From assembly GCA_021776335.1 (NCBI GenBank), contig JAJFGB010000001.1, forward strand, positions 489,431 to 553,430: a DNA stretch of 64,000 nt, written 5' to 3'. The notes under the pieces are model-generated. The model made no database searches and was not told where the DNA came from. It saw only the letters and a program-made list of their open reading frames with translations. The DNA comes from Hyphococcus sp. (GTDB taxonomy: Bacteria > Pseudomonadota > Alphaproteobacteria > Caulobacterales > Parvularculaceae). This document shows, in pieces, positions 1 through 64,000 of the stretch; within the stretch, counting starts at the first letter, position 1; each line of letters starts with the position of its first letter. The translations under genes were made by a program, and so were the position numbers.

Positions 1-108
1 GCGGCTGGCTATGCTGGTGTCCAGAATGAATTATTCTTCCGCGACAACACAATGATGTTATTCGGCGACGCCAAGAAAATGTGCGAGGAAATCGTTAAGG
101 CGCTTTAG
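1..108 (+). CDS. pntB: NAD(P) transhydrogenase subunit beta, C-terminal end (partial)
   Basis: Only the last 35 codons and the stop are in the window; the gene begins upstream. The translated tail carries [12 protein letters not shown] followed by a [12 protein letters not shown] stretch, which matches the conserved NADP(H)-binding C-terminus of PntB. PntB is the membrane beta subunit of the proton-translocating transhydrogenase that makes NADPH from NADH. The family assignment rests on this short but very characteristic tail. Confidence 0.9.
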
Positions 109-150
109 TTTCTGACGGCAGAGTTCTGCAAATATCGACGGGGAAAATCG

Positions 151-1065
151 ATGAAATATGTTTTGATGGCAACAGCGGCACTCGCCGTGTTTGCATGCGA
201 CGGTTCAAAGGCTGATACGGATATCGCAGCTGGTCAGGCTCAGAAATCAGGTTCAGGGATATCGGCATCCGCCGAGACACAGCTTGATGCCGTTCTCACA
301 GCGCAGTCTGATGAAGCGAAGGCGCGCTATCAATATAGGCATCCAAAAGAGACGCTGAGCTTCTTTGGCATTGAACCCGGCATGACAGTTGTCGATACGC
401 TGCCTGGTTCGGTTTGGTATGCGGGCATTCTTTCCGAATATTTAGGGCCGGAAGGTCGTGTTATTGGTGCGAATTATTCTCTCAGCCAACGCCTGGCGAT
501 GGGTGGGCGTTATGCATCCGATGAATGGCAGGAAGAAAACCTGACCTGGCCGCAAAATTGGACTGAAAAGCGTAACGCTGACCTTGGTGAGGGACGCGCG
601 CCATTTTCCGCGTTTTTCTATGGCGACCTGCCAGAGAGTTTGAACGGAACCGCTGATGTGATTTTGATGGTGCGCGCAGTCCATCATTTTAACCGTACAG
701 AAGAAGAGGGCGGTTATCTGACCGAAGCTCTCACGACGGCATTTGATGTGTTAAAACCAGGCGGTGTTGTTGGTGTCGTTCAACATCGCGCGCCGGAAAG
801 TAATTCAGATGAATGGGCGATCGGCAACAACGGCTATGTGAAACAAAGCCGTGTCATTGCGGTGTTCGAAAGCGCCGGATTTGAATTGGTTGAAGCAAAC
901 GAAGTCAACGCCAATCCGAATGATCAGCCAACTGAAGAAGACTATGTCTGGCGCTTGCCGCCGGCATTGGGCGGCGCCAGCCGCGACAATGAGGAAATAC
1001 GCGCGGCGATGATCGCGATTGGCGAGTCTGATCGCATGACGCTGAAATTCCGCAAACCTCATTGA
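151..1065 (+). CDS. COG4798-like class I SAM-dependent methyltransferase, predicted lipoprotein
   Basis: 304 aa. The N-terminus is a lipoprotein signal with lipobox AVFAC (Cys at about residue 16), so the enzyme is probably anchored in the cell envelope. A Rossmann methyltransferase fold follows: motif I is replaced by a VVDTLPGSVWYAG stretch near residue 80, and a DVILMVRAVHHF motif lies near residue 170. This pattern matches the predicted methyltransferases grouped as COG4798, often found as exported proteins with unknown substrate. It follows pntB by 42 bp but with no clear functional link. A strong hairpin overlaps its stop codon. Fold confidence is high; substrate unknown. Confidence 0.8.
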   Translation: MKYVLMATAALAVFACDGSKADTDIAAGQAQKSGSGISASAETQLDAVLTAQSDEAKARYQYRHPKETLSFFGIEPGMTVVDTLPGSVWYAGILSEYLGPEGRVIGANYSLSQRLAMGGRYASDEWQEENLTWPQNWTEKRNADLGEGRAPFSAFFYGDLPESLNGTADVILMVRAVHHFNRTEEEGGYLTEALTTAFDVLKPGGVVGVVQHRAPESNSDEWAIGNNGYVKQSRVIAVFESAGFELVEANEVNANPNDQPTEEDYVWRLPPALGGASRDNEEIRAAMIAIGESDRMTLKFRKPH

Positions 1066-1074
1066 GGTTTGCGG
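1050..1074. terminator. Hairpin between convergent genes
   Basis: A perfect inverted repeat with 12-bp arms (1050-1061 and 1063-1074) around a single T. The TGA stop of the methyltransferase gene lies at 1063-1065 inside the right arm. It sits between that gene and the convergent MipA/OmpV gene ending at 1095. There is no long T tract on either side, so intrinsic termination is likely but not certain; on the minus strand the hairpin is followed by AATTTC. Confidence 0.6.
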
Positions 1075-1094
1075 CAGCACTAATTCAATGCTGT

Positions 1095-2174
1095 TTAGTC
1101 GTCTTTGCCGAAGGTAAATTCGCGCATTAGGTGGAACCCGACGCGAAATTGCCGGCGGCTGCCGAATTGTTCGATTATCGGCGTCGCTGCAAAGTCATCA
1201 AACACATAATCATAGGACGCGTAGGGGTTTAAGGACCAGCGATCGCGGATGTTGATATAGCCGTTGACGCTGGCGCCGACATTGAGAATGCCAGGATCTG
1301 CATCATACACGCTCAATACGCCGCCGGACGCAGCTGCCTGCGCGGGCGTTACTGAAAAATACGCATCTGCATATTTGTCGCCAACCCAACTTGCCTGGGC
1401 GCTGGTGGAAAGAGATATAGGGCCGGCCTTGAACAACAACGCCGTCAAGTTACCATCAACGATGGTGCCGCGGTGGCCGGTTTTCAAACCATGACGCGCT
1501 TTGGCCTTAAATGAAAAACGGTCGAGAAATGTCGTGGCGACAAAGCCGCCAAATTCAAATGTCTCGCCCACATCGCCAAGGCCCATTAGGGCGGGATTGT
1601 CGCTTTCCTTTCGGCGACCTTTGATACGCACCGACGGACCAAAACGAACGTTTGAAAATCCGAATAGCGCGAAGTCTGCGCCATCATCATCGAGAAAAAC
1701 AAAGTTCCTGAATTTCACATAGACTTGCGGATCAGCATCAAACTCATAATCGTCCGATCCGAAATAATCCGGGCGATATTGCGGTCCGACGCCGAGGCTA
1801 AGATTAGTTGTCTCGGGAACAAGAAATGTCAGCGCGCCAAAGAAACGTCGATTGTTATCACTTTCGCCCAGGCTGATGCGCCCACCAATCAGGTCTTCTT
1901 CTTCGATATCGGCTGCGGGCGGACCAAAGATCGGCTGTAATTTTGGATCATCCAGATCCTGGCCGTCATATTCCTGTTCCTGCGAGATGCGTTGGGCTTC
2001 TTCCTGCTCAGCTTCGCGTTGCCGAATTTTATCGCGGCGTTCCTTTTGGGTTGGGCCGAAAAGCATTGGTGATAGTTTTGGGTCGTCTATTTCGCCCTGG
2101 GCAGCCGCAGGTGCAGCCACAGCCAGCAACATAGCGCCCGCAAGCCCTAAACAGATGGTGAGTCTACCCCACAT
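1095..2174 (-). CDS. MipA/OmpV family outer-membrane protein
   Basis: 359 aa. A signal peptide ends in APAAAQ near residue 25. Residues 26-95 form a charged linker containing two copies of a DDPKLxPxxFGP-type motif (about residues 30-43 and 76-87). The rest has alternating aromatic/polar strands typical of a beta barrel, ending in a REFTFGKDD tail with the penultimate-strand pattern of MipA/OmpV proteins. This family forms outer-membrane barrels thought to scaffold murein enzymes or take part in uptake; the exact role here is unknown. The repeated acidic linker before the barrel is longer than usual. Monocistronic. Confidence 0.8.
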   Translation of the reverse strand: MWGRLTICLGLAGAMLLAVAAPAAAQGEIDDPKLSPMLFGPTQKERRDKIRQREAEQEEAQRISQEQEYDGQDLDDPKLQPIFGPPAADIEEEDLIGGRISLGESDNNRRFFGALTFLVPETTNLSLGVGPQYRPDYFGSDDYEFDADPQVYVKFRNFVFLDDDGADFALFGFSNVRFGPSVRIKGRRKESDNPALMGLGDVGETFEFGGFVATTFLDRFSFKAKARHGLKTGHRGTIVDGNLTALLFKAGPISLSTSAQASWVGDKYADAYFSVTPAQAAASGGVLSVYDADPGILNVGASVNGYINIRDRWSLNPYASYDYVFDDFAATPIIEQFGSRRQFRVGFHLMREFTFGKDD

Positions 2175-2490
2175 AAATCCTCACTTTGCGCAACTAACTG
2201 GCGCCTCGGGGGACGCTCATTTTTGACCATTTTAGCAAATGGCGGCCATAATACTACTGTCAGCGCTGCAAGCGCGCTTCTCAAGCATAACAATTTGCTC
2301 ATTTTACGAGCGATTCGGCTCCCTTGGGTGTTTTCCAGATAAAGTGGTTCCCGGTTTATTGTCCCCGACCGCGGTCAAGATATTGGGTAGCCGCGCCTTC
2401 GCGCGCGCAAACGCCCCAGATTATTATCTCAGCGCATCTCTTATCGGAAAACCGCGCTACACTTTTCCGGAAATGCGTTAGTCTCAATGC
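2175..2490. other. Intergenic region upstream of mipA-like gene
   Basis: About 316 bp between the start of the MipA/OmpV gene and the rpsU terminator. Short open frames exist on the plus strand (2239-2481) but have no recognisable family pattern, no convincing ribosome binding site and a composition rich in rare residues. I treat the region as promoter and spacer. No structured RNA recognised. Confidence 0.4.
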
Positions 2491-2520
2491 AAAAAAGCCG
2501 ACTGAATGCTCAGCCGACTT
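2491..2520 (-). terminator. Rho-independent terminator of rpsU
   Basis: Read on the minus strand, an 11-bp stem (with two G-U pairs) closes a GCAU loop and is followed by a run of U residues. It lies 40 bp after the rpsU stop codon and fits an intrinsic terminator well. Confidence 0.75.
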
Positions 2521-2560
2521 CTAACATCTTGCTTAATAAGCGGTTAATCGCCTGGAAACG

Positions 2561-2770
2561 CTAGGCTCCGCCTTCACGCTGCAGCCGCTTGCGAATCAGC
2601 TTTCGCGCGCGCCGGACCGCTTCAGCCTTTTGACGGGCCCTCTTTTCAGACGGTTTTTCGTAAAATTTCCGGCGTTTCATTTCGCGGAAAGTGCCTTCGC
2701 GCTGCATCTTTTTCTTGAGCGCGCGCAGGGCCTGCTCGACATTATTGTCGCGGACAATGATCTGTACCAA
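2561..2770 (-). CDS. rpsU: 30S ribosomal protein S21
   Basis: 69 aa. The protein starts (M)VQIIVRDN, the usual alphaproteobacterial S21 start, and continues with the basic helix KKKMQREG and [12 protein letters not shown] that are diagnostic for S21, a small-subunit protein near the 3' end of 16S rRNA. I chose the TTG codon at 2768-2770 because a GGAGG lies 9 nt upstream; the open frame extends 7 codons further to another TTG, but those residues (KRRLKS) are the ribosome binding site read as protein. A terminator follows at 2491-2520. Confidence 0.95.
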
Positions 2771-2947
2771 GGACTTAAGCCTCCGTTTCAAATAAAAACG
2801 TCACGGGTATATCCGCGACGCAGAAAAACCTTCAACTCGACCGTCGCGTTTTATGCGCGCCGGTGAGACGATGCGGCCTATACCAAAGGCCGTGGGCCTT
2901 GTCTATATAAGTCCGCAATGAGCTTTGCCAGATGTGACGGACCCTAA

Positions 2948-3622
2948 ATGACTGAAAAAGCGGATAATTTTATCGATCACGACGGCTTTGAACGCGTCCG
3001 GGCTGAAATCCTTGAAATTGCCCTTGGGCGCGCAGCATTTGACGGCTGGACGACGGTGATGCTGGACGCCGCAGCGCTTGATGCCGGGGCTGATCGAGCG
3101 GTGCTAAAAGCCGCGTTTCCCTCAGGCGTTCGCGATGTTTTGCGGTACTGGTTCGACATCAATGACCGGGCGATGTTGAACGCAATGGAGGCGCCTGAGT
3201 TTCAACCGCTCAAAATCCGCGAAAAGGTGGCATTTGCGGTCCTCGCACGCCTTGATGTTTTGCGTCCTCACAAGGAAGCCGTGCGCCGCGCCGCCGCTCT
3301 GATGGCATTGCCCACGAGCGGGCTTTTGGGCCCTCGTGCTGCCTGGGCGACGGCCGATGCGATCTGGCGGGGCCTCGGCGATAAATCGACAGATTTCAAT
3401 TTCTATTCAAAGCGCGGAATTCTTTCCGGCGTTTGGACATCGACGTTCGCGCGTTGGCTGGCCGATGACAGCGATGATGAAGCAGTGACGCACGCGTTTC
3501 TCGATGCCCGCATCGACAATGTCATGCAGATTGAGAAAGCCAAAGCGCGGGTGAGGGATATGGGGCTTGATCCGAGAAAACCGATCGAGGCGCTGGCGAA
3601 GCTGCGTTATCCGGCGAGATAG
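2948..3622 (+). CDS. COQ9 family protein
   Basis: 224 aa, soluble, with no signal peptide. It shows the TetR-like helical N-terminal fold and the COQ9 core: IREKVAFAVLARLD near residue 95, TADAIWRGLGDKSTDFNFYSKRG near residue 138 and TFARWLADDS. COQ9 is a lipid-binding partner of the COQ7 hydroxylase in ubiquinone synthesis. The Trp-x3-GDxSTDxNxYtkR motif is intact. The gene stands alone, divergent from rpsU. A role in ubiquinone biosynthesis is inferred from family membership. Confidence 0.88.
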   Translation: MTEKADNFIDHDGFERVRAEILEIALGRAAFDGWTTVMLDAAALDAGADRAVLKAAFPSGVRDVLRYWFDINDRAMLNAMEAPEFQPLKIREKVAFAVLARLDVLRPHKEAVRRAAALMALPTSGLLGPRAAWATADAIWRGLGDKSTDFNFYSKRGILSGVWTSTFARWLADDSDDEAVTHAFLDARIDNVMQIEKAKARVRDMGLDPRKPIEALAKLRYPAR

Positions 3623-3722
3623 GCGCGACTGTGATCCCGTGTTAGCGGCGCAAGCATTTGGTAGTGTTGCGTCATTGGTCAGTGTGCAATCTAATAAAAG
3701 TAAAACATTCTGGGAGTGGCTT

Positions 3723-4241
3723 ATGAATTTTACGAAAATATTTTTTGCATGCGTGGTTCTGGCCGCTGGTTGTACGGATCAAGAAGCGGCACCTGGAAGC
3801 AGTACTGTAGCTGGCGCCGCTGAGGAGAATGCAAAGGAAGGGTCAAAGCAAAAGGCCGCAACCTTAAAGCCGGAGGAAATTGCCGCGAACAATGTCATTA
3901 TTGATGACAATGGTTCCCTGCGGACTTTGGGCGCATTCAAGATGGCATTTGGGCAAACTGATCCGGAGACAGGTGAGAAGGTTTTTACCCGTGAGTTTGG
4001 TGCGCCAAAGATTGCCGGACCCACTGTGGTCTATGTGTTTAAGGCCATTCGTGCGGAAGATGTTGATCACCTTAATCAGCAGGGTATCAAAGCGACGGAA
4101 AATACCGCTTACCTGCTACCAGACGGCGTTGATGCATTTTCTGACATAGATGCCTTTAAGGAAATGCAACTTATCGGGCCGATTGACCCGACCTTAAGTG
4201 ATGTTGAGCTTGGCGCCTTGTTTGGTCTGTGGGCAGAGTGA
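3723..4241 (+). CDS. Hypothetical lipoprotein, first of a tandem pair
   Basis: 172 aa. A lipoprotein signal ends LAAGC (Cys about residue 16). A low-complexity Glu/Ala/Lys linker (to about residue 45) precedes a globular part starting LKPEEIAANNVIIDDNG. I chose ATG 3723, not an upstream in-frame codon, because the signal peptide starts there and GGGAG lies just upstream. The next gene encodes a clear paralogue. No known domain recognised; the repeated pattern TVVYVFKAI...ENTAYLLPDG is shared only with the neighbour. Probably a periplasmic, membrane-anchored protein. Confidence 0.75.
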   Translation: MNFTKIFFACVVLAAGCTDQEAAPGSSTVAGAAEENAKEGSKQKAATLKPEEIAANNVIIDDNGSLRTLGAFKMAFGQTDPETGEKVFTREFGAPKIAGPTVVYVFKAIRAEDVDHLNQQGIKATENTAYLLPDGVDAFSDIDAFKEMQLIGPIDPTLSDVELGALFGLWAE

Positions 4242-4309
4242 TTGGAGAATTGGTGGACTGCTTCATCGGGTAGGTCATCTAACTAATAAAAAATTATTTG
4301 GGGCGATGT

Positions 4310-4858
4310 GTGAATTCTACAAAGATACTTTTTGCAAGTCTGATTTTGGCCGCCGGTTGTGCGGATCAGGAAGCCGCATCTGGAAGCGATATCGTTGCTG
4401 GCGACGCTGAGGAGAATGCAAAGGAAGCGTCGAGGCAAAAGACCGTAACCTTAAAGCCGGAGGAAATTGCCCCGGACAATGTCATTATTGATGACAATGG
4501 CGTGCCCACGGCCCTGGGGTCATTTTCGGCGCATCCGTTTGGCTCGCCTGATCCGGTTACCGGTGAGGTGAAGTGGGGCGGGGCGCCAAGTAAGCTGACG
4601 CCATCCGGGCCGACCATCGTCTATATTTTCAAATCCATTCCGTCGGAGAGCCTTGAAGTTCTGGAGGAGTTCAACATTGAGGCCGAAGAAAACACGGCTT
4701 ATTTGTTGCCATATGGCGCCGAGATGGGACTCGAAGCATTGCAGGGAATGCAATTGATTGGACCGATTGACCCGTCACTGAGCTATGAAGAACTTGCGGC
4801 CTTGTTCAGGGTTGGCGCCGAAGATGCAGCCAAAGATAGTGACCCCAAAAAACCCTGA
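4310..4858 (+). CDS. Hypothetical lipoprotein, second of a tandem pair
   Basis: 182 aa. A paralogue of the preceding protein: signal peptide MNSTKILFASLILAAGC, the same E/A/K linker, LKPEEIAPDNVIIDDNG, then TIVYIFKSI and ENTAYLLPYG. I chose GTG 4310 because it aligns with the ATG of the first copy; the frame also opens at TTG 4298, which would add residues before the signal peptide. The two copies have diverged in the middle and the second has an extra Asp/Lys-rich tail (DAAKDSDPKKP). This points to an old tandem duplication. Function unknown. Confidence 0.72.
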   Translation: MNSTKILFASLILAAGCADQEAASGSDIVAGDAEENAKEASRQKTVTLKPEEIAPDNVIIDDNGVPTALGSFSAHPFGSPDPVTGEVKWGGAPSKLTPSGPTIVYIFKSIPSESLEVLEEFNIEAEENTAYLLPYGAEMGLEALQGMQLIGPIDPSLSYEELAALFRVGAEDAAKDSDPKKP

Positions 4859-5037
4859 ATATAACGGTCTGCCTGCATATGTTGAGCCCACAGAAGACTA
4901 GTGCGCATTTGCGGCATTTAAAGCCGCCAGTATCGAGATTCCGTTTCCGCAGCGGGACCTTCATATCAAAACGGCCAGGGAAGATCCGGTGTTGCGCCCC
5001 GTTACCGATGTGAGTGACGCTGGCGCGACCACAAATT

Positions 5038-6228
5038 TCAAATAACCAGACACTCAACCATCTCACCGACGGCGGCGTCAGGCGCATGGGCCATCCGGCG
5101 CACCAGTACATCTGATTTTGCAAAGACCGACATCAGCGAGCTGTCCTGATTGCCATGGGGCGTTACGGTCAGGCGATTATTGTCATCACGCAAAAGCTGC
5201 GCGCGCAGATAGCTTTCGCGCGGTCCGTTGGCGGCGACCGGCGCCGCAAGCGGCGCTGACAAAAAGCCGCCGGCTGTTTCAAGACCCAACAGCGCCTCCA
5301 CTGCAGGCTTCACAAAGAGCATCGCTGTGACAATGGCAGAGGCTGGATTGCCCGGCAGGCCGAGAACATGGGCGCCTTTGACCGCGCCGAACCAGGCGGG
5401 CTTGCCCGGTTTAACTGAGACTTTTTCAAAGATCGACGTAAAGCCCAAGTCAGCGAAGACGGTCCGCATATAGTCCTTGTCGCCGACAGAGGCGCCGCCA
5501 ATGGGGACGACCAGATCATAGTCGAAACCGCGCTTTGCCATTTCAGCAATGGCGCCGGGATCGTCCGGTGCGATTCCCAAAAAATCAGCGCTGCCGCCCC
5601 AGCGTGCAATCATTGGCGCGAGGCCAAAAGGAATTGAACTGATAATCTGGTCTCGGGTTGGCGCTCCGCCCGGCGGAACCAGTTCGTCGCCATTGGCGAT
5701 CAGCGCGATGCGTGGCCGTCGGCGAACTGAAACGCTCGTCATATTGCTGGCGGCCGCCAGGGTGAGGCACGGACCGTTGAGCAGGGTTCCGGGCGTGAGT
5801 AATTCCTCGCCTTCTTTAAAGTCGATCCCGGCGGGGCGAATGTTCCTTGGCGCGCTTTGTTTTTCCACGACGGTAATGACATCGCCGTCACGTGTGACAT
5901 GTTCCTGGATGATCACATGATCGGCGCCGTCGGGGACCGGCGCGCCGGTATAAATCCGGATGGCGCATCCATGCGCGACGGCTCCGTCGAACCGTTCTCC
6001 AGCAGCGGACGTTCCGGTGACCTTCAGCGTCGCGCCAATTTCTGACAGATCGTCAAACCGCACCGCATAGCCGTCCATCGCTGAGGCTGCAAAAGGCGGC
6101 TGGGTAAGCTGAGCGTGAACCGGCTCCGCCAATACGCGCCCGGCGGCGTCGGCAAGCGAGCAGTCCTCAGCACTAAGTGGAGACAGCGCCCTGCGGATTT
6201 TTTCTTGCGCTTCGTCGACGGAGATCAT
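5038..6228 (-). CDS. moeA: Molybdopterin molybdotransferase MoeA
   Basis: 396 aa, the usual MoeA length. It inserts molybdate into adenylylated molybdopterin to form molybdenum cofactor. Seen in the sequence: [13 protein letters not shown] near residue 44, the domain III core with [13 protein letters not shown] near residue 243, KPGKPAWFG and LPGNPASA near residue 291, all conserved MoeA motifs. Last gene of the minus-strand Moco operon; its start overlaps the moaC stop by 4 bp, which implies translational coupling. Confidence 0.96.
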
Positions 6229-6722
6229 GCGTGACCGCTTTTAAAATCGCCGGAGGCGCCGCCGGTTTTTTCATCCAATGCGATCTGCTCGATCACCATT
6301 TCCTTGTCGACCGCTTTCAACATGTCGTAGAGCGTCAGGCAGGCGATCGAAACGGCTGTCAGCGCTTCCATTTCAACCCCGGTGGGGCCGGTGGTTTTAG
6401 CACGCGCAACAATCGAAACACCGCTGCGCTCAGCGTCAATTGTCGCCGCCACGTCAACACTGCTCAGGGGCAGCGGATGACAAAGAGGAATTAGATCAGC
6501 AGTACGTTTGGCGCCCATAATACCCGCCAACTCCGCAGTAGCGGTGGGGTCGCCCTTCTTGCTCTTGCGTGCGCGCACCAGCTCAAGCGTATCCGCCGAC
6601 ATCCGCACGAAACCCGATGCGCTGGCCATCCGCGCCGTCGATGTTTTGGCGGAAACGTCAACCATGCGCGGCCGTCCGGCAGCATCGAAATGGGTCAGTC
6701 CATCTTTTGGATCTGCCGCCAT
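6225..6722 (-). CDS. moaC: Cyclic pyranopterin monophosphate synthase MoaC
   Basis: 165 aa. MoaC converts the product of MoaA into cyclic pyranopterin monophosphate. Typical motifs are present: [18 protein letters not shown] at the N-terminus, [21 protein letters not shown] in the middle, [15 protein letters not shown] and [14 protein letters not shown] at the C-terminus. It overlaps moeA by 4 bp and follows the upstream moaB with a 1-bp gap, so the genes are tightly co-transcribed. Confidence 0.96.
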
Positions 6723-6723
6723 C

Positions 6724-7254
6724 TCACTGCTCCATAAGGCGCGGCATCAGTTCAACAAGATTGCATGGCCGGTAACGCGCATCGAGCTGGAATTTGATGA
6801 TCTGATCCCAGCCGTCTTTCACGGCGCCGGTAGATCCCGGTAGAAGGAAGATAAACTTGCCGCGGGCAAGACCGGCGCAGGCGCGCGATTGCAGCGTTGA
6901 AAGACCGACGCTCTTAAAGCTTACCTGATGGAAAATCACGGAAAAGCCTTCAAGCTCCTTGTCGAACAGGGGGCGCAACGCTTCCACCGTCACATCGCGG
7001 CCCGTCAATCCGGTGCCGCCTGTCGTGATCACCACATCAATATCCTTGTTATCGATCCATCGCTCAACAAGGTCGCGGACCGCTGCTGTATCGTCGCGCA
7101 ACAAGGAACGCGCTGCCAGAATATGACCTGCTTCCTGAAGGCGAGATGCAATGGCGTCACCCGACGTATCGTTTTCCGCTGTTCGCGTATCGGATACTGT
7201 CAATACGGCAATTTTGACAGGAACGAATTCAAGCTTGTCATTAGTTCCGTGCAT
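6724..7254 (-). CDS. moaB: Molybdenum cofactor biosynthesis protein B (MoaB/MogA type)
   Basis: 176 aa. MoaB/MogA proteins adenylylate molybdopterin, giving the MoeA substrate. The sequence has [16 protein letters not shown] near the N-terminus, [19 protein letters not shown] near residue 80 and [15 protein letters not shown] near the C-terminus, the standard nucleotide and molybdopterin binding loops. Its start codon overlaps the moaE stop (7254). The length and family fit MoaB rather than the longer MogA fusions. Confidence 0.93.
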
Positions 7255-7748
7255 TAGTCGCCTCGCTTTTCTTTTGTTACGTCATGCCAGCGCCTGCGAT
7301 CGGTATAATCTCGCGCGCTTGGCTCGATCCAGTGGGCGCCGTCGCCGGTTATTTCCTGTTTCCAGAAGGGCGCTTCGGTTTTCAGAAAGTCCATTAGAAA
7401 ATCAACCGCCTCAAACGCCGCGCGGCGATGCGCCGCCGCCGCCGCGACGAAAACAATAGGATCGCCCGGTTGAAGCACGCCGACGCGATGTACAATGCGC
7501 AAGCCCGTCAACGGCCAGCGGGCCATGGCGTCATTGGCTACGCCGTCGATCATTTGCTCTGCAAAGCCTGGGTAATGTTCAAGACGTAATGATGACACTG
7601 CGCCATCTTTGTTTTCACCGCGCACCTGACCAAGAAATGATGCAATGGCGCCGGCTTGCGTGTGACGGCGGCGAAACACGCGCATTTCTTCATCGGGGTC
7701 GAAAACCGCCGCACTGATCAGAACACAAGCGGGCGCAGACGCGTTCAT
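7254..7748 (-). CDS. moaE: Molybdopterin synthase catalytic subunit MoaE
   Basis: 164 aa from the ATG at 7746-7748. An upstream in-frame start at 7784 would overlap moaD and adds residues with no family match. MoaE transfers sulfur from MoaD thiocarboxylate to cyclic pyranopterin monophosphate. Signature regions: GAIASFLGQVRG, LEHYPGFAEQMI, RVGVLQPGDPIVFVAAAAAHRRAAF and the catalytic lysine region DFLKTEAPFWKQE. It starts 4 nt after moaD, consistent with the MoaD/MoaE complex. Confidence 0.95.
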   Translation of the reverse strand: MNASAPACVLISAAVFDPDEEMRVFRRRHTQAGAIASFLGQVRGENKDGAVSSLRLEHYPGFAEQMIDGVANDAMARWPLTGLRIVHRVGVLQPGDPIVFVAAAAAHRRAAFEAVDFLMDFLKTEAPFWKQEITGDGAHWIEPSARDYTDRRRWHDVTKEKRGD

Positions 7749-7752
7749 GGCC

Positions 7753-8007
7753 TCACCCTCCACTGAAGGGCGGCAGGAAAGCAACTTCTTCGGGTGCGCT
7801 AAAAGGCGTCTCAGCTGAGATGATCGATTGATTGACGCTCAGCCGCACACCCACACCGGTAAGTTCGGCGCGCAACGCTTCGTTATCTGCGCAAAGCCAA
7901 TCGATCAACGTAGCGCCATCGGTAATTTCATTGGGGAGGTCCACGACACGTTCGCCGCCGCCTGCGGGTTCTTTAAGTTTACCGAAAAACAGTATGCGCG
8001 TTGTCAT
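7753..8007 (-). CDS. moaD: Molybdopterin synthase sulfur carrier subunit MoaD
   Basis: 84 aa, ubiquitin-like. It ends FLPPFSGG, the C-terminal Gly-Gly that is adenylylated and thiocarboxylated to carry sulfur for molybdopterin synthase. The N-terminus ILFFGKLKEPAGGGE is typical. It lies 3 bp after moaA and 4 bp before moaE within the Moco operon. Confidence 0.95.
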   Translation of the reverse strand: MTTRILFFGKLKEPAGGGERVVDLPNEITDGATLIDWLCADNEALRAELTGVGVRLSVNQSIISAETPFSAPEEVAFLPPFSGG

Positions 8008-8010
8008 TTG

Positions 8011-9066
8011 TCAGCCGCCGGTTGCCGACATGCGCCGTGACACTGCCGGCGCTGCGCCGCGTTCGCGAATCTCGAAATCATGGCCCTTTGGTTTCCGGGT
8101 GATCGCCGCTTCGATGGCGTGATCAAGCGCGGCATCATCAGCGCCCGCGCGCATGATGCTGCGAAAATCTGCATTATCGTCTTGGCCGAGACACATATAG
8201 AGCTGACCAGTGCAGGTCAGGCGCACGCGATTACAGTCATCACAGAAATTATTGGTCAGCGGCGATATAAGTCCAACCACGCCGCCGGTTTCTTCGACGC
8301 GCACATAGCGTGCGGGACCGCCGGTCCTTAGGCCCAGCGGGGTTAGGGTCCAGCGGTGTTCCAGATCATCACGCATCTGCGTCAGGGGAAGATATTGGTC
8401 CATGCGGTCTTGATCCACATCACCAAGCGGCATGATCTCAATCAGCGTCACATCAATATCACGTTCATGGGCCCACGCGATCATCGCAGGGATTTCCCGC
8501 GCATTTTCATCTTTCATGGCGACAGCATTGATCTTGATCGCGATCCCTTGTCTTTGCGCTGCATCAATGCCCTTGAGGACATCGTCAAGTTTGCGCCGCC
8601 GTGTGATGCGTTCAAACCGGTCAGGGTCGAGCGTGTCGAGAGAAACATTGATGCGCTTAATACCGGCGCTCGCAAGGCGCGGCGCAAATTCCTCAAGCCG
8701 TGTTGCGTTGGTCGTCAGCGTAACTTCATCAAGTTCGCCGCGCCGGACAGCCTCGCCGAGGCTGTCGATTACGGTGAAAATCCCCTTGCGCACCAGCGGC
8801 TCGCCGCCGGTCAGGCGCACTTTACGCACGCCACGGCGCATAAAGGCGCGGATCAGCCGCTCCAGCTCCTCCAGCGATAGAACTTCCTTGCGCGGCAGAA
8901 ATTCCATACGTTCCGGCATGCAGTAAACACAGCGAAGGTCACAACGATCAGTGACCGAAACCCGCAAATAGGAAATGCGGCGACCAAAAGGATCGATCAA
9001 CCCGTCTTCTGTCGGGGTTTTTGCGCTTTTAGGCACAGCAGGTGGTTTCTCAACTGTTTCGCTCAA
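8011..9066 (-). CDS. moaA: GTP 3',8-cyclase MoaA
   Basis: 351 aa radical SAM enzyme that starts Moco synthesis by cyclising GTP. The N-terminal [4Fe-4S] motif CDLRCVYCMPE (Cx3Cx2C) is near residue 42. The second cluster motif CDDCNRVRLTCTGQLYMC is near residue 270, and the protein ends in the Gly-Gly tail needed for activity. Residues 1-22 are a Pro/Lys-rich extension. It follows the permease gene (stop at 9076) by 9 bp, so the permease is probably the first gene of the operon. Confidence 0.96.
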   Translation of the reverse strand: MSETVEKPPAVPKSAKTPTEDGLIDPFGRRISYLRVSVTDRCDLRCVYCMPERMEFLPRKEVLSLEELERLIRAFMRRGVRKVRLTGGEPLVRKGIFTVIDSLGEAVRRGELDEVTLTTNATRLEEFAPRLASAGIKRINVSLDTLDPDRFERITRRRKLDDVLKGIDAAQRQGIAIKINAVAMKDENAREIPAMIAWAHERDIDVTLIEIMPLGDVDQDRMDQYLPLTQMRDDLEHRWTLTPLGLRTGGPARYVRVEETGGVVGLISPLTNNFCDDCNRVRLTCTGQLYMCLGQDDNADFRSIMRAGADDAALDHAIEAAITRKPKGHDFEIRERGAAPAVSRRMSATGG

Positions 9067-9075
9067 TTTTTTATC

Positions 9076-9837
9076 CTACGCTGATAACAAGGCGCCCCAT
9101 CGTAGCAGTAAGCGCACCGCCACATAAAGCACCAGAACAGCGGTTAAGCGCCTTAACAGCTTTTCCGACAACCCGGCAGAGCCTAGCCGGGAGCCGATTT
9201 GCCCACCAATGAGTACTGCCGGAAAAAGCACCCAATAACCTGCAAAACTGCCCAAGAGCGCCAAATCGCCCAGTTTGGCTGTTTGGCCGGCAAATCCGCT
9301 GATGGAATTCACCAAAATGAAAAGGCTGCAGGCGCCGGCAATGGCGCGGGCAGAATCCCAGCGCAACATATATAGGATTGGCGCGAGGAAAATGCCGCCG
9401 CCAATCCCCACGAGGCCCGAAAGAAATCCAAGCCCGCCGCCGACGATTACGGCGATCCAAAGCGGTTGCGGACGGTTTTCCTTGAGCGCCATGGGTTCGC
9501 GCTGGAACAGCATGCGCATCGCCGCCGCCGTGAGCGCTGCGCCAAGAAGGCCGACAAAGAGGGTCTCTGAGACCGGCAACCGCCCCCCGATCCAGGCAAA
9601 GGGAATAGAAGCGGCGATCCAGGGCGCCAATTTTTGAAGGCGGATATGGCCGCCGGCGCCAAAGCGCCAGACGCCGCCGCTGACAACGATAATATTGCAA
9701 AGAAGCGCAATCGCCGGGAGAATGCGATAATCCGCGCCGTTGAGAACCAATAGCGCGTTATAAGTCGAACCGCCGCCAAAACCGACGGAAGCATAGAGCA
9801 GGGCAGTAATCAAAAAGGCGAGGGCGAGGATCGCCAT
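9076..9837 (-). CDS. TSUP (TauE/SafE) family membrane permease
   Basis: 253 aa from ATG 9837; the frame extends upstream but the first transmembrane segment starts here (MAILALAFLITALLYASVGFGGG). Eight or so hydrophobic segments and the repeated GxGGG motifs (VGFGGGSTYN and GIGGGIFLAPIL) identify a TSUP transporter, a family that moves sulfite, organosulfonates or other anions. It heads the Moco operon, 9 bp before moaA, and diverges from mobA. A role in sulfur or oxyanion movement linked to cofactor synthesis is inference from position; substrate unknown. Confidence 0.85.
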   Translation of the reverse strand: MAILALAFLITALLYASVGFGGGSTYNALLVLNGADYRILPAIALLCNIIVVSGGVWRFGAGGHIRLQKLAPWIAASIPFAWIGGRLPVSETLFVGLLGAALTAAAMRMLFQREPMALKENRPQPLWIAVIVGGGLGFLSGLVGIGGGIFLAPILYMLRWDSARAIAGACSLFILVNSISGFAGQTAKLGDLALLGSFAGYWVLFPAVLIGGQIGSRLGSAGLSEKLLRRLTAVLVLYVAVRLLLRWGALLSA

Positions 9838-9924
9838 GAAAGTCTCCAACAAGAAGGCGATGAGCCTGCATCGGCGCAAATTCCGCCAATTGGCAGGCGA
9901 AAGCAAGAAAGTCACGAGGATCTG

Positions 9925-10503
9925 ATGATCCATATTGGCGTTATTCTGGCGGGCGGCAGAGCACGGCGTTTGGGTGGTGGCGGCAAGGGCGCGTTGTTGC
10001 TTGGCCGAGGTCGCCTTGTTGACCACGTCATCGAAAAACTCGAGCCTCAGATAGATCGCATGTTGATCGCAGGACCCGATGATTATGGAACGGGCATTTG
10101 CAGCGTTCCTGATCGTAGCGACGGCCCCGCTGGACCGGCGGCGGGTTTGTGGGCTGTCGCACACTGGATTTTACAAAATGAACCGCAGGCGGAAGGTTTT
10201 ATGACAGCGCCGGTGGACGGCCCGTTTTTGCCCGCCGATCTCTATGAAAAATTATCCCGTCAAGACGCCTGCGCCGTCGCCTCCGACGACAGTGGCGATC
10301 ATCCGACATTTGCTTATTGGGTTTTACCGGCTCTTGTGGATGCATTGACGCCGTTGAAGGCTGGTAAGGGCGCTGCGCTTCGCGCCATTGCGAAACAATG
10401 CAATGCGAAACGTGTTTCATTTCCGCCAGGCGCATCGTTGATGAACATCAACACGCCGGAGGACTTGGCGCGGGCAAAGAAATACTTGCAAGAGAATCTA
10501 TGA
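9925..10503 (+). CDS. mobA: Molybdenum cofactor guanylyltransferase MobA
   Basis: 192 aa. MobA attaches GMP to Mo-molybdopterin to make the MGD form used by DMSO-reductase-type enzymes. It carries the nucleotidyltransferase loop LAGGRARRLGGGGKG near residue 9 and the metal-binding PVDGPFLPADL near residue 94. Divergent from the TSUP-moaA operon; the 87-bp gap between the two starts probably holds both promoters. Its presence suggests the host uses a molybdopterin-guanine-dinucleotide enzyme elsewhere. Confidence 0.93.
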   Translation: MIHIGVILAGGRARRLGGGGKGALLLGRGRLVDHVIEKLEPQIDRMLIAGPDDYGTGICSVPDRSDGPAGPAAGLWAVAHWILQNEPQAEGFMTAPVDGPFLPADLYEKLSRQDACAVASDDSGDHPTFAYWVLPALVDALTPLKAGKGAALRAIAKQCNAKRVSFPPGASLMNINTPEDLARAKKYLQENL

Positions 10504-10648
10504 ATACTCGAAGGCTCAGTAGACTTGGTATCGAAAGCTGACGATTGTCAATTTCTCAAGTAATGTCGAAGGTCGTCATTATTGAAATTTTTACAAAACG
10601 AAAGTCATTATAGCAATCTATAGTTGTAGAGTACATAAGAGATATATT

Positions 10649-10987
10649 ATGCATAGTGTGCACACACCGCTGCCTCTTGTTCAGGCAGTCAACCAACGGG
10701 ATGGTGAACGATACGAATTTGATGCGCGTGTTGATATCCTTCTTGATGGCAAAGTCGTCGGTGTTGGTGAGTTGATTAACATCTCCCGAAGTGGCGCGGG
10801 GTTTCGCGCTAACACATTCCTGAAGATCGGGCGTCAATATTCGATGTTCATTGCAGGTATCGGTGAAATGACGGTAACGACTATGCGCAAATTCAACATC
10901 AACTGCTACGGCGTTAAATTTGAGATCGGTGCATCCGCTCAATGCGGCCTGGAGCGGCGATTGGCAAAGCTGAACGCTGGTAAATGA
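10649..10987 (+). CDS. PilZ domain protein
   Basis: 112 aa, made almost entirely of one PilZ domain: QRDGERYEFDARVDI near residue 17 supplies the Rx-R-like region, ELINISRSGAGFRA near residue 44 is the [DN]xSxxGxx motif, and YGVKFEI is the last strand. PilZ domains bind cyclic di-GMP, but the first arginine motif is weak here (RDGERY), so binding is uncertain. A paralogue lies at 12298-12660 on the other side of a racemase gene. Confidence 0.83.
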   Translation: MHSVHTPLPLVQAVNQRDGERYEFDARVDILLDGKVVGVGELINISRSGAGFRANTFLKIGRQYSMFIAGIGEMTVTTMRKFNINCYGVKFEIGASAQCGLERRLAKLNAGK

Positions 10988-11328
10988 TATTTCCGCCTGG
11001 AGCGGTTTGCTGGAAATTATCAACCTTTCGACATGCTGCGACAGGACTGGCTATCGCACCGTTCAAATTGTCTGTCATTGATGCTGAAACAAATACCGCA
11101 TGACTGAATCCCACCAACTTTATTGCCACTGTTCTCCTCCCAATCTTCTTTACGTCGTCTTGAGCTTAATTTCGGATCCAGTATTCAGTGCGCGACATTT
11201 TTCTGAATTTTGATTCCGTATTCTGGTGAGGCGCCCCGGCGTGGGCGCAGTTTCGAATTTCGAGATGTGGTATTTTGCGGATTAAGGAAAGAGCGCATAT
11301 AACCCAGCCAAAACGAGGAAATCACAGA
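10988..11328. other. Intergenic region between PilZ gene and racemase
   Basis: About 340 bp with no credible gene. A GC-rich hairpin with 6-bp arms lies at 11231-11248, but no T tract follows. Short frames on the minus strand have no family pattern. The ribosome binding site of the racemase (ACGAGG, about 11313) is at the end. Confidence 0.4.
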
Positions 11329-12003
11329 ATGCATATTGGATTGATTGGCGGGATTGGACCGGCGGCGACCGAATTTTACTATCGTGGCTTGGTGAAAGCC
11401 CACGCTGTTGCGAACCGGAAAATGGCGCTGACGATTGCTCATGCGGATACGCGTGAGATGGTCGCGAATATGGAGGCTGGAGAGAACGAAAAGCAGGCGC
11501 TGATCTTTGCCGGCTTTGTCGAGCAACTAAAGGCCGGTGGATGCGAAGCCGCAGTGGTTACATCCATGGGCGGGCATTTTTGCATTAAGGCGCTTGAAAA
11601 AATTTCAACGCTGCCGATGTTGAACGCGATTCCGGAAATGGATGCATATTTTGCGCGTCTCGGCGTCAGGCGCGTGGGTGTTCTGGGATCGAACGCGGTG
11701 ATGGAATCAAAATTCTATGGCGGGGTTTCGTCGGTTGAGTTGGTCGCGCCGCCACCGGGTGAGCTTGAAATCGCCCATAAGGAATATGTCACGATGGCGA
11801 TGGCCGGCTTCGCAACGGACAGCCAGAAAGACTATTTTGACGCTGCCGGCCGAAAGCTATGTGAAAAGCAAGGGGCCGAGATTATTGTTCTTGGCGGCAC
11901 TGACCTCTTTCTCGCTTTTGGCGATGAAGATCACGGCTATCCGATTGTTGACAGCGCTCAGATCCATGTTGATGCGATTGCCCGCATATCAATGGGCGCC
12001 TGA
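11329..12003 (+). CDS. Aspartate/glutamate racemase family protein
   Basis: 224 aa from ATG 11329, which has a GAGG about 10 nt upstream; the open frame extends 18 codons further but those residues have no family match. The start MHIGLIGGIGPAAT, VVTSMGGHFC (the first catalytic Cys position is Ser here) and ILGGTDLFLAF near the C-terminus (second Cys position read as Thr) place it in the Asp/Glu racemase superfamily. Both canonical cysteines (N-T/C and GCT-E) appear altered, so it may not racemise amino acids. Function uncertain. Confidence 0.75.
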   Translation: MHIGLIGGIGPAATEFYYRGLVKAHAVANRKMALTIAHADTREMVANMEAGENEKQALIFAGFVEQLKAGGCEAAVVTSMGGHFCIKALEKISTLPMLNAIPEMDAYFARLGVRRVGVLGSNAVMESKFYGGVSSVELVAPPPGELEIAHKEYVTMAMAGFATDSQKDYFDAAGRKLCEKQGAEIIVLGGTDLFLAFGDEDHGYPIVDSAQIHVDAIARISMGA

Positions 12004-12297
12004 TTGGCGCCCGGACTATCCGCATCGAACCAGGAAGGGCGGGCGCTTAGCCGGGGCAATCCGGTCGACTTTGATCGCCCGGTGTCAGCGTGTAATTCGG
12101 ACCATCTGGCGAATATAAGTTACGCATTGATGCTTTGCTTAGCGCTGCATCGAAACCCGACAGTTGTCGTATTTTGTTTGTGACCCCACTTCTTTAAGGA
12201 GTTTCCGCATAACAAATACACAACCATTAGTTGTATATTTACCGATAAATGGCCAATATAGAAATTCTGTACCGGTAATTAAAGCGGGCGATGGGCC

Positions 12298-12660
12298 ATG
12301 GCCACTGTATCAAAATTACCTCCAGCGCCCGAAGCGATCGAGCATCGCAATGGCCAACGATATGGAATGAAGGAGCGTGTAGATATCGTCCTTCACGGTA
12401 AGTCGGTTTGCTCTGGCGAATTAGTTGATATCTCGCGAACCGGCGCGGCGTTTCGCACGCATGACCCGATAAAAGTCGGGAGCCAGTATTCTTTCGTCAT
12501 TACAGATATCGGCGAATTGACGGGTACGGTCATTCGAGCATTCGATCGCAATGGCATCGGCGTTAGATTTGATATCGATTCATATGCGAGTTCCAGGCTT
12601 GAGCAGCGGCTGGAAATATTGTTATCGGAAGTCGACATCGTCGACGACCTCGCTGGCTGA
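12298..12660 (+). CDS. PilZ domain protein, paralogue of the gene at 10649
   Basis: 120 aa. Single PilZ domain: RNGQRYGMKERVDI near residue 20, ELVDISRTGAAFRT near residue 41 and IGVRFDI near residue 87. The DxSxxG motif (DISRTG) is intact, closer to a cyclic-di-GMP binding form than in its paralogue (NISRSG). ATG 12298 gives a complete domain with about 15 extra residues. Stand-alone PilZ proteins act as c-di-GMP effectors on motility or polysaccharide machinery; the target is unknown. Confidence 0.82.
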   Translation: MATVSKLPPAPEAIEHRNGQRYGMKERVDIVLHGKSVCSGELVDISRTGAAFRTHDPIKVGSQYSFVITDIGELTGTVIRAFDRNGIGVRFDIDSYASSRLEQRLEILLSEVDIVDDLAG

Positions 12661-12688
12661 AATCTCTTGCATGGTTTTACTGTTTTAT

Positions 12689-12732
12689 CATGATGTATTT
12701 ACATCATGTAGATACAGCTATAATAAAACTGC
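12689..12732 (+). promoter_or_regulatory. MarR promoter with palindromic operator, probably leaderless
   Basis: A perfect inverted repeat with 9-bp arms and a TT centre lies at 12689-12708 (CATGATGTA arms). It covers a TTTACA -35-like hexamer at 12698-12703. A perfect TATAAT -10 lies at 12719-12724. Transcription would start at about 12731-12733, at the ATG itself (12733), and no Shine-Dalgarno sequence is visible. This layout suggests a self-repressed MarR gene with a leaderless transcript. The 15-bp spacer is shorter than ideal. Confidence 0.6.
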
Positions 12733-13155
12733 ATGAAAACACCATGCGCATGCACGACTGTCAGGAAAGCCAATCGCGCGCTTTCCCGCTTTTATGAAGA
12801 CGCCATGGCAGAGAGCGGGCTGACGATCACCCAGTTTGCCATCGTCAGGGCGCTAAATCGCAATGGACCGACGAGTTTGGGCGATCTCGCCGATGAGCTC
12901 GTCATGGAGCGCACATCGCTCTATCGAACGCTGCGACCTCTCGAGGCGGCCGGCGCTGTTAAAGTCAGAACGGCCAAAACCGGCCGTGCTAAGACCGCGA
13001 CGTTGACGTCAGCGGGTGTTAAAATGCTCGGCGCAGCCGAACCTTTTTGGAAAAGCGCCCAATCTTCCGTCGTTGGCGCGATCGGTGAGAGAAACTGGCA
13101 GAACCTCGCAAAATCATTGCTACAAATTCCCGGCCTCCTGGAAACCCAATCATGA
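12733..13155 (+). CDS. MarR family transcriptional regulator
   Basis: 140 aa winged-helix repressor. Seen: LTITQFAIVRAL, the recognition helix region LADELVMERTSLYRTLRPLEAAG near residue 55 and the wing KTGRAKTATLT near residue 80. A Cys pair (CACTTV) at residues 4 and 6 could be a redox or metal site. The gene overlaps the downstream decarboxylase by 4 bp (ATGA), so it likely regulates that operon. A palindrome sits on its promoter. Confidence 0.88.
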   Translation: MKTPCACTTVRKANRALSRFYEDAMAESGLTITQFAIVRALNRNGPTSLGDLADELVMERTSLYRTLRPLEAAGAVKVRTAKTGRAKTATLTSAGVKMLGAAEPFWKSAQSSVVGAIGERNWQNLAKSLLQIPGLLETQS

Positions 13156-14609
13156 AAACAGAAGAAACCCTCGACCCTGATGACTGGAACGAAGCCCGTC
13201 GTGTCGGTCATCTGATGATCGATGATATGCTTGATTACTTAAAGACCGTGCGTGAGCGTCCCGCCTGGCGCAGCGTGCCCGGTGAGGCGAGAGCGACGCT
13301 TAATGAAGCTGCGCCACAAGACGGCGCGCCGCTGGCTGATGTCTACGAGACATTTAAAACCAACATTCTTCCTTACCCCACGGGCAATCTTCATCCTGGA
13401 TTTTTTGGTTGGGTAATGGGCAATGGCACGGTAACGGGCATGTTCGCGGATATGCTGGCCTCGGGCATGAACCCTCATGTGGGCGGCTATGATCAGGCGG
13501 CGATGCTGGTCGAACGCCAGGTCGTTAGCTGGCTGTCGGAACTGATCGGCTTTCCGAAAGACGCAACCGGATTGCTGGTCTCCGGCGGCACCATGGCTAA
13601 CCTCAACGGGCTTGCGGTTGGCAGAAATGAAAAAGCCGGTTTCGACATCAGAGAAATGGGCCTTCAACATAACGACGCGCCGCGACTGCGCGTTTATGGC
13701 AGCGCGCAAACTCATAACTGGATATTGAAAGCCTGCGAGTTGATGGGCCTTGGCCGCGAGGCGTTTCGCGCTGTTCCCGTTGATGACGCTTATCAAATCG
13801 ATATTGCGGCCTGCCGCGCCCTGATCGAAGCGGACATCAACAATGGCGACAAGCCGTTTTGCGTTCTCGGCACGGCGGGGACGGTGAACACCGCCGCCAT
13901 TGATGACTTTACGGCGCTGCGCGCACTCGCTGATGAATTTGATCTGTGGTTTCACATTGACGGCGCCTTTGGGTCGCTCGCAGCGTTAAGCCCCGGCTCG
14001 CGGGCGTTGGTCGGCGCGCAAAGCCTTGCAGATTCTATCGCTTTTGACCTCCATAAATGGGGTTATATGCCTTATGATGTGGGTTGCGTTCTGGTGCGAG
14101 AGCCGGAGGCGCAAGAGGCGACCTTTGCGCAAACGCCGTCTTACCTCACATCGACGACCCGCGGTATCTCTGTCGAAACAACTTACTTCGCCGATAAGGG
14201 CATTCAACTCTCGCGCAGTTTCCGCGCGCTCAAAGTATGGATGTCGCTAAAGGAGCAGGGCGCCGAAAAGCTCGGCCGCCTTATTCAGCAAAATATCGAT
14301 CAGGCGAAATATCTGGAGGGGCTTGTTCGCGATCATTCGGAACTTGAATTGCTCGCGCCAGTTTCGCTCAACATTGTTTGCTTCCGTTATCGCGAGGCCA
14401 TTATGAGTGACGATGATTTGAACGCACTCAATTCGGAAATCCTGCTACGCATCCAGGAAAGCGGCTCTGCCGTTCCGTCCAACACGATCCTCGACAACAA
14501 ATTCGCCCTGCGGGTCTGCATCACCAATCACCGCTCACGTTTGGAAGATTTCGATCAGCTTGCGGCGGATGTGGTGCGGCATGGGCGTGATGTGTTTGGA
14601 GAAGGATGA
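13152..14609 (+). CDS. Group II PLP-dependent amino acid decarboxylase (aromatic-L-amino-acid type)
   Basis: 485 aa, usual for the family. PLP-binding features: ATGLLVSGGTMANLNGL near residue 140, WFHIDGAFGSLA near residue 265 (Asp-x-Ala contact) and the Schiff-base lysine in DLHKWGY near residue 300. The domain order matches aromatic-L-amino-acid, tyrosine and tryptophan decarboxylases, which release CO2 from an L-amino acid to make an amine; the actual substrate cannot be told from sequence. Co-transcribed with the MarR gene just upstream (4-bp overlap). Confidence 0.88.
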   Translation: MKTEETLDPDDWNEARRVGHLMIDDMLDYLKTVRERPAWRSVPGEARATLNEAAPQDGAPLADVYETFKTNILPYPTGNLHPGFFGWVMGNGTVTGMFADMLASGMNPHVGGYDQAAMLVERQVVSWLSELIGFPKDATGLLVSGGTMANLNGLAVGRNEKAGFDIREMGLQHNDAPRLRVYGSAQTHNWILKACELMGLGREAFRAVPVDDAYQIDIAACRALIEADINNGDKPFCVLGTAGTVNTAAIDDFTALRALADEFDLWFHIDGAFGSLAALSPGSRALVGAQSLADSIAFDLHKWGYMPYDVGCVLVREPEAQEATFAQTPSYLTSTTRGISVETTYFADKGIQLSRSFRALKVWMSLKEQGAEKLGRLIQQNIDQAKYLEGLVRDHSELELLAPVSLNIVCFRYREAIMSDDDLNALNSEILLRIQESGSAVPSNTILDNKFALRVCITNHRSRLEDFDQLAADVVRHGRDVFGEG

Positions 14610-14720
14610 GAGTGTCTCAGTCATCTCCTTTGTCAAACGTTTTGTCGCAAACATCTATGGCCCAAATCTTTTATCGTTAGTATTGATCTGCGTGACGCTT
14701 CAGGCGAAATGGGGATGGAC

Positions 14721-15668
14721 ATGATTGATCGGCGGATTTTCTTTACTGTTCTGGCAGTCGGCACAGTCTTTGGACCGGCCAGCGCGGCAAGCCTTGATGG
14801 CGTGATTGCCGGCCTGGAGTGGGACGACGACAGTGCATCAGTGCAATCAACGCTGGCTGAAATCTGCGGTGATGTGAAAGTCATCAATGCAGAGCCCGTC
14901 CAGTTTCCGCTCGCTGCACATTCAGAACAACATATTGTGTGTTCTGGCATGCAATTGCCCACTGGGGAAATATCGTCGGCGGTCTTCGTCGTTGCCGATG
15001 ACGCGCTAAAAATGATCGAAGCGCGCGACGGCGCAGTAAAGGCTTTGGTAGAGCCGCGCAGTGACGAACCCGTGAAATATTTGAGTTACCATGTATTCGA
15101 CCGTGGACAGATATTTGCGGCGGCGGAAATCGATGCAGTCTGGCTGCTCAGCACACAAGCCCTGCATCCGAATTTATTTTCCTGGTCGAATCCTTTTCTG
15201 ACGGCGCCGGACGCGCCTGCGCCAATCTATAACCCCTCTGCGGTATTGCCGGATGTGTTGGCACTGGGCGCTGACTTCGAAACCCTGAAGCCGCTATTTG
15301 AGGCATCCTGCCCGATCATGAATGTAGAGGCGCAGAGAGAGGCGTGGCTTCCCCTCGGGGCGGAACAACAAACGCAGGTGAATTGCTTCAGCTTTGAATA
15401 TGCCGGGTTTCCACGAAAATTCGAGGCGGTCTTTGCAGATGGTGTTTTGGAACTGGTTTGGATCCTGACTGCCAAACAGGAAGAAGGCCGTATCCGTGAG
15501 GCGCTGATTGACGCCTTTGGGCCGTCTGAAAACAACACACAACAAAATCCCGAAAAATGGGAAATCTATCATAATGGGCAAATTGCGCTGAGGAAGGACA
15601 AGCCGGAAATCTTGGCGATCTCCCAAAAACTCGTTCCCTATTATGCCAACCAATCTCTGCCTGAATAA
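14721..15668 (+). CDS. Hypothetical exported protein with an internal repeat
   Basis: 315 aa from ATG 14721 (alternative ATGs at 14709 and 14715 add up to four residues). A signal peptide MIDRRIFFTVLAVG...ASA is followed by two similar halves: each has a Leu-rich helix ending in Cys (TLAEIC; LFEASC), then an EQ/QQ...C motif (EQHIVC; QQTQVNC) and a beta strand. The paired cysteines suggest two disulfide-bonded repeats in the periplasm. No known family recognised. It stands alone between the decarboxylase and the acyl-CoA synthetase. Confidence 0.7.
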   Translation: MIDRRIFFTVLAVGTVFGPASAASLDGVIAGLEWDDDSASVQSTLAEICGDVKVINAEPVQFPLAAHSEQHIVCSGMQLPTGEISSAVFVVADDALKMIEARDGAVKALVEPRSDEPVKYLSYHVFDRGQIFAAAEIDAVWLLSTQALHPNLFSWSNPFLTAPDAPAPIYNPSAVLPDVLALGADFETLKPLFEASCPIMNVEAQREAWLPLGAEQQTQVNCFSFEYAGFPRKFEAVFADGVLELVWILTAKQEEGRIREALIDAFGPSENNTQQNPEKWEIYHNGQIALRKDKPEILAISQKLVPYYANQSLPE

Positions 15669-15876
15669 TTGCACGCGAGTTTGACGGGCTAACGGATGTT
15701 ACGAGGAAGCCAAACTCCCTCAAGACTGCCGTCTCGCCTTGTTTGAGCGATGTTCATAATATATGAATGCGACTCAATATGCCTCATAAGGCCGATGCCA
15801 TGAAAAACCCGAGTGAGAAGCTGGTGTCGGCAGAAATAAAAGACCGCGATCTTGCCGCGCGCTGAATGGGTTCGTA

Positions 15877-17469
15877 ATGCCGATTTGCCAAACGCCGATC
15901 CATGCGGCCAATCAAAATATGCGAGGGCGTTCGGGCGAAGTCGTTGACTGGATCGCACATCATGCGGCGACGACGCCGAAGAAATGCGCGGTGGTTGATC
16001 TCGCCAGCGGACGCCGCCAATCCTACGTTGAGATGCATGATCGGGTCGGGCGGTTGGCGCGTGTGATGGTTGCGTATGGCGTTAGGCGTGGCGACCGGGT
16101 GGCCTTTCTCGCGCTCAATTCAACGGACATTCTCGATATTATCTTTGCATCCTGGCGTATTGGCGCTGTGTCCCTCGCGCTCAATCATCGACTGACGGCG
16201 CCGGAGCTTTCCTACATTATCAATGATGCTACGCCAAAAATCCTCTTTCATGATATCACGCTAGACAAAGATACCACTGAGTTGCGTGAGAAAACGGAAA
16301 TTGCGTATTGGATCGCCCTGGACGGGTTAGGCGGCGATACGCCTTTTGAGCAGGCCATCGCTGAAGCCGAACCAATTCACAAAATGGCGCCTCAGTTCTT
16401 CGGTGATCAGTGTTTGTTGATGTATTCCTCGGGCACCACGGGTAAGCCCAAAGGCGTCATTGTCACCCACGGCATGATGTTTTTTTCAGGCGTTAACGGC
16501 GCCGCGCCAAGTAGACAAGCGCCTGATACTGTTTGCCTCGCGGCGATGCCCATTTTTCATATTGGCGGGCTTAATGTTTCCTGCTGCCCAGCTTTGCGTG
16601 TCGGTGCAACAGTTGCCGTTATGCGCGTCTTCGATCCCGGCAACGCCCTTGACGCAATCAATGATCCGTCGCTGGGCGTCAATCATATATTTGCAACGCC
16701 GGGGGCATTCAGCGCGATGCGTGCGCATGAAAAGAACGCGACGACGGGTTTTTCAAACATTGTAACGGCCATTACCGGGGGAGAAACGCCGCCGCGGTCA
16801 TTGATTGAATGGTGGTTGGAGCGAGGCGTTGCAATTCAGGAAGGATATGCGCAAACGGAAACGGCAGGCTCGGTGACGTTATTGCCTCGTGAATATGTGT
16901 CGAAGAAAACCGGCTCAGCAGGCAAACCGCTGATGCATGTGGAAATCGCGATTGTAGATGTGCTGGGTCACGAGGTTCCTGCAGGCACATTGGGTGAAAT
17001 TTGGATACGAGGCTCGACGGTAACGCCGGGTTACTGGAATGATGATATCGCCACAGCTGAGAGCTTTTTTGACGGCTGGTTTCGCTCTGGCGATCTGGGG
17101 CGCGTGGATGAAGACGGGTTTATCACTATCGAAGATCGCATCAATGATATGTATATTTCCGACGATGAAAATATTTATCCCGCAGAAATAGAAAACGCAC
17201 TTAATGAAATGTCCGGCATCTGCGAAGTCGCTGTGATCGGTGTGTCCGATGAAAAATGGGGAGAGGCGGGGTGTGCCGTTGTCGTTCCGCATGAGGACGC
17301 CGAGATATCCGAAGACGATGTCAAAAATTACTGCATCGCGAAACTCGCCCGATTTAAGCATCCAAAGCATGTTGTGTTTGCTGATGCGCTGCCACGCAAT
17401 GCCGTGGGCAAGGTCTTAAAGTTCGTATTGCGAAACACAGTTCCAGCGCAGTTGGGGGAGAACATCTAA
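15877..17469 (+). CDS. AMP-dependent acyl-CoA synthetase/ligase
   Basis: 530 aa. ANL superfamily enzyme that activates a carboxylic acid with ATP and loads CoA. The P-loop-like A3 motif MYSSGTTGKPKGV is near residue 187, the A5 motif EGYAQTETAG near residue 324, GWFRSGDLGRVDEDGFI near residue 403 and the C-terminal catalytic lysine in PRNAVGKVLKF. Resembles medium/long-chain fatty-acid or aryl acid ligases. ATG 15877 has no clear ribosome binding site; ATG 15919 is an alternative. The TetR gene starts on the next base after its stop, so the two are an operon. Confidence 0.88.
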   Translation: MPICQTPIHAANQNMRGRSGEVVDWIAHHAATTPKKCAVVDLASGRRQSYVEMHDRVGRLARVMVAYGVRRGDRVAFLALNSTDILDIIFASWRIGAVSLALNHRLTAPELSYIINDATPKILFHDITLDKDTTELREKTEIAYWIALDGLGGDTPFEQAIAEAEPIHKMAPQFFGDQCLLMYSSGTTGKPKGVIVTHGMMFFSGVNGAAPSRQAPDTVCLAAMPIFHIGGLNVSCCPALRVGATVAVMRVFDPGNALDAINDPSLGVNHIFATPGAFSAMRAHEKNATTGFSNIVTAITGGETPPRSLIEWWLERGVAIQEGYAQTETAGSVTLLPREYVSKKTGSAGKPLMHVEIAIVDVLGHEVPAGTLGEIWIRGSTVTPGYWNDDIATAESFFDGWFRSGDLGRVDEDGFITIEDRINDMYISDDENIYPAEIENALNEMSGICEVAVIGVSDEKWGEAGCAVVVPHEDAEISEDDVKNYCIAKLARFKHPKHVVFADALPRNAVGKVLKFVLRNTVPAQLGENI

Positions 17470-18171
17470 ATGACGGTGAAAGCAGCTCCAACGAGACGCG
17501 ACCGTCTTGAAGAAAAAGAAACGGCAATTGTCGAGGCGGCGACAACAGTTTTTCTGAGACATGGGTTTAAAGGCGCCAAGATGACGGAAATCGCGCATCT
17601 TGCCGATGTTGCGGAGGGAACGCTCTATCTTTATTTCAAAAATAAAAATGCCTTGATGCTGGCCGTTGTTGACGCCCATTGGGAGCGCATTACCAAGGGC
17701 GCTGCCGCGTCGATCCAAAATATTGATGATTGTTTCGGGCAACTTGAAGCCTACGCACGCTATCACCTGACAACGTTGATTTTGGATTGGCGCCTGATTG
17801 AGCTGGGTTATGCTCTCTTTTATGCCCATCGTGCGCCGGGCGATGAGGCGACGGATTATAAGCCCCGCTATGCTGCGACATTCGACGAAATATTTCGCCG
17901 GGGCGTTGATCGTGGTGAGTTACGTGATGATGTCTCCATCCGCCTCGCGCGGGATCTCTTTTATGGCACGCTTGAATATTCCGCGCGGGCAATTGGCAAA
18001 CGCATCGGCAAAAAAAAGGTCGAACAAGCCGTTGAAGATTTGCTCACCATCCTGCGCAGCGGGCTGGGCCCATCGCCCGAGCCAAACGCCAAGAAGGGTA
18101 AGCTGGAGACAGTGACGGCGCGGCTGGAGAAAGCTGCGGCGAAAATAGAAAATGCGGCGGGCGATCAATAA
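17470..18171 (+). CDS. TetR family transcriptional regulator
   Basis: 233 aa. The N-terminal helix-turn-helix is clear: FLRHGFKGAKMTEIAHLADVAEGTLYLYF, near residues 28-58. The ligand domain follows, and the last 35 residues are a Lys/Glu/Ala-rich coiled-coil tail (LEKAAAKIENA). Such FadR/AcrR-like regulators next to an acyl-CoA ligase often sense acyl-CoA; that is inference from the zero-gap junction with the ligase gene. Confidence 0.9.
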   Translation: MTVKAAPTRRDRLEEKETAIVEAATTVFLRHGFKGAKMTEIAHLADVAEGTLYLYFKNKNALMLAVVDAHWERITKGAAASIQNIDDCFGQLEAYARYHLTTLILDWRLIELGYALFYAHRAPGDEATDYKPRYAATFDEIFRRGVDRGELRDDVSIRLARDLFYGTLEYSARAIGKRIGKKKVEQAVEDLLTILRSGLGPSPEPNAKKGKLETVTARLEKAAAKIENAAGDQ

Positions 18172-18185
18172 CGACGCTGATGCTG

Positions 18186-19190
18186 TTACACAATTGCGCT
18201 GGCCAAACGTTGGAAGAACCACAAAGCCGCGATAATCCCGAGACCATAACTGTAACTCAGGCGCAAGGGCGGCGCGTCAATCTGCACTGGCAAAGACCGG
18301 ATTATCCGCGATGCAACAAAGCCGAGGGTAAAGATGGCGGCTATAACTGCAAACTGGCCGGCCTCGACCCCCAGATTGAAAAAGGCCAACGCGCCGATTT
18401 TGGCTGTTTGCGGCAATCCGATTTCAGCAAGGGCAGCGGCAAAGCCCGCGCCGTGTACGAGGCCAAATCCGCCTGCCACAAGCATCGGCCGGCGCCAGGC
18501 GAGCGTATCGCGATCATTACGCGCAATTTCGCTTGCGAGAAAAACAATTGAGAGCGCGATAACCACTTCGACCGCCGGGACTGAAACGCGAATGACGTTG
18601 AGGGCGGTAAGGAAGATCGTCAGGGAATGGGCAAGGGTAAAACCCGTAACCGTGATGAGCACGCGCCGTGGGGTGCGGGCGATGTATAGAAGACCCGCAA
18701 GAAACAAAAGATGATCAATGCCGGAGAGAATATGCCGGATACCGATCATGAGATAGCTGGCGGCTACGCCGGAAAAACTCTCGCGACCAGGAACCAGCCA
18801 TTCGTTTTGCGCCGGGTCCAGAATGGCCGTTTTTGTTTCGTCGCCGAAATCGACCCTTATCAAGGTTGAAAGCGACGGGTTATAAAAGGGCCAAGTTATC
18901 GACAGCGATGCGCCTGAAAGCCCATCCGGACATTGATAGGTTGCAGCGCCCTCAAACCCGTTATTTCTTTGCGTCTCTTGAATGGCAGCACAATTTGCGC
19001 CGAGCCCGACGCCGGGCGTGTTGTTCTGTTGCACTGATGGCGGCGCCTTCCAGCTGAGCTGCACGCGGCCATCATCAAATTCTTCAAGCTCAATGAAAAG
19101 CGGCCTGCTGTCATGAGCCGCAGCCGGCGCCACAGGAAAAATTACAGCGACGAGTAAGAAGAGAGCGGCAAATCTGAGGAGCGTGCTCAT
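18186..19190 (-). CDS. HupE/UreJ family membrane protein
   Basis: 334 aa. A signal peptide ends in PAAAHDSR near residue 26. A soluble extracytoplasmic beta domain covers about residues 30-150. The membrane part begins near residue 150 with the HILSGIDHLLFLAGLLYI metal-binding motif typical of HupE/UreJ, and six further helices including GFGLVHGAGFAAAL. HupE/UreJ proteins are nickel or cobalt permeases, but this long form with an N-terminal periplasmic domain is of uncertain function. Its start overlaps the parvulin stop by 4 bp; third gene of the DUF3604 operon. Confidence 0.87.
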   Translation of the reverse strand: MSTLLRFAALFLLVAVIFPVAPAAAHDSRPLFIELEEFDDGRVQLSWKAPPSVQQNNTPGVGLGANCAAIQETQRNNGFEGAATYQCPDGLSGASLSITWPFYNPSLSTLIRVDFGDETKTAILDPAQNEWLVPGRESFSGVAASYLMIGIRHILSGIDHLLFLAGLLYIARTPRRVLITVTGFTLAHSLTIFLTALNVIRVSVPAVEVVIALSIVFLASEIARNDRDTLAWRRPMLVAGGFGLVHGAGFAAALAEIGLPQTAKIGALAFFNLGVEAGQFAVIAAIFTLGFVASRIIRSLPVQIDAPPLRLSYSYGLGIIAALWFFQRLASAIV

Positions 19191-20083
19191 TCCTTGTCGC
19201 TCGCGGTTGACTGGGTTGCTATGTCCTTGAGATCTATCACTGGCGCGTAGTCTTCAATGAGCGCATCGATTAGCTTTTCATTTTGCGCGCGTTGCTGCGC
19301 GCCGATGATGTCGGCAGCAACAACTTCTTTAACCTCCTCTAGCGGGGCAATGCGTCCGGGGGTGCGGGCTGTGATGTAAATGAGATGGGCGCCATATTCC
19401 GACGTTACTGGACCGCTCCAGATGGAAAGGGGTGTCGCGTCGGCGAAAATAATGTCTGTCGCGTCTTTGCCGAAATGACTTTTGATGTAGTCATAAGTCC
19501 GCTCCACATAATTTGTGTGAAACAGAAAGCGGTCGCCATAGCGCGTCGCATCTTCGAACACTGCACCGGATTGGCGCAATGCCGCGAGTAGAACTTCAGC
19601 CTCTCTGTCGATGTCGGTTGGGTTTTCTTTTGCGGAGACGAATACATGAGCGAATGTAGCGCCGGGCTGTATAGTGTAATTCGCTTTGTTTTGTTCGTAA
19701 AAACTAGCGAGGGCTTCTGCGTCTGGGTCTGCAGGTGTTGATGCCGCTTTTGTCATAAATTCAAATTTTTGCACCATACGCTGGCGGATAACGTAGTCCC
19801 CCTGATCGAGGCCCATGGCTTTGGCTTCGCGGTAAAGCGCTTCTTCTCTCAAATACTCGTCGATCAATCGCTGGCGGTCATTTTCATTCATCCCATCGAG
19901 GATTGCAGCGGCAGTTTCCAACTCAAATGCTTTTGACCGGTATTGAATGAAAGACAGCAGCGCGCCGCGATCAACAATAATCCGGTCTGGTTGTTCCGGC
20001 GGGCGTAAAAAGCTCATGCCTGCAAACAGCGCTGCGCCAGCAAGCAGGAAATGCAGCAAGGGATCTTTTAATAATTTCATCAT
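19187..20083 (-). CDS. Membrane-anchored parvulin-type peptidyl-prolyl isomerase
   Basis: 298 aa. A single N-terminal transmembrane segment (residues 5-25) anchors it with the rest in the periplasm. A SurA/PpiD-like helical region (to about residue 125) with EYLREEALYREAKAMGL precedes the parvulin core: FAHVFVSAKENP near residue 148, and GPVTSEYGAHLIYI near residue 228. Parvulins isomerise Xaa-Pro bonds and act as chaperones. It lies between the DUF3604 and HupE/UreJ genes, so its client may be one of them (inference). Confidence 0.85.
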   Translation of the reverse strand: MMKLLKDPLLHFLLAGAALFAGMSFLRPPEQPDRIIVDRGALLSFIQYRSKAFELETAAAILDGMNENDRQRLIDEYLREEALYREAKAMGLDQGDYVIRQRMVQKFEFMTKAASTPADPDAEALASFYEQNKANYTIQPGATFAHVFVSAKENPTDIDREAEVLLAALRQSGAVFEDATRYGDRFLFHTNYVERTYDYIKSHFGKDATDIIFADATPLSIWSGPVTSEYGAHLIYITARTPGRIAPLEEVKEVVAADIIGAQQRAQNEKLIDALIEDYAPVIDLKDIATQSTASDKE

Positions 20084-20107
20084 TGTTATGCGCCGATCGC
20101 CGCCTGA

Positions 20108-22075
20108 TCAGGGCGTATACCAGATCGGTGATGTGTATGCGCGTTCCTGGATGACTTCCGCATAGCCTTCGGGTGGTGCAGCGCCCATGGCGACGGAATC
20201 ATATAGAGAATTACGCGGCGTCGGGATTTGTAAGACGCGCACATAATAAAAGGCGCGGGCGTTAGCGCTGAATTCCGGGTCGCGCCAGACAGCGGCAAGC
20301 TCCGGCGCGCCGATCGAGTTTTCATAAAGCGCGGTTTTGTGATCAACACTATCGCCTACGGAGGGCAATTTGCCATTTGCATCAGGCGTTCGCTCGCCGG
20401 ACCAAATCACGTCAAAGACTTTTTCTTGCGCCTTGCCGTCGGGACCAAGCCAGCCCTTAATGATTTGCACCCGGTCAAGATTGGCGCCTTTGGGGTCTTT
20501 CACTGCGTGCACAAGAAAAGACGGCGCCTGGGGCGCGGCGGAAAGATCACCGCCCATGGGAACGCCTTTTGCGTATCCTGCTGTCGCCAGATCGCGGGCG
20601 TTAAGATCGCTGTTTGCGAAATAATATCCGCCAAAGAACCGCACCGCCATGCGCGGACCGGTCGTGCCGTAGACCTCGCGGCGTTTGAAAGCGGCGATAA
20701 TTTCTTCCCGGTTGTTTTCCCGAGCCCAGACTGCCGCAAGACCAGATGCGGACATCTCCCAGCCGGGAACGTCGGCAAAACCTTTGGCCTTGTTTTCGGG
20801 AATTGAGTCGAGCGCCATCTTGCCCATGAAATTATTTTCTTCCGCGGTCGCTAGTCCGGAGTGACTGTCGGTGGAGCCGATCATGCCGAGCTTATATGGA
20901 TTAACGCCGAGCTGTTCTTCGACCTCCAATCCGGTCTGTAACGCGGAGCGCACATAGTCGCCCTCGGTCACGGGCGGTGACAATGGTGTTGCGGCGCGGG
21001 CGTCAATAAGGGCGTTGAAGAATTCAAAACCGGCGAATTCATCGTCCGGCGAGAGCAACGGATGGGTTTCAGAAGTGCCTTTGATCTGCGTTACTTCTGC
21101 AACTGGCTCCCATGTTGCGCGCAAGCGTGCATAGGTTTCGTCGATTGGCTCACCCGCCGTGGTGACCCGCGCAAACATCTCCCCCTTGGAGATATTTGAA
21201 TTATGTGGGATCGAAACAAAATCAGCGCCCGTCGCCGCATTTGTTTCTGCAAGCCATGCCCATAAATCTTCCGGATTGGCGCTGTCATTGGCGGAAAAGG
21301 GCAGGAATGAATTGGCGAGATCGGCCCCCGCTGGCGTCATGACAATGCGGTGAAGATTGGCGCCGTCGGTTGTCGGCGTATATTCCCAACCGATGATGGC
21401 GGTGAACTTTCCTGGATCATTATGCCGCTCCGCTGCGCTCACATTATATTCCCAATGAGAACGAAAGACGTCGTCGATGATGAGGTCGTCAAACAGAGTC
21501 GGGTCCGAAGATACCCAACGGACTGCACGGGCCGTATTGTCGGCCGCGGTGAAAGTATCGGCAATCTTCCAACGCAACGCCGTAAGGGCGCCGATTTTTT
21601 TTGGTCGATCCGCCTCATCCATACCGACAGAATTGATGCCCATGAGAAATAAGCCAAAGGCGTCTCGTTTGCGGCCCGCATCATTGAGTTGTACGAGGCG
21701 ACGCCCCAGACGTGTTTTGGCAAGCCGTTGATCCTTTAGTGTAAGAAGGCTGTAAGGCACCCCGAGCATGCCAGCATGATCGGTGACGGCGAGAAAATCG
21801 AGCGGCGTTTCGATCTGCACTTTTGCGCGGTGATAGGGATGAACAACCGGCTCACCTTTGGCGAAGCGGTAGGCGGTGTCAGCATCCGCGGAACGGTTTT
21901 CAAGAAAATACGCATCCACGGACCGGTTGGTGTGGAGATGCGTATCGCCCCAAAGCAGTTGATCGGGGTTTTCCTGGGCGGCGGCGGCGCCAATAAGAAC
22001 GGCGCAGGAGCACGCAGCGAATAAAGATCTCTTAGCGATTGCACGAGCAGTTTGACGCCCGGTTGGTTGGACCAT
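20108..22075 (-). CDS. DUF3604 domain exported protein (PHP-like metal hydrolase)
   Basis: 655 aa from the ATG at 22073-22075; the open frame runs 115 codons further upstream into the aldehyde dehydrogenase gene, with no family match. A signal peptide ends AAAQENP near residue 36. The metal site starts LLWGDTHLHTNRSVDA, then FLAVTDHAGMLG, SIPHNSNISKG and GSTDSHSG, the His/Asp pattern of PHP-like phosphoesterases. DUF3604 proteins have no assigned substrate. It is the first gene of an operon with parvulin and HupE/UreJ genes. Confidence 0.88.
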   Translation of the reverse strand: MVQPTGRQTARAIAKRSLFAACSCAVLIGAAAAQENPDQLLWGDTHLHTNRSVDAYFLENRSADADTAYRFAKGEPVVHPYHRAKVQIETPLDFLAVTDHAGMLGVPYSLLTLKDQRLAKTRLGRRLVQLNDAGRKRDAFGLFLMGINSVGMDEADRPKKIGALTALRWKIADTFTAADNTARAVRWVSSDPTLFDDLIIDDVFRSHWEYNVSAAERHNDPGKFTAIIGWEYTPTTDGANLHRIVMTPAGADLANSFLPFSANDSANPEDLWAWLAETNAATGADFVSIPHNSNISKGEMFARVTTAGEPIDETYARLRATWEPVAEVTQIKGTSETHPLLSPDDEFAGFEFFNALIDARAATPLSPPVTEGDYVRSALQTGLEVEEQLGVNPYKLGMIGSTDSHSGLATAEENNFMGKMALDSIPENKAKGFADVPGWEMSASGLAAVWARENNREEIIAAFKRREVYGTTGPRMAVRFFGGYYFANSDLNARDLATAGYAKGVPMGGDLSAAPQAPSFLVHAVKDPKGANLDRVQIIKGWLGPDGKAQEKVFDVIWSGERTPDANGKLPSVGDSVDHKTALYENSIGAPELAAVWRDPEFSANARAFYYVRVLQIPTPRNSLYDSVAMGAAPPEGYAEVIQERAYTSPIWYTP

Positions 22076-22115
22076 TTTTATCCTGTTCCCTCTTATTGAT
22101 CTACGCGCCAGGCGC

Positions 22116-23543
22116 TCATCCAGCCGGGCGGATGACCGCCTTTGTCTCCAGAAAATCTTCCAGGCCAAATTCGCCCCATTCACGTCCATTGCCGGATTGT
22201 TTATATCCGCCAAAGGGCGCTGAAAAGTCCACGCCAGCGCCGTTGAGTATAACCTGACCGGCGCGCAAACGCTTTGCGACTTTTCCTGCGTGACTGACAT
22301 CGCCGCTGAAAACATAAGCGGCAAGCCCGTAGGGCGTATCATTGGCGATCGCGATTGCGTCGTCTTCACTCTCATAGCCGATGATGGAAAGGACCGGCCC
22401 GAAGATCTCTTCACGGGCAATGGTCATGTCGTTTGTGACATTGGCAAACACTGTCGGCTTTACATAGTAGCCGTGTTCAACATTTTCGGGCTTGCCCGGC
22501 CCGCCAGCGACAAGTGCGGCGCCTTCGGCGACGCCGATTTCAATCAACGCCTGAATTTTTGTCCATTGCTGATTGCTGACGACGGGACCGATGGTTGTGC
22601 CTTCCTGGTTTGGATCGCCGACCTTAATCGTGGCGGCGACGGCTTTTGCGATGGCCGCTGCTGCATCCATTTTCGCTGCGGGCACCAGCATGCGTGTCGG
22701 CGCATTGCAGGATTGGCCTGAATTCATCATGCAGGCGACGACGCCATGGCCAACAGCGGCTTGCAAGTCCGCATCGTCAAGAATGATGTTCGCAGACTTG
22801 CCGCCGAGTTCCTGCGCAACGCGTTTTACGGTTGTCGCTGCGGTTTTGGCGACTTCAACGCCGGCTCTCGTTGATCCGGTGAAAGAGACCATGTCGATTT
22901 CCGGATGGGCGGCGATCGCAGCGCCAACATCGGGACCAGTACCGTTGACCATATTAAAAACGCCCTTCGGCACGCCGGCATCGTCAAGTATTTCCGTCAG
23001 GATATAGGCGGAAATAGGCGCGATTTCTGAAGGTTTCAGGACAATAGTGCAGCCAGCCGCAAGGGCAGGCGCGACCTTGCAGGCGATCTGATTAATCGGC
23101 CAGTTCCACGGTGTGATGAAGCCAACGACGCCGACCGGTTCCTTGATCAGATCATGGGCGCCGCGGGGTTGCGTGAATTTATATTCCTTCAAAATTTCGT
23201 TAGTGGTTTGAAAATGCGCAAGGCCGGTCGCGGCCTGGGCCTCCATCGCGAGTTTCATCGGCGCGCCCATCTCTTCGCTGATCGCCACCGCCAGATCTGC
23301 ATATCTAGCCTGATAAGCAGCGAGGATCTTTTCGAGAAGCGCTACCCGTTCATCACGGCTGGTCTGCGAATAATTATGAAACGCAGCGCGTGCTGCACAG
23401 GCGGCTGTATCGATGTCCGCGGGGACACCGAGAGAAATCTTTGCAAATGCGGATTCGTCAGCAGGATTGATGACATCGAGTGTTTGCCGACCGGTCGGTT
23501 CTATCCATGCGCCATTGATATAAAACTTTGTGAGGTCGCGCAT
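22116..23543 (-). CDS. Aldehyde dehydrogenase (NAD(P)+), ALDH superfamily
   Basis: 475 aa from ATG 23543, with GGAG 6 nt upstream; an upstream start adds 13 residues without family match. It oxidises an aldehyde to the acid. Signatures: FITPWNWPINQIA near residue 140, SFTGSTRAGVEV near residue 220, catalytic Glu in VAQELGGKSANI near residue 245 and catalytic Cys in NSGQSCNAPTRM near residue 278. Divergent from the Crp/Fnr gene 348 bp away. The substrate may be an aldehyde from the nearby quinohaemoprotein dehydrogenase (inference). Confidence 0.93.
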   Translation of the reverse strand: MRDLTKFYINGAWIEPTGRQTLDVINPADESAFAKISLGVPADIDTAACAARAAFHNYSQTSRDERVALLEKILAAYQARYADLAVAISEEMGAPMKLAMEAQAATGLAHFQTTNEILKEYKFTQPRGAHDLIKEPVGVVGFITPWNWPINQIACKVAPALAAGCTIVLKPSEIAPISAYILTEILDDAGVPKGVFNMVNGTGPDVGAAIAAHPEIDMVSFTGSTRAGVEVAKTAATTVKRVAQELGGKSANIILDDADLQAAVGHGVVACMMNSGQSCNAPTRMLVPAAKMDAAAAIAKAVAATIKVGDPNQEGTTIGPVVSNQQWTKIQALIEIGVAEGAALVAGGPGKPENVEHGYYVKPTVFANVTNDMTIAREEIFGPVLSIIGYESEDDAIAIANDTPYGLAAYVFSGDVSHAGKVAKRLRAGQVILNGAGVDFSAPFGGYKQSGNGREWGEFGLEDFLETKAVIRPAG

Positions 23544-23891
23544 ATGCTCTCCATCAATGGTTGGAGCGATGTCACTCGTCACGCCACCATGTCCATCGCT
23601 CGCACAAGGGCGGCGGCATCATAGGCGCTATTGCGGTCAGCGAGACAGCGCGAAAAGCAGTCGGTCTCGAGCAGGCTCGGCGTCACGCGCGTTTGGGTGT
23701 ATCAACAACAGGCCTCATAATTATGGACTCTGATGCGAGGAGATTCGGCCAATATGCAGCAGCATACCGATCGCTGCATTTTTTGATTGCACGATTGTAT
23801 CGCAGTGCAATATATTCACCAATTGGTTGTTTTTTTCAGCGCTAAATGGGTGTAAAGTGCCCATGAGCTGACATTCCCGGGGGAGGGTTTT
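23544..23891. promoter_or_regulatory. Divergent intergenic region with candidate operator
   Basis: 348 bp between the divergent aldehyde dehydrogenase and Crp/Fnr genes, without a credible gene. An inverted repeat ATTGCAC-N12-GTGCAAT lies at 23786-23811, about 80 bp before the Crp/Fnr start, with a GAT-TGT-ATC element inside it. A Crp/Fnr-type dimer could bind here. The ribosome binding site GGGGAGG (about 23880-23886) sits before the TTG start of the Crp/Fnr gene. Confidence 0.4.
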
Positions 23892-24587
23892 TTGGTTGAA
23901 GGCGCGGAATATCTTGATTGGATCGGTATGCTGCCAGCGAACGTGCAGGCGGCTGTGTTGGCCCAAATGACACCATTGTCGCTACCGGCCGGCGCCTTTC
24001 TGTACGAACGAGGCAGCCCTTCACAAGGGATATTCCGGATTAACAAAGGTACTGTCCGGCTTTTCTTTTTAACTGCGAGCGGCCGTGAGTTGGTTCTGAA
24101 ACGGTTTCACGCAACTGAAAGTGTTGGCGAAGTTGCTACAGTTGAAGGGCGCCATCATGAGCTTTTCGCTGAAGCGGTGACGGACTGTGAGCTTAGCGTC
24201 CTCAGTTTTGAAAAACTCGCTGCGCTGCGAGAGCAATACCCGGCTGTCAATTCGGCCTTGCTCGTAGTTATGACGCGTGTCGCGCGAAATGCGCTCAACT
24301 TTATAGAAGAAATTGCCGTTTTCTCTCTCGAAGCACGCGTGGCGTCGCGTCTTCGTTGGCTGGCTTCGTGCGCCGATGCGCGTGGCGAGGAGGTGTAACT
24401 ATTGAAGGTGCCGCAAAAGGAGCTTGGTCTGATGGTGGGCGCGTCGCGTCAGGCAATCAACAAGGTTTTATCGGATATGCAAAAGCTCGGGGTGCTGAAA
24501 ACATCCTATGGCGCTATTTCGATTATCGATGTGGAGAAATTGCAGCAAATCAGCGAGCAAGCGGAAAAGAGATATTCGGGCGACTAA
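23892..24587 (+). pseudogene. Crp/Fnr family regulator interrupted by an in-frame TAA
   Basis: The first part (TTG 23892, with GGGGAGG about 5 nt upstream, to TAA 24396-24398, 168 aa) has the cyclic-nucleotide-binding barrel, with GAFLYERGSPSQGIFRI and GEVATVEG, and the long dimer helix. The same reading frame continues after the stop with KVPQKELGLMVGASRQAINKVLSDMQKLGVL, the Crp-type helix-turn-helix. No frameshift is needed: one codon separates the two. The stop falls in the hinge between domains. This is either a nonsense mutation, a sequence error, or two proteins made by reinitiation (see the ribosome binding site at 24388). Divergent from the aldehyde dehydrogenase, so it may once have controlled it. 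Confidence 0.75.
24388..24404 (+). promoter_or_regulatory. Consensus ribosome binding site and TTG restart within the Crp/Fnr gene
   Basis: AGGAGGT (24388-24394) is a full match to the anti-Shine-Dalgarno, followed 7 nt later by a TTG at 24402 that opens the DNA-binding domain frame (61 codons, to 24587). The interrupting TAA (24396-24398) lies in the spacer. This arrangement would allow a terminating ribosome to restart and make the helix-turn-helix domain as a separate protein. Use as a real start is inference. Confidence 0.45.
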
Positions 24588-24734
24588 GTGTCAAACGCAT
24601 CTCGGGCTAGAGGTCTGTTTTGGGGCCTGAATTGTCACATTCGCGACTGTTTTTTTCGCTGGCACCGCGCCTTCAACAGCCGTCATATAGTTTCAGCCAA
24701 ATATTGGCGTGATAATCGCCTGAAAGGGAGAGAT

Positions 24735-26915
24735 ATGGCCGGCTCAATCAAGCTGTGGATGCCGCTTGTCGCCAGTATTCTCGTGTTAGCGATTACCGGA
24801 TGCGGCAGGGAAGAAGGGGCTGCCAGCGGTCCGGAGGCGCAAACCGAACCAAACTCAATCGACCCCAGTGCGGCGGCGATCATCAACGCCGACGAAACCC
24901 CCGGTGAATGGCTCAGTCATGGCCGCACCTATTCGGAACAGCGATTTTCACCGCTCGCCGAAATTCACACCAGCAATGTCGACGATCTTGGCCTCGCCTG
25001 GTCTTTTGATCTTGGAACCAGCCGCGGCATTGAAGCGACGCCGATCATTCATGACGGCGTGATGTATGTCACCGCGAGCTGGAATATTGTTTACGCGCTC
25101 GACGCGAAGAGCGGCGCTGAGCTGTGGCGTTTTGATCCGCAAGTTGATCGGTCCAGAGCCGCTTTTATGTGCTGCGATATTGTTAATCGCGGCGTCGCCC
25201 TGTGGGGCAACAAAATCTTTACAGGGACAATTGACGGTCGGTTGATCGCCCTTGACGCCAAAAGCGGTGAAAAATATTGGGATGTTCAGACGGTCGACCT
25301 CTCCAAACCCTATTCCATTACCGGCGCCCCTCGCGTTGTTAAAGGCAAAGTGATTATTGGCAATGGCGGCGCCGAGCTTGGCGTTCGCGGTTATGTTACT
25401 GCCTATGATGCGGATACCGGCGAACTCGCCTGGCGCTTTTATACGGTGCCAGGCGATGTAGCGAAAGAACCTGAAAGCGCTGCCATGGCGCAAGCCATGA
25501 CGACATGGAATGGCGAATGGTGGAAGGCCGGCGGTGGCGGCACGGTGTGGGATTCCATGGCCTATGATCCCGACCTCGATCTTTTCTATATCGGTGTCGG
25601 CAATGGCTCGCCCTGGAATCAGGAGATTCGCAGTCCCGGCGGCGGGGATAATCTTTTCCTCTCATCTATTGTCGCGCTTCGTCCGGATACCGGCGACTAT
25701 GTCTGGCATTATCAGACGACGCCGGGTGAGACGTGGGATTACACAGCAACCCAGCACATGATCCTTGCTGATCTCAAAATCGACGGCGCAGTTCGTAAAG
25801 TTATTATGCAGGCGCCAAAAAACGGTTTCTTCTATGTGCTTGATCGTGAGACCGGAGAGTTTATCTCCGCAAAGAATTTCGTGCCGGTGAACTGGGCAAC
25901 GCATATCGATCCGGAAACCGGGCGGCCAGTAGAAATCGAAGATGCGCGCTGGCCGGGTAAAGCGCCTTATCTACAATTACCGGGGCCGCTCGGCGCCCAT
26001 AACTGGCATCCAATGTCCTATAATCCCGACACCGGGTTTGTTTATATCCCCGCTCAGGAAGGGCCGTGGGTCTATGCCGAAGATCAATCCTACGAATACA
26101 AAGAGGGCGCCTGGAACACCGGGTCCGATTTTTCTCTGGCGATGTTGCCCAGCGATGAGGCGCAGTTTCGTGCGTTGAAATCCATGGTGCGCGGGCGTCT
26201 GCTTGCCTGGGATCCAGTGAAGCAGGAACCGGCCTGGTCTTTTGAACATGGCGGCCCGTGGAATGGCGGTGTTCTTTCGACTGCGGGCGGGCTTGTCTTT
26301 CAGGGAACAGCGGATGCGCATTTCGCGGCTTATGACGCTGTAAACGGCGCGCGGTTATGGCGGTTCTTTACGCAGACCGGGATCGTTGCTGCGCCGATTA
26401 GCTACGCCATTGACGGTGAACAATATATCGCTGTCGCTGCGGGATGGGGCGGGTCCTTTACGCTGGGATATGGCGGTCCATTGCCTTCCGGCAGCGTGCC
26501 GAATGTCGGGCGCGTTCTTGTCTTTAAAGTCGATGCGAATGGCGCCTTGCCGGCAATCGCCGATTCTCAGTTCGTAGCGCCAACGCCGCCGCCCGCCACG
26601 GCGTCACAAGAAATCGTCGCTGCGGGGTTCCAGGCATATGCCAATTACTGCGTGACCTGTCACGGCGATCAGGCGCAATCGTCGGGGCTTGTGCCGAATT
26701 TAAGATATTCATCTCTGCTCGGCGATACTGACGCGTGGAATGCGGTTGTGCGCGAAGGCGCATTTGCCGCGTCGGGCATGGGAAATTTTGGCGCCATCAT
26801 CGATCGCGAGCAATCAGAGGCGATCCGCGCTTACGTTATTTCCGAAGCCAATAACGGGTATGACGCAGCCTTTTATGAAAAGATTGCACGAGAAGTGAAT
26901 AACGCCGCCCAGTAA
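24735..26915 (+). CDS. PQQ-dependent quinohaemoprotein alcohol dehydrogenase, lipoprotein
   Basis: 726 aa from ATG 24735 (GGGAG upstream). A lipobox LAITGC anchors it in the periplasm. The eight-bladed PQQ propeller carries the adjacent Cys146-Cys147 pair (FMCCDIV), the catalytic Asp335 in TWDYTATQH and tryptophan-docking repeats such as GAELWRF and GARLWRF. A C-terminal cytochrome c domain has CVTCH at residues 639-643. Type II quinohaemoproteins oxidise primary alcohols and pass electrons through the haem. Followed 22 bp later by the alkylsulfatase gene, likely one operon. Substrate unknown. Confidence 0.92.
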   Translation: MAGSIKLWMPLVASILVLAITGCGREEGAASGPEAQTEPNSIDPSAAAIINADETPGEWLSHGRTYSEQRFSPLAEIHTSNVDDLGLAWSFDLGTSRGIEATPIIHDGVMYVTASWNIVYALDAKSGAELWRFDPQVDRSRAAFMCCDIVNRGVALWGNKIFTGTIDGRLIALDAKSGEKYWDVQTVDLSKPYSITGAPRVVKGKVIIGNGGAELGVRGYVTAYDADTGELAWRFYTVPGDVAKEPESAAMAQAMTTWNGEWWKAGGGGTVWDSMAYDPDLDLFYIGVGNGSPWNQEIRSPGGGDNLFLSSIVALRPDTGDYVWHYQTTPGETWDYTATQHMILADLKIDGAVRKVIMQAPKNGFFYVLDRETGEFISAKNFVPVNWATHIDPETGRPVEIEDARWPGKAPYLQLPGPLGAHNWHPMSYNPDTGFVYIPAQEGPWVYAEDQSYEYKEGAWNTGSDFSLAMLPSDEAQFRALKSMVRGRLLAWDPVKQEPAWSFEHGGPWNGGVLSTAGGLVFQGTADAHFAAYDAVNGARLWRFFTQTGIVAAPISYAIDGEQYIAVAAGWGGSFTLGYGGPLPSGSVPNVGRVLVFKVDANGALPAIADSQFVAPTPPPATASQEIVAAGFQAYANYCVTCHGDQAQSSGLVPNLRYSSLLGDTDAWNAVVREGAFAASGMGNFGAIIDREQSEAIRAYVISEANNGYDAAFYEKIAREVNNAAQ

Positions 26916-26937
26916 GCGCGTTGATGGAGAGACAGAC

Positions 26938-28947
26938 ATGCGCCTAAAACACGCGACGCTTCTCATTTCAGTCTTGTGGCTTTCAGCTTGCGGCGGCGAC
27001 AATACGCAAGAAATCACAAATGACGCTGCAGGCGGTGCGGAAAATGCGGTCACACTTCCGGAACCTCATATGGCAACTGAGGCGACGCGACGCGCCAATG
27101 AGGCTTTTGGCGAAGCTTTACCGATTGATGACCAAGCGGATTTCGAAGACGCAGGGCGCGGATTTATCGCCGCAATTGACGACGGCGTTATCCGGGACGC
27201 CGACGATCGTATCGTCTGGGGCCAGGCCCGTTATGATTTCCTGCAGGGTGCGGCGCCAGCCACGGTGAACCCTTCTCTTTGGCGTCAGGCGAAGCTCAAT
27301 TCTATTCATGGTCTCTTTGAAGTCACGGATGGAATCTATCAGCTGCGCGGATATGATTTGTCGGTGATGACGGCAATCCGCGGCAACACGGGTTGGATCC
27401 TGATTGATCCTTTGCTGACGAAAGAGACGGCTGCAGCGGCGCTCGCGCTATTGCAGCGTGAGCTTGGCCCACGTCCGGTCAAGGCTGTTCTTTTAACCCA
27501 CAGCCACGCGGATCATTTCGGCGGTGTGCGCGGCGTTACCTCGGACGAGGATGTCGCTGCGGACAGAGTGCGAATTATCGCGCCTGAAGGATTTTCAGAA
27601 TCCGCGATCAGTGAAAATGTCCTGGCAGGCAACGCCATGGCGCGTCGCGCCGGTTTTCAGTTCGGCAATGATCTTCCGGCGGGCCCGGTTGGGCAGGTTG
27701 ATTCAGGCATCGGCAAGGCTCTCTCTTCTGGCGTTGTCGGCTTTATGCGCCCTACCGAAACCGTGAATGAAACGGGCGCACAGCTGATGATTGACGGCAT
27801 CGAGTTCATCTTCATCAACGCTCCTGATACAGAAGCACCCGCGGAATTTATGTTCTACCTGCCGCAGTTCCGAGCGTTGCACACGGCAGAGCTCGCAACC
27901 GGCACCATGCATAATGTGTTGACCTTGCGTGGCGCAAAGGTTCGTGATGCGCTTGCCTGGTCAAAACGCATTGACGACGCACTTTCAATGTTTGGCGATC
28001 AGTCGGATGTTGTATTGGCTTCCCATAACTGGCCGACATGGGGCACGGATAATGTGCGGGCCTATCTGGAAAACCAACGCGATGCTTATCGCTTTGTTCA
28101 TGATCAGACCATGCGCCTGGCCAATGCCGGTTACACGATGCATGAAATTGCGGATGTGATTGGTGAGCCGCAATTCATGCGCGAGGATTTTTCGACGCGC
28201 GGTTATTATGGCACCGTCAATCACAACGCCAAGGCGACCTATCAGCGTTACTTTGGTTGGTGGGACGGCAATCCCGCTAATCTTAACCCGCACCCGCCGG
28301 AAGAACAGGCAAAGCGCTTTGTTGAGTTAGCGGGCGGCAGCGACGCGATGATCGCAAATGCAAGTGCAGCCTATGAAAAGGGCGATTATCGCTGGACAGC
28401 AACCGCAATGAACCATCTTGTCTTTGCAGAGCAAAAAAATAAAACCGCGCGGGCCTTATTAGCCGGCGCTTACGAACAACTTGGCTTTCAATCGGAAAGT
28501 TCCATCTGGCGCAATTATTACCTCGCGGCGGCGATGGAATTGCGCGATGGCGTTAAAAGAGATGACGCGGTCAATATCGCCAATCGAGATTTCGTCCAGG
28601 CGATCCCATCAGCGGATTATTTTGACGCCCTTGCGGTGCGGGTAAACCCCCAAAAGGCCAAGCGTGATCATGTTGTAAACTTTACCTTCAGCGACACGCA
28701 GGAAATTTTTGGTGTTCGTATTGAAAATGGCATCGCCGTGCAAAAAAGAGCGGCGCATTTTGATGACGCATCGATCACGGTCCATTTGGCGCGCGCCGAT
28801 CTTGACGAGATAACCCTGGGCGACGCGACGTTTCAGGGCAAGCTGGCGAGAGGCGCTATCAAGGTGGACGGAAACCCGCTTGCGTTTGTGCAATTCCTGC
28901 AAACCCATGATCAGTTCGATCTTTGGTTCGATGTGGTGACGCCATGA
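26938..28947 (+). CDS. Alkyl/aryl-sulfatase (metallo-beta-lactamase fold), lipoprotein
   Basis: 669 aa. A lipobox LWLSAC near residue 19 predicts a periplasmic lipoprotein. The zinc motif THSHADHFGG (His188, His190, Asp192, His193) and later metal ligands in FHTAEL-like and SHNWPTWG elements match SdsA1/BDS1-type alkylsulfatases, which cut primary alkyl sulfates to alcohol and sulfate. The middle dimerisation part and the C-terminal SCP2-like lipid-binding domain (from about residue 545) are present. It overlaps the next gene by 4 bp. Pairing with the upstream alcohol dehydrogenase suggests the released alcohol is oxidised next. Confidence 0.9.
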   Translation: MRLKHATLLISVLWLSACGGDNTQEITNDAAGGAENAVTLPEPHMATEATRRANEAFGEALPIDDQADFEDAGRGFIAAIDDGVIRDADDRIVWGQARYDFLQGAAPATVNPSLWRQAKLNSIHGLFEVTDGIYQLRGYDLSVMTAIRGNTGWILIDPLLTKETAAAALALLQRELGPRPVKAVLLTHSHADHFGGVRGVTSDEDVAADRVRIIAPEGFSESAISENVLAGNAMARRAGFQFGNDLPAGPVGQVDSGIGKALSSGVVGFMRPTETVNETGAQLMIDGIEFIFINAPDTEAPAEFMFYLPQFRALHTAELATGTMHNVLTLRGAKVRDALAWSKRIDDALSMFGDQSDVVLASHNWPTWGTDNVRAYLENQRDAYRFVHDQTMRLANAGYTMHEIADVIGEPQFMREDFSTRGYYGTVNHNAKATYQRYFGWWDGNPANLNPHPPEEQAKRFVELAGGSDAMIANASAAYEKGDYRWTATAMNHLVFAEQKNKTARALLAGAYEQLGFQSESSIWRNYYLAAAMELRDGVKRDDAVNIANRDFVQAIPSADYFDALAVRVNPQKAKRDHVVNFTFSDTQEIFGVRIENGIAVQKRAAHFDDASITVHLARADLDEITLGDATFQGKLARGAIKVDGNPLAFVQFLQTHDQFDLWFDVVTP

Positions 28948-30701
28948 ATTGGCTTCACGTGTTATCGGCCGCTGCCGTTGTCCTGTTTGCCGGATGTACG
29001 AAGGATGAGGCCTCGCCGCCGCCACATGCTGACATAACTGTTTTCCAGGCGGGGGCGGTTGTCACCATGGATCCGGAGATGCCGCGGGCGCGGTACATTG
29101 CCGTTAGGGATGGACGCATACTGGCCGTTGGCGCGTCCCTTGATGATCTATCCGGTGCGCTGAATGGCGCTAACTATGCGCTGAACGACCAGTTTGCGGA
29201 TCAGGTGCTGATGCCAGGGCTGATTGATCCGCACCTCCATCCGATGATGGCGTTTTTGCTGCCAATGCATTTTATTACGCCGGAGGGATGGGATCTGCCA
29301 TCGGGGGTGTCGGCGCCCAGTCGCGATCCTGAGGATTATCGCGCGCGGCTGACATCCGCAATCGCTGGAGATCATGCGGAAGCGCCATTTTTCACCTGGG
29401 GATATCATCAACTTTGGCATGGACCGATTGACAGAGCGGCGCTTGATGTCATCGCGCCTGAGCGACCAGTCATTGTCTGGCATCGCTCTTTTCATGAAGT
29501 CATTCTTAATAGTGCCGCGCTGGAGTTGTTCGGGTTGGACACGCAAGAGACCTATGACCTTGCGATAAGCGCCTCAGGCGCCGATCCCGCGCACGGGGAT
29601 TTTGAAAAAGGACATTTTTTTGAAACTGGCCTCGGTGCGGCGTTGCCGCCGATGCGGCGCTATATCCTCTCGCCCATTAAATTGAACGCCGGTTTTGAGG
29701 CGATGAAGAAAATGATGCGCGAAAACGGCGTCACGACGATCGCCGATATGGCGACGGGCCTCTTTGCGGGTTTTGACACTGAGCGCGCAATTATTGAGGC
29801 GGCCTTTGGCGAGGCATCAAACAATCCCGCGCGTGTTATGCTCGTCCCAGACGCGAATTCACTCATTAAACAAACCGGATCCCTGGATGCGGCGGTTGAA
29901 TCGGTAGTCAAACAGGTGAGCGACAAAACCGGGCGCGTTTTCGTTAATAACCGCATCAAGCTATTTGCTGACGGCGCCTTTTTCTCGCAATATATGCAGA
30001 TGGGGCCGCCGGGTTATGATGACGGCCATGAAGGCAAATGGATCAATACGCCCGAGGAATTTGAATCATTTGCGCGCGCATTCTGGAATGCTGGCGTGAC
30101 CATCCACTGGCATGTCAATGGCGATGCCGGCCTCGACGAAGTTCTCGATGTTGTTGAAAATCTGCAATTGGAAAACCCGCGCGCCGATCATCGATTGACA
30201 CTGGAACATCTTGGTTATTCTCGCGAAGATCAAAACAGGCGCATCGCTGCACTTGGCCTGCTGGTCTCGGCGCAACCGAATTACGTTTATGTTTTGAGCG
30301 ATAAATATGCCGAACGCGGATTGGGGTTTGATCGCGCCTCGCAGATTTCCCGGCTCGGCTCGCTGGAAGACAAAAATGTAAGGCTTGCATTACATTCCGA
30401 TTTGACGATGGCGCCTGTTGACCCGCTCTTTCTCGCCTGGATTGCGGCCAATCGTGAGACGATGGAAGGATCGACCATGGCGCCTGAAGAACGTCTTTCT
30501 CTCGACAAGGCGCTGCGCGCAATCACCATTGATGCAGCTTTTGTTCTCGGACTTGAGGAAGAGATTGGCTCGATTACGCCGGGCAAACGGGCGGATTTTG
30601 CCGTGCTCAATGAGGATCCCTACGAGATTGGTACTAGCGGGTTGAACGACATTAGTGTGTGGGGCGTCGTATTTGAAGGCCAAGTCTGGCCTGTTGAGTG
30701 A
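28944..30701 (+). CDS. YtcJ-like amidohydrolase, lipoprotein
   Basis: 585 aa from ATG 28944, which overlaps the alkylsulfatase stop (ATGA). A lipobox VLFAGC near residue 20 predicts membrane anchoring. The amidohydrolase_3 pattern is clear: QVLMPGLIDPHLHPMM near residue 92 (metal HxH), HWHVNGDAGLDEVLD near residue 390, LTLEHLGYS, ALHSDLTMAPVDPL and the closing ITPGKRADFAVLNEDP. These enzymes hydrolyse amide or related bonds with a bound metal; substrates of the YtcJ group are mostly unknown. Confidence 0.88.
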   Translation: MNWLHVLSAAAVVLFAGCTKDEASPPPHADITVFQAGAVVTMDPEMPRARYIAVRDGRILAVGASLDDLSGALNGANYALNDQFADQVLMPGLIDPHLHPMMAFLLPMHFITPEGWDLPSGVSAPSRDPEDYRARLTSAIAGDHAEAPFFTWGYHQLWHGPIDRAALDVIAPERPVIVWHRSFHEVILNSAALELFGLDTQETYDLAISASGADPAHGDFEKGHFFETGLGAALPPMRRYILSPIKLNAGFEAMKKMMRENGVTTIADMATGLFAGFDTERAIIEAAFGEASNNPARVMLVPDANSLIKQTGSLDAAVESVVKQVSDKTGRVFVNNRIKLFADGAFFSQYMQMGPPGYDDGHEGKWINTPEEFESFARAFWNAGVTIHWHVNGDAGLDEVLDVVENLQLENPRADHRLTLEHLGYSREDQNRRIAALGLLVSAQPNYVYVLSDKYAERGLGFDRASQISRLGSLEDKNVRLALHSDLTMAPVDPLFLAWIAANRETMEGSTMAPEERLSLDKALRAITIDAAFVLGLEEEIGSITPGKRADFAVLNEDPYEIGTSGLNDISVWGVVFEGQVWPVE

Positions 30702-30875
30702 TTGAAACTGGTAATGCCAATAATAGGGAAATAAAATTCAATGTAATACAAAACACTGCTTTATTATTTCAGTTAACGTTCTTTACACAGCCACATAAAC
30801 ACCTTTAAGGCGCTGCAAAACAAACATTTTCCTGATGAATGATGTTATTCTGAGGGTGAAGTGGGGAGACTTTCG

Positions 30876-32360
30876 ATGATCCGAATATCGCGGCGCGCAG
30901 CGCTGAAATCTTCAGCAGGGTTCGGCGTTTTGGCGAGTTTTGCTTGTTCAAACGATGCCGATCGACCGTCATCGCAAAGCGATCTTGCGGAAATGGACGC
31001 AATCGAGACGGCACAGGCGATCAAAAGCGGCGCCGTGACGGCGGCCGAGATTATCGGCGCTGCAATTGATCGTGCAGAGGCAGCCGAGAAAAAAATCAAT
31101 GCTATCGTTACGGCCTATTACGACACAGCGCGTGACCAGGTTGCGGCGGCAGGTGAGGGGGCGTGGTTCGGCGTTCCAACCTTCGTCAAGGATTTGAATA
31201 ATGTTATCGGTCAGCGCACGACCTATGGTTCGCGCGCCTTCGAGGACAATGTTGCGACTGAACAATCTCCTTTTATAGATGCTTTTTTTGCCAATGGACT
31301 GATCAGTCTTGGAAAAAGTGCGACGCCGGAGTTTGGCCTAACAGCGACAACGGAGCCGATGATTGATGCCCCGACGCGCAATCCATGGAATCTTGATCAT
31401 TCTGTTGGGGGATCGTCAGGCGGCGCAGCCGCGCTTGTTGCCGCAAGGGTTGTTCCAGTCGCGCACGCCTCGGATGGCGGCGGTTCCATTCGGATCCCGG
31501 CATCTTGTTGCGGCGTTGTGGGGTTAAAGCCATCACGAGGACGAACGCCGCGGCCCGATGGTCCCGCGGGTCGCGTGCTCGAGATTTCCCAGCATGGGGT
31601 CGAAACAAGAACCGTGCGTGATACCGCCGCTTTTTTTGCCATGATGGAAGTGGCAAGCGATTTGCCCGCTGTTGGGTTTATTGAAGGACCGAGTGATGCG
31701 CGCAAAAAGATTGCGTTCTTCACAGATTCACCTGTTGGCGCCGGCGTTGATCCGGAAGTTGTCGCCGCGGTGAATGAGACGGCGAGAGTGCTTGAAGATC
31801 TTGGGCACGAGGTGACAGCAATCAGCTCACCATTCGACGCCGGCGTGTTGCAGGATTTTACCCTTTATTGGGGGGCCGGTGCGGCAGCGGCGGTCGCAAA
31901 TTGGGAAACCGCTACAGGCCGCAAAGCCGGATACCACGATTTTGAACCCTGGACCTATGGCGTTATCGATTATTACGAAGCGCGGCGAGATACGCTGGAT
32001 GATGTGGTTGGGCGACTGATCTCGTATGAAGAGGACTACACGCGCGTATTTTCCGACATTGATCTTGTTCTGTCGCCCACGCTTGCGGGGCCGCCGCCAA
32101 CGATCGGCTATCTGGCGCCGAGCCATGCTTTTACCGTGAATCTTGAAAGGCTTACCGACTTTGTCTGCTTCACCCAGTTTATGAATATTGCTGGCGCGCC
32201 GGCGATATCGTTGCCGGCGAAGATGTCCAGGAAGGGGTTACCCATTGGAGTGCAGCTTGCGGCGCCGCCGGGCAATGAGCAAATGATCCTTGAAGTCGCC
32301 TATGAGCTGGAAGAGGCGGCGCCATGGCGCCACAGGAAACCTAATGCACATCTGGTCTAG
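30876..32360 (+). CDS. Amidase (amidase signature family), Tat-exported
   Basis: 494 aa from ATG 30876 (GGGGAG 8 nt upstream; an in-frame GTG at 30861 adds five residues). The N-terminus ISRRAALKSS is a twin-arginine signal followed by a lipobox-like ASFAC. Catalytic Ser-Ser-Lys set: Lys in FVKDLNN near residue 102 and the GGSSGGAAALVAA loop near residue 173. Amidase-signature enzymes hydrolyse amides to acids and ammonia. It follows the amidohydrolase gene by 174 bp of AT-rich DNA, which may hold its own promoter. Confidence 0.9.
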   Translation: MIRISRRAALKSSAGFGVLASFACSNDADRPSSQSDLAEMDAIETAQAIKSGAVTAAEIIGAAIDRAEAAEKKINAIVTAYYDTARDQVAAAGEGAWFGVPTFVKDLNNVIGQRTTYGSRAFEDNVATEQSPFIDAFFANGLISLGKSATPEFGLTATTEPMIDAPTRNPWNLDHSVGGSSGGAAALVAARVVPVAHASDGGGSIRIPASCCGVVGLKPSRGRTPRPDGPAGRVLEISQHGVETRTVRDTAAFFAMMEVASDLPAVGFIEGPSDARKKIAFFTDSPVGAGVDPEVVAAVNETARVLEDLGHEVTAISSPFDAGVLQDFTLYWGAGAAAAVANWETATGRKAGYHDFEPWTYGVIDYYEARRDTLDDVVGRLISYEEDYTRVFSDIDLVLSPTLAGPPPTIGYLAPSHAFTVNLERLTDFVCFTQFMNIAGAPAISLPAKMSRKGLPIGVQLAAPPGNEQMILEVAYELEEAAPWRHRKPNAHLV

Positions 32361-32368
32361 CAAACAAG

Positions 32369-32393
32369 GAACGCGCATATTTCTAACGCGTTC
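32369..32393 (+). terminator. Weak hairpin after the amidase gene
   Basis: Inverted repeat GAACGCG-N11-CGCGTTC, 8 bp after the amidase stop, followed by a T/G-rich stretch rather than a clean T tract. It lies between the amidase and the convergent lipoprotein gene. Possible terminator only. Confidence 0.35.
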
Positions 32394-32463
32394 GCTGTTG
32401 TTGTTTGTTGATGTCGTATTAACATGTTTTGTCAGGAAACACCGCTGACATCTGCAGAATCTA

Positions 32464-33117
32464 CTAATCCTTTCCCGTGAATAAAGTCAGTGGATATATC
32501 TGAATATCGCCATCTGTCATTGCGACGGCAGCAGCGCCGTCTGGATAGTCGGGCGCGCTTTTGCTTGACGCCGCAACCGCCGCGACCGCCTTGTCGAAAT
32601 GAAGCGCATTTTCAGACGTGTTTATTTCTTCACCTGCGATGCGCAGCGGGCCGAGTGTTGCGTATGTGGTGCGCTGAAGCGTTGTCGCCGCTATTGGCGA
32701 AGGGCTTGCCGTGCTGATCTTAACCGGCGCCTTCAGTTGATCGAGATTATAGCGGTCCAGGATGGATTGACTGGAGCCATCACGATAGATGACCAGATTG
32801 TTTTGATAATAGGCGACGAGTTTTGCCGCCCCTGGCTCACTCCATATCGCGCTACCGTTTAGGTCATATATAGCTACCCCATCATCGCCATGGGCGGCGG
32901 CGATAGTCATGGGCTGGTGTTGATCGCCTGCAGGAATGAGAGCGATGGAGAAAACAGGCTTTTCAGTTTCCAAAATGTGCGTCGCGCGCGCAGCGAGGTT
33001 ACGTTCCTGACCTGCGGCAACGGCGTTATCGTTTCCTCCGACGTCCTCCTGCTCGCATCCAAAGAGCGCCATTGCAATGATTATCAAGCTGGCGCGTGTA
33101 GTTGAAAATAGCCTCAT
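32464..33117 (-). CDS. Hypothetical lipoprotein, possibly propeller-like
   Basis: 217 aa. A lipobox ALFGC near residue 21 follows a clean signal peptide. Residues 55-217 hold short beta repeats such as GVAIYDLNGSAIW and LVIYRDGSSQSILDRYNL that resemble part of a beta-propeller (phytase-like), but too short for a full one. Not recognised as a named family. Divergent from the ECF sigma gene about 314 bp away, so it could be a target of that sigma factor (inference). Confidence 0.65.
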   Translation of the reverse strand: MRLFSTTRASLIIIAMALFGCEQEDVGGNDNAVAAGQERNLAARATHILETEKPVFSIALIPAGDQHQPMTIAAAHGDDGVAIYDLNGSAIWSEPGAAKLVAYYQNNLVIYRDGSSQSILDRYNLDQLKAPVKISTASPSPIAATTLQRTTYATLGPLRIAGEEINTSENALHFDKAVAAVAASSKSAPDYPDGAAAVAMTDGDIQIYPLTLFTGKD

Positions 33118-33431
33118 GTTTTTCTCTTTTCCATAGCGTTTCCGGTGTCAACAATGTGGTTTGCTGGCATATTGCGGACCTTTCGGCCGTTCATAATTCA
33201 CTGGGTTTGATCCCACCAGCCAAAAAAGGTTACACGCACGCAATCAGGGCTCTCTGATTCGGGCGGGCGCAGCGATCTAAAACGAGACCAATGTAGGGGA
33301 TATCTGCAGAATGGATACTATGCACAAAAGTTATGAAATCGCCCCGATTGTGATATCGTTAGGTCGATGAACTGAGCGTTGGCAACGACAACAGAAAAAA
33401 TAGAATCATCGATCAACCCACAACTGAATTA
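33118..33431. other. Divergent intergenic region before ECF sigma gene
   Basis: 314 bp between the minus-strand lipoprotein gene and the plus-strand sigma factor gene. I see no gene or structured RNA. It must hold the promoters of both genes; no ECF-type -35/-10 pair stands out clearly. Confidence 0.35.
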
Positions 33432-34055
33432 ATGGACACGATAGATCCACAAGCCCCACATGCGCCGCAACATGATGCCGACTTAAGGCTGGCGGCGCAG
33501 ATATGTGCGTCTGATCGAACTGCAGAAGAGGAATTTGTCCGGGCAAATATCTCCTGGATGCGCCCTCTGGCGCGTCGGTTTTTTTCTGATCATGCATCGG
33601 CGGATGACGTTGTGCAGGACGCCTTCGCCAGCGCTTTTAAGGCTATAGAGCGCTATGAAGGCCGGTCTTCTCTTCGGACCTGGCTACATCGCATCACTGT
33701 AAACGCCGCGTTGATGAAAATCCGTAAAGTAAAGCGTCTGGACGAATGCGGCATTAATGAACTGATGCCAGAGTATGATTTGGACGGGTTTCGCGTTGAG
33801 GCGCCGTGGAGTCAGACGGCAACGCCGGAAGACATCCTCGATCACAATGAGCTGAGGGGCATTGTCATTGACGCTATTGCAAGATTACCTGAAAATTATC
33901 GTATCGTATTGCAGCTTCGCGACATCGAAGAGTTAGATACGGCTGAAGTCGCACGTCAATTGAGTTTGAGTGAAAGTAATGTAAAGGTACGTCTCCATCG
34001 CGCCAGAGCCGCGTTAAAGAAGCTGCTCGAACCAATATTGCGAGGCGCCCAATGA
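33432..34055 (+). CDS. ECF-type RNA polymerase sigma factor
   Basis: 207 aa. Region 2 reads ADDVVQDAFASAFKAIERYEGRSSLRTWLHRITVNAALMKIRK near residues 57-100. Region 4 reads ARLPENYRIVLQLRDIEELDTAEVARQLSLSESNVKVRLHRARAALKK near the C-terminus. A 60-residue linker is longer than in minimal ECF factors. It directs RNA polymerase to a stress or envelope regulon. The start of the anti-sigma gene overlaps its stop by 4 bp. Confidence 0.93.
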   Translation: MDTIDPQAPHAPQHDADLRLAAQICASDRTAEEEFVRANISWMRPLARRFFSDHASADDVVQDAFASAFKAIERYEGRSSLRTWLHRITVNAALMKIRKVKRLDECGINELMPEYDLDGFRVEAPWSQTATPEDILDHNELRGIVIDAIARLPENYRIVLQLRDIEELDTAEVARQLSLSESNVKVRLHRARAALKKLLEPILRGAQ

Positions 34056-34384
34056 GCAGTAATTTTTGGAACCACGCCATCTTACGGCTACAGATGCGAT
34101 GGAAAGCGCTAAGATTCAGGATCAGCCCATATATGATCACCTGTAAAGAGTTTGACGCCTTTATTGTCGATTATCTCGACGATGGCCTGCCTGAAAAGCA
34201 GAAGGCCAAATTTGAGTCGCATATGCGGGAATGCACTGCGTGCCGGGAGTATTTGGATGCATATAAAAGCTCGATAAGCATCAGCAAGCATGTTTTTGCG
34301 TCTCTTGACACAGATCTGCCGGAGGATGTTCCGGCCGATTTAATCACAGCAGTGATTGACGCCCAAAATCAGGCCAGGCGCTAG
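34052..34384 (+). CDS. Zinc-finger anti-sigma factor (zf-HC2)
   Basis: 110 aa. It contains the ZAS signature H-x3-C-x2-C (HMRECTAC near residue 67) with the upstream Cys/His in MITCKEFDAF. No transmembrane segment, so it is a cytoplasmic form that holds its partner sigma factor and may respond to redox or zinc. Its 4-bp overlap with the sigma gene is the usual layout for such pairs. The N-terminal 28 residues before MITCKEF look like an extension; an internal ATG at about 34133 is an alternative start. Confidence 0.85.
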   Translation: MSSNFWNHAILRLQMRWKALRFRISPYMITCKEFDAFIVDYLDDGLPEKQKAKFESHMRECTACREYLDAYKSSISISKHVFASLDTDLPEDVPADLITAVIDAQNQARR

Positions 34385-34460
34385 CGCTCTGACGAGCCTG
34401 AGGTGGTGTAAGCGGCGCGTGGTTCGTGACATGCTTCCAATATTTCAAGAACGTTATTTT

Positions 34461-34913
34461 TTACGACTCATCGGCGTTCGCCAGTCCATGTCCTGTCTCA
34501 TCCAGCGTGTCTGCTAATTCCCTCGGCACATAGTTTTCGTCATGCTTTGCCAGGATAGTATCGGCATTAAATTCGCCATTAGCCTTCAGTCGGCCCTGCG
34601 CGATGACGCCTTGGCCCTCTCGAAATAGATCGGGAAGAATGCCCGAATAGGCGACATTTATGGCGCTTTGCCCATCGATAACAGTGAATGTTGTGGTGAC
34701 GGCATCACCGCGCGCTATGCTTCCAGCGAGCACGAGGCCGCCCAATCTGATGCGTGTGGAAGGGCCTGTCGGCTCTTCCAGAAGGGCGGTTGGGGTGTAG
34801 AAATATGAAATATTTTTGTTCAACGCCGATAAGACAAGCGCGGCCGCCCCGACCAGCATAAACGCGCCCATGCTTAAAAGGACAATTCTTCTATTTCGAT
34901 ATTTTGGCGTCAA
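34461..34913 (-). CDS. ccmE: Cytochrome c maturation haem chaperone CcmE
   Basis: 150 aa. One N-terminal transmembrane helix, then the OB-fold: RLGGLVLAGSIARG, VAYSGILPDLFREGQGVIAQG, and the haem-binding His in KHDENYVP near residue 123. CcmE carries haem from CcmCD to CcmF/H. The start is TTG (34911-34913) with GGAG 7 nt upstream; it lies inside the 3' end of the LysR gene (23-bp overlap). It is separated from the rest of the ccm genes, which run on the other strand from 37.4 kb. Confidence 0.94.
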   Translation of the reverse strand: MTPKYRNRRIVLLSMGAFMLVGAAALVLSALNKNISYFYTPTALLEEPTGPSTRIRLGGLVLAGSIARGDAVTTTFTVIDGQSAINVAYSGILPDLFREGQGVIAQGRLKANGEFNADTILAKHDENYVPRELADTLDETGHGLANADES

Positions 34914-35817
34914 TTTTCCGCTCCATTACATTCTTGTGCGTAATGTGATTGGAATGCGCTTCAATTAAAGCATCCAACACTTTTGTTGCAACGGGAGAGA
35001 GCAGGCGGCTTGCGAGTGAGGTCACCTGTATGTTGCGTTTGATGTCCACATCCGCAAAGTTTCGTGATGTTACGGGAGCAGTCGCCATCGATTCAGGCAT
35101 GATTGTGACGCCAGCGCCTGACGAAACCATTCTTCGCGCTAACTCATCCTGATCGGTGATCAATATAGAGCGCACTTTCAGGTTTTTCTGATGCAGTAAA
35201 TCGTCAACATGTGTGTTTTTTTCGCAGTGAAGGCGGTAAATATATTCCTGGCCATCCACGTCGCCGAGACTGATATTTTTCTTTTGAAAAATTGCGTTGC
35301 CGCTTGAACCGGCAAGCACATACCGTTCGGCATAGAGCGAAATCGAGTTGAACCGCCCATTGAGCGAAGGGCTGTCGGTAACAACGGCGAGTTCCAACAC
35401 GCCATCTTTCAACTCCGACAGGAGCAATGCTTCATTGGCGTGCTTGATAAGAATCGTAACGCCAGGAAGCAGGTTTTGAATTTGGTCTTTTAGTTTAATC
35501 AGCCGATCTTCACCGATTGTGTTAATAACGCCGAGCGTGAAGCTTGAATCTTCAAGGCGATTGAACTGTTTGGAGCGGATTTTTATCTCGGTGGCAGTAT
35601 CCCAAATCGCTGCAAATCGTTCCTTCAACAACTGCCCCAGATCGGTGAGTTGCAGAGGACGGCTCTGACGATCGAAGAGTTCGCCGCCAAGCTCTTCTTC
35701 GAGCATTCTGACCGCTTTGGTCAAAGCGGGTTGGCTGACATTACTGAATTCAGCCGCTTTGGTGAAATTCAGGGTCTCACATGTCGCGAGAAAATATCGG
35801 ACTTGATGCATTTCCAT
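34891..35817 (-). CDS. LysR family transcriptional regulator
   Basis: 308 aa from ATG 35817; upstream in-frame codons add 16 residues without match. The HTH is clear: MHQVRYFLATCETLNFTKAAEFSNVSQPALTKAVRMLEEELGGELFDR. The effector domain follows. It overlaps ccmE at its 3' end and diverges from hemA, so haem or cytochrome synthesis is the likely regulated process (inference from position). LysR regulators usually bind between divergent genes. Confidence 0.92.
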   Translation of the reverse strand: MEMHQVRYFLATCETLNFTKAAEFSNVSQPALTKAVRMLEEELGGELFDRQSRPLQLTDLGQLLKERFAAIWDTATEIKIRSKQFNRLEDSSFTLGVINTIGEDRLIKLKDQIQNLLPGVTILIKHANEALLLSELKDGVLELAVVTDSPSLNGRFNSISLYAERYVLAGSSGNAIFQKKNISLGDVDGQEYIYRLHCEKNTHVDDLLHQKNLKVRSILITDQDELARRMVSSGAGVTIMPESMATAPVTSRNFADVDIKRNIQVTSLASRLLSPVATKVLDALIEAHSNHITHKNVMERKIDAKISK

Positions 35818-36098
35818 CAGGCAGACCCTTTCTCTCGAGATGAGCGCCCCCGCAAATCGACCCAATGCCGCCGAGGGTACTGAATGGATGCAGCTCAGTT
35901 GATGAAGTTACACGTAATGAAAATGCCCCTTGGTCACGCTGCTGCCTGGGCAGACATTTGTGTAACCTGGCCACGCTTTTATGCATCTGAGCAGTGAAAG
36001 GCCAATGCCCGATGGTTATGCGCTTGATAACTAAAAGGGATTTTTATGGCGAAGACGGTGTGTCTAAGGTCAGCGGAAAGAGGCGGGTTCGTAGTCAG

Positions 36099-37406
36099 AT
36101 GAGGCGCATATTGAGCGAGTATCCAGGCGAAAACGCATTGGGAGCGGAAACACACCCGTGTCCAAGTCGAATAGGCGAAAGCCAGTTTCAAAGTAAAATA
36201 CTCGCCCTGAAGATCGCTGGCGAGTACAGGCATTTTTGTACATTAAAGCGCGATGCGCGGCAGCCGCCAGGCGCCGAATTCTTTGGTTATGGCGATGTCG
36301 CTGATCTTGATTCGCCAGCGCTGTCTCGTCTTGAGGGGCGTTCCGTAAAGGTATGGTGCTCAAACGACTATCTTGGCATGTCACGCCATCCAGATGTTTG
36401 TAACGCCATGAAGGCGGCAATCGATGACGTCGGCGCAGGCGCGGGCGGTACGCGCAATATTTCGGGCACCAATATTTATCATGCCGATCTGGAGCGCGAA
36501 CTGGCTGATCTTCATGACAAGCAATCAGCATTAATCTTCAGCTCCGGTTATAACGCCAATGAGGCGACCCTTTCCGTCATGGGGAGCATTCTTGCGGATT
36601 GCGTTATCTTTTCCGATGAATTCAATCATGCGTCGATGATCGCGGGCATACGGTCTTCCCGCGCACGTAAAGAAATCTGGCGACACAATGATATTGTGCA
36701 TCTGCGTGCGCTGCTGGAAAGCTACCCAAAAGATACGCCGAAAATAATCGCGTTCGAGAGCGTCTATTCAATGGACGGCGATATCGGGCCGATCGAGGCG
36801 GTGTGCGATCTCGCGGATGAATTTGGCGCGTTTGTCTATTTGGATGAAGTGCACGCGGTCGGATTGTATGGCGAACATGGCGGCGGCGTTTCTGAGCAAC
36901 TCGGTTTATCCCATCGCATCGACGTTATACAGGGGACGCTTGGTAAAGCGTTCGGCGTTATGGGCGGTTATATTGCGGGTGCACGACCGTTGGTTGACGC
37001 TATTCGCAGTCATGCGCCAGGATTTATTTTTTCGACTGCGATGGCACCGGCGATCGCAGCGGGCGCATTAGCGAGCATACAGCATCTCAGAAAGAATAAT
37101 GATGACCGCGTGCGTCATCAAATGCGCGTGCACATGCTCAAGACCGCCTTGAAAGACCATGGGATCAAATTTCTTGACGGTCCAACCCATATTGTTCCGG
37201 TGATTATCGGCAATGCAGCGGTTTGCGTGATGACTGCGAGGCGTCTGCTGGACGAGTTCGATATTTATGTTCAACCGATTGTGCATCCGACGGTGCCGCG
37301 CGGTACGGAGCGTTTGCGTCTGACACCGTCGCCGTTTCACTCTGACGAAGACATATTGGCGCTTTGCAACGCGTTGACAGTCATTCTCGACACCGAAAAA
37401 GCGTAA
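36099..37406 (+). CDS. hemA: 5-aminolevulinate synthase
   Basis: 435 aa from ATG 36099. ALAS condenses glycine and succinyl-CoA to 5-aminolevulinate, the first haem precursor in alphaproteobacteria. Motifs: [50 protein letters not shown], and the PLP-lysine region [16 protein letters not shown]. The usual ALAS start would fall just before [17 protein letters not shown], but no ATG/GTG lies there in frame, so the first 25-30 residues are an atypical extension and the true start is unsure (ATG 35994 and GTG 36060 are other options). Upstream of ccmF by 4 bp, so it co-transcribes with Ccm genes. Confidence 0.92.
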
Positions 37407-37410
37407 TTGA

Positions 37411-39384
37411 ATGCTGCCCGAGATAGGCCATCTTGCTCTTGCGATCGCTTTTTCCTGTGCTGTTCTGCAGGGCTTGAGCGTTATCCCTTCGGTCCGGTCG
37501 TTGTCATTTGAACGGCTGGGTGACGTTGCCGCCATTGCCCAGGCGGCAGCGCTGACAACCGCGCTTTTGTTATTGATCGCAAGTTTTATTCAATCAGATT
37601 TTTCCGTCTTGTTGGTGGCGCAAAACAGCCATTCGACAAAACCGTTACTCTATAAAATAGCCGGCGCCTGGGGCAATCACGAGGGGTCCATGTTGTTATG
37701 GGCTGTCTTGCTCGGGTTTTACGGCGCCGCCTTCGCGCTGATCAATCACCTTCAGAGGGACGAGCGGCAGATTGCAATATCGGTCCTCGGCGTTATCAGC
37801 GCTTTCACAATTTTGTTTTTACTGGCTGCGTCCAATCCGTTTATTCGATTGGATCCTGCGGCGCTGGACGGTCGCGGTCTTAACCCGTTGTTGCAAGACC
37901 CTGGCCTGGCGATCCATCCGCCTGTGCTTTACGCGGGATATGTTGGTTTTGCCGTTCCATATGCAATTGCTGTGGCGTTGCTGTTCACCAAAAACTTTGA
38001 TCGCATCAATGTCGCCGAGATGCTGCCCTGGATATTTACGCCGGTCGCGTTCATGACGCTTGGGGTTGGGCTGGGGTCCTGGTGGGCTTATCGCGAACTC
38101 GGTTGGGGAGGGTGGTGGTTTTGGGATCCGGTCGAGAATGCGAGTCTCTTACCGCTATTGACGGGCATTGCGCTCGCGCACTCAGCAATGGTCTGGAAGA
38201 ATCGCGGCGGGTTGGCGCACTGGACGCTTTTTTTGGCTTGCGCGGCCTTTTCCCTGAGCATTTTCGGCGCCTTTCTGGTTCGCTCTGGTGTTTTAACCTC
38301 GGTTCATTCCTTTGCCGTTGATCCGGCGCGCGGCGCGATGATTTTCAGCTTTTTTGTCTTGCTCGCGGGCAGCGGTTTGGGGCTTGCGCTATCTCGCATG
38401 CGCGCCGCGGGCTCGGTCTGGGGTTTTGCTTTATTGAGCCGTGAAACCGCAATGCTGGGCGGTATTCTCTTACTGATGGTTTCGGCGGCGACGATCCTCA
38501 CAGGAACGATTTATCCGATTATTCTTGAGGCCGTGGGGAGCGCGCCAGTCTCCGTTGGCGCTCCATATTACAATGTAACCGTTACGCCAATATTATTTGC
38601 GCTGCTGGTCGTTATGACCTGTGCGCCGCTTATCCGTTGGCGCGACCATGAATTGAAAACTCTCGCAAAGGAACTGAGGGCGCCTTTGGGCGCCTTTGTC
38701 GGCGTTACCATTATCGCGGGTTTGTTCTCTCCCATGACAGCCTTTCAATCCATGCTCTTTGGCGTCGGGGTTGCCTGTTTTGTCGCAGCAGCAGCTGCGC
38801 CGTCGAGCGGACGCCCCAGGGGCGGATATCAAGTGAAATGGAAACGGCGCGATTTCGGTATTCTTTTTGCCCATGGCGGCTTTGCAGTTGCGGCGATTGG
38901 CGTATTGGGCACAGCGTTTCTTTCAAACGAACAAATTGTCAGCGTGAAACCGGGTGATCAGGTTTCGATGGCGGGTTACGCACTGACCTTTCAGGGCGTG
39001 CATCGATATGAAGGCAGTAATTTTACCGGCGAACGAGCCGATATCATTCTGGTAAAAGACGGCGGTGCGCGTGAAAGCATTATCACGCCGGAACGTCGTT
39101 GGTATCCTGCGGCTGAAACCACAACAACGGAAGCGGCAATCAAGCGAAGTTTGTGGGCTGACTTATATGTGACGATCGGTGATCTGAGCGTACCGGGCGC
39201 AACCGAACCCGACTGGGCGCTGCGGCTCTATCACCGGCCGTTTATCTCGTGGATATGGGCAGGCTGTGTGATTGCATTTTTCGGTGCGATGGTGAGCGCG
39301 CTCGGGTTTTTCGGTGCAATAAAACGTGCGCCGGCGCCAAAAACTAAAACCGTCTCTGGGTATGAAGTGGCGCCAGCGAAATGA
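37411..39384 (+). CDS. ccmF: Haem lyase subunit CcmF
   Basis: 657 aa polytopic membrane protein. The tryptophan-rich WWD domain WGGWWFWDPVENASLLP near residue 232 and conserved histidines (NSHSTKPLLYK, AIHPPVLY) mark CcmF, which with CcmH attaches haem to CxxCH apocytochromes. About 14 transmembrane helices and a large periplasmic loop before the last helix. It starts 4 bp after hemA and overlaps ccmH by 4 bp. Confidence 0.95.
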   Translation: MLPEIGHLALAIAFSCAVLQGLSVIPSVRSLSFERLGDVAAIAQAAALTTALLLLIASFIQSDFSVLLVAQNSHSTKPLLYKIAGAWGNHEGSMLLWAVLLGFYGAAFALINHLQRDERQIAISVLGVISAFTILFLLAASNPFIRLDPAALDGRGLNPLLQDPGLAIHPPVLYAGYVGFAVPYAIAVALLFTKNFDRINVAEMLPWIFTPVAFMTLGVGLGSWWAYRELGWGGWWFWDPVENASLLPLLTGIALAHSAMVWKNRGGLAHWTLFLACAAFSLSIFGAFLVRSGVLTSVHSFAVDPARGAMIFSFFVLLAGSGLGLALSRMRAAGSVWGFALLSRETAMLGGILLLMVSAATILTGTIYPIILEAVGSAPVSVGAPYYNVTVTPILFALLVVMTCAPLIRWRDHELKTLAKELRAPLGAFVGVTIIAGLFSPMTAFQSMLFGVGVACFVAAAAAPSSGRPRGGYQVKWKRRDFGILFAHGGFAVAAIGVLGTAFLSNEQIVSVKPGDQVSMAGYALTFQGVHRYEGSNFTGERADIILVKDGGARESIITPERRWYPAAETTTTEAAIKRSLWADLYVTIGDLSVPGATEPDWALRLYHRPFISWIWAGCVIAFFGAMVSALGFFGAIKRAPAPKTKTVSGYEVAPAK

Positions 39385-39803
39385 GAGTTTTGCTGACCAT
39401 CATGGTCGTTTTCACGGCGCTGCAATTTGCGGGCGCCGCCAGCGCCGATCCCGCGCAGTCCGACCCGGTACAAGCGCTGGGCCTTGAAGATCGCGCGCGC
39501 GCTGATCGACTGTTCAAAATGGTGCGATGCCCTATCTGTGTCGGCCATTCGGTGGCCGAGAGTGACGCGGAAGTTTCAAAATCAATTCGTCATTACATCG
39601 AAGCAGAGATCACCGGCGGCAGCACCGATCAGGAGATTTTACAAAAACTGGTGGCGGCCTATGGCGACGATATTTTGTTTTCGCCCCGCCTGAGCGCTGA
39701 CACTTTCTTTCTATGGGGCGCGCCGCTTTTTTTTACTGCCTTAGGCGGCGTCATTTTGTGGCGGTTTCGTGTGCGTGCTTCCAGCCAACGCCGCACAAGC
39801 TGA
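39381..39803 (+). CDS. ccmH: Cytochrome c-type biogenesis protein CcmH
   Basis: 140 aa. Signal peptide, then the redox motif RCPIC (MVRCPICVGHSVAES near residue 53) and LVAAYGDDILFSPR, the CcmH/NrfF signature, and a C-terminal membrane helix. CcmH reduces the apocytochrome CxxCH cysteines and presents them to CcmF. It lacks a CcmI-like TPR extension, which is supplied by a separate gene at 42025. Overlaps ccmF and ccmA. Confidence 0.94.
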   Translation: MRVLLTIMVVFTALQFAGAASADPAQSDPVQALGLEDRARADRLFKMVRCPICVGHSVAESDAEVSKSIRHYIEAEITGGSTDQEILQKLVAAYGDDILFSPRLSADTFFLWGAPLFFTALGGVILWRFRVRASSQRRTS

Positions 39804-40426
39804 TGGAGCCGTTGATGGGCGCCCCGCGGCTTGTGGTTGAAAATCTTGGTTGCGACAGAGGCGGCGCTGCCGTTGTGCGCGGCATCAATCTCGACCTTCG
39901 TGCAGGAGAGGCAGCCCAGATCTTTGGCCGCAACGGCGCCGGAAAATCAAGTTTACTGAACGTTTTTGCCGGCCTGACAAAGCCTGTCGAAGGACGCATG
40001 GCATGGACATCAAAGGACAGTGAAAGTGCGCCGCATCCCCCAGTCGGATCTGTGCTTTTCCTGGGGCATCGGATTCCGGTGAAGCCGGGCCTTACTGTGG
40101 GGGAGAATCTTGCATTCTGGATGCGCCTGTATCGTGCTGATAAAACCGAGGCGGCGTCCGCACTTTCCCGTGTCGGCCTGAAAGGTATGGCGGACGTTCA
40201 GGCCGCAAATCTCTCGGCGGGGCAAAAAAAACGCCTCGACTTCGCCCGGGCGCTTATCTCTCGCCGCACCGTCTGGTTTTTAGATGAACCAACGGCGTCG
40301 ATCGATGATGAAGGACGCACCTTTGTAACCGAAACCCTTTGTCAGCATCTATCAAAGGGTTGCATGGCGATTATTGCGACCCATGAGCGATTACAGATTC
40401 CGTCAAATGACCTTCACATTGCGTAA
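39803..40426 (+). CDS. ccmA: Haem exporter ATP-binding protein CcmA
   Basis: 207 aa from the ATG overlapping the ccmH stop (TGATG); upstream frame belongs to ccmH. Walker A IFGRNGAGKSSLL, signature LSAGQKKRLDFARAL and Walker B TVWFLDEPTASID are present. CcmA is the ATPase of the CcmABCD complex that frees holo-CcmE for haem delivery. Followed 3 bp later by ccmB. Confidence 0.94.
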   Translation: MEPLMGAPRLVVENLGCDRGGAAVVRGINLDLRAGEAAQIFGRNGAGKSSLLNVFAGLTKPVEGRMAWTSKDSESAPHPPVGSVLFLGHRIPVKPGLTVGENLAFWMRLYRADKTEAASALSRVGLKGMADVQAANLSAGQKKRLDFARALISRRTVWFLDEPTASIDDEGRTFVTETLCQHLSKGCMAIIATHERLQIPSNDLHIA

Positions 40427-40429
40427 CCC

Positions 40430-41107
40430 ATGAATGATTTGTCAAATATGGTCGCGCTTATAGACCGGGACTTTAAACTGGCGTTCCGTTTAGGCGGTGG
40501 GTGGTTTCATGGGCTGCTATTTTTTGCAATTTTTGTTGGGTTTACCGCTTTTGCGATGGGACCGGAGAAATCTGTACTGGCGCCGCTGGCGCCGGCGCTG
40601 GTTTGGTTGGCGGCGGCGCTCTCGGTTCAACTGGCGTCCGCTGATCTTTTTCAGTCGGATATGGATGATGGCACAGTGCAGGTGCTGACTGCAGAGGGGC
40701 AAAGCTTGCCGCTTTATGTGATTGCCAAATGCATTGCCCTGTGGACGAGCGCTATCGTACCGTTTGTTGTTGCAACACCGTTATTCCTGATGATGTACGG
40801 CCTTGACGCGGCGGCGTCGCTGAAGGTTGCGTTCATCATACTGATCGGCAGCCCCCCGCTGGCGCTCGCATCATTATCCGCGGCCGCGCTGAATGCCGGC
40901 ATTCGATCTGGTGGATTGCTTACATCGGCATTGTCGGCGCCGATAACAATTCCGGTTTTGATATTCGGCGTCGGAGCGAGCATGGCGACGCTTGACGCCG
41001 ATCGGCTGTTCTCGCCGGAGCTTAGTGTTCTCGTGGCGATATGTCTTTTGTTGTTTGTCGCGGCGCCGACGTTTGCCGCACTGTCATTGCGCCTTGCGCT
41101 GGAATAG
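40430..41107 (+). CDS. ccmB: Haem exporter membrane protein CcmB
   Basis: 225 aa, about six transmembrane helices. Family marks: LIDRDFKLAFRLGG at the N-terminus, LAPALVWLAAALSVQLASADLFQSDMDDG near residue 50 and SPPLALASLSAAALNAGIR. CcmB is the membrane partner of CcmA. It lies between ccmA and ccmC in a tight operon. Confidence 0.93.
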   Translation: MNDLSNMVALIDRDFKLAFRLGGGWFHGLLFFAIFVGFTAFAMGPEKSVLAPLAPALVWLAAALSVQLASADLFQSDMDDGTVQVLTAEGQSLPLYVIAKCIALWTSAIVPFVVATPLFLMMYGLDAAASLKVAFIILIGSPPLALASLSAAALNAGIRSGGLLTSALSAPITIPVLIFGVGASMATLDADRLFSPELSVLVAICLLLFVAAPTFAALSLRLALE

Positions 41108-41116
41108 GAGCTGGAA

Positions 41117-41878
41117 TTGCTGAGTTACTTTTCAAATCCCATTCGCTTTAAAAATCTGGCCATGCGCCTGGAGCCGGTTGTGATTGCGTTGACGGCAACG
41201 TTGCTTTGTGCCGGCCTTTTGTTCGGGCTGGTGTTTTCGCCGGCGGACTACCAGCAGGGCGACACTGTAAGGCTTATGTATATTCACGTGCCGGCGGCGA
41301 CATTAGCGCTTGGCGTTTATGTTTTTATTGCTTTTATGAGCGCCATTGCATTTGTCTGGCGCCATACGCTTGCCGATCTGGCGGCGCGCCGCGCCGCGCC
41401 GATTGGCGCCGCTTTTACTTTTCTGGCGCTGTTTACTGGCGCGGTGTGGGGCAAACCCACATGGGGCGCCTGGTGGGTGTGGGACGCGCGGCTGACATCG
41501 ATGCTCGTCCTGTTGTTTATCTATTTGGGGTACATTGCCGTTTGGCGCAGTAGTCACGACCCAATGCGATCAGCAAAATTTGCCCGCATTGTTGCGCTTG
41601 TCGGTCTCATCAACATACCGATTATCAAATTTTCGGTTGATTGGTGGAATAGCCTGCATCAGCCGGCAAGCCTGCTTAAGGCAGGCGGACCGAGCATCCA
41701 CCCATCAATGCTGACGCCGCTGTTTTTGATGATGGCGGCTTATGGATGCCTCTTTGCCTGGCTGGTTCTCACCGGCGTAAGGCTTGATCTGGAAAAAGCG
41801 CAGATCCGGCGAAAGCGCGAACGTGCGCCGAGCCGCCCGGTCATTGCACCCATAGAAGGAGCCCATTCCAATGGTTGA
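41117..41878 (+). CDS. ccmC: Haem handling protein CcmC
   Basis: 253 aa. Six transmembrane helices with the WWD motif GKPTWGAWWVWDARLTSML near residue 115 and conserved His in IHVPAA (about residue 57) and WWNSLHQPAS (about residue 180). CcmC loads haem on CcmE. The start codon is TTG 41117 with AGGAG about 7 nt upstream. It overlaps the start of ccmD by 8 bp. Confidence 0.94.
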   Translation: MLSYFSNPIRFKNLAMRLEPVVIALTATLLCAGLLFGLVFSPADYQQGDTVRLMYIHVPAATLALGVYVFIAFMSAIAFVWRHTLADLAARRAAPIGAAFTFLALFTGAVWGKPTWGAWWVWDARLTSMLVLLFIYLGYIAVWRSSHDPMRSAKFARIVALVGLINIPIIKFSVDWWNSLHQPASLLKAGGPSIHPSMLTPLFLMMAAYGCLFAWLVLTGVRLDLEKAQIRRKRERAPSRPVIAPIEGAHSNG

Positions 41879-42023
41879 GTTTTTATCAATGGGCGGTCAC
41901 GGCGGATATATATGGGCGGGGTATGGGGTTTCCGCGTTGATATTGACGGCGCTGATTATCAATAGATACGGCGAATTGCGTGAACACAAAAAGCGGTCGA
42001 TGATCATTGACGGTGAGGCGTGA
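41871..42023 (+). CDS. ccmD: Small membrane protein CcmD
   Basis: 50 aa. Short protein beginning MVEFLSMGGHGGYIWAGYG with one transmembrane helix (VSALILTALII) and a basic tail (REHKKR), the typical CcmD layout. CcmD stabilises CcmC-CcmE-haem. ATG 41871 overlaps the ccmC stop by 8 bp; GAAGGAG lies upstream. This gene is short enough to be missed by automatic ORF calls but its position and sequence are diagnostic. Confidence 0.92.
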   Translation: MVEFLSMGGHGGYIWAGYGVSALILTALIINRYGELREHKKRSMIIDGEA

Positions 42024-42024
42024 G

Positions 42025-42882
42025 GTGAAGATCAACAGGATGCGCAAATCGTTATTGCCGCTCGTGTTTGTCGCTCTCGTCGGCGGCGGTGTATATTTGG
42101 TGACAGGATCTCCCGGACATTTACCTGGCGCGGTTTTTGGTCCTTCTGTGCAGGCGCTTGATGTCAATGGGCGTGAAGTCACTGAGCTTCAAAACCAGTA
42201 TACAGCGTTTTTCAGCGCGGCGGCAGGGAGCCGTGATGAATGGCAGGCGCTGGCCGTTGAACTGAGCGCACAAAATTCACAAAACGCCCCGACGGCGTTC
42301 ATCAAAGCCGCAAGTCTTAGTGAGGCCCCCGCCGAACGTATTTTTCTGTTGGGCGCGGCGGCCGAACATCTCATGCGTATGGACGATGGCCGCGTTAGCG
42401 AACCCGCCAGGGGTATTTTTAAGAAAATCCTCGCCCTTGATGCAAATGATCCTGGCGCCCTGTTTTATCTGGGGTTGGAGGCGCGCCAACGCACCGATAC
42501 GGCAGCGATTCAGTCATATTGGTCACAATTTGCGTCAGTTGCCCCTGAAAATCATCCTTTGCAGGCGATGGTGCGTAACGAACTCAGCGCCAATGGCATC
42601 CAACTCTCTGACGACGGGATCAGGCGCACACAATTCGACCGGATTGCGGCCCTGCCAGAAGAGGAGAGACGCAATCAAATCGACGTGATGGTTCAGGGGC
42701 TAGACGCACGCCTCAGAGCTAATGGCGGAACCGGTGAGGAGTGGCGTCAGCTTGCCAGGTCTTACCTGCAATTGGGCCGGTTGGACGAAGCAGGTTGGGC
42801 TTACGATCAAGCCATCGCGGCGGCGCCGAAGAACGCACTAATCATACTAGAGCGCAAGCAACTCGAAGCTGGCGTTCAGTAG
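42025..42882 (+). CDS. CcmI-like TPR cytochrome c maturation protein
   Basis: 285 aa from GTG 42025, one base after the ccmD stop and with GAGG 7 nt upstream; ATG 42040 is possible. One N-terminal transmembrane helix (LLPLVFVALVGGGVYLV), then helical repeats: GIFKKILALDANDPGALFYLGLEARQ and LARSYLQLGRLDEAGWAYDQAIAAAPKNA are TPR-like units. This matches the periplasmic C-terminal part of CcmI, which holds apocytochromes for CcmF/H. The two-helix cytoplasmic N-terminal part of full CcmI is missing. Placed last in the ccm operon. Confidence 0.83.
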   Translation: MKINRMRKSLLPLVFVALVGGGVYLVTGSPGHLPGAVFGPSVQALDVNGREVTELQNQYTAFFSAAAGSRDEWQALAVELSAQNSQNAPTAFIKAASLSEAPAERIFLLGAAAEHLMRMDDGRVSEPARGIFKKILALDANDPGALFYLGLEARQRTDTAAIQSYWSQFASVAPENHPLQAMVRNELSANGIQLSDDGIRRTQFDRIAALPEEERRNQIDVMVQGLDARLRANGGTGEEWRQLARSYLQLGRLDEAGWAYDQAIAAAPKNALIILERKQLEAGVQ

Positions 42883-43033
42883 GTTCTGTACAGCTACGAT
42901 TAATCAAAGCTCTGGCTATGGAAACCACAGGTTATGATGCGAATGAGTGATTTGTATTGGCAATTAGAGGCGCATAAGCGGATTCTTTAATACGGGATTC
43001 AACCAGCTATCCAGCATGAAAAGGACGACAATA

Positions 43034-43636
43034 ATGAGGCCATTTCGTAAATCGATACTTCTAGGGGCGCTTGCTTCTGTCGTAATGTCATCGGGCGGCG
43101 CTGTTTTAGCGGCCGATGTAAAAAAACCAAAATTCACAAGTGAGGGCGCTGTTAAAACGCCTCAAAATTGGCGCGAATGGATTTATGTTGGCACGCCGCT
43201 GACGCCAAACGCGCTTAATGGCGGCGCCGCGCCGTTCCCCGAATTTCATAACGTTTACATTGAACCATCCGCTTACGAACATTTTGAGAAAACAGGTGAG
43301 TTTGCTGAAGGTACGCAGATCGCAAAAGAGCTTGTATTGGTTCGTGAGAGCGAGAATGGCAATGACCCCGAAAACGGTTCGTCAGGTGAAGTGAGCGGCC
43401 AGGGCTATTTTCAGGGTGAATTCCAGGGCCTTGAATTGGCGTATAAAGACAACGCCCGTTATCCAAACGAGCCAGGCGGCTGGGTCTATTTCAGCTTTGG
43501 TCACAAAGCGGAACCTTACGAAAAAACTGCTGAGGCATTCCCGACTGAGGCATGCAACAGCTGTCATGAAGTCAATGCAGCGACAGACTTTACCTTCACA
43601 CAGTTCTACCCAGTGCTTCGCGCTGCGCAGAAATAA
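43034..43636 (+). CDS. Cytochrome P460 family protein, single domain
   Basis: 200 aa from ATG 43034 (AGGA 9 nt upstream; ATG 43016 has none). A signal peptide ends in VLAADV near residue 27. The P460 fold pattern is clear: GTPLTPNALNGGAAPFPEFHNVYIE, GTQIAKELVLV, EPGGWVYFSF and the haem site CNSCH followed by ATDFTFTQFYPVLR. P460 cytochromes oxidise hydroxylamine or handle nitric oxide; others of the family (c'-beta) bind NO. The Lys in GTQIAKE is a candidate haem cross-link residue, by comparison only. First of four P460/cytochrome genes. Confidence 0.86.
   Translation: MRPFRKSILLGALASVVMSSGGAVLAADVKKPKFTSEGAVKTPQNWREWIYVGTPLTPNALNGGAAPFPEFHNVYIEPSAYEHFEKTGEFAEGTQIAKELVLVRESENGNDPENGSSGEVSGQGYFQGEFQGLELAYKDNARYPNEPGGWVYFSFGHKAEPYEKTAEAFPTEACNSCHEVNAATDFTFTQFYPVLRAAQK
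43376..43632 (+). repeat. P460 domain repeat, copy 1
   Basis: 257 bp encoding 85 residues of the P460 domain that differ at one residue (Asn/Asp) from the copy at 44584-44840. The last 95 bp (43538-43632) are identical to 44746-44840, including codon third positions. This is far more alike than the upstream parts of the same domains. Confidence 0.9.
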
Positions 43637-43659
43637 ATAACAAAGAAATAGGAAAACGA

Positions 43660-44850
43660 ATGTTTCAGCAATCTTATGTTGTGCGCGCTGCTATAATTGG
43701 GGCTGTGGCCCTGGTGGCGGCGTGTTCGAACCCTGGCCAGTCAGGCGGATCAAATTCATCGTCTGCATCAAGCGCCTTATCGGCAGCGTCTACTTATCAA
43801 ACGATCGTTGACGCGCAGGGGAACATCTCGAAGCCAAAAGATTTCACAACCCGCTGGTCGCACATAGGCAGCTGGGGCATCGTTAACGAAAATGGCGAAG
43901 GCAATGGCATTCACAGCGTTTATACAACGCCAGATGTCATCGCCTACTTTAAAGAGAACGGCGCCTATCCAGATGGCGCTGTTCTCATAAAAGAAGTTCG
44001 CGCGGCTGAAGGTGCAGATTTGACAACGGGACGCGCTCACTGGGCGACGGATCCGCAAGTCTGGTTTGTGATGGTGAAAGACACCCAAGGTCGTTTCCCC
44101 GGCAACCCGCTATGGGGTGAAGGTTGGGGATGGGCGCTGTTCAAGGCTGATGCGCCCGATGTTCAAGTTGCAACTGATTACCAGGCTGATTGTCTTGGCT
44201 GTCACGTGCCGGTCCAGGATGCTGATTGGGTGTATACATTCGCCTATCCAGAGCTTGCGACAGCGGCTGCGAAATCAGCATCAACAGCGGGCGGTATGGC
44301 GAGCATGTCGGATGGCGGTGAGACCATTGCCAAGCCGGAATTTACATCCAGCGGCGCCGTCAAGATGCCGGTGGATTGGCGCAAATGGATCTATGTCGGC
44401 ACCCCGCTGACACCGAACGCGCTTAATGGCGGCGCGGCGCCGTTCCCTGAATTTCACAATGTTTATATCGAGCAATCCGCCTACCGCTACTTTCAAAAGA
44501 CCGGTGAGTTTGCAGAGGGTACGCAGATCGCAAAAGAACTGACGCTGGTTCGTCAAAGCGAAAATGGCAATGACGCGACCAACGGTTCGTCAGGCGAAGT
44601 GAGCGGCCAGGGCTATTTCCAGGGCGAATTCCAGGGCCTTGAATTGGCTTACAAGGACAACGCCCGTTATCCAGACGAGCCAGGCGGCTGGGTCTATTTC
44701 AGTTTTGGACACAAAGCCGAACCTTACGAAAAAACTGCTGAGGCGTTCCCGACTGAGGCATGCAACAGCTGTCATGAAGTCAATGCAGCGACAGACTTTA
44801 CCTTCACACAGTTCTACCCAGTGCTTCGCGCTGCGCAGAATGGCAATTAA
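43660..44850 (+). CDS. Two-domain cytochrome P460 lipoprotein
   Basis: 396 aa. A lipobox LVAACS near residue 22 anchors it. The N-terminal P460 domain (about residues 55-190) has GAVLIKEVRA, WGWALFKAD and haem site CLGCHVPVQDADWVYTFAYPEL. A Ser/Gly linker leads to a second P460 domain (about residues 225-396) nearly identical to the preceding protein, with CNSCH. Two covalent haems are expected. It lies 23 bp after the single-domain gene, and the second domain probably arose by tandem duplication and later homogenisation. Confidence 0.85.
   Translation: MFQQSYVVRAAIIGAVALVAACSNPGQSGGSNSSSASSALSAASTYQTIVDAQGNISKPKDFTTRWSHIGSWGIVNENGEGNGIHSVYTTPDVIAYFKENGAYPDGAVLIKEVRAAEGADLTTGRAHWATDPQVWFVMVKDTQGRFPGNPLWGEGWGWALFKADAPDVQVATDYQADCLGCHVPVQDADWVYTFAYPELATAAAKSASTAGGMASMSDGGETIAKPEFTSSGAVKMPVDWRKWIYVGTPLTPNALNGGAAPFPEFHNVYIEQSAYRYFQKTGEFAEGTQIAKELTLVRQSENGNDATNGSSGEVSGQGYFQGEFQGLELAYKDNARYPDEPGGWVYFSFGHKAEPYEKTAEAFPTEACNSCHEVNAATDFTFTQFYPVLRAAQNGN
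44584..44840 (+). repeat. P460 domain repeat, copy 2
   Basis: 257-bp partner of the copy at 43376-43632; see that entry. The identical 95-bp part is 44746-44840. The direct repeats are 1208 bp apart and could recombine to fuse or delete the genes between them. Confidence 0.9.
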
Positions 44851-44868
44851 AGTAGGAGAGGGGTTCAC

Positions 44869-45312
44869 ATGTTTCGGGGTAGTTTTGTGAAACATTCTAT
44901 GACCGTCAGCGCTGCGCTGATGGTCATGGCTTTAGGTCTTGTAACAAATTCAACTATCGCTGTCGCCGCTGAAGAAAACTCAGGCGCAGTTGCGGGTGAT
45001 ATCGAAGCGGGAAAAGCCGCATATAAAAAATGTGCGACATGTCACTCTGTGGCGCCGGGGCAAAATCGATTAGGCCCTTCATTATATGACGTCGTTGGTC
45101 GCAAGGCCGGCGGTCTGGAGGGGTTTAAATATTCCGATGCGATGACACAGTCGGACGTCATTTGGACAGCGGAGACGCTCGATCGTCACCTTGCCGACAT
45201 AAAGGGTTTTATCCCGGGTAATCGCATGGCGCAATTATATCCAGCTGGCGTTCCCGACGCCCAGGATCGCGCAAACATCATTGCTTATCTGATAACGTTG
45301 ACCGACGAATAA
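44869..45312 (+). CDS. Class I cytochrome c (cytochrome c2-like)
   Basis: 147 aa. Signal peptide up to about residue 38 (AVAAEEN), then GKAAYKKCATCHSV with the haem site CATCH near residue 60, LGPSLYDVVGRKAG, and the axial methionine in GNRMAQLY near residue 120. Small electron carrier in the periplasm; it could take electrons from the P460 proteins next to it (inference). AGGAG about 12 nt before ATG 44869. The usual M-x-F/Y axial motif here is NRMAQLYPAG. Confidence 0.9.
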   Translation: MFRGSFVKHSMTVSAALMVMALGLVTNSTIAVAAEENSGAVAGDIEAGKAAYKKCATCHSVAPGQNRLGPSLYDVVGRKAGGLEGFKYSDAMTQSDVIWTAETLDRHLADIKGFIPGNRMAQLYPAGVPDAQDRANIIAYLITLTDE

Positions 45313-45530
45313 AGTTTTCTTTTAGAGAAAACCGCTGCTTGTAACATTGGATGCTCCGCTAGGCTTTCCCCGGTTGCGAGCGCGGGCGCGCGGCTGGAAT
45401 TAGCCTTCTCCCTTTCGATTCCACCGCGCGCATTATTTATCGATAATCTTAAATCGGCCAGTTTTTTTGCGCCGGACGTCGAAAGCCAGCAGTGGCGACG
45501 ATGGCGATTTGTAACCATAGGTGGATAACA

Positions 45531-45980
45531 GTGACGGACGACCATCATCATACTCACTCAATATCTATTGATCCGCGCGAGTTGTCCGCGGGTTCGGTGC
45601 TTATCAGCTTTGATGTTGAGGACCAGTTCAATGCGGGGCTGGCGACGCGACGCGCTGCCATTGAGATCAAACCACACGATAACGACAATGAAACCGCGGC
45701 TGTTGTTTCGCCCGTTGAATATGTGCTGTTTGGCCTGGCTTTGAGTACAGCTCAGGCGCTAAAAATGGCAATCAGTTTGCGAGATCTAAACATCACCAAA
45801 TTCTTTGTCGCCGTTAGCCAGCAACGCGAAGGTCAGGCCACAGCTTTGACGCGTGAAATTATCGTTGAGGACGCCATCACCGAAGAAGACAGAGACGTTC
45901 TTGTCGATTATGCTGACAGATGCCCTGTATCCGCATTTCTCGGCACACCACACGCGATTACGACGGTGGTTTCAAAATAG
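45531..45980 (+). CDS. OsmC-like protein lacking the first conserved cysteine
   Basis: 149 aa from GTG 45531 with AGGTGG 6 nt upstream; upstream codons in frame add 13 residues without match. The OsmC fold is seen in SPVEYVLFGLALSTAQALKMAISLR and in DRDVLVDYADRCPVSAFL. OsmC/Ohr proteins reduce peroxides with two cysteines; here the second (RCPV) is kept but the position of the first (usually GCT/GCS) reads ALST. It may not be an active peroxidase. A His-rich start (DDHHHTH) could bind metal. Lies between two cytochrome genes. Confidence 0.75.
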   Translation: MTDDHHHTHSISIDPRELSAGSVLISFDVEDQFNAGLATRRAAIEIKPHDNDNETAAVVSPVEYVLFGLALSTAQALKMAISLRDLNITKFFVAVSQQREGQATALTREIIVEDAITEEDRDVLVDYADRCPVSAFLGTPHAITTVVSK

Positions 45981-46160
45981 AGTGTCGTCTATGAGCTGGC
46001 CTATATGGCGCTTTCAGCCGGGCACGGTCGGGTTCAGAACCTGTGGTTATCGAACAGATGATCCATTGGCATTGGTAATTTGCGGACTGCGCAGCGATTC
46101 TCAACGCTGCGAGGATTGAACTCTCGCCATATGATGGCGACGGAAAATCAGACAGGGGAT

Positions 46161-47153
46161 ATGACGATGAAATTCAGTGGATTGTTGCTGCCAGGGACGG
46201 CACTCGCGATTGTGGGTGCTCTCGCTTATTTTTACATGGATGGCTGGACCCTGTCAGATGGCACGGATCTGGTTACGGCGGATGCGGCGCTCACTGATGC
46301 TGAGGCTGATGATATTTATCGAACGGCACGCGCCAGTTTGATCGCAGGTTATCAAAAAGGCGACAATGAAATCGCTGACGAATATCCGGACTGGAAAGCC
46401 GCCTCCACTTTACCCGCGAGACCTGGCGTTCATAGCGGGCGCTATATGATGACTTATGTGAATGATATCGGTCACGAAGGTTATGTTGAATATGGAAATC
46501 AGAATGTTGATCTGCCTATCGGCACGAAGATCGCGAAAGAAAGTTTCAAGATCAAAGAAGATTCCGGTTTCTTTCCAGCGCCGTTATTTACGATGGAAAA
46601 AATGGGGGATGATATAGCGCCGGATACCGATGGCTGGTTTTATGGCCGGGTGAATAAAGACGGTAGAAAGATGGGGACAAGCCAGAAATTCTGCCACTCA
46701 TGTCATGAGGCTTTCAGTACGCAGGACTCGCTGGGCTATCCGGTGAAGAGGGCGCGTTTTGGATATGTGGCGCCGGCGGAAGGCGCGACCAAGGCTGCCT
46801 TCGGGTCGGGCGACGTGGCAAATGGCGCAACAGCCTTTCAAGCCTGCGCCTCGTGTCATCAGGTTGGTCCAGATGCCAGGAATGCGTTTGGCCCCGTATT
46901 GAACGGCATTATTGGGCGCGAAGCGGGTTCTTATCCCGGTTATAGATATAGCGATAGCCTGGCCAAGGCGAAGGACAAAGGTCTTGTCTGGGACGAGCAG
47001 CATTTATTTGAGTGGCTGGAAGGTCCGTCGGCATTCCTTCAGGACTATCTTGGCGACACAGGCGCCAACAGCAAAATGCCCATCGAGTTCGAAGATGCGC
47101 AGACCCGCAACGATGTCATTGCTTATTTACGGTCCCAGTCCGGCGAGAGGTGA
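46161..47153 (+). CDS. Cytochrome P460 - cytochrome c fusion protein
   Basis: 330 aa from ATG 46161 (AGGGGAT upstream; other starts at 46131 and 46167). A single N-terminal transmembrane or signal segment (LLLPGTALAIVGALAYFYM). The P460 domain (about residues 60-210) has PIGTKIAKESF, DGWFYGRVNKDG and haem site CHSCHEAF. A class I cytochrome c domain follows (about residues 225-330), with GATAFQACASCHQVGP and GVIGREAGSYPGYRYSD-like helices, ending NDVIAYLRS. A P460 site joined to its own electron carrier suggests a redox enzyme, not only an NO binder (inference). Confidence 0.87.
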   Translation: MTMKFSGLLLPGTALAIVGALAYFYMDGWTLSDGTDLVTADAALTDAEADDIYRTARASLIAGYQKGDNEIADEYPDWKAASTLPARPGVHSGRYMMTYVNDIGHEGYVEYGNQNVDLPIGTKIAKESFKIKEDSGFFPAPLFTMEKMGDDIAPDTDGWFYGRVNKDGRKMGTSQKFCHSCHEAFSTQDSLGYPVKRARFGYVAPAEGATKAAFGSGDVANGATAFQACASCHQVGPDARNAFGPVLNGIIGREAGSYPGYRYSDSLAKAKDKGLVWDEQHLFEWLEGPSAFLQDYLGDTGANSKMPIEFEDAQTRNDVIAYLRSQSGER

Positions 47154-47260
47154 AGCGAAACCGCTTGTCGGGGGGCGGCGGGGACGCCGCTATGAGAGGC
47201 CAACCGGCAATGTGGAGCGGAAAATTGCGTTATGGCGGGGCTCTCAGCTAAGTAGAGCCC

Positions 47261-48232
47261 ATGAGCCACGATTGGAAATTCTGCGTTGCGCCGATGATGG
47301 ACGGCACCGATCGCCATTGCCGCTATTTTCACCGGCTGATGACAAAACATGCGCGGCTTTATACGGAGATGATCACGGCAGACGCCATCATCAATGGCGC
47401 CCGGGACTATCTCCTCGGTTTTGACGAGAGTGAACATCCCGTCGCTTTACAGCTTGGTGGCAGCGATCCGGCAAAGTTAAGCGCTGCCGCAAGCATCGGC
47501 GCAGATTTTGGCTATGACGAAATCAACCTCAATGTCGGTTGTCCGTCCGACCGGGTCCAGTCCGGCGCCTTCGGCGCCTGTTTGATGAAAGAACCTGCGC
47601 TTGTCGCCACATGCGTGACCGCGATGCGCGACGCTGTCGCAATCCCGGTCACCGTCAAATGCCGTATTGGCGTCGATGATCAGGATCCAGAAAAGAGCCT
47701 TTTTGAATTTGTCGATAAGATTGCAAGCGCAGGCTGCACCATCTTTATCGTTCACGCGCGCATGGCTTGGCTTGAAGGGCTGTCGCCGAAGGAAAACCGG
47801 ACAATTCCGCCACTCGATTATGATCTTGTCAGGCGACTGAAACGCGAACGTCCGGAACTGTCGATCATTCTCAATGGCGGTGTTTCTTCGCTGGGCGAGG
47901 CGATACAGTTTTTTCCCGAAGTTGACGGCGTGATGCTGGGCCGGACAGCCTATGGCGAACCTTATATTTTAGCTGATGCGGACCGGGAGATATTCGGCGC
48001 AGAATGCATGGCGCCGTCACGCGAGAGCGTTGTCCTGAAAATGTCCGCCTATATTAAAGAGCAATTCGAACAAGGGGTCCGTCCTCATTCAATCACAAGA
48101 CACATGCTCGGTCTTTATCACGGCGCGCCAGGCGCCAGGCGCTGGCGACGGTTCATCTCGGAAAATGCCCCATCAGCACGGAGCGATATTCTCGATCAGG
48201 CGCTCGCACAGATGACGCTGGCGCACGTATGA
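47261..48232 (+). CDS. dusA: tRNA-dihydrouridine(20/20a) synthase DusA
   Basis: 323 aa FMN enzyme that reduces uridine 20/20a in the tRNA D-loop. Motifs: VAPMMDGTDRHCRYFHRLM at the N-terminus, INLNVGCPSDRVQSGAFGACLM with the catalytic Cys near residue 101, VTVKCRIGVDD and HARMAWLEGLSPKENR, and VMLGRTAYGEPYI near residue 227. The SPKENR stretch separates DusA from DusB/DusC. Followed 7 bp later by a TSUP gene. Confidence 0.94.
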   Translation: MSHDWKFCVAPMMDGTDRHCRYFHRLMTKHARLYTEMITADAIINGARDYLLGFDESEHPVALQLGGSDPAKLSAAASIGADFGYDEINLNVGCPSDRVQSGAFGACLMKEPALVATCVTAMRDAVAIPVTVKCRIGVDDQDPEKSLFEFVDKIASAGCTIFIVHARMAWLEGLSPKENRTIPPLDYDLVRRLKRERPELSIILNGGVSSLGEAIQFFPEVDGVMLGRTAYGEPYILADADREIFGAECMAPSRESVVLKMSAYIKEQFEQGVRPHSITRHMLGLYHGAPGARRWRRFISENAPSARSDILDQALAQMTLAHV

Positions 48233-48239
48233 TGCGCCA

Positions 48240-49070
48240 ATGATCGATTTCATACTGTCCAACCCTTTGTTGATCGCGGGCGTCCTGGCGGCGGGTTTTG
48301 CTGCTGGATTTGCCGGCGGTCTCTTTGGTATTGGCGGCGGCATCATCACGGTGCCCGCGCTTTATGCAGTTTTTACGACGATTGGCATCGGTGAGGCGCA
48401 AAGCCTCAAAACGGCGATCGGCACGTCGCTCGGCGTTATCATTGTCACTTCGATCCGTGCCCTGATGACTCATCACCGCGCAGGCCATGTGGATGGAGAG
48501 ATCTTGCGCGCCTGGGCGCCATGGATTGCCCTTGGTGCAGCCGGCGGCGGTCTGGTTGCGAAATGGGCGCCGGTTGAGTTGTTGACCATCGTCTTTGCGG
48601 GGGGCGCTCTTTATATCGCCTGGAAACGACTGGTCGGCGGTAAAAAGAAACCTAATACGTCCGGTCAGCTTCTGAGCAAGCGCGTGAAAATCCCGATCGG
48701 CGTTGGCACAGGTTTCTTTTCCAGCATGATGGGGCTTGGGGGCGGCGCCGTCGGCGTGATGGTAATGACGATGTCCGGACGTGCGATCCACCAGGCGATT
48801 GCGACGGCGGCGGGCTTTGGTGTTGCTGTCGCGGGGCCGGGCGTCGTCGGCTTCATCCTCGCCGGGCGCGGCGCTGCGGCGCTGCCGCCTGGTTCCGTCG
48901 GCTATTTCAATCTGCCGGCCTTTGCCGCCATGGCCTTGATGGCGGGTATCGCGGCGCCGCTGGGCGCGTTGATGGCGCACCGGGTACGCGGTGAACTCCT
49001 GTCAAAGCTGTTCGGGACCTATGTTCTGATTGCCGCGATTGGCCTCGTCCTGGATGTGTTTGTCAGTTGA
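48240..49070 (+). CDS. TSUP (TauE/SafE) family membrane permease
   Basis: 276 aa with eight predicted membrane segments. Two copies of the TSUP motif: GFAGGLFGIGGGIITVP near residue 22 and GLGGGAVGVMVM near residue 165. Likely sulfite or organic anion exporter; substrate unknown. It is 7 bp after dusA, so it may share its transcript. This is the second TSUP gene in the window, not close in sequence to the one at 9076. Confidence 0.87.
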   Translation: MIDFILSNPLLIAGVLAAGFAAGFAGGLFGIGGGIITVPALYAVFTTIGIGEAQSLKTAIGTSLGVIIVTSIRALMTHHRAGHVDGEILRAWAPWIALGAAGGGLVAKWAPVELLTIVFAGGALYIAWKRLVGGKKKPNTSGQLLSKRVKIPIGVGTGFFSSMMGLGGGAVGVMVMTMSGRAIHQAIATAAGFGVAVAGPGVVGFILAGRGAAALPPGSVGYFNLPAFAAMALMAGIAAPLGALMAHRVRGELLSKLFGTYVLIAAIGLVLDVFVS

Positions 49071-49076
49071 AGCCCG

Positions 49077-49094
49077 AAAACCGTCCGGTTTTTT
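49077..49094 (+). terminator. Short terminator after the TSUP gene
   Basis: AAAACCG-TC-CGGTTTT followed by further T residues, 6 bp after the TSUP stop. A short stem but with the usual T tract; plausible intrinsic terminator. Confidence 0.5.
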
Positions 49095-49172
49095 AGGTGC
49101 AATGCAAAAAAAATAATGCAACAGTCGCCAGTTCGGATGGAATGTGTAGTGAAATAGTCGGCGGCGGGCCTC

Positions 49173-50150
49173 ATGACAGATATTGAATGCGTAATTTCCG
49201 GCGTTGGCGGCTATCTGCCCGATAATGTCGTCACCAATCACGAGCTCTCAAAGACAGTCGAGACCTCTGACGAGTGGATCCGCTCACGCAGCGGTATCGG
49301 TCAACGGCATTTTGCTGCTGACGGCGAGGTCACCTCAGATCTAGCGACCAATGCAGCATGGAAAGCGCTTGATAAGGCCGGCCTGAAGCCGCGCGATATT
49401 GGGTTAATCATCGTCGCGACCGTGACGCCTGATAAGACATTTCCATCGACCGCGGTTTACGTCCAGCAAAAGCTCGGTGTTCCAACCGGCATCGCTTTTG
49501 ATGTTTCAGCGGCCTGCGCCGGCTTCATCTATGGTCTTAACATTGCCCATAATTTCATTACGAGTGGCCAGGTCAAGCACGCGCTGATCATCGGCGCGGA
49601 AAAGCTTTCATGTTTTCTCGACTGGGAGGATCGCGCAACCTGCGTCCTCTTCGGCGACGGCGCCGGCGCGGTTGTCTTGAGCGGCGAACCGCCGCGAACT
49701 GCCCGCCGTCCGCGCGGCGTGCTCGCGACATATCTTGCAGCTGATGGCCGACTTGCTGACCATTTATACGCCGATGGTGGACCAGCCTCGACCGGCACCG
49801 TCGGTAAGGTGCGCATGAACGGCAAGGAAGTCTTCCGCAACGCTGTTCAGGAAATTTCCGATGCAGTTTTTGAAGTTACCGAACGGGCCAAGATAAGCCG
49901 TCATGAGATCGACTGGTTTGTGCCCCATCAGGCAAATATCCGCATCATTCAATCCTGCGCTAAAAAGCTCGATCTCGATGAGAGCAAAGTTATCGTCACC
50001 ATCGACAAACATGCCAACACTTCATCGGCGTCGATACCGCTGGCGCTCGAAGCCGGTATCAATGACGGCCGTATTGAGCGTGAGCAGCTTTTGGTCTTTG
50101 CCGCTCTTGGCGGCGGTCTAGCCTGGGGTTCGGCCCTGGTCCGGTATTAG
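49173..50150 (+). CDS. fabH: Beta-ketoacyl-ACP synthase III (FabH)
   Basis: 325 aa. FabH starts fatty acid synthesis by joining acetyl-CoA and malonyl-ACP. The catalytic triad is seen: Cys in SAACAGFIYGLN near residue 113, His in VPHQANIRI near residue 251 and Asn in KHANTSSASIPLAL near residue 281. GDGAGAVVLS is also present. A stand-alone copy without plsX, so it may be a secondary KAS III used for a special primer or in acyl transfer; the sequence does not decide this. Confidence 0.92.
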   Translation: MTDIECVISGVGGYLPDNVVTNHELSKTVETSDEWIRSRSGIGQRHFAADGEVTSDLATNAAWKALDKAGLKPRDIGLIIVATVTPDKTFPSTAVYVQQKLGVPTGIAFDVSAACAGFIYGLNIAHNFITSGQVKHALIIGAEKLSCFLDWEDRATCVLFGDGAGAVVLSGEPPRTARRPRGVLATYLAADGRLADHLYADGGPASTGTVGKVRMNGKEVFRNAVQEISDAVFEVTERAKISRHEIDWFVPHQANIRIIQSCAKKLDLDESKVIVTIDKHANTSSASIPLALEAGINDGRIEREQLLVFAALGGGLAWGSALVRY

Positions 50151-50266
50151 GCCCGTGACTATTTCCTTACGGATTATTGAACGCTAGCGACTTCGCGCCA
50201 TTGCCGCGCTTGCTTTCATGTTGATTATTGCTTGAGCCGCCGAAACTCTGTCTACTACCCAAACGC

Positions 50267-50281
50267 AAAAAAGGGGGGGGG
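50267..50281 (+). repeat. Homopolymer A6-G9 tract at a ribosome binding site
   Basis: Six A followed by nine G (50273-50281), ending 5 nt before the GTG start of the DUF2165 gene at 50287. The G run itself forms the Shine-Dalgarno region, so length changes by slippage would alter the spacing to the start codon. Confidence 0.8.
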
Positions 50282-50286
50282 ATCAG

Positions 50287-50772
50287 GTGTTGCGCAATAT
50301 CAAGATATTATTAGTGGTAGGCGTTGCTTTGTGGGGGGGTGTGGGCGCCTTCGGCAATGTCATGGACTGGAACGGAACATTGGGCGCTGTCGGCGCCGCG
50401 ACGTCCATGGCAACCTTTGACGGCGGCGCGGAGCACTGGAAGGCAACGTCTTTCCCTATTGTCCTCTGGCTGGGGGCGCTGTTTATAATGCTTTCCAAAG
50501 CAATAGCCGGCGTCATGTCTGTCCTTGGCGCACAAAGAATGTGGGCGGCGCGAAATGGCGACGCTTCGGCATTTGCCGCGGCAAAGGAGATCGCGCTGGC
50601 GGGCTGTGGTGTTGCCATTTTCATGCTGTTTGTCGGTTTCATCGTCATCGCGGAAAGCTGGTTTGAGTTATGGCGGTCTGATGTGATGCGCGGGCCGGTT
50701 CTTGATTCTGCTTTTCGATATGGCGGGATGATCGCCCTGATTGCTATTTTCGTTGGTATGCGAGACGACTAG
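50287..50772 (+). CDS. DUF2165 family small membrane protein
   Basis: 161 aa with four hydrophobic segments. NIKILLVVGVALWGGVGAFGNVMDW at the N-terminus, EHWKATSFPIVLWLGALFIMLSKA in the middle and AESWFELWRSD near residue 120 match the DUF2165 pattern. Function unknown. GTG start at 50287, preceded by the A6-G9 tract. Stand-alone. Confidence 0.82.
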   Translation: MLRNIKILLVVGVALWGGVGAFGNVMDWNGTLGAVGAATSMATFDGGAEHWKATSFPIVLWLGALFIMLSKAIAGVMSVLGAQRMWAARNGDASAFAAAKEIALAGCGVAIFMLFVGFIVIAESWFELWRSDVMRGPVLDSAFRYGGMIALIAIFVGMRDD

Positions 50773-50876
50773 ATACGATGTCTGGGATGAGCAAAGTATC
50801 CTGAGTATCTCTCGAAGGCCGCAGTGTTTGGATTGAAGTGTAACCGAACAAATAAGTACTTAAGAGGAGGTTCCAA

Positions 50877-51884
50877 ATGCAATTATCGCGATACGGATCG
50901 ATTGCCGCGGCGATTTTTCTGTTCGGCTGCGCACCGGAGACAACAATGTCAAACAGCGCACCTTACAAAGGCCCGGTTATCGACATGCACCTCCATGCTA
51001 TGGCCGCGACAGCGCAAGGTCCACCGCCGCTCGGCGTTTGTTTCGGAGACACGGCGGGCCCAGCTCATGATCCGCGTGAACCGTGGGGGGCGGGATTGAT
51101 ATCGCGCTCAAAGGCGCCGCCTTGCGCGGAGCCGATCTGGTCTGCTGAAACTGATGATGCGCTCCGTGATCAGTCCCTGGCCGAACTTGAACGCCTCAAT
51201 GTCGTTGGCGTGTTGAGCGGCCCGCGCGAACGGGTCGCCGCATGGAAGGCGCTTTCGCCGGATCGAATAATTTCCGGACACCAACTCAATATCGCGCGTG
51301 GAACCTATACGCCTGAAGAAATCGCCGGCTATTTTGATGAGGGTGGTTTTGAAGTCCTCGCTGAGGTCAGCAATCAATATGCTGGTATTGCGCCCGATGA
51401 TGAAAGATTTGACGGCTTTTGGCGCATGGCTGCAGAAAAAGATATTCCCGTGGGTATTCATATCGGTGTTGGACCGCCAGGCGCCGCGTATTTATTTGAC
51501 GGCTATAGAGCGCGGCTCAGTAATCCCTTGGCGCTCGAAGAAATATTGATACGTCATCCGACATTGCGCGTTTATGTGATGCATGCCGGGTGGCCCATGC
51601 GTGACGAGATGAAGGCGATGCTCTACGCACACCCCCAGCTTTATGTGGACACCGGCGTTTTGCAAATGGCGCTGACGCGGGCGGAATATCATAATTTTCT
51701 GGAAGACCTCACCCGGGCCGGGTTTACCGAGCGCATCATGTTCGGCTCAGATCAAATGGTGTGGCCCGGATTAATAGAAGCAGGAATCAACGCAATCAAC
51801 GATGCGCCGTTCCTGACGACTGAGCAAAAAGCCGCAATTTTGCACGATAATGCGGCGCGCTTTTTGCGTCTTGATGAGCGCTGA
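50877..51884 (+). CDS. Amidohydrolase family protein (amidohydrolase_2), lipoprotein
   Basis: 335 aa. Lipobox FLFGC near residue 20. TIM-barrel metal hydrolase: PVIDMHLHAMA near residue 35 (HxH), IPVGIHIGVGPPGA near residue 190, YVMHAGWPM near residue 235 and FGSDQMVW near residue 285 with the catalytic Asp. This group holds decarboxylases and hydrolases; substrate unknown. A GAGGAGG ribosome binding site lies just upstream of ATG 50877. Confidence 0.87.
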   Translation: MQLSRYGSIAAAIFLFGCAPETTMSNSAPYKGPVIDMHLHAMAATAQGPPPLGVCFGDTAGPAHDPREPWGAGLISRSKAPPCAEPIWSAETDDALRDQSLAELERLNVVGVLSGPRERVAAWKALSPDRIISGHQLNIARGTYTPEEIAGYFDEGGFEVLAEVSNQYAGIAPDDERFDGFWRMAAEKDIPVGIHIGVGPPGAAYLFDGYRARLSNPLALEEILIRHPTLRVYVMHAGWPMRDEMKAMLYAHPQLYVDTGVLQMALTRAEYHNFLEDLTRAGFTERIMFGSDQMVWPGLIEAGINAINDAPFLTTEQKAAILHDNAARFLRLDER

Positions 51885-51980
51885 CCGCCGCAGTCTCTAC
51901 CCCATTTGCAATAACAAAGAACTGGTCCGGACCGGAGCTGGTGTTTTCCCGCTCAGTCGAAAGAAAATCACAGCGCATTA

Positions 51981-52877
51981 ATGACCACAGACTTCAGGCA
52001 TTTGAGCGGCATATTGCTGGCAGCGGCAGGGGCGATGCTTTTTTCACTCAAAGGCGTCGTGATGAAACTTGCCTTTGGGCTCGGCGCCAATGTTGAACAG
52101 ATGATGGCGCTGCGCATGGGCATATCATTGCCGATATTTCTGTTGGTCGGATTTTTGTTCGTAAAGAGAAACAAACTGGCTATTACACATCGCGCGATCA
52201 TCTTTGCGAGCGGGTTGGGCGTTCTTAGTTATTATATTTGCACATGGCTCGATTTCACGGGGCTTCGGTTCATTTCCACGCAGCTTGAGCGGCTCATTCT
52301 TTTTCTCTATCCGACAATCGTTGCTGTTCTGGCGTTTATTGCCTTTGGTGACAAAATAACCTGGCGTCATGCCGTCGCCCTTGTGCTTTCCTATAGCGGC
52401 GTCGCGCTGTTGGCTTTTCAGGAATTCAACACTTTGGGCCCGAATGCGGCTCTTGGCGCGGCGCTGGTCTTTCTCGCGGCGGTTTTGTTCGCGTTTTACG
52501 TAACGGCCAGCAAACCCGTGATCGCACAGCTCGGGTCAGCGCTCTTTACCAGCATCGCGATGGGCGCCGCTGCTATTGCGATATTGATTCACTTTGCTGT
52601 TATGTCGACCCATGCGACCATGACGCCTTTGACACCGAGCATCATTGGTTTGGGTTTGTTCCTCGCCATTTTGTGCACGGTGGCGCCCAGTTTTATGATT
52701 TCCGAAGCCATCGCGCGCGTGGGGCCAGGACTATCAAGCGCGACCGGCGGATTAGGGCCGGCGGCAACGGTTGTTGCTGCGGTTCTTGTGATCGGCGAGC
52801 CGTTTGGGTTTGCACAAGCGGCGGCGCTTATCCTGACGGTTGGCGGTGTCATGCTGCTGATGCGATCGAGCAATTAG
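51981..52877 (+). CDS. DMT superfamily transporter (EamA)
   Basis: 298 aa with ten predicted membrane segments in two EamA repeats: GILLAAAGAMLFSLKGVVMKLA at the start and ALGAALVFLAAVLFAFYVTASKP near residue 155. EamA proteins export amino acids or other metabolites. No operon partner; the substrate is not predictable. Confidence 0.88.
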   Translation: MTTDFRHLSGILLAAAGAMLFSLKGVVMKLAFGLGANVEQMMALRMGISLPIFLLVGFLFVKRNKLAITHRAIIFASGLGVLSYYICTWLDFTGLRFISTQLERLILFLYPTIVAVLAFIAFGDKITWRHAVALVLSYSGVALLAFQEFNTLGPNAALGAALVFLAAVLFAFYVTASKPVIAQLGSALFTSIAMGAAAIAILIHFAVMSTHATMTPLTPSIIGLGLFLAILCTVAPSFMISEAIARVGPGLSSATGGLGPAATVVAAVLVIGEPFGFAQAAALILTVGGVMLLMRSSN

Positions 52878-53187
52878 CGCGACCGCGAGTTTTGGTCCTT
52901 CATGCGACGGACAATGAATGCGGCGTCTTTCTTGCTTAAGTATTTTGGCATGTCGGTTCGTTTATCAAAACTGAACAGGCTAGGGGTAGAATCTCTCAAT
53001 ATGCAACCTTAAGAGGCGCCGCCTTCGCGTCAAACATCCACTTTGAGAAAATCCAAAGAAAACAGCTAGTTAGTGAGTCTTTTTCAGAAAGTTACGATTG
53101 TGTAATTGACTCCACTTGAGAATGAAACGCATAAGCATATCACGCGCAGGTAGCGCCCAATAACAGTAAAGGCGGAGTCCCGTTAGT
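52878..53187. other. Intergenic region before the DUF4114 gene
   Basis: 310 bp with no gene seen. AT-rich towards the 3' end, probably promoter of the downstream exported protein (GGCGGAG ribosome binding site about 10 nt before ATG 53188). No structured RNA recognised. Confidence 0.35.
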
Positions 53188-53733
53188 ATGAAATTCACCA
53201 GTAAAACAATTGCAGCCATCACAGGTTTGGCATTTCTTGGGTTTGCGAGTTCTGCGAACGCGCTGACCATCAACACCACCACCAATCAAATAGAAGCGAG
53301 TGGCAATGGGCGGGTCACTGTTCGTTTTGATAGCGTGTCCGCAGCAGACAGCAGCAGTCTGTTTGATGTGTCGTTCGGCAATAGGTTTTTGTTCAACAAT
53401 AAAGCTGATGCGATTGGTTCCACGATCGATATCGGCACATTCGCGGCTGGACAGTCAATTCTCTTTCGCCTGGATAATTTGAGTGCGCGCGCGTCGTTCT
53501 TCACCGGATTGGCATCGGACAATTTCGACAATGTTATACACGCCGCGCTGATCCAAAATACAGACGGGTCAGTGATTGTTGGCTTTGAAGATCTGGTGGG
53601 CGGCGGCGATAATGATTTTAATGATCTCATTTTTACAGTTGTCGAAACACCACTGCCTGCCGCAGGACTGCTTCTTCTTTCCGGACTTGCCGGCCTTGGT
53701 TTTGCCGGGCGTAAGAAAACAAAAGCAGCCTAG
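53188..53733 (+). CDS. DUF4114 domain exported protein with PEP-CTERM-like tail
   Basis: 181 aa. A signal peptide ends SSANALT near residue 25. The C-terminal 25 residues read TPLPAAGLLLLSGLAGLGFAGRKKTKAA: a PLPA motif, a hydrophobic helix and a basic end, a VPLPA/PEP-CTERM sorting signal cut by an exosortase. Before it, GFEDLVGGGDNDFNDLIFTV is the acidic Ca-binding-like DUF4114 element. Such proteins are extracellular matrix or surface proteins. No exosortase gene is in the window, so the sorting machinery must be elsewhere. Confidence 0.82.
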   Translation: MKFTSKTIAAITGLAFLGFASSANALTINTTTNQIEASGNGRVTVRFDSVSAADSSSLFDVSFGNRFLFNNKADAIGSTIDIGTFAAGQSILFRLDNLSARASFFTGLASDNFDNVIHAALIQNTDGSVIVGFEDLVGGGDNDFNDLIFTVVETPLPAAGLLLLSGLAGLGFAGRKKTKAA

Positions 53734-53762
53734 ATAAAATAAGCTACTTTAAGCTAGCGCTT

Positions 53763-56294
53763 CTAACGCGCCCTTAAAACCTGTGCAGGCGACTGGCTGA
53801 GTGCAACTATGCCGGTGATCGCGCCGCCAACAGCGGCGGCGAGGACCGCAAAACCGGATACTGTCAAAATTGTCGCCCACGGAAAATGCCATTTGGCTTC
53901 AAACACATTGATGACAACGGGATAGGCGGCGCCGACACCCATCACCGCGCCCAGGAAGGCGGCGGCGGCGCCGGCGATCGCGAACTCGCCTGCATAAAGA
54001 GCAAGGATCGCGTTTTTCGAAGCGCCAAAGGTTTTTAACAACGCCGCTTCGCCTCGACGTTTGTGGGTCATCGCCGCGAAGGCGCCGATCAGCACCAAAA
54101 GCCCCGCGACCGTCACGATACCAGCGGCGGCATTAATGGCGATGGCGATGTTTCCCAACAACCGCGCGGCAACAGCCAGAAACGTACTGGTCTGAAAAAC
54201 GACCACGCCGGGCAGCGTATCGCCGAGGGCGCTGATAATTGCACGCTCTTGCGCAGCGCTCGCCTGCGCGATGGCGTAATGCGACGGGTTCGCCGCTTCC
54301 AGCGTACCGGGCGACAGGATGAACGCTGTATTGGCGCCAAAGCCGCCCCAATCGACCTTGCGCAAGGATGCGACCTTTGCTTCGGTTTCGCGACCGAAAA
54401 TCCGAAAGCCGATCGCATCACCAACCGACAAGCCAAGGCCTTTCGCTGCATCATGCTCTACGGAAACAAGAAGAGGTCCCTGATAGTCCTCGGGCCACCA
54501 GTCGCCCTCGGTTAATTCCGCTTCTGGCGGTTTTGCGGCGATATAGGTAAGGCCAATTTCTCCATCCACAACCCAGCGTTCGGATTCGGCGACGTCTTCT
54601 TCGACCAGCGGTTTACTTTTCAGGCTGATGACGCGCCCAATTAATCGCGGCGCCCGGCGGTATGTGTCTGGGTCGGCGATATCGACGCCCTCATTAGCGA
54701 GAACTTTATCGAAAGTCTCATAGGCGTCGCCGGGGATTTGCGAAAAGACGAGCGATGGTACATTCGCCGGCGCGGTTTCCCGCACCTGGCGCAGGAGATT
54801 GTTCTGCACGGAGGCAACAAGAGTAAGAAGCGCAAGGCCGAGCCCCAACGCCGGTGCAATCGTTGGCGCCAGCGATCCGGGACCGCCGAGATTAGCCATG
54901 GCGATGCGGCGCATGCCTTGTAATCTGTGAGCGGCGTTGCGGGCCATGCGCCGAATAAGCCAGGCGGCGCCGACAAGCACGAGATAGGCGACCGCCGCGC
55001 CGGCCAGCAACATCAGCGTTACAAAGGGGCGCGGGCTTGTCACCGAAGCGACGGCAACAAGTCCGATTGCGGCAAAACCCGTCAGCACGCGCTCAAGCCT
55101 CGGGATGCGGGGTTTTGTCACTTCAGTCAGGCTGCGGAATAATGCGGCCGGCGATGTAGCGCTGGCGCGGCCAAAAGCTGGTAGAGCAAAGAGGGCGGCG
55201 GCGAGGAGACTAAGCATAAGAGCTCGAAACAAGGGGCCGGGATAGACGTTTAATATTTGTGGCAATGGAATTTGATCACCGGCAAAAACAAAAAGCGCGT
55301 AAGGCGCCGCTGCGCCGAGCGCGACGCCGATCAGCGCGCCGAAGGCGGCAAGCCCGCCAAGTTGCAACCCATAAGCCGATCGGATCAGGCCAATATTTGC
55401 GCCGAGTGCTTTAAAGGCTGCAATCGACTGCACGCGTGAAGCCAGGAACGCTGACGTCGCTTGTGCAACACCAACACCACCAGCGACCAGCGCAGCAACG
55501 CCGATGACCGACAAAAATGTATTCAGCATGGAAAGAAGGCCTTGAAGTCCGTCGACAGCATCTTCCGGGCGGCGCACCCGTAAACCACTATCACTCCATT
55601 GTTCTTCGGCGTCGGCAGCAAGGGCGTCGAGCGCGGGTGCTGACGCAGAAGCCGGGAGCATGTGATAGTGACTGCGAAACAATTGACCATTGGTCAGCCG
55701 CCCAGCCTCGACGAGGGCGTCAAGACTAACCTGCGCACTGGGGCCGAAAGCGCCCGCGGTTCCAAGACCGTCGGATTCACGATCCAGCTGGGTTCTGATT
55801 TCAAATTCCACAGAACCAAGGCGAATTGTGTCACCGATGGAAAGGGAGAACTGTTCAAAAGTCGAAGCACTCACCGCCGCGCCCCAGAACCCGTCTTTAT
55901 ATACAAGCGCTTCTTCAAGCGTTTGAACGCCGCGGGAAAGCATGGGCGCGCCGATAAGCGGGTGAACGCTATCGACAGCACGCAGATCAACTTGCCGCCT
56001 GATGGCGCCCGCTTCGCCCATGACATTGAGCGTAACGTTTTCGGAAATGACGCCTTGTGCGTCCATCCAGCGCCGTTCATCCGGCGAGGCCCGCCGTTGA
56101 ACGACGGTGAATGCAATATCGCCCCCCAGCAGCGTCCGCTGTTCTGCAATAAGCCCCCGATCAAAGCTTTCCGTCACGGAGCCTGTTGCCGCGATCGCAA
56201 ATGCCCCAAGGCTGAGACACGCGATGTAAATGCGAAACCCGCCAAAACCGCCGGCAAGTTCACGCAGAGCAATCCGCAGAGGAAGCGGCATCAT
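53763..56294 (-). CDS. ABC transporter permease, YbbP-like (FtsX domains)
   Basis: 843 aa. Ten or so membrane helices: one near the N-terminus, an FtsX-type block of helices near residues 255-480, then the C-terminal FtsX block after residue 715 (MTHKRRGEAALLKTFGASKNAIL). Between them is a large periplasmic region. It pairs with the ATPase YbbA, whose stop overlaps its start by 4 bp. These permeases are thought to move lipids or extract lipoproteins; the exact substrate is unknown. Confidence 0.9.
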   Translation of the reverse strand: MMPLPLRIALRELAGGFGGFRIYIACLSLGAFAIAATGSVTESFDRGLIAEQRTLLGGDIAFTVVQRRASPDERRWMDAQGVISENVTLNVMGEAGAIRRQVDLRAVDSVHPLIGAPMLSRGVQTLEEALVYKDGFWGAAVSASTFEQFSLSIGDTIRLGSVEFEIRTQLDRESDGLGTAGAFGPSAQVSLDALVEAGRLTNGQLFRSHYHMLPASASAPALDALAADAEEQWSDSGLRVRRPEDAVDGLQGLLSMLNTFLSVIGVAALVAGGVGVAQATSAFLASRVQSIAAFKALGANIGLIRSAYGLQLGGLAAFGALIGVALGAAAPYALFVFAGDQIPLPQILNVYPGPLFRALMLSLLAAALFALPAFGRASATSPAALFRSLTEVTKPRIPRLERVLTGFAAIGLVAVASVTSPRPFVTLMLLAGAAVAYLVLVGAAWLIRRMARNAAHRLQGMRRIAMANLGGPGSLAPTIAPALGLGLALLTLVASVQNNLLRQVRETAPANVPSLVFSQIPGDAYETFDKVLANEGVDIADPDTYRRAPRLIGRVISLKSKPLVEEDVAESERWVVDGEIGLTYIAAKPPEAELTEGDWWPEDYQGPLLVSVEHDAAKGLGLSVGDAIGFRIFGRETEAKVASLRKVDWGGFGANTAFILSPGTLEAANPSHYAIAQASAAQERAIISALGDTLPGVVVFQTSTFLAVAARLLGNIAIAINAAAGIVTVAGLLVLIGAFAAMTHKRRGEAALLKTFGASKNAILALYAGEFAIAGAAAAFLGAVMGVGAAYPVVINVFEAKWHFPWATILTVSGFAVLAAAVGGAITGIVALSQSPAQVLRAR

Positions 56295-56953
56295 GAGAGG
56301 TGACCATCGCGCATTTGCAATGTGCGGTCGGCGCGCTTGGCGAGTTCAAGGTCATGGGTGACGAGGACCAGTGTCGCGCCTTTTTCCTGGACCATGTCAA
56401 ACAACAAATCCGCAACGCTTGCACTGCTGACAGTATCAAGATCACCGGTGGGTTCATCAGCGAAAATAATATCGGGCCCGGGCGCCAGCGCGCGCGCGAC
56501 AGCAACGCGCTGTTGTTCGCCGCCGGATAATTGCCCGGGGTAATGATCAAGACGGGTCGAAAGGCCAACGGCGTCCAATGCTTCACGAGCCAAAGCATCA
56601 GCGTTTGCAATCTGCGCGATCTCTAACGCGGCGCGCACATTGTCAAATGCCGTCATGGTCGGCAAAAGGTGGAATGATTGAAAAACAAGGCTGACGCGTC
56701 CGCGGCGCAATCGCGCTAAATCGTCTTCGCTACGGCCGTTTAGGCGTGTGCCAAGAAGCGTTGCAACGCCTGATGTCGCGCGCTCCAGGCCGGCGGCAAT
56801 GGAAATCAGCGATGATTTTCCGGAACCGGACGGGCCAACAATAGAGATCGTTTCGCCTGCGTCGGCGGTGAAATCGACGCCTTTCAGGATTTCGACGGGA
56901 CCGGAGGCGGAGGGAAGGGTGAGAAAAACCTTGTCCAGTGATAAAGCTTGCAT
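56291..56953 (-). CDS. ABC transporter ATP-binding protein, YbbA-like
   Basis: 220 aa. Walker A IVGPSGSGKSSLISIAAGLE, signature QLSGGEQQRVAVARAL and Walker B IIFADEPTGDLD near residue 162. LolD/YbbA type by length and composition. Translationally coupled with the YbbP-like permease (4-bp overlap) and divergent from the TesA-like esterase, the standard ybbA-ybbP-tesA locus. Confidence 0.93.
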   Translation of the reverse strand: MQALSLDKVFLTLPSASGPVEILKGVDFTADAGETISIVGPSGSGKSSLISIAAGLERATSGVATLLGTRLNGRSEDDLARLRRGRVSLVFQSFHLLPTMTAFDNVRAALEIAQIANADALAREALDAVGLSTRLDHYPGQLSGGEQQRVAVARALAPGPDIIFADEPTGDLDTVSSASVADLLFDMVQEKGATLVLVTHDLELAKRADRTLQMRDGHLS

Positions 56954-57010
56954 TTGGGCGCTACGTTTCCTTCACTAACCAGATGATTGGAAATCTATTT
57001 TGAGGCTGGG

Positions 57011-57760
57011 ATGAGATTATCGTTTAACTTGTTTGTGATCGCAGCGATGGCGCTGGCATTGACGGCTTGCGGCGGCGAATCGAGCGGCGCCTCCAGGGCA
57101 GAAACAGAACTTAGCGAAAAGGCGTCAGCAGTCGAGACGAATGCGACGAACAGCACCGATCCTGCGCTGAACACTGCCGTCGAGCCTGCAGCTGACGCGT
57201 TTGTGATCGTCATGCTGGGCGACAGTCTGACCGCGGGGTTGGGACTTAATGATAATGACGCGCCGCCGGCGCAAATCGAAAAGCGGCTGAACGCCGGAGG
57301 CGTTGCTGTGCGTGTCATCAATGCGGGCGTTTCCGGCGATACGACCGCAAACGGGCTGGCGCGCTTCGACTGGAGTGTAACATCTGCAAACCCCGACCTT
57401 TTAGTCGTCGCGCTTGGCGCCAATGACTATTTCGGTGGCGTTGAGCCAGCGCGCGCTAAAGAAAACCTTGCGGCGATTATTGAGCGTGCAAAAGCGCTAG
57501 GTGTGCCTGTAGCGCTTGTCGGCGTGAAGGCCCGATCGTCCGCCGCTGCAGACGCCCGCGGCGCGGAATATAGCGCCATCTATCCCGAACTTGCCGCCGC
57601 GCACAACACGCCGCTATATCCGGCGATGTTAAAGGGCGTGCGCGGGGTTCCAGGATTTTTGCAGGCTGACGGTCTTCATCCGACCGCGGAGGGCGCCGCA
57701 ATCATCGCCGATAATTTGACAGGGTTTTTGGCGCCGATCATTGCGACGCTTGATAAATAA
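57011..57760 (+). CDS. TesA-like arylesterase (SGNH hydrolase), lipoprotein
   Basis: 249 aa from ATG 57011 (GAGG upstream; the frame opens at TTG 56987 but the signal peptide starts here). Lipobox LALTAC near residue 18, then a Ser/Ala-rich linker. SGNH blocks: GDSLTAG (nucleophile Ser near residue 74), GVSGDT, GANDYF and DGLHPTAEG (catalytic Asp/His). TesA enzymes cleave thioesters or esters of fatty acids in the periplasm. Divergent from YbbA/YbbP. Confidence 0.92.
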   Translation: MRLSFNLFVIAAMALALTACGGESSGASRAETELSEKASAVETNATNSTDPALNTAVEPAADAFVIVMLGDSLTAGLGLNDNDAPPAQIEKRLNAGGVAVRVINAGVSGDTTANGLARFDWSVTSANPDLLVVALGANDYFGGVEPARAKENLAAIIERAKALGVPVALVGVKARSSAAADARGAEYSAIYPELAAAHNTPLYPAMLKGVRGVPGFLQADGLHPTAEGAAIIADNLTGFLAPIIATLDK

Positions 57761-57779
57761 ACGCTGATTACCTCTGTGC

Positions 57780-58253
57780 CTAACTCCGTAGTCCTTTGGT
57801 AAATTTGGCAAGGCTATCCAGCGATTGCGTCCAACCCTGTCGAAGCGCACCTTCCATATGTTTATCGGGAATCTGAGAATGCGTGAGCGTAAGCTCAGTT
57901 CCGCCGTTATTCTCGGCGAGCTCTATGCTCACCAGCGTCTCGGTTCCTGCTGCCGGCATGTGCGCACTCCAGATCCATGAAAATACGAGTTGTTTCGGCG
58001 CGTCGACCACCTGGTATTTACCTGTGACCTCTAGTTCCACGCCGCCATCGCTGCGCCTTGTATATACGAAGTGAAAACGCCCTCCGGGTTGTACATCCAT
58101 GTCGGCTGTAGAAAGAAACACATCTTCAGACGGGCAGAACCATTCCAATATCTGTTCGGCCTCACACCATGCGTCGAAAACGACTTCGGGCGGGAATTCC
58201 AATGTTTTGTGCAGAGTAACCGTTGTCGGTGAGGCGCTGCTTTTTTTGCTCAT
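57780..58253 (-). CDS. SRPBCC/AHSA1 domain protein
   Basis: 157 aa from ATG 58253, which overlaps the ArsR stop (ATGA); an upstream frame adds 21 residues read from the ArsR gene. START/AHSA1 fold: TVTLHKTLEFPPEVVFDAWCEAEQILEWF at the start, GGRFHFVY and NGGTELTLTHSQIPDKHMEGALRQGWTQSLDSLAKF at the end. It binds a hydrophobic ligand in the usual form. Pairing with an ArsR regulator in one operon is common and suggests ligand-linked regulation. Confidence 0.9.
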   Translation of the reverse strand: MSKKSSASPTTVTLHKTLEFPPEVVFDAWCEAEQILEWFCPSEDVFLSTADMDVQPGGRFHFVYTRRSDGGVELEVTGKYQVVDAPKQLVFSWIWSAHMPAAGTETLVSIELAENNGGTELTLTHSQIPDKHMEGALRQGWTQSLDSLAKFTKGLRS

Positions 58254-58594
58254 TTTTGTTTTCTGCCATGTGATCGAACAAGATGATCTTCGAGCGACTG
58301 GAGTTGAGCACCCCAATATTTCTGGTGCGCCTGAATCCAGCGCGCGGATTCCTTAAGCGCAGCCGGTTTGAAACTCAAAACATGCTCTCGCCCTTGTTTG
58401 GACCGAGATATTAAACGCGCCCGCTCGAGAATTTTAAGGTGCTTGGTGATCGCCGCGGGGCTTTCCGGAAATGGCTCAGAAAGCGCCTTTACTGTCATTG
58501 AATCACGCGAGAGTCGGTCCAGCAGATCCCGGCGTACCGGATGAGAAAGCGCAAAAAATACAGAGTCCACTTGTTCAGTTCTCAGATAAGCCAT
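58250..58594 (-). CDS. ArsR/SmtB family transcriptional regulator
   Basis: 114 aa winged helix. VFFALSHPVRRDLLDRLSRDSMTVKALSEPFPESPAAITKHLKILERARLI covers the HTH, with no clear metal-binding cysteines, so it may be a non-metal-sensing type. The C-terminal helix WIQAHQKYWGAQLQSLEDHL is typical of ArsR proteins paired with AHSA1 genes; it overlaps the downstream AHSA1 gene. Confidence 0.9.
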   Translation of the reverse strand: MAYLRTEQVDSVFFALSHPVRRDLLDRLSRDSMTVKALSEPFPESPAAITKHLKILERARLISRSKQGREHVLSFKPAALKESARWIQAHQKYWGAQLQSLEDHLVRSHGRKQK

Positions 58595-58665
58595 TACCGT
58601 CCAAAAATTTTCTGATGGAGTTGTTGCGTCCCGTGGCGTTGATTTCGAATATTGCTTTCAGCACA

Positions 58666-59172
58666 TCAGTCATATTTCGCGCTTCGCGCACCCCATTTCT
58701 CGTCGCCGCGAGCAATGACGCCGTCATCAATCTCTGACGCCCAGGTTTTTCTGGGGCCTTCATCCGCAAACAAAAAAAGCTGTTCATCTTCGAGGCGCCA
58801 TATGTTTGGGTCGCCCTCTGCGGTAAACCCTTTACTCGCAGCGAATGAACAAAAGCCGCCATATTTAGGCGCGTATTTCACGGGGGCAGCTTTAAACAGA
58901 GCCATGTTTTCATTCGAAACGAACCGCCATTCGGCGCCGCCCCAGTTCGTTGAGAACTCCTCCGTGCCAGGCTCAGATTTGGATGTCGTGTGATAGGCGA
59001 CTGGATCGTAGCCGCCTATGGCGACACCATGTGCAGCATTAACGGGACCGAACCAGTTCCATGCAAGTGGAGAAACTTTTTTGGTTTGCGAAATGACTGT
59101 CGCGCCCAGCAGTAGAAAAACCACAAGACCGACAATGAGGCTGATGCCCCAATGTGATTTAATCAATTCCAT
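58666..59172 (-). CDS. YHS domain membrane-anchored protein
   Basis: 168 aa from ATG 59172 (AGGA upstream; the frame runs further upstream through the palindrome but that is untranslated). One N-terminal transmembrane segment (LIVGLVVFLLLGATVI), then the YHS motif: GVAIGGYDPVAYHT, with WRFVSNENMALFKAAPVKYAPKYGGFCSFAASKG. YHS domains may bind copper or other metals. A 42-bp perfect palindrome lies 9 bp upstream of the start. Confidence 0.86.
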   Translation of the reverse strand: MELIKSHWGISLIVGLVVFLLLGATVISQTKKVSPLAWNWFGPVNAAHGVAIGGYDPVAYHTTSKSEPGTEEFSTNWGGAEWRFVSNENMALFKAAPVKYAPKYGGFCSFAASKGFTAEGDPNIWRLEDEQLFLFADEGPRKTWASEIDDGVIARGDEKWGARSAKYD

Positions 59173-59180
59173 CTTTTTCC

Positions 59181-59222
59181 TGCTCCCATATAGTACACCA
59201 TTTGGTGTACTATATGGGAGCA
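59181..59222. promoter_or_regulatory. 42-bp perfect palindrome upstream of the YHS gene
   Basis: 20-bp arms with a TT centre, all positions matching, at 59181-59200 and 59203-59222. In the YHS transcript it would form a long hairpin ending right before the AGGA ribosome binding site; in DNA it has the look of a TetR-type operator (core TAGTACACCA/TGGTGTACTA). No T tract follows on either strand, so it is not a normal terminator. Confidence 0.75.
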
Positions 59223-59328
59223 GCGTTGATGTGTAAACCGTAATCAGAGGCGGGGTAGAGAGGATGAGTTGCGGTATTCCTGATCTCGCAAGCATGTGGG
59301 CAAAGCAGGAGAGTGGGGAGTAAATGCC

Positions 59329-60057
59329 TCAGGGCGCCTGAACACCCGTATAAAGAAGCGTGAGCCCAATCGTATTGGCCAGCCCATGAGACAGCGTCAG
59401 CGGCCATATGTTGCGCTTGAGCAATAAGTAAAAAATCCCGGACACAAAAGCGATGGCGCCGGTCGCCAACGCCCCGCCGATGCCTTGATAATAAAGATGC
59501 TGCTGACCGAAAATGATAGCTTGTAAGATCACCGCGATGAACACTGCGAACGGCAAGAACGAAAACAATCGTTCGAAACGAGAAATCAGCATGCCTCTGA
59601 ATAGTAGTTCTTCAGTGAACCCGCCAATCACCCATGAAACGGCGAGCCAATACAGATAGACCGGCAAATTGCCTGGAACATTGGCGAACCTGTTCGCGTA
59701 TCGCTGATCGACTTCTGACGCCACACCATCAGCCGGTGAAAGCATTGCAGTGACGACAGATTCAACGACAATGCCCAAGGCCATTGTGACAACCAGAATA
59801 CCGACGGTCCAAAGAAACGCAGCCCGAATACTTTTTGGGCGTTTCAGACCGAGATCGCTCCACCCTTCATTGTTTGACCGCAAACACAATGTCGCCACGC
59901 CAAGACTCGCAAGCAGCGCAATAGGTCCGGCGTAAGTCCACAACGACTCAATCCTTAAGACAATGGCTTTGACGATAATCAGCGTGCCCAGGACGAAAAC
60001 AAGATCGCTGACCGCTATACGGGCGCTATTGGAGGGGGCCTTGTTTATGCTTTTCAT
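59329..60057 (-). CDS. CPBP family intramembrane glutamic endopeptidase
   Basis: 242 aa from ATG 60057 (AAGGAAG 8 nt upstream; an in-frame GTG at 60081 would overlap the MarR gene). Eight hydrophobic segments. The three CPBP motifs are intact: EELLFRG near residue 150 (EExxxR), FGQQHLY (FxxxH) and LSHGLANTIG (HxxxN). These proteases cleave in the membrane; some give bacteriocin self-immunity. It follows the MarR gene closely, likely one operon. Confidence 0.9.
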   Translation of the reverse strand: MKSINKAPSNSARIAVSDLVFVLGTLIIVKAIVLRIESLWTYAGPIALLASLGVATLCLRSNNEGWSDLGLKRPKSIRAAFLWTVGILVVTMALGIVVESVVTAMLSPADGVASEVDQRYANRFANVPGNLPVYLYWLAVSWVIGGFTEELLFRGMLISRFERLFSFLPFAVFIAVILQAIIFGQQHLYYQGIGGALATGAIAFVSGIFYLLLKRNIWPLTLSHGLANTIGLTLLYTGVQAP

Positions 60058-60070
60058 TTTGAAAACTTCC

Positions 60071-60568
60071 TTAGTTGTCACTCGGTTGCCGGCGGATTTT
60101 CATACGCTCGGCCAGTGGCATTTTCTGTAAACAACGCTCTGCTTCCAATATCTTCGCCGTCAAATTGACGTCTATTTCATTGTACAGACCTTCTATGGCG
60201 CCAGCCGCGTTTTTTGTGACAAGCGCGAGCTGTTCAGCCTCTTTGAGGCCCATTGAGGTCAAAGTAATCAAGCGCGATCGGCGATCTTTCTCATTCGCTA
60301 TACGTTTCACAAGGCCAATATCATCAAGGCTCTTGATGCGTTGGGCAGCCATTTGATGGGTGTAGTTAAAGGCGTCAGAAAGTTCGGTAACCGTCGCTTT
60401 TTTTGCTCGCAACAAAAACAGCATGGTCGAAACTGATGATGCCGGCGTTCGCAGACCGTGTTGAGCGAGCATCTCATCGCCCTGCGCGATAATCAGATCA
60501 GATAACCGTCGGGCGAAATGTGCCAGATACGCATTGTCTGTTGACCCATCGAAATGTTGCCACGTCAC
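60071..60568 (-). CDS. MarR family transcriptional regulator
   Basis: 165 aa from GTG 60568, which has GGAG 6 nt upstream; GTG 60580 is another option. The winged helix reads KKATVTELSDAFNYTHQMAAQRIKSLDDIGLVKRIANEKDRRSRLITLTSMG near residues 60-110. Followed by the CPBP protease gene, likely its target. A 14-bp palindrome sits just upstream of its start. Confidence 0.88.
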   Translation of the reverse strand: MTWQHFDGSTDNAYLAHFARRLSDLIIAQGDEMLAQHGLRTPASSVSTMLFLLRAKKATVTELSDAFNYTHQMAAQRIKSLDDIGLVKRIANEKDRRSRLITLTSMGLKEAEQLALVTKNAAGAIEGLYNEIDVNLTAKILEAERCLQKMPLAERMKIRRQPSDN

Positions 60569-60583
60569 AATTGACTCCACATG

Positions 60584-60597
60584 CGCAAGTACTTGCG
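60584..60597. promoter_or_regulatory. Palindromic operator candidate upstream of MarR gene
   Basis: Perfect 14-bp palindrome CGCAAGTACTTGCG, 16 bp before the GTG 60568 start. A dimeric MarR protein could bind here and repress its own gene and the downstream protease. It lies between the MarR gene and the divergent ArsR gene. Confidence 0.55.
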
Positions 60598-60726
60598 TAC
60601 ATGAGGCATAAACCCCGCTTAGTCAAGCCATGTAAGTGGCGGTGACGCCGGTTCTCGCGGATCTCTATGCGATTGTGCCAGTATTTTCTTCTATCATTGA
60701 TGCGATATTCCATGTATCCATGAAGT

Positions 60727-61050
60727 ATGAAACAAAATCACGCCATCAAAATCCTCTCTGCAATCGCCCATGATGGGCGGCTACTGCTGATGCGAAGGCT
60801 CATCCAGGCCGGACCAAACGGCGTGTCCGCTGGAGCGCTGGCGCAGTTCGCCAAGAGTGAAGCAACGACGACATCTGCACAGCTTCTCGTCTTGTCAAAT
60901 GCGGGATTGGTCCGTTCTGTCCGCAAGGGTCGAACCGTTACCTATTTTGCTGAGTACCAAGCGATGAGCAGCCTGCTCTCATATCTGATGGTGGATTGTT
61001 GCGGAGGGAACGAAGATATTTGTAGCCCCGCGATAAAGGCGTGTTGTTGA
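60727..61050 (+). CDS. arsR: ArsR family regulator with C-terminal cysteine motif
   Basis: 107 aa. The HTH is in ILSAIAHDGRLLLMRRLIQAGPNGVSAGALAQFAKSEATTTSAQLLVLSNAGLV. The C-terminus carries a rare Cys set: VDCCGG (residues 91-92), C99 and CC at 106-107, placed as in arsenic or other thiol-metal sensing ArsR proteins of the C-terminal type. Overlaps the next gene by 1 bp (TGATG). Arsenite sensing is inference from the cysteine pattern. Confidence 0.83.
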   Translation: MKQNHAIKILSAIAHDGRLLLMRRLIQAGPNGVSAGALAQFAKSEATTTSAQLLVLSNAGLVRSVRKGRTVTYFAEYQAMSSLLSYLMVDCCGGNEDICSPAIKACC

Positions 61051-62336
61051 TGACTACTCTCGAACATACGGCGCAGCGCTGCTCAACCGATTGGATCGAA
61101 GTCAATCGATCCTGTTTGTGCCTGCCGCTTGATCGCAAGGAAATTGATGCAAATATTGTAAGGCGAAACAGTATCGAAGGCCTGCCTGGCTTATTGTCGG
61201 CGCGTGCGAGTCTATTTGCTGGTACGCCGGTTTTTGTATCCCAATCAGATGCGTCACAAATGCAGGCGCAGATTACGTCTATTGAGGCTGCACTGGCGCT
61301 GAAAGGCTTTCGTGATCATGTTTTTGAGCGTGCGCCGTCACCTGTCATGTTTGTGCAACCCCAATCACGTGGCGTCTTTATGGCGTATGACTTTCATCTT
61401 ACACCGGACGGGCCGCGACTGATTGAGATAAACACAAATGCTGGCGGCGCATTTCTCGTAAATGTCTTGCAGAACTCTCTGCCTTTGCCTTCGTCGGTTT
61501 GTTGCGGGACGGACAAAGCGTGGAGCCGTGATATCGAGAAAGATATCGTCGAGATGTTTCTCACGGAATGGCGACTGTCTGGACGAGTTGGGCGCCCGCG
61601 CACGCTAGCCATCGTAGACGAGGAACCGGCAGCACAATATCTGTATCCAGAGATGCTCATCGCTCAGAAGATGTTCGAGCGCCACGGGATCAACACTATC
61701 ATCACAGATCCAACTTCTTTGATCTATGACGGCGCACATCTGCTTCACGGTAAGACGGTGATTGACATGGTCTATAATCGCCTGACTGATTTTGATTTTT
61801 GCAATCGCAATCATGTAGCGTTGCGAGCGGCGCTTCAAGACGGCAATGCTGTCATCAGTCCAGCGCCGCGCCACCATGCGCTATACGCGGATAAGAGAAA
61901 TCTGGTATTGCTGGGCGACAGAGAGCGCCTTAGCTCATGGGGCTTGTCGGCTCAACATATCGACGCGCTTTCAGATATTCCCGAAACGGTTCCGGTATCA
62001 TCAAACCTGGCCGATGAATTTTGGCGCCGGCGGCGAGGGTTATTTTTCAAACCTGCAGCCGGTTTTGGCAGCCGCGGTGTTTACCGGGGCGACAAACTAA
62101 CCCGGCGGGTTTGGAACAATATTCTCGCTGGGGACTATGTCGCGCAATCATATGTGCCGCCGCCTTCTCGCGCTGTTGCGCTTGATGATGAAACCACCGC
62201 CCTGAAGTTTGATGTTCGTGTTTACACCTATAGCGGCGAACCAATGCTTTATGCTGCTCGCTTGTATAATGGTCAGACGACTAATTTTCGAACGGCAGGC
62301 GGCGGTTTTGCGCCGATCATATTTTCAAAAAATTAA
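61050..62336 (+). CDS. ATP-grasp-like enzyme, unknown substrate
   Basis: 428 aa from ATG 61050, which overlaps the ArsR stop. An E-x-N loop (LIEINTNAGGAF) lies near residue 125, before the nucleotide loop FFKPAAGFGSRGVYRG near residue 334 and KFDVRVYTY near residue 385. This order (E-x-N before the P-loop) is like the permuted ATP-grasp of glutathionylspermidine synthase. ATP-grasp enzymes join a carboxylate to an amine or thiol. I do not recognise its close family or its substrate. Forms an operon with arsR and faces the Ada/2OG oxygenase gene. Confidence 0.65.
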   Translation: MTTLEHTAQRCSTDWIEVNRSCLCLPLDRKEIDANIVRRNSIEGLPGLLSARASLFAGTPVFVSQSDASQMQAQITSIEAALALKGFRDHVFERAPSPVMFVQPQSRGVFMAYDFHLTPDGPRLIEINTNAGGAFLVNVLQNSLPLPSSVCCGTDKAWSRDIEKDIVEMFLTEWRLSGRVGRPRTLAIVDEEPAAQYLYPEMLIAQKMFERHGINTIITDPTSLIYDGAHLLHGKTVIDMVYNRLTDFDFCNRNHVALRAALQDGNAVISPAPRHHALYADKRNLVLLGDRERLSSWGLSAQHIDALSDIPETVPVSSNLADEFWRRRRGLFFKPAAGFGSRGVYRGDKLTRRVWNNILAGDYVAQSYVPPPSRAVALDDETTALKFDVRVYTYSGEPMLYAARLYNGQTTNFRTAGGGFAPIIFSKN

Positions 62337-62370
62337 CCTGTGCGCCGAATTTCAGCGTATGTTCAATTGG

Positions 62371-63399
62371 TTAGCTGGCATCATGAAAGATAACGCCTGC
62401 AGCATAGCGTCGGCCTGATGATATCTGGCTGACCCCGTGACGCATTGTCGTTCGATAGTCTCTGCGAACCCCGCTCTTTGGCCGATGACGCACCGGAAAT
62501 ATCACGACATCACCTTGTCTCATTGGAACGACATGCGGTCTTGATTGCATGCGCGGGCGCTGCTCGGTGATGACGAATTCACCGCCGGTAAAATCACGCC
62601 CGGGTTTTGACAAGAGCAATGCAGCCTGAAGCGGAAAAACCTTTTCGCCGTAAAGGTCCTGGTGCAGGCAATTATAATCACCACGCTCATATTTCAGGAT
62701 TAGCGGGGTCGGCCTGGTCTGGCCGTGGGCCGCACATTCAGCAAGATAATCCGCGTGAGACTTAGGAAATGCCGTGCTGCCCCCGAGCCGCTGTGCCCAC
62801 ATATCCGCAATCGGCGCCAACAGCGTATAAAGGCGGTGTCGCAGCGTTTCCACAATCCATGGCAATGGATATGCAAAATAGCGATATTCACCCGAGCCGA
62901 ATCCATGACGCGCCATTTTTATGGTGCTGCGGAAATTCCCTTCATCATAAAGATTGATCAGATCGTCACAGTGAGCATGCGTAAGAAGGCCCGGCAAAAT
63001 ACACCAGCCATTTTCGTTCAGCTCGTGATGAATATGCTCAGTATCCAGCGCGTCTATCATTGAGCTGACTGTGTTCGGTAAATTGCCGGGCGTCGTCTGC
63101 TCACCCAACCTACAAGTTTTGTGGACTGGCGTTACGTTTTGATCCTCGCTCGCAAACCCGTCGGGCTTGCATCTTTTGCAGGCGCGAAGGCCTGCTGCAC
63201 GCGCTTCCGACGTTGCATCAAAAAACGCAACGTTTTTTCGTAAGGCTTGCCGGGATGGGCAAGATGGGCGGCAGTAAACGCCGGTTGTCATTACACCATA
63301 GACGAATTGACCATCATATGATGCATCTCGCGCGGTCATCGCCGCCCACATTTGCTCCTGGCGATTGGCCGGCTTCCCAGCGGTCACATCATTGTGCAT
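62371..63399 (-). CDS. Ada metal-binding domain fused to 2OG-Fe(II) oxygenase
   Basis: 342 aa from ATG 63399 (an upstream frame adds 14 residues). Residues 15-80 are the Ada N-terminal zinc domain: Cys43, Cys47, Cys74 and Cys77 in YCRPSC and ACKRCKPD, the site that accepts methyl groups from phosphotriesters in Ada. Residues 110-342 are a 2OG-Fe(II) dioxygenase with HQD (His246, Asp248) and distal His321, followed by GRRYA, resembling the predicted nucleic-acid oxygenase family (Oxygenase-NA/COG3826 as remembered). The fusion suggests alkylated nucleic acid repair or modification. Convergent with the ATP-grasp-like gene. Confidence 0.8.
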   Translation of the reverse strand: MHNDVTAGKPANRQEQMWAAMTARDASYDGQFVYGVMTTGVYCRPSCPSRQALRKNVAFFDATSEARAAGLRACKRCKPDGFASEDQNVTPVHKTCRLGEQTTPGNLPNTVSSMIDALDTEHIHHELNENGWCILPGLLTHAHCDDLINLYDEGNFRSTIKMARHGFGSGEYRYFAYPLPWIVETLRHRLYTLLAPIADMWAQRLGGSTAFPKSHADYLAECAAHGQTRPTPLILKYERGDYNCLHQDLYGEKVFPLQAALLLSKPGRDFTGGEFVITEQRPRMQSRPHVVPMRQGDVVIFPVRHRPKSGVRRDYRTTMRHGVSQISSGRRYAAGVIFHDAS

Positions 63400-63533
63400 G
63401 CTCTTTACCCTTGAGGAATTGAAAATTTTCGCTCGTCTCAAGAGCTAAATTTAGAGGGGCATGCCAGCCAAAGCATTCCGATTCTTGCGGTCAAATATAG
63501 AAAATGGCTATCAAGGGCGTGGTTTTTTTCCAA

Positions 63534-64000
63534 CTAGCGCGTTGCCAAATATCTTTCCTGCTCGCGTTCACTAAACGCGTTAAGGTCGGCGAGGATTTCC
63601 TGAAAACGCGGGTCATCCCGAAGCGGTTGATAGATCGGCTCGAATTCGATCCACCAGCTGATAAAGCGACCGCTATCGGCGAGCGTCCGCAGCTCAGCAA
63701 TGGCGTCATCATATCGGCCCTCGAGCACCATCAGTTCGACGACCATGTCACGTTCAAAAAAGAGCGGGACATAGCCTTCTACAGACATATTGTCGATCGT
63801 TTCGCGACATCGATCAAGGATCGGTTGGGCCGCTGCCGGGTCGCCGGATTGGCGATACAACCCCGCTATATAGAGACCTGGATAGCAGCTGGTTGGCGTA
63901 ACAATCAGTGCGTTGGCATTCGGGCTTTGTAAAAAATCCTCAAACACCTTCAGCGCTGCCGGCGCATCGTCAATCGCCCATAATGTCCAGCCTGCGCGCC
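63534..64000 (-). CDS. TPR-domain protein, C-terminal part (partial)
   Basis: The reading frame continues without a stop to the window end, so the start is outside. The C-terminal part has helical repeat patterns: APAALKVFEDFLQSPNANALIV, IAGLYRQSGDPAAAQPILDRC and LEGRYDDAIAELRTLADSG, ending REQERYLATR. Such tails are found in CadC-like or adenylate-cyclase-type regulators with TPR repeats, but the N-terminal domain is not visible. Product class only. Confidence 0.7.
   Translation of the reverse strand, partial: RAGWTLWAIDDAPAALKVFEDFLQSPNANALIVTPTSCYPGLYIAGLYRQSGDPAAAQPILDRCRETIDNMSVEGYVPLFFERDMVVELMVLEGRYDDAIAELRTLADSGRFISWWIEFEPIYQPLRDDPRFQEILADLNAFSEREQERYLATR

Follow-up and report, generated by a model that had tools for sequence, protein, structure and literature searches.

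Does a regulator gene with a stop codon directly after an excellent ribosome binding site, and just before a possible start codon, represent one broken protein or two separate ones? This question is raised by a Crp/Fnr regulator gene in the window, by which we mean the whole 64,000-nucleotide stretch of DNA analysed here, taken from a genome of 4.18 Mb in 11 contigs. In our opinion, with somewhat better than even confidence, the gene formerly encoded a one-piece regulator and was interrupted recently by a single in-frame nonsense substitution on the branch of this species or strain.

A stop codon beside a Shine-Dalgarno sequence

The letters at 24387-24404 read GAGGAGGTGTAACTATTG. They hold an in-frame TAA (24396-24398, + strand), which interrupts the gene inside the stretch encoding HTH_Crp_2, and, immediately before it, AGGAGGTG, an 8-base Shine-Dalgarno match (24388-24395, + strand) within G-E-E-V codons. 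After the TAA comes a single codon, CTA, and then TTG at 24402, a stop-to-start gap of +3 nt. AGGAGGTG ends at a working distance of 6 nt 5' of this TTG, and the AGGAGGT that it contains (24388-24394) ends 7 nt 5' of it. The upstream frame (23892-24398, + strand; 168 aa from TTG 23892) covers the cNMP-type sensor, the helices after it and the beginning of HTH_Crp_2, and ends at the TAA. The downstream frame (24402-24587, + strand; 61 aa from TTG 24402) covers the helix-turn-helix and the wing, that is HTH_Crp_2 positions 22-70, and both share one reading frame. Thus the sequence-only reading described the letters correctly when it reported an in-frame TAA, a continuation in the same frame and AGGAGGT 7 nt 5' of a TTG. 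The regulator's own start is apparently a TTG too (23892-23894), aligned with the GTG of the nearest orthologue, and its likely Shine-Dalgarno sequence is GGGGAGGG (23880-23887, + strand), 5' of that codon. All matches were scored against the general bacterial Shine-Dalgarno core, which is the reference for the 8 bases, as the 16S 3' end of this particular genome was not found.

Indeed the site is an unusual place for a nonsense change, as had also been argued from the sequence. Our background consisted of 359 ORFs, each at least 150 codons long and none overlapping another, drawn from 464 kb of the 4.18 Mb genome. Among their 26,924 stop-prone codons (one change away from a stop), only 25 combine a 6-base Shine-Dalgarno match with an in-frame start no more than 5 codons further on, and none has a 7-base match nearby, against the 8 bases seen here. 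Internal in-frame start codons of the same ORFs have a 6-base match in 11 of 6,124 cases and a 7-base match in none. Even likely gene starts, on a rough choice of such starts, reach at least 7 bases in only 9 of 359 cases. Within the letters of this gene, 3 of the 63 possible nonsense changes would lie as close to the motif, the present stop being counted as one. For a single gene, therefore, the coincidence of stop, Shine-Dalgarno sequence and restart codon is strong. However, many features were scanned before this one was singled out, and a nonsense change adjacent to a restart site may outlast others, so that rarity alone is no proof of design.

The place of the cut and the uncut relatives

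The upstream piece matches PF00027 (cNMP_binding, 1.1e-14). A six-frame search matches PF13545 (HTH_Crp_2) over positions 1-70 across the TAA (1.7e-13, one TAA inside), and the downstream piece alone matches it only over positions 22-70 (8.4e-11). The first 21 or so of the 70 HTH_Crp_2 positions therefore sit on the upstream piece. Of the features of a Crp/Fnr regulator, the N-terminal cNMP_binding and the C-terminal HTH_Crp_2 domains are both present, and the one continuous chain is missing because of the TAA. Judging from these domain matches, the break is inside the winged-helix domain and neither piece is a whole DNA-binding domain. Hence it is not appropriate to call the pieces 'sensor' and 'DNA-binding', as was done originally: the 61-residue piece has neither sensor nor dimer helix, and its part of the winged-helix domain comes without the first helix. 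With the DNA-binding domain itself interrupted, the unjoined pieces are not expected to work as the normal dimer, and the regulator has most likely lost its activity or a large part of it.

PDB relatives found by sequence include the catabolite activator CRP and Crp/Fnr proteins, and the best of these matches carries five extra residues exactly at the cut site. In an AlphaFold2 model, predicted for the read-through protein from its single sequence, the cut comes to lie between a helix at residues 146-163 and the helix-turn-helix at 175-198. As a whole this model is poor (mean pLDDT 45.5); block means lie between 56 and 87 for residues 141-220, with about 60 at the cut, and the model served only for the rough position of the cut. 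Together, the PDB match and this weak model suggest that the cut site is a loop of variable length.

Relatives are informative about the history of the stop. A search of 62 genomes of the family (E up to 1e-20) returned six orthologues besides this gene; in the genus, 5 of 28 genomes have the gene, this one included (E up to 1e-30). None of the six orthologues has an in-frame stop inside the match. Our codon alignment comprises six sequences, this gene and five orthologues, the sixth orthologue (G064, 39% identity) having been left out. In all five aligned orthologues the column of the TAA holds a sense codon (Glu, Thr, Thr, Thr, Val). Two columns earlier, opposite the second Glu of the AGGAGGTG stretch in this gene, their residues are Ser, Pro, Thr, Pro and Leu, and none of the five carries AGGAGG in the matched frame. 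On this alignment, stop and motif are peculiar to this genome among the genomes compared. The sequence-only reading had itself proposed to compare this codon in relatives, with a sense codon and no such motif as the outcome that would speak against its two-protein idea, and this is what we find.

The nearest orthologue (G017, 67% identity) is uncut and syntenic, so that an intact orthologue at the same locus in a relative, a feature of pseudogenes, is present. The regulator adjoins genes for DUF3604, aldehyde dehydrogenase, PQQ dehydrogenase and alkyl sulfatase, a neighbourhood common to this nearest relative, in which these neighbours are 81-87% identical (DUF3604 84% over 668 aa, aldehyde dehydrogenase 81%, PQQ dehydrogenase 83%, alkyl sulfatase 87%). 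The Crp gene itself is 66% identical to G017 before the stop and 73% after it. A further 99-aa piece of DUF3604, in a stretch overlapping the next gene, is 57% identical to G017. As a separate observation, the listed DUF3604 frame (20108-22420, - strand) shares about 300 bases with the aldehyde dehydrogenase frame and its domain match starts only at residue 151, so the true start of DUF3604 is probably further in. Stretches of 20 kb (in one case 16 kb) around the four other aligned orthologues show the Crp gene and none of these neighbours.

Among the 150 matches listed of 186 to HTH_Crp_2 in the 62 family genomes (E up to 1e-8), exactly one has an in-frame stop, and it is this gene. Apparent in-frame stops were also met in eight Crp/Fnr-like matches in other genomes; the six that were checked (L067-L071, L033), with G044 and G048 (TGA) left out, proved to be the gene's own end, within at most the last four residues.

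What do the two halves tell about the age of the stop? Compared with G017, the half before the stop has a dN/dS of 0.10 and the half after it one of 0.17, which falls to 0.11 when the C-terminal tail is left out; these are rough values given that dS, at 2.9 and 1.5 respectively, is at or near saturation. At the 89 sites before the stop that are outgroup-invariant (three outgroups agree), 8 are changed here only, 2 in G017 only and 24 in both; at the 37 such sites after the stop the corresponding numbers are 0, 1 and 13. A second stop was found in neither half. Both halves, on these comparisons, still look coding. The half after the stop seems to be free of visible decay, which would fit a recent stop and, equally, a half still in use.

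Decay of the genome, or a high load of base errors in it, was considered as well and is not borne out. We scanned 464 kb for stops with coding potential in the same frame on both sides, demanding at least 50 open codons to either side together with a score above 8; this gene, at 8.5 and 9.4, only just qualified, and weaker cases would escape. Eight stops were flagged, this one among them. At the other seven, the two sides match different Pfam families (MreC/MreD and ThiS/ThiG are examples; of the 14 pieces one does so only below the cut-off), hence seven of the eight flagged stops separate different proteins. The TAA of the regulator is the only in-gene stop flagged in the 464 kb, and such stops are rare here. 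The window itself offers an ordinary pair of close neighbours, the Radical_SAM / Mob_synth_C and ThiS-family genes (7756-9075, - strand), which lie in the same frame, are separated by TGA, CAA and ATG, and have the same +3 nt gap as the regulator site.

Broken gene, split gene or error

We believe that the events may be summarized as follows. A one-piece regulator gene would recently have acquired an in-frame nonsense substitution; ribosomes finishing at the TAA, or binding de novo at AGGAGGTG, would then start at the TTG with some efficiency and yield a 61-residue helix-turn-helix piece. By making up for part of the loss, such a restart may have favoured the survival of the mutation. Reinitiation is frequent in prokaryotes according to the part of a review available to us (PMC5972666). 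In the available part of a study of coupled gene pairs, termination-reinitiation is taken as predictive at stop-to-start distances of -8 to +10 nt and is nearly lost at about 20 nt, and with a gap of +2 nt three E. coli pairs lost 5, 20 and 70% of their reinitiation (PMC10666635). The gap of +3 nt at our site falls inside that range, and because it fits the measured coupling distances, some amount of the 61-residue product is likely to be made. Thus, of the features of a termination-reinitiation pair, the distance and a Shine-Dalgarno sequence at working distance are present here, and conservation in relatives is absent (stop in none of six, AGGAGG in none of five).

The recent nonsense substitution is supported by what is observed directly: the stop, the intact relatives, the synteny and the coding character on both sides. 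Against it, a random nonsense change would give a far poorer combination than an 8-base Shine-Dalgarno match with a restart codon and a stop, and the half after the stop, with none of its 37 outgroup-invariant sites changed here only, looks as if under selection, although a recent stop would give the same picture. These two points lead to an alternative that we regard as unlikely, namely a functional two-chain regulator, in which stop and restart make a sensor/dimer piece and a helix-turn-helix piece in a set ratio and the pieces reassemble non-covalently. The cut would separate the first helix of the winged-helix domain from the helix-turn-helix, in the loop that joins them, which agrees with the five extra residues of the PDB match and with the position between helices in the weak model. 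Besides, the Shine-Dalgarno match and its spacing are far above background, the downstream half is unchanged at outgroup-invariant positions, and the gap is inside the coupling range, close to the +2 nt gap that cost the three E. coli pairs only the fractions given above; coupled pairs are moreover linked to heteromeric complexes in the available part of the same study (PMC10666635). However, the arrangement was seen in a single genome, and the RNA around the site folds in an ordinary way (z 0.13). The related and more explicit proposal of a gene fission inside the winged-helix domain, whereby a newly arisen Shine-Dalgarno sequence and the TTG create the stop-restart and the chains reassemble with a tunable ratio of parts, appears to us rather improbable. 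Therefore, of the original suggestion that stop and restart make two proteins, the ingredients stand (stop, restart codon, strong Shine-Dalgarno sequence, +3 nt gap); an established two-protein arrangement is not supported, given the sense codons and lack of AGGAGG in all five aligned orthologues and the lack of a stop in all six.

Another explanation, that of a base-call or assembly error with the gene intact in the organism, seems to us rather improbable. A single isolated stop of the substitution type in an otherwise intact gene is what such an error would look like, and no 16S rRNA match was found in the assembly, a weak test whose control was positive in only 9 of 14 known genomes. Missing 16S rRNA is common in metagenome-assembled genomes. 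On the other hand, the frame is kept on both sides, which excludes a single insertion or deletion error and leaves only a substitution error to mimic the stop; there is no homopolymer at the site, and the scan of 464 kb flagged no other stop inside a gene. It is harder still to believe in readthrough of the TAA at some rate to give the full-length protein, an idea that has in its favour the in-frame conservation of the sequence after the stop. A stop anticodon is absent from all 56 tRNA genes read by ARAGORN, a set that includes the 54 Rfam tRNA matches, although a suppressor that is degenerate or unassembled could escape; TAA serves as a normal stop in the genome, e.g. between the AHSA1 and DUF5655 genes; and the ordinary local folding argues against readthrough as well.

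The tRNA genes deserve a separate remark. Sixteen of them are packed in 2.3 kb on the same contig, outside the window (L102:9250-11579, i.e. G000:C1:127249-129578). Fifteen of the 16 genes have an anticodon that occurs in a tRNA gene elsewhere in the genome too, Val-CAC only in the array, and none has a stop anticodon. Arrays of this kind are often mobile or phage-derived; the flanks here are ordinary chromosomal genes (EamA transporters, metallophosphoesterase, peptidase M1).

In our opinion, a recent nonsense change with a partial, perhaps useless, restart is the most economical account, and reassembly of two chains is the bolder one. If the split is functional, we would be looking at gene fission at its first step, a nonsense mutation and a nearby ribosome binding site producing a two-chain transcription factor, with the split falling inside one folded domain. 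If the change is a recent nonsense mutation, which is more likely, this is an ordinary broken regulator beside PQQ dehydrogenase and alkyl sulfatase genes, and a caution that a good Shine-Dalgarno sequence beside a stop does not prove design.

Comparison with known systems

In the literature on reinitiation after nonsense codons and on split regulators we did not find a description of this case, which is no proof of absence. Compared with other Crp/Fnr regulators, the combination of cNMP_binding and HTH_Crp_2 is the same, but here the frame is cut inside HTH_Crp_2, and the six orthologues found are uncut. Nonsense mutations of E. coli lacI, with restart at internal start codons, are known from laboratory mutants. 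Our case resembles them in the order of a nonsense codon and then an internal start codon; the product here is only predicted, whereas the lacI cases are laboratory mutants.

With the coupled pairs described in the available part of PMC10666635, the locus shares a stop and start close together (+3 nt here) and a Shine-Dalgarno sequence within the upstream frame. Those pairs are native, however, and mostly overlap by 4 or 1 nt, whereas here the arrangement occurs in one genome and splits a single domain. Finally, the gene is similar to the young bacterial pseudogenes treated in the available part of PMC13345370, which are recently broken and still have their ribosome binding sites. Those belong to endosymbionts with very many pseudogenes, in contrast to the present genome, where in-gene stops are rare in the 464 kb scanned.
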